DNA from: Clostridiales bacterium DTU023 | GTDB taxonomy: Bacteria; Bacillota; Clostridia; Saccharofermentanales; DTU023 | Length of the DNA: 38,083 bases | NCBI GenBank assembly: GCA_001512945.1 | Contig: LFTF01000127.1 | Span: 1-38,083 of the forward strand | Reading direction: 5' to 3' | Shown here: positions 1 to 38,083 of the stretch, one piece after another | How positions within the stretch are numbered: position 1 is the stretch's first letter | Layout: each line of letters begins with the position of its first letter | Made by a program: the position numbers and the translations under genes | The notes under the pieces: model-generated | The model's database searches: none | The model's input: the letters and a program-made list of their open reading frames with translations, nothing else | Told to the model about the DNA's origin: nothing

Positions 1-1293
1 ACGATTGGAAATTTCTTTATCGAGTTTATCCATGTTAACCACTCAATCGCCGATGCTGTCTCTATTGCTATAACCTCACCGGTAGGCACTGTCTTCGTCA
101 CAGGTGATTTCAAAATCGATTACACGCCGACAACGGTCGAACCGATGGATCTTGGGAAAATCGCGGAAATCGGTAACAAGGGCGTCCTCGCCTTACTCTC
201 TGATAGCACCAACGCTGAGCGCCCGGGTCATTCTCTTTCAGAGCGTGAAGTCGGTAAAGCGTTCAAAGAAATTTTTTCTGAGGCTACTGGACGTATTATC
301 GTCGCAATGTTCTCATCAAACATCTTCCGCCTGCAGCAAGTCATCTCAACAGCGGAAGCACACGGTCGCAAGGTGCTGATCCTGGGGCGGAGCTTGTTGA
401 ATGTGTTTGCGGCCTCAAATAGCCTCGGCTACCTCACCTACGATCCTTCAACGATCATCGACATCAAAAACATTGATAAATTCCCAACGCAAGAGATTGT
501 CATAATCGCGACAGGCAGCCAGGGCGAACCCATGTCGGCGCTCTCCCGGCTCGCATTCTCCGAACACCGGAGCACGGAGATCATGGAAGGCGACACCGTC
601 ATTCTCTCTTCCAGCATGATTCCCGGCAATCAAGAGGCGATCTACCGTGTCGTCAACGAACTGTTCATGAAAGGAGCTCAGGTAATCTATGAGTCGATTT
701 TGGATGTGCACGCGTCCGGCCATGCATGCCAGGATGAATTGAAGCAGATCATCACGCTCACACGACCCAATCATTTCATCCCCGCGCATGGCGAATTCCG
801 TATGCTCTACAGGCACGCAGAACTGGCAAGCCTGATGGGAATTCCGAATGACCGGATTACGCTACTCGCGAATGGCGATATTATTGAATTCACAGAAGAC
901 GGCGCGATGAATTTCGCCGGATATACCGAAGGGGCTGGTATCTTGATCGACGGATCAGGAATGGGCGATGTCGACGCGTTTGTGCTTCGCGACCGTCTCC
1001 AGCTTGCGGAGGATGGCATCGTCTCGGTCATGGTCCTGATCGATGCTCAGGCAAACAGGCTATACGGCGATCCCGTCATTCAGGCTCGCGGGTTTATCTT
1101 CGAAAGCGAGATGAACCACATCATTGATATCTGTCAAAATCGTGTCAAAGAAATAGCCGATGAACTCCAGAGCAAGAATAAGCCGCTCGACCGGGCAATG
1201 ACATCAAAAGACGTCAGCGATAAAATACAGAGAACTTTGTACGGATATTCGAAGAGGAGACCCTTTGTCATGGTCTCGGTGATGACTGTCTGA
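1..1293 (+). CDS. rnj: Ribonuclease J (5'-truncated at window edge)
   Basis: Frame 1 is open from base 1 (TIGNFFIEFIHVNHSIADAVSIAITSPVGTVFVTGDFKIDYTP...), continuing into ORF 145-1293. Metallo-beta-lactamase/beta-CASP motifs of RNase J: NHSIAD, VTGDFKID, SDSTNAERPG, IIATGSQGEPMSALSR, HASGHA, FIPAHGEFRML. Confidence 0.95.
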   Translation, partial: TIGNFFIEFIHVNHSIADAVSIAITSPVGTVFVTGDFKIDYTPTTVEPMDLGKIAEIGNKGVLALLSDSTNAERPGHSLSEREVGKAFKEIFSEATGRIIVAMFSSNIFRLQQVISTAEAHGRKVLILGRSLLNVFAASNSLGYLTYDPSTIIDIKNIDKFPTQEIVIIATGSQGEPMSALSRLAFSEHRSTEIMEGDTVILSSSMIPGNQEAIYRVVNELFMKGAQVIYESILDVHASGHACQDELKQIITLTRPNHFIPAHGEFRMLYRHAELASLMGIPNDRITLLANGDIIEFTEDGAMNFAGYTEGAGILIDGSGMGDVDAFVLRDRLQLAEDGIVSVMVLIDAQANRLYGDPVIQARGFIFESEMNHIIDICQNRVKEIADELQSKNKPLDRAMTSKDVSDKIQRTLYGYSKRRPFVMVSVMTV

Positions 1294-1295
1294 AA

Positions 1296-3644
1296 TCAGT
1301 TGTGACCCCTGGAAACGCTGACGACGCTGTCGACGGCTTTGATGCGTCCGACAAGACGGTCGTACTGCTCCTGATTTTCAATATCAACCGTCATTAACAG
1401 ATTGGCGCTGATATCGCGCGCCGATGACATGCGTGCCGACTGCACTGAGACATGTTCTTCTGCAATCGCCGCTGATATTTCAGCGAGCAGATTGGTGCGG
1501 TCACGTGCGATGACACGCAAATTAACGGGATATGTCCGGTGCGAACTGCCTGTCTCAGTCATCCAAAGAACGTCAATAAGCCGTGAAGCGCGTTCCGCGT
1601 CTTCCGGTGATCGGTCGAACGAATCAAGGATAGACCGAATGTTGGGACAGTCGATCCGGTGAACCGCGACTCCCATACCTCGTGTCACATAACCGATGAT
1701 TTCGTCGCCGGGAACGGGATTGCAACAACGTGATATTTTGACTAACGCATTTTCGAGTCCTTTAACCTTGACCGGAATGTCTGCTTGTTTTTTTGTCTTC
1801 TTCTTTGGCTTCTCAGGAACAGTTTTGTCGAGAATCAGCGCTTCGGTGACAAGCATATTGCTGGGATTGTGAATTACCTGACCTGTTTTAGAGACACGGT
1901 ACCCCCTTCGGACGCGTTCTTCTTCTGGCAGAGCAGTAATGTAAGCATCACGAAGCTTGGGGACGACGCGGCCCGCAGGAAGGCCGCCGTAACCAACTAC
2001 GGCAAGCAGATCATCCAGCGAATGAATCGAGTATTGTTTTAGGAGAGGAGTGACATACTCTTTCTTGAGAAGATCCGATGTCTGAAAGCCCAGTTTCTGA
2101 GACTCCCGATCTAACAGTTCACGCCCGCGAATGATATTCTCGTCACGGCGCTCACGTTTAAACCAAGATGAGATTTTATTGCGCGCAGAACTGCTCTTCA
2201 CGATATTGAGCCAGTCGCGAGACGGGCCGCGCACCTTATCTGACGTCAAAATCTCTACAATATCACCATTTTTCAACTCATATGTGAGTGACACCATGCG
2301 TCCGTTTACCTTGACACCGTACATTGAATTGCCGATATCGCTATGGATGTGATACGCAAAATCAACAGGCACGGCTCCGGTGGGCAATGCTACGACCTTG
2401 CCCATGGGAGTAAAAACAAACACTTCCTCCGGCAGTAGACCTTCTTTCAAAGCATCCATATAATCGCCGGCGTCACTCATGTCGCTCTGCCATTCAAGAA
2501 GCTGACGGAGCCATGAGAGGCGAACCTCAAAGACATCCTGTTTTTTGTCGCCGGCGCCTTCTTTGTAGCGCCAGTGCGCCGCAATACCGAACTCGGCCGT
2601 ACGGTGCATATCTTGTGTTCTAATCTGAACTTCAAACGGAATCCCACGATGTCCGATAACCGTCGAGTGCAGTGACTGATACCCGTTACTTTTCGGCATC
2701 GCGATATAATCACGAAACCTACCCGGAATGGGTTTATAGAGTTCATGGACAAGTCCAAGAATAGCGTAACACTCACTTACCGTCGGTACGATGATGCGTG
2801 TCGCGAATAAATCGTAAATTTCGTCGAGCTGTTTGACTTGCTCTTTCATCTTGCGATAGATGCTGTATAAATGTTTGGGCCTTCCTTCGAGATCTGCTTG
2901 AATGCCCATCTCCGCAATCTTTTCGGCCAGTTCAGCTTCAATCTCGTTCAAGTATTTTTCGCGGTCAGAACGGCGCTGTGACAGCATCCCTGCAAGTTCA
3001 TAGTAGGAGTCAGGATCCAAATAGCGGAGGCTCAAATCCTCCAATTCCCACTTGATGCGATGGATACCGAGTCTGGCGGCAAGAGGCGCATAAATATCGA
3101 TCGTCTCACGCGCAGTTGAAATCTGTTTTTCAGGTTCTTTGAATTTCATCGTGCGCATGTTATGCAACCGATCCGCCAGTTTGATCAGCACAACACGGAT
3201 ATCCTTAGCCATCGCGAGAAACATTTTGCGGAAATTTTGTGCCTGCATTTCTTCTTTCGAGGAATAGGAAATGCGTGACAGCTTGGTAACACCGTCAACA
3301 AGGTCGGCTACTTCCTGTCCGAGACGATCGCGGATATCTTCAAGCGTGGTATCCGTGTCTTCCACCGTATCATGCAGCAGTGCCGCCGCCAACGTGTATT
3401 CGTCAACAAGACCGAGCTCGAATAGAATACCCGTCGCGGCTACTGGATGGATAATATAAAGCTCGCCTGTCGCGCGAAGTTGTTTTTTGTGCGCCTCTTT
3501 GGCCATTTCGTAAGCGCTGATGATGAACGAAGCATCCTCCCGGTGAACTGCTTTTTTCCAAGCTTCAACAAGACGCTCCATTTCAGCATCTGTTTGAGCG
3601 ATCGTTTTCAGCTGATCATCGGTATAAGCAAACTCGTCCGTCAT
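1296..3644 (-). CDS. relA: Bifunctional (p)ppGpp synthetase/hydrolase, RelA/SpoT family
   Basis: 782 aa; HD hydrolase motif LLHDTVEDT, synthetase domain (PKSNGYQSLHSTVIG), TGS domain (VFVFTPMGKVVALPTGAVPVDFAYHIHS), C-terminal ACT. Confidence 0.95.
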   Translation of the reverse strand: MTDEFAYTDDQLKTIAQTDAEMERLVEAWKKAVHREDASFIISAYEMAKEAHKKQLRATGELYIIHPVAATGILFELGLVDEYTLAAALLHDTVEDTDTTLEDIRDRLGQEVADLVDGVTKLSRISYSSKEEMQAQNFRKMFLAMAKDIRVVLIKLADRLHNMRTMKFKEPEKQISTARETIDIYAPLAARLGIHRIKWELEDLSLRYLDPDSYYELAGMLSQRRSDREKYLNEIEAELAEKIAEMGIQADLEGRPKHLYSIYRKMKEQVKQLDEIYDLFATRIIVPTVSECYAILGLVHELYKPIPGRFRDYIAMPKSNGYQSLHSTVIGHRGIPFEVQIRTQDMHRTAEFGIAAHWRYKEGAGDKKQDVFEVRLSWLRQLLEWQSDMSDAGDYMDALKEGLLPEEVFVFTPMGKVVALPTGAVPVDFAYHIHSDIGNSMYGVKVNGRMVSLTYELKNGDIVEILTSDKVRGPSRDWLNIVKSSSARNKISSWFKRERRDENIIRGRELLDRESQKLGFQTSDLLKKEYVTPLLKQYSIHSLDDLLAVVGYGGLPAGRVVPKLRDAYITALPEEERVRRGYRVSKTGQVIHNPSNMLVTEALILDKTVPEKPKKKTKKQADIPVKVKGLENALVKISRCCNPVPGDEIIGYVTRGMGVAVHRIDCPNIRSILDSFDRSPEDAERASRLIDVLWMTETGSSHRTYPVNLRVIARDRTNLLAEISAAIAEEHVSVQSARMSSARDISANLLMTVDIENQEQYDRLVGRIKAVDSVVSVSRGHN

Positions 3645-5839
3645 ATTACAAGAACTCCCTGTGCAATCAGTTTAGCCCATAAAGGCGCCTCTGATAAAGC
3701 CGGTCTCTGTCCTTCAAAATCCAGAATCCTAAATGAAAAACTACCGTCTTCTTCAGCAATAAATTCCCCCAGGCCCGCTTGGCTGAAGACAGCAAGTGCA
3801 AGCAAAATTTCAAGGCCACCCGCCTCTACATTATAACGGTGCGACAAAACCCACGCCAAACGGACGGGCATAAAGCGAACTGGGAACTTGCCGGAACCGG
3901 AAAGTTCCTCCATAAGTTGCCATAAAGAGACAAAAAGAGCTTGTGACATCGCGGGAGATGGGTACTTTGAAGACATGGAGGGTGACTCTCCACGAGCTAC
4001 TCCGTTCCAGCTTTGCAAAGCCGAAACAGCCTGCTCATTGAGTTTTTCCTGCTCCGACGGCCGTATATCCTTAACTCTCAACTGAAGCTGGCGGCGGCCC
4101 CGCCAAGTATTGAATTCCGGTGTCGCCAGTACATCCACGATATCTCCGACGCTGTAAAATTCCTCGTCAGCACCACGGTGAAATAGTATGGCATCCACAA
4201 GGCGCATCGTTCGATCCGATGTTCTCAACTTAATCTTGAGATGTCGCCCGTTTCCAACACATGACAACATTTCAATCACCAGATTGGGAATCCACAGCAC
4301 GGGTCGTTCAAATCCGTTTCCTGACGGTTCAAGAATCTCAAATCGATCGAGAAGTTCTTCACTGAGTTCATTGCCTTCAAGCATCGCATCGGCCTGAAAA
4401 GGTATGACGCGCTCTCGTTCCGGTATTGCTTCGAGGTAGCTCTCCATCTCTTCGCAGAATGATTCTATGTTTTCCGCTCTGAGTGTGAGACCCGCAGCCC
4501 CCTTATGACCACCGAATCTCTCGAGCAGGTGCCCTGCTGAGGCGATCGCTTCAATGAGATTGATGCCGCCGAATGAGCGCGCTGATCCGGTATACATACC
4601 ATTTTCTTTGATGAGCGTAATGGCGGGCACACGGAGCCGATCTACGAGACGGGAACTAACAATGCCAAGTACGCCCGGATGCCATGTCTCGCCTTGCGCG
4701 ATGGCAATATAAAGCGGCTCATCGCCATGCTTTGCGAGAACTGAACGCAGCGCATCCTCAAAGACATCCTGCTCGACTAGACGGCGCTCACTATTTAATA
4801 CATCTAGCCCCTCTGCAAGGTGAGTCGCCCGGGCCGGATCATCTTCGAGCAGAAGATCAAGAGCGAGACGAACATCGCTCATCCTTCCGGCAGCATTCAA
4901 TCTTGGCGCGATTGAAAAAGCAACATCGCGCGCACGAACCGCCGTGCCTTTATCCGCGTCTGATTGGCGGTAAACTGCTTTCAAGCCCTCAGGCGCAGAG
5001 GTCGAGAAGACACGCAGCCCTTCTCGGACAATTGCCCGATTGGATCCTGTGAGTGGCATCACGTCCGCTACCGTTCCAATCGCTGACAACACAATCAAAG
5101 ACTCTCGGACGCTGGAGACCACTCCCCTACGTTTATCGAGCGCCAACGTCAGCATCAGCGCAACACCCGAACCCGATAGGTGCGCAAACGGAAAACTATC
5201 ATCCTCAAGCGCAGGATTGATGACCGGCGCCATCTCCCGATCAACTGGACCGGTTGCCTGATGGTGGTCCGTTACGATAACACCAATGCCTCGAGCTGTA
5301 AGCTCCGCGATTGAATCTGGTGAAGCGGTGCCTGTATCTACCGTGATCACAAGATCGGGGCGATGAAGCGCAATTTCGTCAACCAGCGACATGGACAGTC
5401 CGTAGCCATCGTCGAACCGGTCTGGTATTAAGAGGGCCGGTTTAAATCCGCGCTCCTCAAAATAACGCGATAACAGGGCGGTGGATGTAAGACCGTCGGC
5501 GTCATAATCACCGAAGATGAGCAAGCGCGGACTCTGCTTTTCGAGTGTGTGCTCAATTACATCGCACGCGCGCCCCATATCGATAAATAGAAATGGATCA
5601 GGCAGGTCATCAATTGACAAATTGAAAAAAGCATTTCGCTTTTCGAGTGTATCGAGCCCGCGAGCTTCAAGAATTCGTGACAGCGCATCAGTGCCCGGAT
5701 CTGTCGCTATCTTGTCATCCAACAGTTCCCAAGGTGCAGGTAAGAGCCAGCTCAACATCTCACGTCTTGCTTTGTCCTCTATCACGAATTCTTCCTCCGC
5801 ATTTTCTGTTCCATAGAAAAAAGGTCCGTTGCTCAACAA
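3641..5839 (-). CDS. recJ: Single-stranded-DNA-specific exonuclease RecJ
   Basis: 732 aa; DHH motifs FGDYDADGLTSTALL and VIVTDHHQATG, DHHA1 motif FGGHKGAAGLTL; 4-bp overlap with relA start. Confidence 0.93.
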   Translation of the reverse strand: MLSNGPFFYGTENAEEEFVIEDKARREMLSWLLPAPWELLDDKIATDPGTDALSRILEARGLDTLEKRNAFFNLSIDDLPDPFLFIDMGRACDVIEHTLEKQSPRLLIFGDYDADGLTSTALLSRYFEERGFKPALLIPDRFDDGYGLSMSLVDEIALHRPDLVITVDTGTASPDSIAELTARGIGVIVTDHHQATGPVDREMAPVINPALEDDSFPFAHLSGSGVALMLTLALDKRRGVVSSVRESLIVLSAIGTVADVMPLTGSNRAIVREGLRVFSTSAPEGLKAVYRQSDADKGTAVRARDVAFSIAPRLNAAGRMSDVRLALDLLLEDDPARATHLAEGLDVLNSERRLVEQDVFEDALRSVLAKHGDEPLYIAIAQGETWHPGVLGIVSSRLVDRLRVPAITLIKENGMYTGSARSFGGINLIEAIASAGHLLERFGGHKGAAGLTLRAENIESFCEEMESYLEAIPERERVIPFQADAMLEGNELSEELLDRFEILEPSGNGFERPVLWIPNLVIEMLSCVGNGRHLKIKLRTSDRTMRLVDAILFHRGADEEFYSVGDIVDVLATPEFNTWRGRRQLQLRVKDIRPSEQEKLNEQAVSALQSWNGVARGESPSMSSKYPSPAMSQALFVSLWQLMEELSGSGKFPVRFMPVRLAWVLSHRYNVEAGGLEILLALAVFSQAGLGEFIAEEDGSFSFRILDFEGQRPALSEAPLWAKLIAQGVLVI

Positions 5840-5868
5840 CGAACCTCTCTCTTGTCAATCGCAAATTA

Positions 5869-6048
5869 TTAGCGCTTGCGCTTTCTGGCGGCTTCTGCTT
5901 TTTTCTTACGTTTTACACTCGGTTTGTCGTAGTGTTCACGTTTACGCACTTCCGAAAGCACGCCCGAACGCGCGCAAGAACGCTTAAAACGTCTCAGCGC
6001 ACTGTCCAGGGATTCATTTTCTTTAACGCGAATCTCCGTCAATTTCAT
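5869..6048 (-). CDS. rpsU: 30S ribosomal protein S21
   Basis: [59 protein letters not shown] is a canonical S21. Start set at the second Met of the ORF. Confidence 0.93.
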
Positions 6049-6102
6049 CCCTCCCCTCACAGTGGACTCTGAGTAATCCCATAGGATTCACAGTTACTGT
6101 GT

Positions 6103-6132
6103 AGTATACAATGAATGGCATGAGACCGTCAA
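6103..6132 (-). promoter_or_regulatory. Sigma-A-type promoter for rpsU (TTGACG-N18-TATACT)
   Basis: Minus strand: -35 TTGACG (6127-6132), 18-bp spacer, -10 TATACT (6103-6108), directly upstream of rpsU. Confidence 0.75.
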
Positions 6133-6225
6133 ATAGGTGATTTCACGCTCTTTCACTCAAATTTTCAGCAAAATGGTGATAGACTGAAATCAATCGAACT
6201 GTATGCACGATTGGGGAGGTGACTT

Positions 6226-8088
6226 GTGGCTGTCAAAAAGAGACAACCGCACTTATGTGACACAATGTCCGTCAAAAAACAGCGGCAAGCACGCGGTGTG
6301 GCCGTGCCGTGTACATTGTTTGTGACTATCCTAATGCTTGTCTTAATTTTCCTGCCAGCCCCCAAGGTACAGGCAGCAGGAAACTGGACGCACAGCGCGG
6401 TCGAAAAAGCGACGGCTGACATCCGTGTCAACCAGGATGGAACCGTCGATATTACAGAAACAATTGTCTATCGCTTCGATAAACCAAAAACGTCGCTATC
6501 GTTTGATCTTATTTTCCCATTCCAGGGCGAACCGCGGCTAACATCTTTCGAAGTTGCTCAGACAACAACAGAAATGTCTGAGAAATTCATCACCATCCCT
6601 CAACGAGACGAGTTGCGACCGCAACCCATTTTTTTCACGACAACCCGTAAAAACGACCGGATCCGAATCAATCTGCAAATGACCGCATTTACTGGTGATT
6701 TCGTTTTCAGAATCGGGTATCAGTGGAACCGCGGGGTCGTTCATAAAGAAGGGCAAGCCTTGATGTCGGGTCCACTGCTCGTTGTCCGTCCTGAGACGCC
6801 TGTGGATACCATGCGCTGGACCATTACAATGCCAGCGGGATGTCGACTTGACCTCTCGCGCATTGTACCCGTCACTATGCATTCGATGACTATAAACAAG
6901 GTATCAGAAACATGTATCTCGCTTGTTGACAATCGCCCCTTCTTTAAGAACGACGGAGTAGGAATTGTCATAAGCGTTCCCGCGGACTGTTTCCCCTTGA
7001 TCCTCCCCGCCTCTGACTCCGATACCTTTGAGACGATTCTGGCAAACGCCAGCTCACGTTCTAAGTACCTTACGCGCTTAGAAACATTGCGAAGATCAAT
7101 CTCACGAATTGTGGTACCCCTCACAATCGTGGGAATTTTGCTGATCTATACGTTTTTTTATATGATCCAAATACTACGGCGAAAGCGGCTGTCGCGCGAT
7201 TTCGCATACTGGCCTACCACCGCCTCCCCTGCCATTGTTGCCAGACTCGCCCGTATCCGGCCCATTGATTCCCGACTCCTTCTCGCCGCAATTGCAAGTC
7301 TTATCAATCGAAAAGAGATTGAAGCGGTGGATGAAGTTCTAATCTGGAAACATCCTGAGCGCAACGATTTTTCTGATTTTACCACGTGGGAGACTCTGCT
7401 TTTACAATGGCTGTTTGCTTATGATCCCGAATACGGGCACGTGCTTGCCCCTGAACGACTTCGTGTCGCAGCGAGACAATCTGATTTTCGAGAACTCGCC
7501 CATCGTTTCAGAGAACACATCGATAATGAATTCGCAGAAAGCGGGCTCATCGATCCACGTTTGACAAGATTTTTCCGAGCCGGATTCTTCTTGTTTGCAT
7601 TTCTATTTTTGATCATGTCAACTGTTTTCTTTGTTTTGACTCACGCTGTTTTCGCATTATTGCTTATGATCCCCGCATTGCTTTTCACTATTAGTGGTAT
7701 TACCTTCCGATTCCTAACCAAGGAAGGCGTCTTACGTTACCATGAGTCACGAGAATTTTCGAAACAATTGACATCACCGCTTAAACTGATTTCATCATGT
7801 TCCGGTCGCCTCACCGATATTGAAACATTGATCAGCGCACTGCCGGCTGCCATCGCGATCAATAAAAGGAAAAACTATTTCCAAGGCATTCGTTCACTGT
7901 CGAGACGGTCTTTCTTGCATGCGTCTTACGCTCTTTTGCACGTATATCGCAAAGTCCCGTTTCCGGCAGCACCCGGTATCCCCCCGGGAGATATCGATGC
8001 GGAAATCGCAAGAGTAACCCGTGATCTGGATGAGATGGAACGCATTCTGACCGCGTGGAAAGAATTTTTTGATTCCTGCTTTATATAG
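6226..8088 (+). CDS. DUF2207-family predicted membrane protein
   Basis: GTG start behind GGGGAGGTGACTT; signal peptide (VPCTLFVTILMLVLIFLPAPKVQA), DUF2207-like N-terminus (VEKATADIRVNQDGTVDITETIVYRF), TM segments at aa ~290-310 and ~450-490. Confidence 0.82.
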   Translation: MAVKKRQPHLCDTMSVKKQRQARGVAVPCTLFVTILMLVLIFLPAPKVQAAGNWTHSAVEKATADIRVNQDGTVDITETIVYRFDKPKTSLSFDLIFPFQGEPRLTSFEVAQTTTEMSEKFITIPQRDELRPQPIFFTTTRKNDRIRINLQMTAFTGDFVFRIGYQWNRGVVHKEGQALMSGPLLVVRPETPVDTMRWTITMPAGCRLDLSRIVPVTMHSMTINKVSETCISLVDNRPFFKNDGVGIVISVPADCFPLILPASDSDTFETILANASSRSKYLTRLETLRRSISRIVVPLTIVGILLIYTFFYMIQILRRKRLSRDFAYWPTTASPAIVARLARIRPIDSRLLLAAIASLINRKEIEAVDEVLIWKHPERNDFSDFTTWETLLLQWLFAYDPEYGHVLAPERLRVAARQSDFRELAHRFREHIDNEFAESGLIDPRLTRFFRAGFFLFAFLFLIMSTVFFVLTHAVFALLLMIPALLFTISGITFRFLTKEGVLRYHESREFSKQLTSPLKLISSCSGRLTDIETLISALPAAIAINKRKNYFQGIRSLSRRSFLHASYALLHVYRKVPFPAAPGIPPGDIDAEIARVTRDLDEMERILTAWKEFFDSCFI

Positions 8089-8103
8089 TGTGAACGATCG
8101 ATT

Positions 8104-8622
8104 CTAGAATGCTGGAAGCACAGCAGACGCGATACAGATACATGCAATCCCTTCTCCACGACCAAAAGCCGTCATCTCCTCTCCCGAAGTAGCGGTGATT
8201 GTGACGTGATGTACCGGCAACTGCACAAGGGTGGCGATTTCTCGACGCATAGATTCGATGATATTCGCAAATTGCGGTCTTTTTGCCTCAATTGAAAAAG
8301 ACAAATGTGTGAGTTGAATATCTTTCAGAGAATCAAGCGCAAGCATGACATAGGCGCGGCTGTCGGTGATTCCTTTCCGGCACAGGTCGTCTGCTGCCAT
8401 TCCGAGCACACGTTCTCCCGTAAGACCTGACACAGCGTTCGTCAAAGCATGTAGGATGACATCGGCATCACTGTTACCGAGAAGGGGCGGGCAGCCTTCA
8501 ACCGTAACTCCTCCAAGAATAAGAGGGCGATTATTTGCCTGCCAATCTGCTTGCGGTACAAAACAATGACTGTCCTGACCGATGGCAGCTATGGAAATCA
8601 TGGCATTATTCTTGTCACTCAT
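8104..8622 (-). CDS. ispF: 2-C-methyl-D-erythritol 2,4-cyclodiphosphate synthase (divergent)
   Basis: From MSDKNNAMISIAAIGQDSHCF (internal start): GxDxH, PLILGGV, NSDADVILHALTNA, ITDSRAY, AFGRGEGIA. Confidence 0.82.
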   Translation of the reverse strand: MSDKNNAMISIAAIGQDSHCFVPQADWQANNRPLILGGVTVEGCPPLLGNSDADVILHALTNAVSGLTGERVLGMAADDLCRKGITDSRAYVMLALDSLKDIQLTHLSFSIEAKRPQFANIIESMRREIATLVQLPVHHVTITATSGEEMTAFGRGEGIACICIASAVLPAF

Positions 8623-9262
8623 CCTTTTGTTCCTCTCTATGCTTTGGGTGGCATGCTTTGAGAATATGATACCCTTTTGCGCGAGCAACTGTTGTGACAG
8701 CCTCGAAATACAATTGGAGTTCGCGTTTCGCGGTGGCTGCACCCTGTTTGACACGGATCACAACATAAAAAACGCCATCGGGCGTCAACCGGGAACTTAC
8801 CTGCCGGAAAAGGCGATAAACAGTTTCTTTGCCTGCACGGATTGGCGGATTAGATAGGACGAGATCAAAAATGGCGTCACCGGGCACACCATCTGCTTCC
8901 ACGAAACGAGTGCGACTGGACATGCCCTCATGTTCTGCATTATGAGTAGCCAGTTCTACCGCCCGGCTATTGATATCACAGCCAGTAACTGTAAATGACG
9001 GACGGAGTTTGGCGAGCGCGATCGCCATAATGCCAACCCCTGTTCCAAGATCGAGCGTATTTAATGGCCGGTCCTTTTGTTCCGCGAGAACTGTCCTGAC
9101 AAGCAAATCAGTTCCCGGATCAACTCGATGACGCGAGAATACACTGCTGTCCGTCCGAAAAACGAATTGCACACCCTCCCACATCGCTTCGGTGGTTGCC
9201 ATATCGTGAGCCGTTACGGGAATTTTATCAAAGTAGTGTGAATGCTTGTCCGTCATTGTCAA
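8615..9262 (-). CDS. RsmC-like class I SAM-dependent methyltransferase
   Basis: DLGTGVGIMAIALAKL (SAM motif I) and LSNPPIRAGK (NPPI motif); COG2813-like organisation. Overlaps the ispF start. Confidence 0.85.
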   Translation of the reverse strand: MTMTDKHSHYFDKIPVTAHDMATTEAMWEGVQFVFRTDSSVFSRHRVDPGTDLLVRTVLAEQKDRPLNTLDLGTGVGIMAIALAKLRPSFTVTGCDINSRAVELATHNAEHEGMSSRTRFVEADGVPGDAIFDLVLSNPPIRAGKETVYRLFRQVSSRLTPDGVFYVVIRVKQGAATAKRELQLYFEAVTTVARAKGYHILKACHPKHREEQKDE

Positions 9263-9916
9263 TTACGGTGAATCCCTTTCTTTTGAATCATGGCTCCATT
9301 CGGCCAGATAAACGCGCTGAGCCCAGGATGTTTTCTTGAGCGCCAAAATAAGGGGAAGTCCCACGCCTAGCAGGATGACCGCCTGAGAAACAAATATAGT
9401 GCCAATACTTGCGGCAATCAGTGTCGGTGAAACGTCGTTCGTCCGGATCAAGAAAGGCAAATAGGTTCCGACAACCACGGCATTCAGGACAATTGGCGGG
9501 ACAAGCGGAACAATCTGCTGCATAAAATGCTTTAGTGAAAACCCCGTATCAACGGGTATTTCGCGTGTAACTTCAAGTGCTAGGCGACGACGCCACGATC
9601 TTCCTATTCGCCACGTCGCGACAGCCGCCAGAAGTGTTGTCGCGCTACCTGCGAGCACATCTACGAGACCAAGTGGCGCGGGGTTCAGAAGATTTGAGAC
9701 AAGGCAACCCACGAAAACACCGATGATCGCGGACGGGAATAGTGCAGGAAGAGCCGTCAATGCTTCTGCGAGCCGGAACTGTACGACGGAAAAACTCATG
9801 AAAGACGTCGCCATTGTCAACGCCAAATACAGAGCGACAACCAGCGCACTTTGTGTCAACGAAACAAGTGGGCTGGCGCCCGGCCGTTTATTCAGCGATA
9901 TACGTGATCTGTCCAT
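9263..9916 (-). CDS. queT: QueT family (putative queuosine precursor) transporter
   Basis: VVQFRLAEALTALPALFPSAIIGVFVGCLVSNLLNPAPLGLVDVLAGSATTLLAA is the QueT-type ECF S-component pattern; polytopic membrane protein. Confidence 0.85.
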   Translation of the reverse strand: MDRSRISLNKRPGASPLVSLTQSALVVALYLALTMATSFMSFSVVQFRLAEALTALPALFPSAIIGVFVGCLVSNLLNPAPLGLVDVLAGSATTLLAAVATWRIGRSWRRRLALEVTREIPVDTGFSLKHFMQQIVPLVPPIVLNAVVVGTYLPFLIRTNDVSPTLIAASIGTIFVSQAVILLGVGLPLILALKKTSWAQRVYLAEWSHDSKERDSP

Positions 9917-9950
9917 TCAAAACGTTCCGTCTTGCTGGCGGATACAACAA

Positions 9951-12900
9951 TCAGTCGTTCGGAGACGCTACAACGACGGCGAATACCATCTGATGGCCGT
10001 TGATGTCCCACGTTTGCGCGGTTACTCCTTCGGGGAGCGCTTCGCCTTCATCGTAATAGATCATCTGATCAGCCAAGACATCCGCCATGATGTCTTCGGC
10101 ATAGTCATCAAAGACTTTCTGCTGCTCATTACGCATGACATGTAAATAGATCCGGTCTGTGACCTGGAAACCACTGGATCGACGCATCGTCTGCACCTTG
10201 CTGACGATCTCACGAACCATACCTTCTTCGATCAATTCCAGTGTTAAGGCTGTCACCAGGGCGACTTTGACATCGCCTGCGGTTTCTACGGCAAATCCTT
10301 CGGCCGGTATTTCCTCAACGAGCAGATCGTCAAGCGTCAGATGGTAAACCGTGCCGTCAACGTCAAGCTCAATTGTGCGATCCTGCTGAAGCGCGTCCAT
10401 GGTGACTCTGCCTGGTAGCGCCTCGATCATGGGGCGCGCTTTGGGAAGATCTCCACCCATCAAACGCCCGAGCGTTCTTAGTTGCGGCTTGAAAGTGAAA
10501 TCGATGAGGCACCTGTCGTCCTCTGCGACTGTGAGTTTGCGAACATTTAGCTCGTCTAAGATAAGCGCGCACAATTCCGCGGAAAGAGGTTTTGTTCCGA
10601 CTACAACCATTTCAGACAACGGCTGGCGAATCTTGAGTTGCGCGTTGTTTCTTGCCGCGCGCCCCAGTGATACAAGCTCGAGCACGCGCTCCATATCTTG
10701 TTCAAGCGCCGAGTCGATCCGATCTTCGCGTGCGGTTGGGAAATCGCACATGTGTATACTTTCCGGTACATTCGGGAAATGACCGGCTATAAGGTTTTGG
10801 TAAACAGTTTCGGCCATAAATGGCGTAAAAGGCGCGATCAGATGTGCCATTGTCACCAGGATGTCGTGCAACACGATATAGGCTGTGATCTTGTCAGCAT
10901 CCATGTCAGGACCCCAGTAACGCTCACGCGACCGGCGAACATACCAATTCGATAAATCTTCAACGAACGCTTCCAAAGCTCGCGCGGCCATCGTGATGTC
11001 GCAAGCTTCGAGTCTTTTGTCGACTTCACGGCAAAGCGAATTCAACCGGCTCTCAATCCAACGGTCCATCACCGTCTTGTGTTCATCAACGGGGTAATCC
11101 CGATATTCATACCTATCAAACTCGTCAATATTCGCGTAAAGCACAAAGAACGCGTACGTGTTCCAGAATGTACCCATGAAACGTCGCTTGGCCTCATTGA
11201 CGGACGCTTCCGAAAAACGGGCCGAGAGCCAGGGTTGGCTTCCGGAATAGAACATCCACCGCATGGCGTCCGCGCCCTCGAGGTCGAGAATACTCGCCGG
11301 CTCAACGATATTGCCCAAATGCTTTGACATCTTGATGCCGTCCTTGTCGAGAACATGTCCCAGCACCAAACACATCTTGTAAGCCTCGCTGTCAAAGAGG
11401 CATGTACTAATCGCGTGAAGATTGTAAAACCAGCCGCGTGTCTGATCGATCGCCTCGGAAATAAAGTCTGCGGGCATCCGCTCTTTGCAAATTTCTTGAT
11501 TTTCAAATGGGTAGTGATACTGAGCAAATGGCATTGAACCGGCATCATACCAACAGTCAATAACTTCCGGAACACGATTCATCACGCCTGAACACTCCGG
11601 ACACGTCAGATGGACGCGGTCGATCATCGGCTTGTGAAGTTCAATATCTTCCGGACAGTCAGGCGACATCTTTTTCATCTCCGCGATTGAACCTACCATA
11701 TGGAGTTTGTCACACGATTCACACTCCCATACGGGTAGCGGTGTGCCCCAGTAGCGTTCGCGCGACAGGCACCAATCGACAACATTTTCAAGGAAATTGC
11801 CAAACCGTCCCGGACCGATGTGTGGAGGGATCCAGTTAATCTTTGCATTATTTACAAGCAAATTGTCGCGTACTTTGGTCATCTCAATGAACCACGCCAT
11901 GCGCGCATAATAAATGAGCGGCGTGTCGCAGCGCCAGCAAAACGGATAGGTATGCTCCGTCTCATCCTCACCGAGGAGGAGATTCCATTCTCTCAAAAGC
12001 TCAACAAGTCCATCGTCGGCATCCTTGCAGAAGACACCGACAAATCCGGTGACCTCCTCCGTCATAGTGCCGTCTTCTGCAACAAACTGGATCAGCGGCA
12101 AATCATTGGCACGACCGATCCGCGCGTCATCTTCACCGAACGCCGGAGCGATGTGCACAATTCCTGTGCCTTCCGTCAGCGTGACGTAAGGATCCGCGAC
12201 AACATAGAATGCTTGCTTGCCCGAATTGGCGACCGTATCAACCGCGTACGGATAGATCGGCTCGTATTTTTTTCCGAGCAGATCACTGCCTTTATATGTA
12301 TCGAGTATGCGGGCGTCTTCGCCGAAGACTTTGTGACATAAAGCTTTGGCAACAATGTATCTGGGATTTCCCGGTGATCCGCCGGGTTCCTGATCGACTT
12401 CGCAAAGCACATAAAGCTCATCCGCGTTAACGCACAAGGCGACGTTCGACGGAAGTGTCCACGGAGTCGTAGTCCAGATAGCAAAGTAAGTATTAGATTG
12501 CCCCTCAACACGAGCACGTACAAAAATCGACCGCTCCTTGATATCGCGGTATCCTTGCGCAACCTCGTGGCTTGAAAGTGATGTTCCGCAGCGCGGGCAA
12601 TAGGGCACTACCTTGTGTCCCTTGTAAATCAGTCCTTTATCCCAGATCTCGCGAAGCGACCACCAAACCGACTCGATATAGTCATTTTCGTAAGTAACGT
12701 ACGGATTGTCCATGTCGGCCCAAAATCCAATGCGCTCTGACATCTCCTCCCATTCTCTCTTGTATTTCCAAACAGATTCTTTGCATTCTTTTATGAATGC
12801 CTCGACGCCAAACGCCTCGATCTGTTCCTTACCATCCAGGCCGAGCCGTTTCTCAACCTCCAGCTCCACAGGAAGACCGTGTGTGTCCCATCCGGCTTTG

Positions 12901-13142
12901 CGCGGTACGAAGTAACCCTTCATCGTCCGGTAACGCGGGATGAGATCTTTAATGGCGCGTGTCAGCACATGGCCGGCGTGTGGCATACCGTTCGCGGTCG
13001 GCGGGCCGTCATAAAATGAATATATAGGCCCATCTTCTCTGTTTTGCATCGATTTATTAAAAACATCGTGTTCTCGCCAAAAAGTCAGAATTTTTTCTTC
13101 ACGTTGGACAAAATCGAGACCGCTGTCTACTTTTTCATACAT
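9951..13142 (-). CDS. ileS: Isoleucyl-tRNA synthetase (IleS2-like)
   Basis: 1063 aa; NGMPHAGHVLTRAIKDLIPRYRTMKGY (HxGH), GWDTHGLPVE, GIKMSKHLGN (KMSKx), CP1 editing-domain motifs. Confidence 0.96.
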   Translation of the reverse strand: MYEKVDSGLDFVQREEKILTFWREHDVFNKSMQNREDGPIYSFYDGPPTANGMPHAGHVLTRAIKDLIPRYRTMKGYFVPRKAGWDTHGLPVELEVEKRLGLDGKEQIEAFGVEAFIKECKESVWKYKREWEEMSERIGFWADMDNPYVTYENDYIESVWWSLREIWDKGLIYKGHKVVPYCPRCGTSLSSHEVAQGYRDIKERSIFVRARVEGQSNTYFAIWTTTPWTLPSNVALCVNADELYVLCEVDQEPGGSPGNPRYIVAKALCHKVFGEDARILDTYKGSDLLGKKYEPIYPYAVDTVANSGKQAFYVVADPYVTLTEGTGIVHIAPAFGEDDARIGRANDLPLIQFVAEDGTMTEEVTGFVGVFCKDADDGLVELLREWNLLLGEDETEHTYPFCWRCDTPLIYYARMAWFIEMTKVRDNLLVNNAKINWIPPHIGPGRFGNFLENVVDWCLSRERYWGTPLPVWECESCDKLHMVGSIAEMKKMSPDCPEDIELHKPMIDRVHLTCPECSGVMNRVPEVIDCWYDAGSMPFAQYHYPFENQEICKERMPADFISEAIDQTRGWFYNLHAISTCLFDSEAYKMCLVLGHVLDKDGIKMSKHLGNIVEPASILDLEGADAMRWMFYSGSQPWLSARFSEASVNEAKRRFMGTFWNTYAFFVLYANIDEFDRYEYRDYPVDEHKTVMDRWIESRLNSLCREVDKRLEACDITMAARALEAFVEDLSNWYVRRSRERYWGPDMDADKITAYIVLHDILVTMAHLIAPFTPFMAETVYQNLIAGHFPNVPESIHMCDFPTAREDRIDSALEQDMERVLELVSLGRAARNNAQLKIRQPLSEMVVVGTKPLSAELCALILDELNVRKLTVAEDDRCLIDFTFKPQLRTLGRLMGGDLPKARPMIEALPGRVTMDALQQDRTIELDVDGTVYHLTLDDLLVEEIPAEGFAVETAGDVKVALVTALTLELIEEGMVREIVSKVQTMRRSSGFQVTDRIYLHVMRNEQQKVFDDYAEDIMADVLADQMIYYDEGEALPEGVTAQTWDINGHQMVFAVVVASPND

Positions 13143-13234
13143 GAATTGTGTTCTCCTTGCAGGTTGTCATCTTCGCCCGATCTTGGGACACTGTCAAAAA
13201 TTGCAGGTGCCGGCGGCAGACCAATATCTAAATG

Positions 13235-13264
13235 ATTATAGTGTCAGGCGCCAGTTTGTGTCAA
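13235..13264 (-). promoter_or_regulatory. Consensus promoter for ileS (TTGACA-N18-TATAAT)
   Basis: Minus strand: TTGACA (13259-13264), 18-bp spacer, TATAAT (13235-13240), ~93 nt upstream of the ileS ATG. Confidence 0.85.
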
Positions 13265-13423
13265 TCAAACACCTTCCTACCGCGGTTCAGACAATCAGGA
13301 CAAGTGTGTATGTTCGCTAGTATTTTATGCAATCATGGCGCTGATGTTCACCTAATGTTCACATTTCAGTGATATTTTATGGGTGGAGAATTACTCTACA
13401 GAGGAATCATTGAGGAGGTTTTT

Positions 13424-14788
13424 ATGTTAGAAAAATGGTTTAAGCTCAAAGATCACGGCGTAAACGTGAAGGGTGAGCTTGCGGCCGGTTTAACGACGTT
13501 CATGACAATGGCGTACATACTGGCTGTCAACCCCCAAATTTTGAGTGCAACTGGCATGAATCCAGGCGGCGTGCTGATTGCTACAGCGCTCGCATCCGCG
13601 GTTGCCTGCGTCGCCATGGCCTTCATGGCCAACCTGCCGTTTGCGCTCGCACCCGGCATGGGACTAAACGCGTATTTTGCCTATACGGTTGTGCTCCAGA
13701 TGGGGTATTCGTGGCAATTCGCTCTGTTTGCGGTATTTGTTGAAGGACTTATCTTTATTGTCCTTTCATTGACCAATGTCCGCGAAGCAATTTTCGATGC
13801 GATCCCGCTATCGCTCAAGCATGCGGTTGGCGCTGGCATCGGTCTATTTATCGCATTCATCGGTCTGCAAAATTCAGGCCTCGTCCAGAAAAATCCTGAG
13901 ACACTAGTTGAACTCGTCCCTTTCAAAGACACAATGGGCAACGTCGGACTACCCGCGCTCCTAACGCTTGTCGGCGTCATCCTGATCGCTGTGCTCGCGC
14001 ACAAGAAGGTGAAGGGCTCGTTGCTGATCGGCATGCTGGGAGTCTGGATCGTTGGCATTATTTTGCAGGCAACCGGACTCTATGTAGTACAACCGGAACT
14101 TGGAATGTTCTCACTCTATCCTTCGTGGGGATTGCCCGATTTTGCCGGATTCGGTCAGATCGCAGGCCAGGCGTTCAGCGCGGAGGCATTTGCGAACTTC
14201 AACATCGGAGATTTCATAATCATCTTGTTCTCGTTCCTGTTTGTCGATATCTTTGACACACTGGGCACACTTATTGGGGTCGCCTCCAAGGCAGACATGC
14301 TTGATGAAAACGGCAAACTTCCAAAAATCAAAGGCGCGCTGTTAGCTGATGCTGTCGGCACAGTTGTCGGTGCTGTCGCAGGAACATCAACCGTCACGAC
14401 CTACGTCGAGAGTGCCGCCGGTGTCGCTGAAGGTGGCCGCACAGGACTTACAGCACTCACAACAGGTGTTCTTTTCCTGTTTGCGATCATCTTGGCACCG
14501 ATCTTCGTCGCGATCCCGGCGTTTGCGACCTCGGCCGCGTTGATCTACGTCGGATTTTTGATGTTGTCATCTATCCTGAAGGTTGATTTCAATGACATCA
14601 CTGAAGCACTCCCCGCATACGTTGCCTTGTTTGCGATGCCGTTCTTCTACAGCATCTCAGCCGGCATTATGCTAGGGATCATCTTCTACGTCCTGATCAA
14701 CCTACTCAGCGGCAAATTCGAAAAGATCAGCGTGCTGATGTACATCTTGGCTATTGCGTTTATCTTGAAATTCGCTTTCTTAGGTTAA
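13424..14788 (+). CDS. NCS2 family purine (guanine/hypoxanthine/adenine) permease
   Basis: Start MLEKWFKLKDHGVNVKGELAAGLTTFMTMAYILAVNP behind TGAGGAGGTTTTT; FALAPGMGLNAYFAY and SFLFVDIFDTLGTLIGVA are PbuG/PbuO-type motifs. Confidence 0.93.
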   Translation: MLEKWFKLKDHGVNVKGELAAGLTTFMTMAYILAVNPQILSATGMNPGGVLIATALASAVACVAMAFMANLPFALAPGMGLNAYFAYTVVLQMGYSWQFALFAVFVEGLIFIVLSLTNVREAIFDAIPLSLKHAVGAGIGLFIAFIGLQNSGLVQKNPETLVELVPFKDTMGNVGLPALLTLVGVILIAVLAHKKVKGSLLIGMLGVWIVGIILQATGLYVVQPELGMFSLYPSWGLPDFAGFGQIAGQAFSAEAFANFNIGDFIIILFSFLFVDIFDTLGTLIGVASKADMLDENGKLPKIKGALLADAVGTVVGAVAGTSTVTTYVESAAGVAEGGRTGLTALTTGVLFLFAIILAPIFVAIPAFATSAALIYVGFLMLSSILKVDFNDITEALPAYVALFAMPFFYSISAGIMLGIIFYVLINLLSGKFEKISVLMYILAIAFILKFAFLG

Positions 14789-14830
14789 GACGTTACTGTA
14801 GCTAACACACCAACAACACCTCTGTTTTAG

Positions 14831-14863
14831 AAAAGCCCAGGCAGGAAGCCCGGGCTTTTCTTG
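14831..14863 (+). terminator. Rho-independent terminator of the NCS2 permease
   Basis: AAAAGCCC A GGC AGGAA GCC C GGGCTTTT followed by CTTGTATTT. Confidence 0.9.
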
Positions 14864-14951
14864 TATTTAGACACATCGCTCGAGCCCACTCATGGCTCAT
14901 GATCATTGAGCCTGTTGCAGAGTATCTTATCTTTCGTGTACGCTTGACACT

Positions 14952-15803
14952 ATGAATCCTTGGTTAATTGCGTTTCTTCCCATGATGGGTGCCGGAGCAC
15001 TATGTCTGCTCTATGGGTTTTTCATCGAACCACACTGGATCAAAACTCGCAAAATAACGATTACGGTCACTCGAGATAAACCATTCTATGGCAAGACAGT
15101 CGTCTTTTTCTCTGATATTCACGTTGGTCCGACAACAACCCCGAAGAAACTTGAACGACAAATGCGAGCCATCATGGCAATGAAACCAGACGCCATCATA
15201 TTCGGCGGCGATCTGGTCGAAGAACCAACACCGCTGAGAAACGAACACTTTCGTTTGATGGTCACCAGCGCTCTGTCAACGCTTCAAGCACCGCTCGGGA
15301 AATGGGCCATATTCGGCAATCACGATGTCGAAGCTCCGCGCTTCCGCACCTGGGTAACAGAGGCACTTGAAGCATCAGGGTTCACGATTTTGGAAAATGA
15401 AGGCCTAGAGCTTTCCGGACTTCCCGTTTGGGGATTTGCGAATACACATCACAGTCTGCCGCTATTTGACAGGAACACGCTCTATGGAGAATCAGCTGAA
15501 GACAAGAAAGACCCTTACACGCTCTTCTTAGTACACGAATCGGACTGGTTCCCCGACACAATGCCCGCAAACGGTCCAGGACTTGTTCTGTGCGGTCACT
15601 CGCACCATGGGCAGGTTACTCTGTTCGGTCTTCCCCTGATGCGCCCAGCGGGCGGTAAGCGCTACTGGAAAGGTCGCTATCAACTAGACAGCGATCTCTC
15701 CCTTGTCGTTAGCGCGGGACTTGGAACCGTGCATATACATGCCCGATTTTTCGCGCGCCCTGACATACTGTTTGTTGTGTTTGGAGAAGATCTCGTCAGT
15801 TAA
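14952..15803 (+). CDS. Metallophosphoesterase (YkuE-like, N-terminal TM anchor)
   Basis: Calcineurin-like motifs FFSDIHVGP, IIFGGDLVEE, IFGNHDVE, LVLCGHSHHGQV; N-terminal TM helix. Confidence 0.9.
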   Translation: MNPWLIAFLPMMGAGALCLLYGFFIEPHWIKTRKITITVTRDKPFYGKTVVFFSDIHVGPTTTPKKLERQMRAIMAMKPDAIIFGGDLVEEPTPLRNEHFRLMVTSALSTLQAPLGKWAIFGNHDVEAPRFRTWVTEALEASGFTILENEGLELSGLPVWGFANTHHSLPLFDRNTLYGESAEDKKDPYTLFLVHESDWFPDTMPANGPGLVLCGHSHHGQVTLFGLPLMRPAGGKRYWKGRYQLDSDLSLVVSAGLGTVHIHARFFARPDILFVVFGEDLVS

Positions 15804-15818
15804 CTGATGCCGAAAATC

Positions 15819-17360
15819 CTATTGCGATGAGAATATGGCGCGCTTCTTGACGATCTGTTCATCGACCCGTTCAATGTAGACCAACAAGTCTTTGGGATTG
15901 TAAAGGCGTTTTGCCTTACCTTCTACAATTGCTTTCGATGACGATCCGCTGCCGAGACCGATAACAGGTACTTGGTCACTCATCATGGCAACATTGTAAA
16001 GAGATCCTCGGCCATCTCTCGTAAACCCCGTGTTTTCAAGGCCAGATCTGCAGTTTTGTTGACGATAAAGATAATAAGGAGCGTACCCATGTTCACGTAG
16101 GAGCGCATGTGCCCGTTCAACGGCATCGATCAGAGCTTGATCGGGCAAGAGAACATCGCGATCTACCAACATTTGGTCTAGGTATGAACCTTTTTTAACC
16201 GCAAGTGTATGAAGTGTAATGTTCTCAGGTCCAAGTTCGATGACTCTACTCAATGAGTCCAGCAGTTTAGTTGCGTTTTCACCGGGAAGGCCCGCGATAA
16301 GATCCATATTGATATCATCAAATCCCATGGAACGCGCGAGATGAAATGCCTTTACGGTTTCTTCGACCGTATGTCCCCGACCGATGCGTCGCAATGTCTC
16401 ATCGTGCATCGTCTGAGGGTTGATACAAATCTTATGAAAACCGAATTCCCTTGAAATCTCAAGTTTCTCCCGGTCAATCGTATCCGGACGCCCCGCTTCC
16501 ATGGTCAGCTCAACATCCTCACCAAGCGGTGCGACTGCGAGAATACCTTCTAAGTAACGGCGGAACAGAGGGACGGGAAGGCTTGTCGGTGTGCCTCCAC
16601 CATAGTAGACAGCGGCAATACGACCCGTGAAGCTATCAGTGAAGACACCTTGGGCTTCTTGGATGACCGCTTCTACATACTTGTCGAGACTTGCGCCGTG
16701 TCTTCTCGCGTCCTGCGTGATAAAACTGCAATACAAGCATCGGCTCGGACAAAATGGCAACCCAACGTAGAGAAGACAGTGGTTATTGTCCTTCTCAATC
16801 CGCGAAAGAATCGATTCTTCAGCAAGCGCTGTCTCAACCGCAAGGCGAGCCTTGGGAACAGAAAGGCGCCAGTAATCAACGAGCTCGTTGATCGCGTTGG
16901 CTTTGATCTGAGCCGGTTGTTGTGCGAGATTAGCTACCTTCCCAATCACCTCACGTGCGATCTGAGTGGGCCTAACTCCCGTCAACGCACCCCATGGATA
17001 CTCTATCCCCGTCTCTCGTGACAAAATAATGTGAAGTTGTTGCTTGAGTACACGACGCACTTCATGGAGCGGTATATGCTCGGAAATAGTATCGGTTTCC
17101 TGCCAAATATCTCCTTGAATTCGCAGACGCTTTATCGTCGTGACCGTCACAAAACAGTCAGAAGTCCCACTTCGACAAGCATTGCGAGTAGTATCCTGGC
17201 TGATAGGCGGATTGACCGTCGAGATTACGGATACTTGCTTGCTATAGGGTGCTTGGCAGGTATTCTCTTCAGTTTGTATGAACGATCCGACAAAAACCCG
17301 CGCCGCGCTCATCAACACAGGCAATTCCATGTGGCCATGCGCTTCGATTACAAAAGTCAC
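15819..17360 (-). CDS. hemZ: Coproporphyrinogen dehydrogenase HemZ-like radical SAM protein
   Basis: Radical SAM CxxxCxxC (CPSRCLYCSF), YYGGGTPTSLP, ELTMEAGRPDTID; HemZ-type N-terminal extension (GVRPTQIAREVI). Confidence 0.9.
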   Translation of the reverse strand: MTFVIEAHGHMELPVLMSAARVFVGSFIQTEENTCQAPYSKQVSVISTVNPPISQDTTRNACRSGTSDCFVTVTTIKRLRIQGDIWQETDTISEHIPLHEVRRVLKQQLHIILSRETGIEYPWGALTGVRPTQIAREVIGKVANLAQQPAQIKANAINELVDYWRLSVPKARLAVETALAEESILSRIEKDNNHCLLYVGLPFCPSRCLYCSFITQDARRHGASLDKYVEAVIQEAQGVFTDSFTGRIAAVYYGGGTPTSLPVPLFRRYLEGILAVAPLGEDVELTMEAGRPDTIDREKLEISREFGFHKICINPQTMHDETLRRIGRGHTVEETVKAFHLARSMGFDDINMDLIAGLPGENATKLLDSLSRVIELGPENITLHTLAVKKGSYLDQMLVDRDVLLPDQALIDAVERAHALLREHGYAPYYLYRQQNCRSGLENTGFTRDGRGSLYNVAMMSDQVPVIGLGSGSSSKAIVEGKAKRLYNPKDLLVYIERVDEQIVKKRAIFSSQ

Positions 17361-17373
17361 GGCAAATCCCTCA

Positions 17374-18207
17374 TTAAAGAACCCCTGCCCGCGAGAGCAA
17401 CCAAAGCGTCAGCAGGACAATCGGCTGGTGAAATAAGTACACCCAAAGAGAATGACGGCCGAGAAACCTGAAAGGACGGCCCATTTTATGGAAGAAACCT
17501 TCGCCTTTTACAAGCGACAGGCCGGGAGCATAAAGTGTGTAACCAATCGCAGCGCCAGCCAGGAAAAATCCGATCCATGGGAAGAGAGGCATCTGATCTA
17601 ACACATGAACGCCTTCCGCCGCGGATCCGAGTATAACGAGTAGCGGATTCTTTGACACCTCCGGGAGAATGGGATTTATGATGGACGCGATGAAAATCCC
17701 CAAAATACCGGCAATGATAAGCATACCGGTCATGATGTGCTGTTTGTTCTTGCGAGGAGCATCACGTTCTCCGGTATCTGTTGTCAACTCGGTTGGCGGC
17801 AACCATCCGCGTTTTTCAGACAATTTTTCAATCAACGCGTAAACGAGAGTTGATACAGTCACCACTTGAATGACATTGAAGAAGATGATTCCAATATGAG
17901 TAAAATGGTCTACGGTAACCGTCAAAGCCACCGTCGCAAGGCTAACCAGCACCATCCGCAAACCGCGCTTCATACTATTTCTGGAAAATCTCGAACTGAT
18001 TCCTGATACGGTGAGAAAAACGGCAAGGACTAGCGGTCTTCCTACATAATAAAACCAGTAATCGTATTGAAAAGCGAAAAATTCAATATTGTAAATTTCA
18101 TATAAATCGCCAATTGTATGGTGGAACATCATCAGGGTGAGCGTGCATCCTCTTATGAAGTCAATTTCCGGGATGCGTTGCTTGACTTGTGTCTGCTGTG
18201 TATCCAT
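17374..18207 (-). CDS. DUF1624 / heparan-alpha-glucosaminide N-acetyltransferase-like membrane protein
   Basis: RIPEIDFIRGCTLTLMMFHHTIGDL, multiple TM helices, C-terminal FLGRHSLWVYLFHQPIVLL. Confidence 0.85.
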   Translation of the reverse strand: MDTQQTQVKQRIPEIDFIRGCTLTLMMFHHTIGDLYEIYNIEFFAFQYDYWFYYVGRPLVLAVFLTVSGISSRFSRNSMKRGLRMVLVSLATVALTVTVDHFTHIGIIFFNVIQVVTVSTLVYALIEKLSEKRGWLPPTELTTDTGERDAPRKNKQHIMTGMLIIAGILGIFIASIINPILPEVSKNPLLVILGSAAEGVHVLDQMPLFPWIGFFLAGAAIGYTLYAPGLSLVKGEGFFHKMGRPFRFLGRHSLWVYLFHQPIVLLTLWLLSRAGVL

Positions 18208-18234
18208 GATCGCAAGGCCTCCTAATGATCGAGT

Positions 18235-18284
18235 TTTAAAAAAGCGGTGTCGGGAAAATCACAGAAGATCTTCCCGACACCGCC
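18235..18284 (-). terminator. Strong Rho-independent terminator of ppdK
   Basis: Minus strand: GCGGTGTCGGGAA-loop-TTCCCGACACCGC (13-bp perfect stem, 18244-18256/18271-18283) followed by TTTTTT. Confidence 0.93.
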
Positions 18285-18305
18285 ATGGTCAACTGAGCGC
18301 TTTAA

Positions 18306-20930
18306 TTATTTGCGTGGATATCTGAGAGCCGACTGCGCAGCCGCTAGTTTTGCGATCGGAACACGGTAAGGTGAACACGAAACGTAATCAAGGCCAAGAA
18401 TCTGGCAGAACTCCACGGATGACGGATCGCCTCCGTGCTCGCCGCAGATGCCGAGCTCGAGCTCAGGTTTCGTTTTTCTGCCCAGCTCTACCGCAGTTCT
18501 CATCAAAGCACCCACGCCGACACGGTCAAGCTGTGCCGTCGGGTCTACTTCGAATATACCCGCCTGATAGTATGTCTCGAGAATTTTGCCCGCGTCATCG
18601 CGTGACAAACCATAAGTCATCTGAGTCAAGTCATTGGTGCCAAAACTAAAGAAATCTGCCTCCTCCGCAACCTCATCGGCTGTCAAGCATGCGCGCGGGA
18701 TCTCTATCATGGTGCCGACCCAATATTTAAGAGGCTGTCCAGAGTCTGCGATCAGACGGTCTGCCGTCGTCTTAATAGTACGATTAACGAATTCAAGCTC
18801 TTTAACTTCACAGATCAAGGGAACCATGATCTCCGGCTTTACCACGATGCCCTCGGCCGCAGCCTGCAGAGCCGCGCCTATGATGGCCTCCGTCTGCATC
18901 TCGGCAATTTCAGGATAGCTAACGGCAAGACGGCAACCACGGTGACCGAGCATCGGGTTGAGTTCGTGGAGTTCATTGATGATTTCTTGAAGGCGCTCGT
19001 AAGTGATATCAAGTTCATCCGCGAGTTCTTTGATCTCCCCTTCAGCAGTTGGCAAGAATTCGTGAAGCGGCGGATCCAATAGACGGATGATTACGGGCAG
19101 TCCGTCCATAACTCTGAACAAGCCAAGAAAATCTTCCTGTTGCATCGGCTTGATCTTGGCTAACGCTTTGCGTCTGTCAGCTTCGTTGCGGGCAACGATC
19201 ATCTGGCGGAACAAGAAGACACGCTCCGCCTCAAAGAACATATGCTCTGTGCGTGTAAGCCCAATCCCTTGTGCGCCAAGGTCGCGCGCCACTTGCGAGT
19301 CGTGGGGCGTGTCAGCATTGGCGCGAACGGTCATGTCACTTATCTCGTCCGCCCATTCCATAATGGTCTGGAAGTTGCTAGACATTTCTGCTTTGACGGT
19401 CGCGATGCTGCCTTCGTAGACGATGCCGGTCGAGCCATCAAGTGAGATGAAATCATCACATCCAAAAACTCGGCCACTGATTGTCATGGTTTGATTGGAC
19501 GCGTTAATCAACGCTTCCGAGCAACCAGATACACAGCATTTGCCCATGCCGCGTGCGACAACGGCTGCATGCGACGTCATGCCGCCGCGAGCTGTCAAGA
19601 TGCCCTCTGCCGCGTTCATTCCCTGGATATCCTCGGGCGATGTTTCCTCGCGGACAAGGATGACGGGACGTTTCGCCTCTTTGGCAGCAGTCGCCTGCTC
19701 CGCTGTGAAGGCAATCTGTCCGGTCGCCGCACCAGGCGATGCGGGTAACCCCTTCGCAATACGCGTCGCAGCTTCAAGTGCGTTCGGATCAAATGTGGGA
19801 TGCAAAAGAGCGTCAAGTTGCTTGGGATCAATACTCAACAACGCTTCCTCACGAGAGGTCAGACCTTCAGCCACGAGATCAACAGCGATCTGTAGCGCGG
19901 CAGTCGCAGTTCTCTTGCCGTTTCTTGTCTGTAATATGTATAATTTTCCATTTTCAATCGTGAACTCAAGATCTTGCATATCGCCATAATGGCGCTCTAA
20001 CTGTTGCGTGATGTCGGCAAACTGTTGGTAGATTTCGGGCATCTGCTCTTGAAGATGATCGATCGTGAATGGTGTGCGAACGCCAGCGACGACATCTTCG
20101 CCCTGTGCATTCATTAGGTATTCCCCGTAAAGCTTATTCTCGCCAGTGGCCGGGTTCCTTGAGAAGGCGACACCGGTTCCCGATGTGTCTCCCATGTTCC
20201 CGTATACCATCTCCTGGATGTTAACAGCCGTGCCCCAGCGGGCAGGGATATTGTGCATCTGGCGGTAATAGACAGCGCGCTCTGTATTCCATGAACGGAA
20301 TACAGCCTCAACAGAAAGAATCAATTGTTCTTTGACATCCTGTGGAAACGATTCGCCTTTTTCGCGCAAGTAAATCTCTTTAAATTTGGATACGATGAGC
20401 TCAAGATCATCGGCGTCAAGTTCAAGGTCAGTCTGAACGCCTCGTTCTTTTTTGACTTGCTCAAATGCTTGTTCGTAGAACGAACGCGAAATATCCATGA
20501 CAACATCCGAGAACATCATGATGAACCGACGATAGCTGTCGAACACAAAACGACGGTTGTCCGTGAGTTTTGCGAGCCCATCAGCCACGGCATCATTCAT
20601 GCCAAGGTTCAGCACCGTGTCCATCATGCCGGGCATAGAAGCACGGGCACCGGAACGGACAGATAAAAGTAACGGGCGTTCGGGATCACCGAACACTTTG
20701 CCCGCGAGCTGCTCCATTTCAGCAAGCGAGCTGAAAATCTCATCCTGAATTTCAGGTGTAATTGTCATCTGGTCGCTGTAGTATCGGTTGCAAGCCTCAG
20801 TTGTGACAATAAATCCGTTGGGCACAGGTAGCCCCAATCCGACCATTTCGGCCAGATTAGCACCTTTGCCTCCGAGAAGGTTACGCATCGAAGCATCGCC
20901 TTCAGAAAACATATAGACATATTTCGTCAT
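18306..20930 (-). CDS. ppdK: Pyruvate, phosphate dikinase
   Basis: MTKYVYMFSEGDASMRNLLGGKGANLAEM; ARGGMTSHAAVVARGMGKCCVSG (catalytic His); C-terminal PEP-binding domain. Start chosen after AGGAGGATTTGAA. Confidence 0.97.
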   Translation of the reverse strand: MTKYVYMFSEGDASMRNLLGGKGANLAEMVGLGLPVPNGFIVTTEACNRYYSDQMTITPEIQDEIFSSLAEMEQLAGKVFGDPERPLLLSVRSGARASMPGMMDTVLNLGMNDAVADGLAKLTDNRRFVFDSYRRFIMMFSDVVMDISRSFYEQAFEQVKKERGVQTDLELDADDLELIVSKFKEIYLREKGESFPQDVKEQLILSVEAVFRSWNTERAVYYRQMHNIPARWGTAVNIQEMVYGNMGDTSGTGVAFSRNPATGENKLYGEYLMNAQGEDVVAGVRTPFTIDHLQEQMPEIYQQFADITQQLERHYGDMQDLEFTIENGKLYILQTRNGKRTATAALQIAVDLVAEGLTSREEALLSIDPKQLDALLHPTFDPNALEAATRIAKGLPASPGAATGQIAFTAEQATAAKEAKRPVILVREETSPEDIQGMNAAEGILTARGGMTSHAAVVARGMGKCCVSGCSEALINASNQTMTISGRVFGCDDFISLDGSTGIVYEGSIATVKAEMSSNFQTIMEWADEISDMTVRANADTPHDSQVARDLGAQGIGLTRTEHMFFEAERVFLFRQMIVARNEADRRKALAKIKPMQQEDFLGLFRVMDGLPVIIRLLDPPLHEFLPTAEGEIKELADELDITYERLQEIINELHELNPMLGHRGCRLAVSYPEIAEMQTEAIIGAALQAAAEGIVVKPEIMVPLICEVKELEFVNRTIKTTADRLIADSGQPLKYWVGTMIEIPRACLTADEVAEEADFFSFGTNDLTQMTYGLSRDDAGKILETYYQAGIFEVDPTAQLDRVGVGALMRTAVELGRKTKPELELGICGEHGGDPSSVEFCQILGLDYVSCSPYRVPIAKLAAAQSALRYPRK

Positions 20931-21012
20931 TTCAAATCCTCCTAAAGATTGGTTATTCATCGAATACCGGTCCTAGTTGTCCGGTAACAATAAAAAATAT
21001 CATGGGCCGGCA

Positions 21013-22407
21013 TTATGGTAAATCAAATTTCCCGGCGAAATAATCTGTGAGTTGATCGATCGGGAGACGAATCTGCTCCATCGAATCGCGTTCACGGACA
21101 GTGACAGCGTGATCTTCCAGCGAATCAAAATCGAACGTCACGCAATACGGCGTTCCGATTTCATCTTGACGTCGGTAACGACGACCAATCGACTGACGGT
21201 CATCATATTCGCACAGATAATGACAGACGAGATTGTGATAAACCTCTTCCGCGCCCTCTCGCAATTTATTGGAGAGCGGCAGTACAGCTATCTGAACGGG
21301 CGCAAGTGCCGGCAGTAAACGAAGTACTGTTCGCGTATCCCCGTTATCGAGTACTTCCTCATCATATGCCTCGGAAAGAACAGCAAGCAATAAGCGGTCT
21401 ACGCCAAGCGACGGTTCGACGACATACGGAATATATTTTTCATTGGTTTCGGGATCAAAATAGCGCAGATCTTCCTTGGAATGTTCAATATGTTGCTTGA
21501 GATCGTAGTCTGTGCGATCGGCAATTCCCCACAACTCTCCCCAACCAAAGGGATAACGATATTCAATATCGGTTGTCGCCAGCGAGTAAAATGAAAGTTC
21601 TTCCTTGTCATGATCGCGGAAGCGGAGATTTTCCTCAGGGATTCCCAAATCGATAAGCCATTGATTGCAAAATGAGCGCCAATAATCAAACCACTCCAGA
21701 TCTGTCCCCGGTTGGCAGAAGAACTCAAGTTCCATCTGCTCAAACTCACGTGTCCTGAAGATAAAATTGCCTGGCGTGATCTCATTTCGGAACGCCTTGC
21801 CTATCTGGGCAATCCCGAAAGGAATCTTGCGTCGTGACGTGCGCTGTACGTTGCGAAAATTAACAAAAATCCCCTGCGCCGTCTCGGGACGCAGATAGAG
21901 CTGTGAAAGATTGTCTTCCGTCACTCCTTGGAATGTCTTAAACATCAAATTGAACTGCCGGACATCGGTGAAGTCATGCTCACCGCAAACAGGACATCCG
22001 ATTTCGTGCTCTCTGATGTATCCGTGGTATTGATCATTGGTCCATCCGTCAACTGGAAAATCAATGTCTTGTTTGGCGTTCCATTCAACAATCAGCTGAT
22101 CGGCACGAGATCTCGCGTGGCATTTCTTGCAGTCGATCATCGGATCAGAGAACCCGCCTACGTGACCGGAAGCAATCCAAATATCTGGATTCATTAGAAT
22201 GGCGGCATCAAGACCCACATTCAGCGGGCAGGTTTCTACAAAACGTTTCCACCAAGCTGCTTTGATCCGTTGCTTGAGTGTGGTGCCATAAGGACCATAA
22301 TCCCATGAATTGGCAAGACCTCCGTAAATTTCTGAGCCCTGATAAATAAAGCCGCGATTTCCGCATAAAGTAACAATTTTCGCTAGTGCGTGCGGTGTTT
22401 TAGTCAT
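21013..22407 (-). CDS. glyS: Glycyl-tRNA synthetase (homodimeric type)
   Basis: Class II aaRS motifs; [51 protein letters not shown]. Confidence 0.96.
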
Positions 22408-22478
22408 GCATTCTCCAGTCCATCTAATTCTGCACTGGTTTATTTAGTGCGATTCTCTATCTTCGTGCCACGAACGGA

Positions 22479-23018
22479 TCATTGTGCTTCTATTTCAGAA
22501 GACTCTTCTTCGTCAGCATCATCTTCTTTGTCAGGTTGATCGGCTTGCGTTTCGTCTGCCTGTGCGATGGCTTCCTCAGCCGCTTTCCGCTCTTCTTGTT
22601 CGAGTTGTGTGACGTGACTGATCAAACGCTCCGCAATAAGAGAAGCATCTTCAACCGAAATACCGGCTTTCTCGAAGATTTCCTCGTTGGCTTGACGATC
22701 GGCCTGCCGCATAAACCGGCTGTGCTCTTCCATGCGCTCTTCTTCTTCTTTGGCACGATTTTCGCGCATAGCGGCTTCACGCGCTGCGATAATCGTCGGA
22801 TGCTCAGGAACAACAACATCCAGCTTGCCGTAACGGTAGACCACTGAACCGGCTCCGATTTCTTCACAAGCCATCGTTACCCGACTAGGTGTCTCTAAGT
22901 TAATAGTTGGACATGCGCCCGAGGTAAGTTGTCGTGCACGCCGCGCCGCCAACATGGCAAGCACGTACCGGTTTTCGGCGCGCGGCAGTAATATTTCTGT
23001 TGCGGGGTGAGTTAACAT
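22479..23018 (-). CDS. rpoZ: DNA-directed RNA polymerase omega subunit with long charged C-terminal extension
   Basis: RYVLAMLAARRARQLTSG...INLETPSRVTMACEEIGAGSVVY matches omega; position between glyS and gmk supports this. Confidence 0.82.
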   Translation of the reverse strand: MLTHPATEILLPRAENRYVLAMLAARRARQLTSGACPTINLETPSRVTMACEEIGAGSVVYRYGKLDVVVPEHPTIIAAREAAMRENRAKEEEERMEEHSRFMRQADRQANEEIFEKAGISVEDASLIAERLISHVTQLEQEERKAAEEAIAQADETQADQPDKEDDADEEESSEIEAQ

Positions 23019-23072
23019 ATGAAACTCCTATTCAAAATGCGATTGTTCATCTCTAATTCTAAAAAAACCATA

Positions 23073-23100
23073 ACCTTATGAATTATACAGTTTATAAGGT
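23073..23100 (-). terminator. Possible weak terminator overlapping the gmk stop codon
   Basis: Minus strand: ACCTTAT-N14-ATAAGGT inverted repeat, then TATGG and a T7 run. The T run is displaced 5 nt from the stem. Confidence 0.35.
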
Positions 23101-23712
23101 ACATTCGTCAACAAAAAACCTTGAAACACGCCGCTTCTCTGCTTTGACGATAGCTCTGATATCGGATGCGGTGTCTGCTATGACATCATTAATAACCCAG
23201 TAATCAAATAAATTGATTCGACCAAGCTCTTCACGTGCGGTGGCCAATCTGCTTTCAATAGCCTCCTCTGACTCGGTACCTCGAGCAAGAAGCCTGTCCC
23301 GCAGCGCTTCCTCTGTTGACGCTGTGATAAAGATAATTATAGCGTTCGGACATTTGCGCTTGAGCTCGAGTGCACCATTAACCGTAAGATCAAGCAAAAC
23401 ATCAATATTATCTTGGATCATGCGATCAATCGGAGCGCTAGGCGTTCCGTAATATTCGCCACAGTATGTGTCATATTCGAGAATGTCACCCCGCCGCGTC
23501 AATTCCTCGAAACGGTCTTTGGTTGTAAAATGGTATGCGATACCGTTGTGTTCACCTTTTCTTGGCTGACGTGTCGTCATGGAGACTGAGTGGAAAAAGC
23601 GCGGGTCCTCCTCACGTAACGCATCGATGATTGAATTCTTTCCGACACCCGAAGGTCCCGTCAAAACAACCAGTAGGCCGCGTTGGTCTAAACTTTGCTC
23701 ATATGTCACCAT
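23092..23712 (-). CDS. gmk: Guanylate kinase
   Basis: Start MVTYEQSLDQRGLLVVLTGPSGVGKNSI (after GAGGAGGCATCAC); SVSMTTRQPRKGEHNGIAYHF. Confidence 0.95.
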   Translation of the reverse strand: MVTYEQSLDQRGLLVVLTGPSGVGKNSIIDALREEDPRFFHSVSMTTRQPRKGEHNGIAYHFTTKDRFEELTRRGDILEYDTYCGEYYGTPSAPIDRMIQDNIDVLLDLTVNGALELKRKCPNAIIIFITASTEEALRDRLLARGTESEEAIESRLATAREELGRINLFDYWVINDVIADTASDIRAIVKAEKRRVSRFFVDECTL

Positions 23713-23971
23713 GTGATGCCTCCTCTTCCTGCGACGATAGCATCTCGAGCGGAAGCTCATCCGGTTGGATGGCGGACAAAACGACGTGGTCGCTGTCCAT
23801 GATGAGAACCGACATTGTTTTTCGACCTCCGGTAGCGTCGACGAGCGCACAACGCTCGCGTGCATCCTGAATAAGCCGTCTTGCCGGCGCGGAATCGGAT
23901 GTCACCACAGCGATTAAACGCGACCTTGCGACAAAATTGCCATACCCTACTGGGACCATATCGTAAGACAT
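23699..23971 (-). CDS. remA: RemA / DUF370 family regulator
   Basis: MVPVGYGNFVARSRLIAVVTSDSAPARRLIQDARERCALVDATGGRKTMSVLIMDSDHVVLSAIQPD; located between yicC and gmk. Confidence 0.9.
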   Translation of the reverse strand: MSYDMVPVGYGNFVARSRLIAVVTSDSAPARRLIQDARERCALVDATGGRKTMSVLIMDSDHVVLSAIQPDELPLEMLSSQEEEASHGDI

Positions 23972-23980
23972 AAGATACCT

Positions 23981-24868
23981 CTATTCCAGATTCTGCACCT
24001 GTTCACGGATTTTTTCGAGCAGTGTTTTCATGGTTACCACTGCCTGTGTTATTGATAAATCATTGGCCTTAGATCCAATCGTATTGACCTCGCGCAGGAT
24101 CTCTTGAATCAGAAAATCGAGTTGGCGTCCGACAGCAGCATCCGACCGCAACCCCTGTTCAAGCGCCTCCAAATGCGCCTCCAAACGGATAATCTCTTCG
24201 TCGACAGAGGCACGGTCCGCGAATAGGGCCGTTTCCGCGAACAGTCGCTGGTCATTGTACCATTCAGGTCTGTTTTCTTCGAACAACTCCTCTGCTCTTA
24301 GCAGGAGCTTTTCCCTGTAATGGAGTGGCACCTCAGGCGCTCTTTTCGCAATCTCACAAACACTTGTTCGCAGCTCGCTGCATTTTACCAGCAAATCAGC
24401 CGATAGGTGCGCCCCTTCTTCTTCACGCGACCGGTTGAGTTCAAGTAGTCCGGCATCAAGCGCTTCAACAATCTGTTTCTCCAGCTCCAAGTCTTCCTCT
24501 TCACTGTCTTCTTTGCTGAATACTCCTTCGCGGGATGCGAGCAGCGTTGTCAGATCACTGCACGGCTGTCCCGTAAGCGCTTCAAGTTTTCGCAAGGCCG
24601 ACAAGTACGATTCTGCGAGTGATTGGTCAAAAACAATACGAGAGTTGTGCGAACCACCCGTCTCATCTGTTACCTTTATTTCCACTCGCCCCCGGTCAAG
24701 CACCTGCTGTGACCGTGCCCGGACAAGCGGTTCAAATGCTGATAACGCGGAGGGCAAGCGGACGGAAACATCGAGATAGCGGTGGTTAACCGAGCGGCAT
24801 TCCACCCTGATAACACGACCGTTAGTTGTCGATAGCCCACTTCCATATCCTGTCATGCTTTTTGGCAT
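23981..24868 (-). CDS. yicC: YicC family protein (stress-induced endoribonuclease family)
   Basis: PKSMTGYGSG...VECRSVNHRYLDVSVRLP; C-terminal GRQLDFLIQEILREVNTIGSKANDLSITQAVVTMKTLLEKIREQVQNLE. Confidence 0.94.
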   Translation of the reverse strand: MPKSMTGYGSGLSTTNGRVIRVECRSVNHRYLDVSVRLPSALSAFEPLVRARSQQVLDRGRVEIKVTDETGGSHNSRIVFDQSLAESYLSALRKLEALTGQPCSDLTTLLASREGVFSKEDSEEEDLELEKQIVEALDAGLLELNRSREEEGAHLSADLLVKCSELRTSVCEIAKRAPEVPLHYREKLLLRAEELFEENRPEWYNDQRLFAETALFADRASVDEEIIRLEAHLEALEQGLRSDAAVGRQLDFLIQEILREVNTIGSKANDLSITQAVVTMKTLLEKIREQVQNLE

Positions 24869-24890
24869 ATTATTTCTCCTTACGCCTATT

Positions 24891-25661
24891 TTACGAAATC
24901 ATGCCGCCGCTCGGTTCCACGTCAGCGATGCATAGCTGCCCGTCATCTCCGATTAAAAGCGGACGGAACTTAAGCTGATCCGACGCCGTCATGATGTAGC
25001 GGACAGATCCAACTAACGGGCTACTACTATAGTAAGGCGCGTGGTGATGAATATGTCCAAATAAACACACATCAACTTGCGATTTTTCTAGTTGTTCACT
25101 GAGAGCAGACGGTGTCCCTTTTTCGGAAATCGGGGGATAATGCATCAATGCAACAGTCTGGCGACTAGTTGTCCACTTTTTGCGAAGCTTTTCAAGCCCT
25201 TGAAGAGAAAGATCGAGACGGATCTTCTCGCGGTTAAAGACTTTTTCGGCAGCGGCATCGAACGCCTCGTCCGTTGGCAATAACCAACCGCGTGTACCGC
25301 AAATATCAAAACCTGCTTGTGTGATCGCGTCATTTCTCAAAAATTGAAGTGTCGACAATCCCTTTTCCTCGCAAAACATCTCCATCTTACGCAATGTCGT
25401 CCACCAGTAATCGTGATTACCACGTAGAAGAATCTTTTTTCCTGGCAGACAATCGATCAAACTCAAATCAGGAAGTGCTTCCTCCAGAGAGTTAGCCCAG
25501 GAGATATCACCTCCGATAAGTACAGTGTCATCGGCACCGACATCAACCGTCCAATGGTGAATGATCTTCTCTACATGATTATCCCATCGCGCTCCGAATA
25601 TATCCATCGGTTTATCGACGGCATGTGCGAGATGAAGATCTGACAGAGCATACAACCTCAT
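24891..25661 (-). CDS. Metallophosphoesterase (COG1768-like)
   Basis: MRLYALSDLHLAHAVDKPMDIFG, VLIGGDISWA, ILLRGNHDYWW, VCLFGHIHH. Confidence 0.9.
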   Translation of the reverse strand: MRLYALSDLHLAHAVDKPMDIFGARWDNHVEKIIHHWTVDVGADDTVLIGGDISWANSLEEALPDLSLIDCLPGKKILLRGNHDYWWTTLRKMEMFCEEKGLSTLQFLRNDAITQAGFDICGTRGWLLPTDEAFDAAAEKVFNREKIRLDLSLQGLEKLRKKWTTSRQTVALMHYPPISEKGTPSALSEQLEKSQVDVCLFGHIHHHAPYYSSSPLVGSVRYIMTASDQLKFRPLLIGDDGQLCIADVEPSGGMIS

Positions 25662-27583
25662 GGTGATTTTCCCTCATTATCGGCTTTGCTGCCTTGGAAG
25701 TGATTATAGATTGTTTGCGCGACTTGGTCGGGGATACCCGCGACAGCCTTGATTTCCTCCAGCGTCGCGTCCGCAATATTTTTGCTGGACCCGAATGTTT
25801 CGATCAATTTTTTTCTGCGCGCCGGGCCTACACCCTGGATTGTTTCTAAGTCATATCGCATCGCGCGAGTATGGCGTTTCCGTTGATTGTGACGCAACGC
25901 GAATCGATGTGCTTCATCCTGGATAGCAGCCAATAAATGCAGCAACCCCAGTCTTCTTGCCCGATCTTCTTGCGTTTCATTTTCCAGGATGTCACGAGCT
26001 ACCGAAGTTGTTAAAAGCTCGATCGTATCTCCCGTCTGTAAGACGAGACCGCGCGTCCTGTGCCTTGTATCCTTGACCATCCCCGCAAGCTCGATGCTGT
26101 GATCCCGCGCGAGCGGAAGACATGAAGACACGTGCCCCCGCCCGCCGTCCAGGAGAATTAAATCGGGTCGGCTTCCAAAGCTTTCGTCATCAAGGCGCTC
26201 AAGCCTGCGTGTCAGAACTTCCTTCATCGAGAGATAGTCATCGATTCCATGAAATCCCTTGATACTGAAATGTCGATAAGAAGAGCGTTCGGGGCGTCCG
26301 TTTACAAAGGTAACCATGGAACCCGAGCGATCGCCTTTGCCAAGATGCGATACATCGTAAGCTTCAATGCGCGCAGGGGGATAGTCCAATCCAACAAGTT
26401 GGCCAAGATACTTGAGCGTATCAGTAACCGCCCGCGGATCCGATCCTCGTGACATGGAACGCCGTTCTAGTGCTTTTTCGGCGTTGTGGCGAGCCATCTC
26501 GATCAGCGCTCTTTTTTGCCCGCGAACAGGCTTTCGCAGGGTAACTGCTCCGCCGCGCTGTTGGCGCAAAAACTCATCGAGCAGCTTTTCATCCGGCAAA
26601 TCCGATTCAACGAGCACTTCTCGGGGAACTTGCCACGCCGCACGATACCGCTCACGTATAAATGAAGCGATGTATTCACCGTCCTCGCCTCCCATATCCT
26701 GTGCGAACACATGCACACAGCCTGTAACACGTCCGCCGCGAACCTCCAGCTTTGCGACAGCCACTTCATTTCCGTTTCGAGCAAGCGCAAGCGCGTCGCG
26801 GTCTCCTCCGGCCTGATCGACAACGCGCTGTTCTTCACGTAACCGCAAAACGGCATGCCATTTTTCTCGAATATCCGCTGCTCGCTCAAAATCGAGACCA
26901 TCGGCCGCCTCTTTCATTTCACTGTAAAAACGCCGAATCAATTCATCGGTTCGCCCTTCAAGAAATGAGCAGACCTCCTGCACCATGGAGCAATAATCTT
27001 CCTGGGATACTTTGTCGGCGCAGGGCGCCATGCAGCGTCCGATATGATGGTTGAGACATGGCCGCTCTTTGCCAATTTCGCGTGGAAGATCTCGTGAACA
27101 GCGACGTAACGGAAAAACCGTCTCCAATACCTTGAGCGCGCGGTTGATATCACCGGCAAGCCATGGCCCGTAATACCTGGCACCTTCTTCTACATCGTCA
27201 CCGACCCGAAAAGCTTTCATAACGCGTGGGTAGGGTTCCTGCAAGGTGACACGGATATACGGGTACTCTTTGTCGTCGCGCATGAGAATATTATAGGGGG
27301 ATTGGTGTTTCTTAATGAGCGTTGCTTCCAGGACCAGCGCTTCTAACTCATTTGCGCATAGAATCGTGTCATAGGAGGCAATCTTTGAGATCATGGACGC
27401 GATACGTTTGTCAACGTTGGGATTGGGGGTAAAATAATTTCTCAGGCGCTGTCGCAGTGAATTTGCTTTCCCGACATATAGAATAGAACCCGATTTGTCA
27501 CGCATAAGGTAAACACCGGGTTCTTCTGGTACTAAATCAAGTTGCGCGTCAAAGACGCCTTTTTGTTTGTTGTGGTCCGTCAT
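25658..27583 (-). CDS. uvrC: Excinuclease ABC subunit C
   Basis: GIY-YIG domain PEEPGVYLMRDKSGSILYVGKANSLRQRLRNYF, UVR motif, YDVSHLGKGDRSGSMV, C-terminal HhH. Confidence 0.96.
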   Translation of the reverse strand: MTDHNKQKGVFDAQLDLVPEEPGVYLMRDKSGSILYVGKANSLRQRLRNYFTPNPNVDKRIASMISKIASYDTILCANELEALVLEATLIKKHQSPYNILMRDDKEYPYIRVTLQEPYPRVMKAFRVGDDVEEGARYYGPWLAGDINRALKVLETVFPLRRCSRDLPREIGKERPCLNHHIGRCMAPCADKVSQEDYCSMVQEVCSFLEGRTDELIRRFYSEMKEAADGLDFERAADIREKWHAVLRLREEQRVVDQAGGDRDALALARNGNEVAVAKLEVRGGRVTGCVHVFAQDMGGEDGEYIASFIRERYRAAWQVPREVLVESDLPDEKLLDEFLRQQRGGAVTLRKPVRGQKRALIEMARHNAEKALERRSMSRGSDPRAVTDTLKYLGQLVGLDYPPARIEAYDVSHLGKGDRSGSMVTFVNGRPERSSYRHFSIKGFHGIDDYLSMKEVLTRRLERLDDESFGSRPDLILLDGGRGHVSSCLPLARDHSIELAGMVKDTRHRTRGLVLQTGDTIELLTTSVARDILENETQEDRARRLGLLHLLAAIQDEAHRFALRHNQRKRHTRAMRYDLETIQGVGPARRKKLIETFGSSKNIADATLEEIKAVAGIPDQVAQTIYNHFQGSKADNEGKSP

Positions 27584-27635
27584 CCGGGAGACTTTCCCTT
27601 CCGATGCCGTTAACCGGTCCCGTTTCAGTTCATTT

Positions 27636-27896
27636 TCACGAAGGTTCAGAACTCATATAGGTAAGGAGTTCCCGGATCGCAAAACTTCCGTCGTCGCCGT
27701 CGGCTGTGACTTCAAGGCGATCACCATTAGCGATACCAAGTGACAGCACGCCTAACAGGCTCTTCGCATTGGCCCGGCGTCCGTCTTTCGAGATATATAT
27801 GCTTGCATTGAAGTTGGACGAGATTTGAATCAGCATCGCGACCGCCTTCATCAGTGTTTGCTCTTTACAATGAAAGATAACATCTTCTCTCAACAT
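27636..27896 (-). CDS. HPr/Crh-like protein lacking the active-site histidine
   Basis: From MLREDVIFHCKEQTLMKAVAML: C-terminal KDGRRANAKSLLGVLSLGIANGD matches the HPr Ser46 region, but residue 15 is Leu. Confidence 0.82.
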   Translation of the reverse strand: MLREDVIFHCKEQTLMKAVAMLIQISSNFNASIYISKDGRRANAKSLLGVLSLGIANGDRLEVTADGDDGSFAIRELLTYMSSEPS

Positions 27897-27946
27897 ATCA
27901 GTTCTCCATTTCGGCGTTTCGCCGCCGATGCTGTAACGGTCCATCA

Positions 27947-27976
27947 AGTATAGCGAGTATCCCCACCTAATTTCAA
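27947..27976 (-). promoter_or_regulatory. Sigma-A-type promoter for the HPr-like gene (TTGAAA-N18-TATACT)
   Basis: Minus strand: TTGAAA (27971-27976), 18-bp spacer, TATACT (27947-27952). Confidence 0.75.
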
Positions 27977-28543
27977 TTATTGATTGAACAGCTTCACACC
28001 TCTAAAACAGTGCATCTCTTGTCTAACCTCCCATGGAACAGGTGACTCACCTGTCATGAGGATTGCCGCCTCATTCGTATCGGCATAGTATCCGTGCCTT
28101 TTTCCTGTTTCGAAAAATCCGCAGCTCGCGTAAAGCTTTCGTGCGACTGTATTGCCTTCGCGCACTTCAAGGATCCAGCGCGCGATCCCCCTGGACTTCG
28201 CCCACCGTAACAAAGACATCATGAGAATCAATCCGACACCCTTGCCCTGTTCTTCCGGCGCCACGGCAATGCTCAGGATCTCAAACTCATCTGAAATTTC
28301 CCTACCGACCGCGAAAGCATCGGGGTAGGAGGATTCACGACAACACACAAGGACGATCGGTCCGTCCATGCCTCCTGCAAGATAATCTTCAAAATCGCCC
28401 TGTGTCCACGGAGACATATTCGCGGCGCGTTCAATCTGGCATATCGCTTCAAGATCCGGGCGTTGTGCTGACCGAACGATCCGCAAAGAACCGTCGGGCG
28501 CTGCGAAGCGAATCGGACTCATGAGAAGCGGATGCTCTGTCAT
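27977..28543 (-). CDS. rimI: Ribosomal-protein-alanine N-acetyltransferase (GNAT)
   Basis: ILSIAVAPEEQGKGVGLILMMSLLRWAKSRGIARWILEVREGNTVARKLYASCGF; adjacent to tsaB. Confidence 0.9.
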   Translation of the reverse strand: MTEHPLLMSPIRFAAPDGSLRIVRSAQRPDLEAICQIERAANMSPWTQGDFEDYLAGGMDGPIVLVCCRESSYPDAFAVGREISDEFEILSIAVAPEEQGKGVGLILMMSLLRWAKSRGIARWILEVREGNTVARKLYASCGFFETGKRHGYYADTNEAAILMTGESPVPWEVRQEMHCFRGVKLFNQ

Positions 28544-29256
28544 AAATCACAACTTTTCGCGCGTTCCGCAGAAGAACGCAATACGTAACTGGCTTCAAGC
28601 AGGAATGGATCCGTTTCGGCAATACCCCGCTCGAGATCGTCGAGTGCCAGCTCGCTCACGGCCGACGCCCTAATAAAACAAGAACTTGGCGTAGCAAATA
28701 CAATTTGAAACGGAAGTGCGGAAAGATTGACCGTACCGTTGCTATTCGCTGCCTCTATGACAGGGATGCCGTCTCCCGTTACAAGCACGTCGGACCCGGG
28801 AGGGACAACTGAGCACAGAGCGTCAATGAGGCTGGCAACCGGCCGTGGCTCCTCAGGTATCAACAATTCGTCGCCCTGATAAACTGCCGAATAGACGCGA
28901 CCTCCGCGCGCATCGAGAACAGGAACCGCGAGTCGAAATAGACCACCTGCGGAGTGCGCGAGAGCCCGAAGAGAGGAAATGCCAATTGCTTTACCACCCA
29001 CTGCATACGCCATTGTTTTCACAGATGATAATCCAATCCGGATCCCCGTAAATGATCCAGGACCAACCGTTGCGGCAAAGAGATTGACATCAGAGAGCGT
29101 GAGATCACAGCGATCGAGCAAGTCATTGACAGCAGGTTGAAAAGTAACTGCGTGGCGGTAGCCGAGCGCAAGCGATAACTCCGCGAGCACAGCGCGGTCT
29201 CGCGAGACGGCAACTGACAGGGTTTTGCCCGATGTATCGACTCCAAGCACGATCAT
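28540..29256 (-). CDS. tsaB: tRNA threonylcarbamoyladenosine biosynthesis protein TsaB
   Basis: VLGVDTSGKTLSVAVSRD, VGPGSFTGIRIGLSSVKTMAYA; 4-bp overlaps with rimI and tsaE. Confidence 0.93.
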   Translation of the reverse strand: MIVLGVDTSGKTLSVAVSRDRAVLAELSLALGYRHAVTFQPAVNDLLDRCDLTLSDVNLFAATVGPGSFTGIRIGLSSVKTMAYAVGGKAIGISSLRALAHSAGGLFRLAVPVLDARGGRVYSAVYQGDELLIPEEPRPVASLIDALCSVVPPGSDVLVTGDGIPVIEAANSNGTVNLSALPFQIVFATPSSCFIRASAVSELALDDLERGIAETDPFLLEASYVLRSSAERAKSCDL

Positions 29257-29732
29257 ATGTTATCCCCCCCATGATCCACAATGGCGCGATATTCCGGGAA
29301 ACGGAGAGCCAGCACCCTTTCATCCGGTTTTTCCCCGTACGTAATGGCGATCTCAAGGATTTCTTTTGGCAGCGCTATGCGCACTCGGTCACCCCATTCA
29401 ATAAGAGAAATGACATCGCCTGTAATCAGCTCATCGAAACCGTTGGCGACAAACTCATCGGCATCCCGAAGCCTGTATACGTCAAAGTGATGCAAGGGAA
29501 CTCCGCGCTTATCTCCCGGCTCATGAGGATGAAGAATCGTGAATGTAGGACTCGAGACGTGGCCTTTGACTCCGAGACCTGCCGCAATTCCGCGAACCAG
29601 GCAAGTCTTTCCGGCGCCCAGACTTCCGGTCAAAATAACGACATCTCCGGCGAGGAGATGCGAGGCAAGCTCCCTGCCTATCTCATATGTTTGTGCCGGT
29701 GATGATGTCAATCGTCTTATTTCCATTGTCAT
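29253..29732 (-). CDS. tsaE: tRNA threonylcarbamoyladenosine biosynthesis ATPase TsaE
   Basis: Walker A LTGSLGAGKTCLVRGIAAGLG, VSSPTFTILHPHEP, LHHFDVYRL, LIEWGDRV. Confidence 0.94.
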   Translation of the reverse strand: MTMEIRRLTSSPAQTYEIGRELASHLLAGDVVILTGSLGAGKTCLVRGIAAGLGVKGHVSSPTFTILHPHEPGDKRGVPLHHFDVYRLRDADEFVANGFDELITGDVISLIEWGDRVRIALPKEILEIAITYGEKPDERVLALRFPEYRAIVDHGGDNI

Positions 29733-29778
29733 TGAATCCTCCGGCTGCTTATTTCAATTATAAATCCTGCCACAATGG

Positions 29779-29810
29779 TCAAAAAGCCCCATCCTATGGA
29801 CGGGGCTTAT
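29779..29810 (-). terminator. Rho-independent terminator of rplM-rpsI
   Basis: Minus strand: AAGCCCCG TCCATAGGAT GGGGCTTTTT. Confidence 0.85.
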
Positions 29811-29832
29811 CAGTAACAATCGTGTCGAACGA

Positions 29833-30237
29833 TTATCTCTTCGAGAACTGGGAAGCTTTACGTGCTTTCTTGAGACCAGGCTTCTTTCTTTCCTTGGCGC
29901 GCGCATCGCGTGTCAAGAATCCAGCCTTTTTCAAAACAGCCCTGTATTGCTCCGTGTCTGCGTCCACGAGCGCACGGGCAATCCCATGTCTGATGGCGCC
30001 CGCTTGACCGGCTATCCCGCCACCCCGAACGTTGACAAAGATATCGTAACGGTCCTGTACACCCGTTTCTAGGATCGGCTGCCGAACGATGACACGCAGC
30101 GTCTCCACCGGGAAGTAATCTTCAAATGCTTTTTTGTTAACGGTGATTTTTCCGCTTCCAGGATAAAGACGGACGCGTGCGACCGCTTCCTTCCGTCTTC
30201 CTGTACCGTAAAAAAACCGAGTATCCTGATTAGCCAT
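29833..30237 (-). CDS. rpsI: 30S ribosomal protein S9
   Basis: [24 protein letters not shown] ... [27 protein letters not shown]. Confidence 0.96.
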
Positions 30238-30256
30238 ATGTCCTCATCCCCTCACG

Positions 30257-30685
30257 CTAAAGTTCAATTTTGACAGGTTTCTGAGCCTGATGATTGTGAT
30301 TTGGTCCCGCATAAACTTTGAGTTTGCGGAACATCGCCCGTCCCAGTGAATTCTTTGGCAGCATTCCACGAACAGCACTTTCCAACACACGCTCCGGATG
30401 TTTCGCCATCATGTGTTCGTAAGGCACCTTACGTAATCCGCTCGGATAACCCGTGTGCCTATAATAAATTTTTTGCTGTTCCTTTTTACCTGTCAATACT
30501 ACCTTGTCTGCATTCACAACAACGACAAAATCACCCATATCCATATGGGGAGTGAATTCTGGTTTGTTTTTACCGCGAAGAATGGTCGCGATCCCTGTCG
30601 CCAACCGACCAACTACTTGGTCTTCCGCGTCGACGAGATACCAGTTGCGCTCGACATCGCTCGCCTTCGGCATATATGTTTTCAT
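30257..30685 (-). CDS. rplM: 50S ribosomal protein L13
   Basis: [59 protein letters not shown]; start after GGAGGACAAGAGATAAGC. Confidence 0.96.
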
Positions 30686-30715
30686 GCTTATCTCTTGTCC
30701 TCCAACTAATTCAAT

Positions 30716-30744
30716 GCCGAGCGAAGCCTCTCGCACGGCGCGAG
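30716..30744 (-). promoter_or_regulatory. Candidate rplM 5' leader with overlapping alternative hairpins
   Basis: Minus-strand RNA: CUCGC-GCCGU-GCGAG overlaps GCCGUGCG-AGAGGCUU-CGCUCGGC. Confidence 0.45.
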
Positions 30745-30748
30745 CACC

Positions 30749-30777
30749 ATCTTAACAGGGGAAAACAGCTCTGTCAA
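30749..30777 (-). promoter_or_regulatory. Promoter for rplM-rpsI (TTGACA-N17-TAAGAT)
   Basis: Minus strand: TTGACA (30772-30777), 17-bp spacer, TAAGAT (30749-30754). Confidence 0.82.
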
Positions 30778-30840
30778 TACCAGAATCAAAATACTTCACA
30801 AGAGCTCGAAAATACGCTTGATTTGTGCGTTATTCGCCAT

Positions 30841-32205
30841 TTATCTCCTGCCTCTTGTACGGTTATTTTGCTTCTCGTGAAGCTTTTTCAACTTCATAAG
30901 CAAGATTATGGATCCAACAACGATGGCTGCAATGATTACCACCAGGCCTAACGCGGCAAGCGCCAGGATGACGGGGTCGGTCTGATTGAGCCCCCCTGCA
31001 AAAAACAAATCGTCTTCATTTTTATAAGGCTCTGACTCGAGAGAGCCCGGTTCGGTGACTACCGGGTCTCCGGGAGAAAGGGGTTGTGCGGGGTCGGCTT
31101 GGCCAGACGGTGTCACAGGGGCAAGCAGATCTCTGCCTTCTTTCACCGGAACGCCTTCCTGGCGTGCCGCCTCCTCTAAGATGGCACGAACAGGCAACGC
31201 CCTTGCAAGCCAAGGGTTCTCGCTCATTTCAATCGATGTTATGCCCATCGCCGCGCAAATAAAATGACGATCGTCAGTTGTGACGCCCGATCCGACTAGA
31301 CATTTTCCTGCCTGCGGTGTCGTGCCGGTTTTGACGCCTGTATACCGCTCATAATACTCTGACTGCATGAAGTCGGCTCCGTAGAGCACCAGCGCATTTG
31401 AGTTGCCCATCGTTCCCCACCACGAATTCTCATGCTCATCGGTCGTTGGCATGCGATAGTACCGCATCGAACATATATGAGCAATCAATGGGTTCTTCAA
31501 CGCTTCTGCCGCAATTAGGGCGAGATCATGCGTCGTGGTGTAATGACTCCCGTCCGCCTCATCAAAACCGGCAGGATTTGTGAAATGCGTTCCTGTCGCA
31601 CCCAATTCGACGGCTCGCTGATTCATCCGCCCCACAAAAAGTTCTTGAGAATTAGTCGCGTCATTGTATCCACCCGGATCAATGGCACCATACGAACCAC
31701 CATAGTTTTGAGCGATCACGCGCGCCACATCATTCGCTGAAGCGAGTAGCAACGCTGCCAGACCGTCAACCGTGCGTATCTGGTCGTCGGTCTTTAGCTC
31801 TTTGAGCCTCGCAGAGTTTGGGTCAAGAAAAACGAGCGATTCATCCGAGACGGTGAGCATACGTTCCGGGTCGAAGTTTTCGTCTTCAACAAGAATGAGA
31901 GCTGTCATAATCTTGGTCGTACTGGCATTGGCACGTTTTTTATCAGGATTTTGCGCAATTATGATTTTTTTTGTAACCGCATCAATTACACAATAGGAAT
32001 CCACATTAACTTCATCATAGGCGGGCCATCCAAGATGATCGACCGCGTGTACCTGCATACGATTGACGCCGCCTGTGAAGATTAGTGCCACAATCAACAC
32101 GGCCGTAGCAACAAAAAGGCGCCGGCGCGCTTTTAAATTGGCATTGTCTCTGCCTGCATAATCCCCTATATCATTGTTTCTTTTGTGTAGCTTGGTGTTC
32201 TTCAA
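30841..32205 (-). CDS. dacA: D-alanyl-D-alanine carboxypeptidase (class A PBP5-like)
   Basis: SxxK (ASTTKIM), SxN (LASANDVA), KTG (GVKTGTTPQAG); signal/TM N-terminus and C-terminal TM. TTG start at 32205 proposed: GGAG 7 nt upstream and TTGA overlap with the preceding stop. Confidence 0.88.
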   Translation of the reverse strand: MKNTKLHKRNNDIGDYAGRDNANLKARRRLFVATAVLIVALIFTGGVNRMQVHAVDHLGWPAYDEVNVDSYCVIDAVTKKIIIAQNPDKKRANASTTKIMTALILVEDENFDPERMLTVSDESLVFLDPNSARLKELKTDDQIRTVDGLAALLLASANDVARVIAQNYGGSYGAIDPGGYNDATNSQELFVGRMNQRAVELGATGTHFTNPAGFDEADGSHYTTTHDLALIAAEALKNPLIAHICSMRYYRMPTTDEHENSWWGTMGNSNALVLYGADFMQSEYYERYTGVKTGTTPQAGKCLVGSGVTTDDRHFICAAMGITSIEMSENPWLARALPVRAILEEAARQEGVPVKEGRDLLAPVTPSGQADPAQPLSPGDPVVTEPGSLESEPYKNEDDLFFAGGLNQTDPVILALAALGLVVIIAAIVVGSIILLMKLKKLHEKQNNRTRGRR

Positions 32206-33710
32206 TTTGCTTCTCCTATCTCCTGCTCGGGCATCTTCGGGCAAACACCGTTTAGCTGATTCATAACTGCTTCCTTGAGTGTGCCCGTCAAAACAGGAAT
32301 CGTATTGTCCTGCGCGTTATCAAAGGAACGTTCGAGTGAGGGCCAAATCTTTGCCCCCGATTCGACCGCAAGTAGTCGGATGACCTCGGGTCGCCCCGCC
32401 CCTGCCTCCTGAGCGTTTAGAAAAACGCGCCCGCACAGGTAATGGTCAAGCAGCGGAGAGCGAGCCAATATGAAACATGTGTTGGCATCTGTATTCTTCT
32501 TTGACCGCTGTTCCCAACAGGCAATAGCCTCTGCTGTCCCCCGATCAACAAGGTAGTCGGCCCGGTCGTACACAGACCGCATAACCCTCTGGCACCCCTT
32601 AAAATCGCAGCTTTCGAACACAAGCGAATGGTTCAACAGCTCAATCTCCGTATCGGATAAGCAAGTCTTCCCCGATCGTTCAATATCGTCCAGAACTTGC
32701 GTGAGGCGCGTCACATCGTGGCCAAAGACTTCAAAAAGCAATCGCTCCAGATTGACCGGCGAAGCGTCATCTTTATTGGCACGCTTTCCCTTCTTTGTCT
32801 CCTGCACATATCTGCCGGTACGTAAAAGATCTGTCATCGATGAAGATTCCCCTTCCCCTACGAAAACAGTTCCGACCGGCAACTGAAGGCTGCTCGCATA
32901 GACAAGACCGGCAAGAACATCAAGATGACCTCTAGAGACAACAAAATCAACGTCTCTGATATTATCTGTGTGCCGGGCGATGTCAGCGATAACTGCCGCC
33001 GCCATTGCCCCTGCCGTCAACACCCCAACCAAATGACCAGGTCCGACAAAAAGCGGTTCAAATCCGAGTCCGTTGAGTGTGTGCTCAAACGATGAATCGG
33101 CTGCCAGCTTCGTGAGTTCAAGATAACGTTCATCAAAAGATTCCGGATACGCACAAATGATTTCGTCTTGGCGAGCAAAACCGGCAAGCTCATATCGCCG
33201 GGACCCTCTGTCGGGAACGAACGTTAACTTCTGAATACCTGAGGCAAGACGTGAACTGGCCACGGCAAAGTCATCTGTATGGACGTTCAAGAGGATAGGC
33301 CGATATGATCGGTTCCGCTTGGCTAGTGCCCGAGGCAACAAAACATTCATGATCGCGGCGCTTATATCATCCAGACTGCCTGTCGGGAGATCGTCAGCGT
33401 TCAAAATGAAGTAGTCCGGAAAATAGGAGTTGAGCTGTGTAAATGGTAGTTCAAGCGATTCGGCATCCTCCTCGAGCATCCGGAACGCTTCTCCCAGAAT
33501 GGATCCCCATTCATCGAGCGAAAATTCCGGCAAATATCTTTGGAAAAACATCGCCATGACCTGTTGAGAGGAAAGAGAGGTCAATGTGGAAAGATCCAAG
33601 GGCTCCGGCAAAGATGCGGGGATAAACAGCCCGCCCGTCAGCGATAGTCCGCGGATAATGGCATCTATGCCGCTGACGGAGTCTCCTCCCCGAGTACTAA
33701 AATAATTCAT
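32202..33710 (-). CDS. Threonine synthase-like protein, probable catalytically inactive paralog
   Basis: N-terminal MNYFSTRGGDSVSGIDAIIRGLSLTGGLFIPASLP and C-terminal VNLERLLFEVFGHD are ThrC-like, but PLP-lysine and TSGDTG-type motifs are missing. Confidence 0.78.
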   Translation of the reverse strand: MNYFSTRGGDSVSGIDAIIRGLSLTGGLFIPASLPEPLDLSTLTSLSSQQVMAMFFQRYLPEFSLDEWGSILGEAFRMLEEDAESLELPFTQLNSYFPDYFILNADDLPTGSLDDISAAIMNVLLPRALAKRNRSYRPILLNVHTDDFAVASSRLASGIQKLTFVPDRGSRRYELAGFARQDEIICAYPESFDERYLELTKLAADSSFEHTLNGLGFEPLFVGPGHLVGVLTAGAMAAAVIADIARHTDNIRDVDFVVSRGHLDVLAGLVYASSLQLPVGTVFVGEGESSSMTDLLRTGRYVQETKKGKRANKDDASPVNLERLLFEVFGHDVTRLTQVLDDIERSGKTCLSDTEIELLNHSLVFESCDFKGCQRVMRSVYDRADYLVDRGTAEAIACWEQRSKKNTDANTCFILARSPLLDHYLCGRVFLNAQEAGAGRPEVIRLLAVESGAKIWPSLERSFDNAQDNTIPVLTGTLKEAVMNQLNGVCPKMPEQEIGEAN

Positions 33711-33778
33711 GAGCGATCAGCTCCTTAAACAAAATTGCAAATAGCTTTAGGCGTAACTCGCGCCTGCCGTCTTCTATA

Positions 33779-34612
33779 CTATTTTCCGTCTATTGGAGGA
33801 AATGTCTTGCGGTACATATCTAAAATTTCGGCCACCGATTCATTTTCAGATTCTCGTTCTTCCAGGATTTTTTCCATCCATTCGAGCCGCTCACGTCGCG
33901 CTTCATTCTTTAATATTATCGGCCTGATGGCGAAGTAGAAAATCAGGAAAAGAAGTGAAGCGGTGATGACCGCGAGTGTCAATCCTTGAATAAGTCGGAC
34001 AACATTCCCCTGGGTTCGTGATGTATCAGAAGTCTTGTTCTGAGCCATTCGATAGGCTTCTTCTTGCTCGCGCCTGCCTGCCATCTGGATCCGGCCTGTT
34101 CCATCTTCATCTGCTGCACGCTGCAAGATGCCACTTTTTGCCATACTCGCGCGCACAGGCATCAATACGTGTTCATTTCTTTTTTTAGAGCTGTCTCGAG
34201 CTTGCTCTCGGATCCGCTCCTCACGAGCTGCCATCCGGCATTTATCAACTGTGGTTGCGAGTGCTGAATCAGGCGATGCGAGTAAGACCTTATCAAACTG
34301 CTCTTCTGCTTCGCGGTACCGTCTCTCTTTGGCGAGCAGAACCCCATAGAGTGATGCTGCTTGTGAAAATTGCGGCCATCCCGAGGTTAGTTTCTCGAGC
34401 GCAATCATCGCCACATCATTGTGCCCCGTGCCAGCCTGTTCCAACGCACGGTTATACACAGCCAAGATACGTTCTCGCTCACCTTCGGACACAGGCAACT
34501 CTTCAGGCAGCTCTTTGAGAGCCTTGTACGTTTCAAGTACACGGTCCCAGTTGAGCGTCTCCGCTTTGTTCCTGGCCGGAAGCGCTGATCGATTGGTCTG
34601 ATTATGTCGCAA
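33779..34612 (-). CDS. TPR-like repeat protein with single C-terminal TM helix
   Basis: ASLYGVLLAKERRYREAEEQFDKVLLASPDSALA (TPR-like); TM LTLAVITASLLFLIFYFAI. Confidence 0.65.
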   Translation of the reverse strand: MRHNQTNRSALPARNKAETLNWDRVLETYKALKELPEELPVSEGERERILAVYNRALEQAGTGHNDVAMIALEKLTSGWPQFSQAASLYGVLLAKERRYREAEEQFDKVLLASPDSALATTVDKCRMAAREERIREQARDSSKKRNEHVLMPVRASMAKSGILQRAADEDGTGRIQMAGRREQEEAYRMAQNKTSDTSRTQGNVVRLIQGLTLAVITASLLFLIFYFAIRPIILKNEARRERLEWMEKILEERESENESVAEILDMYRKTFPPIDGK

Positions 34613-34761
34613 GAATTTCTCCGCCTTTCTTACATTAAATAATAATTAAACTTTATCTTAGTCCTTGCCAGTAGGGTCTTTGTTTGTCTAGTCCATTAAA
34701 CCACAAACGGCAAACGATGCCTCCCGATCGGTAATAATTTACTAGGTATTAAAATGACGTA

Positions 34762-36642
34762 CTAACCGCTTGACTTATCTAGCTTCCACTTGCGAACGAA
34801 AGGCCTAACTACACCTGCAAGGTAAAGTGAGCCGCACACACAAATCATTGCGCCGTTCTTTTCGGCCAGGTTCAACGCATGCATAATCGCTTCATCAGTG
34901 TCACGTTCCGGTATCACCGGAGTCGACTGACCGTCGTCCCTTATCACACCCTCCGCCTCAGAGGCAAGGTCCACTGCCGAAAGGCGACGCTCGCCCGGCG
35001 GCTCTGTGCAAACAACCGCCGAAATATCGTAAGGTGCCGACTCAAGCAATGCTTCAAGCATACCGCGATGGTCCTTGTCTTTAAATAAACCGATCACGAA
35101 TATGACACTCTGACCGTCCGTGAGTCGCCCGAGCGCTTCCCTGAGTCCCAGACAACCCTGTACATTATGTGCGCCGTCGAGAAGGATCAAAGGCTCTCGT
35201 GACAGGACTTCCATCCGAGCAGGCCAGATGCAGGCCGCAATGCCACGATCTATCGCTTGTTCGTCGGCCATCTCTGTCATTCCTGTCGCAGCCGCTGCCA
35301 TGAGGGCATAGATCGGCTGGTAAGGGCCGAGCAGTTTGGTCTTGTAAATTTTGTCGGTTGACAGAGCCTTAAACGACTGGCCCACCCATCCGTAATCAAG
35401 GGTGACAAAGTCATCGTATCCGTAGTAATGAAGCGGTGACGAAAGTTCCGCGCATCGCGCATCGAGCACCTGCCGGGCAATCCGAGCATCGGCTTCAGAG
35501 AGAAGCGCATCCTCCGGCGCATAGGCAATCACGGGACAGCCCTGCTTGATAATGCCTGCCTTCTCGCCCATGATCTCCCGCATTGTATTCCCCAGCCGAT
35601 CCATGTGATCAAAGCCGGGAGCGCCAATCAAGCATGCCAGCGGCTTCTCCAAAATATTGGTCGAATCGAGACGACCACCGAGGCCCGTTTCGAGAACAAC
35701 TACATCGCAGCCTTGCTCCTTGAACCAGAGAAATGCGAGTGCCGTCATCAAGTCGAATTGGGTTGGCTCTTCACCTCCGCGTGACGCAATCGCTTGGGCG
35801 GCTTCTTCGACGCGTTTCATCAAACGTACGACATCATCATCGGGAATCTCTCCCGTCGCCTGATCCACGTCATATCGTGCGAGATCGGCTGCACCGTCAA
35901 GCACACGGATTCTCTCATTGAAACGCTCGAGATATGGCGAGGTATACCAACCTGTTTTGTGACCGGCCTCGCATAAAATATGCGTCAAATAGCTGCTGAT
36001 CGACCCTTTTCCATTAGTTCCCGCAATGTGAAAAGCCGGATACGATCGCCATGGGTCACCTAACAGTCGATAGAGCTCGACCACACGTCCACAGCTGTCA
36101 CCTGTTCCAAACGCATCGGCCTCCGAGATTGTGTGCAGTGCCTGGTCAAGACTGGCCGACGTATTCGCCGCTTCAGAGGGATTCTCTGCAACAGCAGATG
36201 ATGCACCATTGTTTTTAAAAACATAAAATTTCCCTACAATGCGATTCCCAAGTACAACAAATGTAAGTGCAACCAATTTAGCGAGATCAAGCATATCGGG
36301 GATAATTACCGTTGTATTCTGCAATACATGCCTGAAAAAATAGATGCCCGCGTACTCAAATACAAAGGATATTGCCAGCCTCGTCCCCACGAAACGGAAA
36401 AATTCTTCCTTTACGTCCGATGTTGAGCGGAAGACCCAGATCCGATTGAGCACATAAGCCGCCAGTACCGAAAGGATAATGGCAGGTACGTCGGAATAGT
36501 ACCATTTTTCAAGCCCCAACCAACGGTTCATTAACATGTAGACCACCAGATTGACAACAGTGGCGACTACACCGGAAACAAAATAGCGTAGGAATTCCTT
36601 TGTAAAAAAAAGATCGATCAGATAATATTTTGCTTTTCTCAT
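34762..36642 (-). CDS. folC: Fusion protein: N-terminal GtrA-like membrane domain + C-terminal folylpolyglutamate/dihydrofolate synthase
   Basis: aa 1-~145 GtrA-like (FLRYFVSGVVATVVNLVVYMLMNRW, YVLNRIWVFRS, LGNRIVGKFYVFK); then FolC motifs FHIAGTNGKGSISSYL, SPYLERFNERI, LETGLGGRLDSTN, ILLDGAHNVQG. Confidence 0.88.
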   Translation of the reverse strand: MRKAKYYLIDLFFTKEFLRYFVSGVVATVVNLVVYMLMNRWLGLEKWYYSDVPAIILSVLAAYVLNRIWVFRSTSDVKEEFFRFVGTRLAISFVFEYAGIYFFRHVLQNTTVIIPDMLDLAKLVALTFVVLGNRIVGKFYVFKNNGASSAVAENPSEAANTSASLDQALHTISEADAFGTGDSCGRVVELYRLLGDPWRSYPAFHIAGTNGKGSISSYLTHILCEAGHKTGWYTSPYLERFNERIRVLDGAADLARYDVDQATGEIPDDDVVRLMKRVEEAAQAIASRGGEEPTQFDLMTALAFLWFKEQGCDVVVLETGLGGRLDSTNILEKPLACLIGAPGFDHMDRLGNTMREIMGEKAGIIKQGCPVIAYAPEDALLSEADARIARQVLDARCAELSSPLHYYGYDDFVTLDYGWVGQSFKALSTDKIYKTKLLGPYQPIYALMAAAATGMTEMADEQAIDRGIAACIWPARMEVLSREPLILLDGAHNVQGCLGLREALGRLTDGQSVIFVIGLFKDKDHRGMLEALLESAPYDISAVVCTEPPGERRLSAVDLASEAEGVIRDDGQSTPVIPERDTDEAIMHALNLAEKNGAMICVCGSLYLAGVVRPFVRKWKLDKSSG

Positions 36643-38083
36643 AGTTCGTCTCGGTCAGACGGATCATCACGTCCGGCTCTTCTTTGTCTGAACTGCCGTA
36701 TGCCCGACTCATCGGGACGCGATTCATGAACAGCGTCTTTGTCTTCATGTTTTCGGAGAGTCTCGTCGAGTGAACGCCATCCGCTTTCAAGGTCCTCCGT
36801 TCCCTCGTCAGAATCTACCGGCCGATCATCGTCTTCCCGTTTCGCGACCGCAATCCCACCTGTGACACCTGTCATCAGCTCTGGTGTTTGGGTGCTTGAC
36901 TCCTCCGAGAGATCCACAATGCTAGAGCCCTCTTGAGTTGATTGAGACTGCGTTTTCCGTTCTTCATCCATGGGTTCTTCTTGAAGATCATAATCTTCGT
37001 CATGAAAATCGGCAAGCGTCAACTCGGGTTCGTGCTTGATGACACGCCGTATACGGGCAACCAACCAAACACCCGAAGCGATCACAATAATGAGAACCGC
37101 GATTGCGGCGACCAGAACACTTATCGGGATACGGCGACCAAAGAGTGTGACCGTGTTCTCTGCGACTAAAGTTTCCGTAACTGCAGGCTGCTCTGTTTTC
37201 TCAGATTCTGTCATCGCCGGTTCTGTCGGTTCTGTAGGCACGGGCGGTATGTCTTCTAGGCCCAACTCCAGATAACTCCCCGCGACGGGGACAAGCCAGA
37301 GATCAGCCCGGATAAGCGAATCGAGCTCATGATCATACAGGTACATCATTTTATCTTCGGCATCATTCATCCTGAGCGCGACAAGATAAAGATCACCAGG
37401 AACGGCAACGGAAACTCCCTGCCAAAGATCGTCCCTGGCAGGTTCGTCTAACGAATCATCACCTTCGTAGGTTTTCCAGTCGGGCAAGGTCATACCGGGT
37501 GTAACTTTCGAGCGGAGTTCCTCGTAAGCGGACTTGGTAAAGTAATAACCTTTGACCGGCCGGTAGGCTGGAACGTCGTTGCCGCGCACTGACAGAGTCG
37601 TCAGTTCAAATCCGTCCGGCACGGCTTGCTCCGACAAGACGGCAAAGGTGAAATAGCGCGATGACCACTCCGACCGATAAAAAGGAACAAAAACGCCTGC
37701 CTGGGCGTCGGCATAGTAGAAACGTGCCGGCAGGGTCTCATCGGACAGCCAGTAGAGCGTATAGGGCAATGTATTCGACTCATAGCCGGTCAACTGTTTG
37801 CCCTCCCATTCGACCTCCTTGGGTCGGAATGATTCCGGAATCGCGCCATCGGATGGGCTCGTCTCAGGAATGGACAGCATGACCCCGTCATATCGTTTCC
37901 CAATCGATGCCTGTGCCGGAAAAGTCGGTCGCGTCTCTGACGGAATCGTGCTCACGGTAGAGACAGAAGAGGTGGGCTTGGTGGTGGTTGCTTTGGTTGT
38001 TGTTTTCGCGGTTGTTGGTTGGGCGGTTGTGGTGGTTGTTACAGGCGGGTCCGTAAGGGTAAGGTTCAAAACGGCGCCTGTCG
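36639..38083 (-). CDS. Thr-rich, single-TM surface protein (5'-truncated at window edge)
   Basis: Frame stays open to the window end (TGAVLNLTLTDPPVTTTTTAQPTTAKTTTKATTTKPTSS...); TM ISVLVAAIAVLIIVIASGVWLVARI; acidic cytoplasmic tail. The listed start at 38069 is a TTG and probably not the true start. Confidence 0.75.
   Translation of the reverse strand, partial: TGAVLNLTLTDPPVTTTTTAQPTTAKTTTKATTTKPTSSVSTVSTIPSETRPTFPAQASIGKRYDGVMLSIPETSPSDGAIPESFRPKEVEWEGKQLTGYESNTLPYTLYWLSDETLPARFYYADAQAGVFVPFYRSEWSSRYFTFAVLSEQAVPDGFELTTLSVRGNDVPAYRPVKGYYFTKSAYEELRSKVTPGMTLPDWKTYEGDDSLDEPARDDLWQGVSVAVPGDLYLVALRMNDAEDKMMYLYDHELDSLIRADLWLVPVAGSYLELGLEDIPPVPTEPTEPAMTESEKTEQPAVTETLVAENTVTLFGRRIPISVLVAAIAVLIIVIASGVWLVARIRRVIKHEPELTLADFHDEDYDLQEEPMDEERKTQSQSTQEGSSIVDLSEESSTQTPELMTGVTGGIAVAKREDDDRPVDSDEGTEDLESGWRSLDETLRKHEDKDAVHESRPDESGIRQFRQRRAGRDDPSDRDEL
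37965..38045 (-). repeat. Low-complexity Thr/Lys/Pro-rich linker-coding repeat
   Basis: TTTTTAQPTTAKTTTKATTTKPTSSVST encoded by (ACC/ACA/ACT)-rich DNA. Confidence 0.8.

Follow-up and report, generated by a model that had tools for sequence, protein, structure and literature searches.

Class II threonine synthase (ThrC; EC 4.2.3.1), represented by the enzymes of E. coli, yeast and Streptococcus pneumoniae (PDB 8g1y, 1kl7, 1vb3), is the closest described system to the protein analyzed here. In fold type II PLP enzymes, motifs of the ATSGDTG type form the substrate-carboxylate ("asparagine") loop, and TGNFGN is, judging by the alignment and the known fold, the PLP phosphate loop of ThrC. The two loops are distinct in such enzymes, e.g., in serine racemase, where the phosphate is bound by a glycine-rich loop other than the one that holds the substrate carboxylate (PMC6333871). 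Metabolic pseudoenzymes are known as a kind. In trypanosomatids, a dead paralog of deoxyhypusine synthase regulates the active enzyme (PMC3663545), and PDX1.2 is another dead paralog with a regulatory role of this sort (cited in PMC6522883); in these, the catalytic residues are likewise lost, the fold and selection are kept, and the dead protein coexists with an active paralog as its partner. Few metabolic pseudoenzymes are traceable in place, and a case with living intermediates in a single genomic slot appears to be undescribed in the literature searched. When open-access full texts were searched for any earlier account of an inactive threonine synthase, nothing relevant emerged, which is not proof of absence.

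The ThrC-like gene of the window (the whole 38,083-nucleotide stretch of DNA that was analyzed; Table 1) belongs to such a case. We consider it likely that the vertically inherited class II ThrC of this bacterial family, located in the ancestral GtrA-FolC-TPR-ThrC slot, has become a pseudoenzyme that does without PLP and probably binds a ligand or a protein partner.

Table 1. Features of the ThrC-like gene, its former active site and its neighbors in the window
Feature	Coordinates	Strand	Basis or remark
ThrC-like pseudoenzyme gene	32202..33710	-	502 aa + stop
RBS (AAGGAG) and ATG start of the ThrC-like gene	33698..33725	-	sequence; RBS 7-8 nt upstream
TTGA overlap, ThrC-like stop/TTG start of the D,D-carboxypeptidase gene	32202..32205	-	sequence
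D-alanyl-D-alanine carboxypeptidase (DacF)	30841..32205	-	PF00768
TPR protein	33779..34612	-	adjoins ThrC through most of the order
GtrA-FolC fusion ORF	34762..36642	-	GtrA-FolC is the ancestral upstream neighbor
Asp114 codon, position of the PLP-binding lysine	33369..33371	-	alignments
Asp106 codon	33393..33395	-	acidic in almost every slot ortholog of this family; W/F/Y in ThrC
VHTDDFA, remnant of the substrate-carboxylate loop ATSGDTG	33264..33284	-	D147 in all g1 orthologs
SRGHLDV, remnant of the PLP phosphate loop P-T-G-N-F-G-N	32916..32936	-	alignment
GEGESSSM, remnant of the A-S-N-x-N segment	32835..32858	-	G285, E286 invariant in g1
ARSPLLD, remnant of T-A-S-P-x-K-F	32445..32465	-	R417, D422 invariant in g1

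The ORF is intact, as the first-pass annotation had stated, with an ATG codon, a ribosome-binding site and 0 internal stops. The ThrC scaffold that had been recognized along its length is borne out by several searches: in phmmer, the S. pneumoniae enzyme (8g1y) matches residues 3-415 (E=1.4e-19), and in Pfam the N-terminal domain Thr_synth_N (PF14821) is detected (E=5e-7). Judging by these matches, the window protein is homologous to ThrC far above the chance level. Of the two models proposed for checking, only PF14821 recognizes it; none of the NCBIfam models, TIGR00260 included, matches the protein up to E=10, PF00291 (PALP) does not match it in Pfam, and a TIGR00260 search of the same genome hits other loci but not this one, which does not reach the curated cut-off. 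The AlphaFold2 model of the window protein (pLDDT 89, pTM 0.91) superimposes on 8g1y with a TM score of 0.85, and a model built exclusively from nine lysine-less sequences still reaches 0.80 (pLDDT 82), scores to be read as a prediction rather than a structure given that AlphaFold2 may recall known folds. The complete ThrC fold is thus predicted to be kept, in a protein that has lost the catalytic residues, i.e., a pseudoenzyme.

The difference from class II threonine synthase lies in the cofactor site, which lacks the PLP lysine, both loops (SGDTG for the substrate, TGNFGN for the phosphate) and the N-x-N segment. Our alignments agree with the reported replacement of the lysine by Asp114; this column holds K in ThrC and A, S, N, S, A, Y, Y, Y in the eight orthologs from the genus of the window (g1). 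The pairing of VHTDDFA with ATSGDTG also stands (SGDTG aligns with TDDFA, residues 145-149), except that the range given for it, 33264-33281, was one codon short, and so does the change of the N-x-N segment to ESSS, given that GEGESSSM aligns with A-S-N-x-N. The motif ATSGDTG had, however, been called the phosphate-binding loop, whereas it corresponds to the substrate-carboxylate loop; the phosphate loop is P-T-G-N-F-G-N, which reads S-R-G-H-L-D-V in the window, so this element is lost too. A PLP lysine located elsewhere, named in the first-pass annotation as a finding that would refute its reading, is ruled out by the nine-sequence g1 alignment: no column contains an invariant lysine, which indicates that the lysine of the cofactor site has not shifted to another position. 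The best lysine column, K371, is occupied in seven of the nine sequences and is distant in sequence from the former cofactor site.

The history of the locus was traced across the order, in Clostridia-type metagenome-assembled genomes (relatives include Clostridiaceae bacterium, Bacillota bacterium and Mageeibacillus sp. UBA5438); the family of the window (f1) comprises genera g1-g7, and f2-f4 denote other families. Six f1 genera share the gene order GtrA-FolC-TPR-ThrC-like, mostly followed by DacF, RplM and RpsI. In f2, f3 and f4, a single canonical ThrC with intact HGPTxAFKD, SGDTG and TGNFGN motifs follows GtrA-FolC-TPR, i.e., occupies the same slot (the f4 genome L104 is an exception, without a recognized TPR gene between FolC and ThrC), and even the flanking genes PrfC and SecD/F are common to g5 and f3. 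The window gene, initially taken for a paralog, is accordingly best regarded as the ThrC that was inherited with the ancestral FolC-TPR-ThrC locus and modified where it stood, rather than as an extra copy. The lysine-less slot orthologs come from 21 species in four genera (nine in g1, seven in g2, three in g4 and two in g7). In g5 and g6, the slot orthologs (L012, L020, L023, L024, L032, L045) share the locus and the acidic residue 106 with the window protein but differ from it in retaining the lysine and a plausible PLP site with altered loops (SGNTG or TGNAG, and PAGNFGN in g5); these may still be PLP enzymes, with an altered specificity. In three g1 species, the slot gene is cleanly missing between TPR and DacF, and in genome G010 it is absent at a contig end. 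In g3, the slot contains an asparagine-synthase-like gene (L094:6491-8365, L095:5094-6968, L097:6506-8344, L098:4082-5911); the starts of these proteins (MSDFIG/MSDYIG/MSDYFG/MADYFG) lack the usual Cys2 of the glutaminase site, and SGGVDS is retained in three of the four.

Position 106, occupied by W, F or Y in canonical ThrC, is acidic in nearly all f1 slot orthologs, with or without the lysine, one exception being the g2 copy L128, which has C in the aligned stretch. The presence of this residue in the lysine-bearing orthologs suggests that the functional change probably started before the loss of the lysine. Change in the slot copy would have set in with the f1 ancestor, where D/E replaced W/F at 106 and the loops were modified, at a time when other ThrC genes took over threonine synthesis or the cell could do without it. 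Loss of the PLP lysine and of the two cofactor loops would have followed, in g1 on the one hand and in g2/g4/g7 on the other. In a marker-protein tree, g1 does not group with g2/g4/g7, which suggests two independent lysine losses, although a single loss is not rejected (AU p=0.08); the deep order of the protein tree itself is unreliable because of long branches. A single locus within one order thus presents the canonical enzyme, intermediates that keep the lysine, several forms without it, outright deletions and one replacement, so that the route from enzyme to non-enzyme is directly testable with purified proteins.

Purifying selection maintains the lysine-less protein across species, as the first-pass annotation had inferred. 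dN/dS is low among lysine-less pairs (0.12-0.21 by NG86, 0.16-0.28 by YN00), values that may miss a recent relaxation in the lineage of the window, where the nearest relative is 44% identical and synonymous sites are saturated. The ORFs of the g1 orthologs, which are 38-44% identical, are uninterrupted by stops or frameshifts, so the neutral decay that would have spoken against a maintained protein is not seen. The gene is nevertheless dispensable, being absent in the three g1 species and replaced in g3, and it is the fastest-evolving member of the cluster in g1; in most pairs for which all three genes were compared, its dN/dS exceeds the values for TPR and DacF. These facts are what would be expected if a redundant ThrC were decaying slowly toward loss under weakened selection, the residual constraint being due to translational coupling with DacF or to avoidance of toxic misfolding. 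We regard such decay as unlikely given the intact ORFs across all four lysine-less genera, the low dN/dS, and the pattern of conservation in the old active site. Among 113 positions that are near-invariant in canonical ThrC (n=22), g1 retains 26, and yet conservation within g1 is higher at these 113 sites than at the other positions (0.66 vs. 0.55, p=3e-4); residues that are (almost) never found in canonical ThrC are invariant in g1, among them D106, R171, E174, F221, G268, G285, E286, R417 and D422. A new invariant set at old-site positions favors reuse of the pocket over plain decay, although these residues could instead reflect core packing or a folding need rather than binding. Taken with the predicted ThrC fold, the new charged set in the former site makes it most likely that the g1 protein works without chemistry; it would be a regulator that binds a small molecule, a partner or both and is made together with the neighboring TPR protein. 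It may, as the first-pass annotation suggested, be a ligand sensor or a scaffold.

The genome of the window, which is 86% complete, was checked by family searches and encodes a TIGR00260 protein with the lysine (contig C70) as well as the first 105 residues of a canonical class II ThrC at the end of contig C88. The latter ORF (L050, G000:C88, 5519-5917) is cut by the contig end just before the PLP lysine, and nearby ORFs (1272-3899) resemble Tn7-type transposition genes. The remaining ThrC genes of f1 are located in lysC-hom-thrC-thrB operons, as read from motifs, or belong to the shorter TIGR00260 type. No ThrC above the TIGR00260 cut-off was found in the g4 and g7 carriers, and searches for homoserine dehydrogenase gave no match in g4 and g7, in three more genomes of g1 or in the genome of the window, while they were positive in every control as well as in G018, G020 and G038. 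The pseudoenzyme carriers of g4 and g7 (G016, G022, G028, G019, G025) are therefore probable threonine auxotrophs, and a role of the pseudoenzyme in threonine synthesis is unlikely.

The same distribution bears on the idea that the protein is a regulatory partner of an active ThrC or of another enzyme of the threonine pathway. Many carriers do possess an active-type ThrC, and the principle is established by the trypanosomatid deoxyhypusine synthase (PMC3663545). The pseudoenzyme persists, however, where threonine synthesis seems to be missing, so that, unlike in deoxyhypusine synthase and PDX1.2, some carriers appear to have no active enzyme with which to pair. Class II ThrC is, moreover, usually monomeric, and altogether we find a partnership of this kind quite improbable. 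For genome-based metabolic models, neither a ThrC-like gene nor a Thr_synth_N match is a proof of threonine synthesis.

Still less probable, in our view, is that the protein is a PLP-free enzyme with a new chemistry, based on the acidic cluster D106/D115/D147/E286 and, e.g., a metal ion. Invariant charged residues do occupy the former PLP site in g1, where D147 (of SGDTG) and D115 (next to the lysine position) are conserved throughout, and D115 is one of only four columns that are invariant in all 36 aligned sequences, canonical and degenerate, catalytic or not. Apart from D115 and the acidic residue 106, however, the new residues are not common to g2, g4 and g7, which argues against one new active site shared by all the lysine-less proteins. 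An artefact of sequencing, assembly or alignment, including a misplaced PLP lysine, can be practically dismissed: no evidence in its support was found, and nine independent g1 assemblies agree with those of three other genera, a comparison that argues strongly against it. Going beyond the preferred reading of an inherited ThrC turned into a binding protein, we tentatively suggest that the lysine-less proteins might form a new subfamily, in which a fold type II PLP enzyme was converted within its ancestral operon, at least twice in one family, to a protein that has no cofactor, binds a ligand or a partner and is linked to a membrane TPR protein, lysine-bearing intermediates being still extant.

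The coupling to the D,D-carboxypeptidase gene noted in the first-pass annotation is real, in that the stop codon of the ThrC-like gene overlaps the DacF start (TTGA or ATGA) in the window and in some orthologs, and DacF is inferred to be translationally coupled through TTGA. The envelope-related role read from this arrangement does not follow. In other families, DacF is not located next to canonical ThrC, in g5 and g6 the two are separated by intervening genes, and deletion of the ThrC-like gene has left DacF in its position; the coupling is therefore recent and is no pointer to the envelope. A mirror-tree search for a partner singled out no gene, and promoter and terminator scans of the window yielded barely more than shuffled sequence. 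Read by eye, a hydrophobic stretch near the C-terminus of the TPR protein is probably transmembrane. Upstream of GtrA-FolC, in the window (36639-38069, minus strand) and in much of the family, a Thr-rich membrane-anchored protein without a Pfam match is encoded. GtrA and FolC themselves are fused in a single 626-aa ORF in the window and in two other loci (L033 and L036) and are separate ORFs in most relatives.

Follow-up and report, generated by a model that had tools for sequence, protein, structure and literature searches.

A gtrA-folC gene fusion derived from an adjacent gene pair in a Mageeibacillus-like genus of uncultured Clostridia

The fused gene and its neighbours

The window analysed here is the whole 38,083-nucleotide stretch of contig LFTF01000127.1 (Clostridiales bacterium DTU023). 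It carries on the minus strand a gene of 626 codons (34762..36642) that begins with an ATG at 36642, ends with a stop codon finishing at 34762, and has no internal stops. The 626-aa product consists of an N-terminal GtrA domain, a short interdomain stretch, and a FolC domain. The GtrA domain (residues 19-142; 36217..36588, minus strand) matched PF04138 (GtrA_DPMS_TM) with 51.2 bits against a cut-off of 26.1, over positions 1-117 of the 117-position profile. The FolC domain (residues 186-613; 34804..36087, minus strand) matched TIGR01499 (folC) with 282.5 bits against a cut-off of 162.65, over positions 3-397 of the 400-position model; Mur_ligase_M and Mur_ligase_C also scored above their cut-offs. 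The ATP-binding P-loop GTNGKGS (residues 208-214; 36001..36021, minus strand) was invariant or nearly so in alignments. When the FolC half was aligned with L. casei folylpolyglutamate synthase (FPGS), the motifs GTNGKGS, TSPYL..ERI, EKAGIIK, WPAR and DGAHN were all found. An earlier, sequence-only reading had described one uninterrupted 626-codon ORF encoding GtrA and a full FolC with GTNGKGS, and the profile scores and the frame agree with it.

Hydropathy analysis revealed four hydrophobic segments in the GtrA half, at residues 20-38, 52-70, 89-107 and 112-130. AlphaFold modelled this half as four long helices at low confidence, and the FolC half confidently (pLDDT mostly above 90). Both outcomes agree with the four-TM GtrA-like domain described earlier. 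Residues 143-185 (36088..36216, minus strand) comprise a variable linker and the first FolC helix; the short linker quoted in the sequence-only reading corresponds to residues 144-167.

The neighbouring genes are encoded on the same strand. Upstream, and overlapping the fusion by 4 bases, lies a gene cut by the contig end (36639..38083, minus strand); its product is a Thr-rich surface protein that has a single TM segment at the C-terminus. Downstream lies a gene for a TPR-like protein with one C-terminal TM segment (33779..34612, minus strand); folC has the same neighbour in further families of the order. It is followed by a gene for a threonine-synthase-like protein (32202-33710, minus strand), whose best solved match was 8g1y (E 1.4e-19).

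Spread of the gene pair and origin of the fusion

A relatives set of 59 genomes, spanning four families of the order, was examined; in 52 of them gtrA was adjacent or fused to folC, counting G009, in which the two are split by a contig end. The other seven genomes (G003, G008, G012, G029, G032, G050 and G054) had no complete folC match. In the two-gene state, gtrA directly precedes folC on the same strand, and the genes mostly overlap or lie within about 130 bases of each other. This pair agrees with the fusion in its two domains, in their order and strand, and in the neighbouring genes; however, the pair makes two proteins and the fusion makes one. For a class-wide test, regions upstream of folC were fetched and searched directly for gtrA in 36 genomes from 36 other families of the class. 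gtrA was found in none of the 35 families for which upstream sequence was available, and the same search detected gtrA before folC in all nine genomes of family f2 to which it was applied. Because the pair occurs throughout the relatives and is absent from 35 other families, it is an old arrangement and, within our sample, specific to the order.

The sequence-only reading had suggested a search of other genomes for the same architecture. This search recovered the fused frame in G004 and G013 and, across a contig end, in G009. The GtrA-FolC frame is continuous in three species assemblies: the window, G004 (locus L006; 65% identity to the window) and G013 (L007/L035; 62%). In G009 (L010 and L106) a contig break interrupts the gene. 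The FolC frame opens in the final residues of GtrA where one contig ends, and the corresponding GtrA stands at the end of another; this layout reads in frame as a fusion from which a short piece is unsequenced. A FolC tree of 33 sequences placed these four in a single clade (support 100/98) surrounded by unfused relatives. The fusion is a derived state that arose from the adjacent pair in the common ancestor of a single clade within a Mageeibacillus-like genus of uncultured Clostridia. Separate genes in close relatives, which had been named beforehand as a sign of error, do occur; however, they reflect the ancestral state rather than an error, because the fused state is monophyletic and derived and the start codon of folC has been lost.

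The loss is visible at the junction. FolC of the nearest two-gene relatives starts with MNIDEAL... or MGIDEAL..., and the aligned window sequence is SLDQAL.... No in-frame ATG, GTG or TTG is present in the window from the end of GtrA to residue 191, which lies inside FolC. The G004 junction likewise has none, and that of G013 retains one GTG and one ATG. The ancestral folC start codon is lost in the window and in G004. Between G004 and G009, dN/dS was 0.081 for GtrA and 0.106 for FolC; these values are rough because dS is ~1.1, and they are similar to those of unfused relatives. Both halves are under purifying selection, i.e., both are being kept. A chance ORF was ruled out by the family scores and the dN/dS values.

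The junction also bears on the alternative that survives best, in which an internal start or cleavage of the fused ORF yields two proteins and FolC is soluble as in the relatives. The relatives do produce two proteins from adjacent genes, and in G013 the ATG and GTG near the ancestral start might permit a separate FolC. However, the lack of an in-frame ATG, GTG or TTG at the window and G004 junctions argues against an internal start, and we consider the alternative as a whole, cleavage included, unlikely.

Among 188 genomes of the order that were searched, G351 (family f2, genus g200) also encodes GtrA and FolC in one frame, of 731 aa (L111:1401-3596). In its congeners G350 and G352, gtrA and folC are separate genes that overlap in different frames, and the G351 junction lacks their ATG. 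G351 is an apparent second, independent fusion in another family, represented by one assembly. The frames of 965-968 aa around FolC in G452 and G453 were not counted as fusions, since GtrA is not matched in the frame of FolC and their upstream reading is unlikely. In family f4, the GtrA encoded beside folC (L029:919-1848; L114, G047) is longer at the N-terminus by ~170 residues, which include hydrophobic stretches.

Function of the two halves

In Listeria GtcA, conservation among homologues exceeds 99% at eight residues, and substitutions at five of these alter teichoic acid glycosylation (PMC7389260). Fusion residues A62, N66, V70, F71, F84, R88, K122 and N133 match GtcA A65, N69, V73, F74, F91, R95, K121 and N132, respectively, the matching being based on motif spacing rather than on direct alignment with GtcA. 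All eight are nearly invariant across the gtrA-folC pairs. Because these residues are kept, the GtrA half is unlikely to be a degenerate anchor and is probably functional. The full PF04138 profile, the four predicted helices and the eight residues are common to the fusion and the GtrA/DPMS family, which includes Listeria GtcA and mycobacterial Rv3789; however, the partner of GtrA here, in the pair as in the fusion, is folC in place of a glycosyltransferase. The role of GtrA proteins is itself disputed, the two proposals being a flippase for lipid-linked sugars and a recruiter of partner proteins (PMC7389260). The other GtrA of the window genome, on contig C15, is encoded in a separate frame of 173 aa.

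FolC is normally a soluble enzyme. In the GtrA half of the fusion, basic residues occur at the N-terminus, in the loop between TM2 and TM3, and following TM4. From this pattern and the positive-inside rule we infer that both ends of GtrA, and hence FolC, are cytoplasmic. FolC is plausibly held on the cytoplasmic face of the membrane. The sequence-only reading had offered two possibilities, a membrane-localised FolC or a Mur-ligase-like domain acting on a cell-wall or lipid-linked substrate. The first fits the anatomy of the protein (four predicted helices, the charge pattern, and a C-terminal cytosolic ATP-using enzyme), with localisation as a prediction; the second is not supported, as described below.

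The fusion is the sole folC above cut-off in the window genome (a MAG 86% complete), and no second standalone folC, which the sequence-only reading had proposed to look for, was detected there. Dihydropteroate synthase (folP) was found in none of the 14 genomes of the genus, a result obtained with incomplete MAGs such as that of the window yet consistent over all 14; the same search detected it in 13 of 14 control genomes. Formate-tetrahydrofolate ligase (FTHFS) was present in all 14 genus genomes, and DHFR in 11, including the window genome. As the only folC of its genome, in a genus that has FTHFS and DHFR but no folP, the fusion is most likely a folylpolyglutamate synthase of folate salvage. 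The folate importer FolT gave only sub-threshold matches in the genus genomes; because it fell below cut-off in the control genomes likewise, its absence says little. A tie between the gene pair and folate salvage was not supported, the pair being found in folP-positive and folP-negative genomes alike among the 59 relatives. Two genomes of genus g3 contain, besides the gtrA-linked folC, a further FolC match adjacent to folP (G015:C1:35080-36051 and G034:C91:596-1678). A split of labour, with a dihydrofolate synthase on the one hand and the gtrA-linked enzyme on the other, would fit this arrangement.

Another reading is that the GtrA half is involved in taking up folate, the fusion coupling import to trapping by polyglutamylation. 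The missing folP, the want of any FolT match above cut-off, the conservation of the pair across the order, and the apparent fusion in a second family (G351) can all be read in this sense. However, the pair also occurs in genomes of the order that have folP, the residues typical of the sugar-lipid protein GtcA are retained in the GtrA half, and the FolT model failed in the control genomes too; we therefore regard a role in uptake as quite improbable. The same low expectation applies to a broader version, in which GtrA throughout the order presents or moves folate, or a compound resembling it, at the membrane and FolC adds glutamates as it arrives; the two would form a unit for vectorial trapping, fused on more than one occasion.

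Another alternative is that the FolC-like domain works on a lipid-linked or cell-wall substrate delivered by GtrA. Mur ligases have the same fold, GtrA proteins have been associated with prenyl-phosphate sugars, and neighbouring genes encode surface and cell-wall proteins. However, TIGR01499 scored far above its cut-off, whereas the MurE model gave only 41.7 bits against a cut-off of 257.3. In fold comparison the best matches were FPGS structures (E 2.5e-32 for 2vor), with MurE far behind (E 2.2e-15), and the closest solved structures by sequence were likewise folylpolyglutamate synthases. The fusion is also the genome's only folC, and folate-dependent enzymes are present. Family scores, fold and genome content thus contradict a cell-wall or lipid-linked substrate and make it highly improbable. 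On these sequence and structure comparisons, the FolC half is most likely an ordinary folylpolyglutamate synthase for salvaged folate. The full domain and the motifs GTNGKGS, EKAGIIK, WPAR and DGAHN are common to the fusion and known FolC proteins (TIGR01499; 2vor, 1jbw, 1w78). The solved members stand alone; in contrast, the fusion adds an N-terminal four-helix membrane domain and its host genus lacks folP.

Proposed explanation and further observations

The explanation that we favour, and consider likely as a whole, is that an adjacent gene pair became fused into one frame, that the product is an ordinary FPGS at the membrane, and that GtrA keeps the activity of its family. Loss of the stop codon of the ancestral gtrA and of the folC start created the single reading frame. 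The N-terminal GtrA would be embedded in the cytoplasmic membrane and have both its termini in the cytoplasm, which would leave FolC on the cytoplasmic face. There it would glutamylate salvaged folate, which would then be retained in the cell; salvaged folate is proposed because dihydropteroate synthase was not found in the genus. GtrA would retain its activity as a flippase or recruiter for prenyl-phosphate sugars, perhaps for the surface protein encoded upstream. The fusion would create no new reaction; it would give one polypeptide two jobs, or fix the ratio of the two activities. That a sequencing or assembly error deleted a stop has a negligible probability, since close relatives do carry two genes at the locus but the continuous frame is common to three species assemblies, a fourth agrees in frame, all four group together in the tree, and folC has lost its start codon.

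No report of a GtrA-FolC fusion was found among the open-access papers searched. The conserved GtrA-FolC architecture is apparently new for FolC and seemingly unreported. The locus provides a clean case of a fusion that arose from an adjacent pair and whose phylogenetic position can be determined; sister species still have the two-gene ancestral state. An order-wide pair with one secure and one apparent fusion also raises the question of whether GtrA proteins have partners beyond glycan synthesis.

Two neighbouring genes gave further observations. Full-length homologues of the Thr-rich upstream protein, in G004 and at L036 (Clostridiaceae MAG, same genus), have a cohesin domain. Cohesin-type, Thr-rich, membrane-anchored proteins are encoded beside gtrA-folC in the window (36639-38083, minus strand), at L108:5209-6963 and at L035:1193-3379. 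The gene before the cohesin-type surface protein of G013 encodes a dockerin-bearing secreted protein; the two are possibly a cohesin-dockerin pair outside the classical cellulosome. One might speculate from gene order that GtrA serves the upstream surface protein, whose Thr-rich stretches would suit O-glycosylation, and that FolC is an attached passenger.

In its alignment, the threonine-synthase-like protein lacks the catalytic PLP lysine: IAFKDMA stands opposite GSLDDIS. At this site its homologues have GNLADLS (G004) and GSLSDIS (G013). Judged by these residues, the protein looks like a conserved pseudoenzyme.
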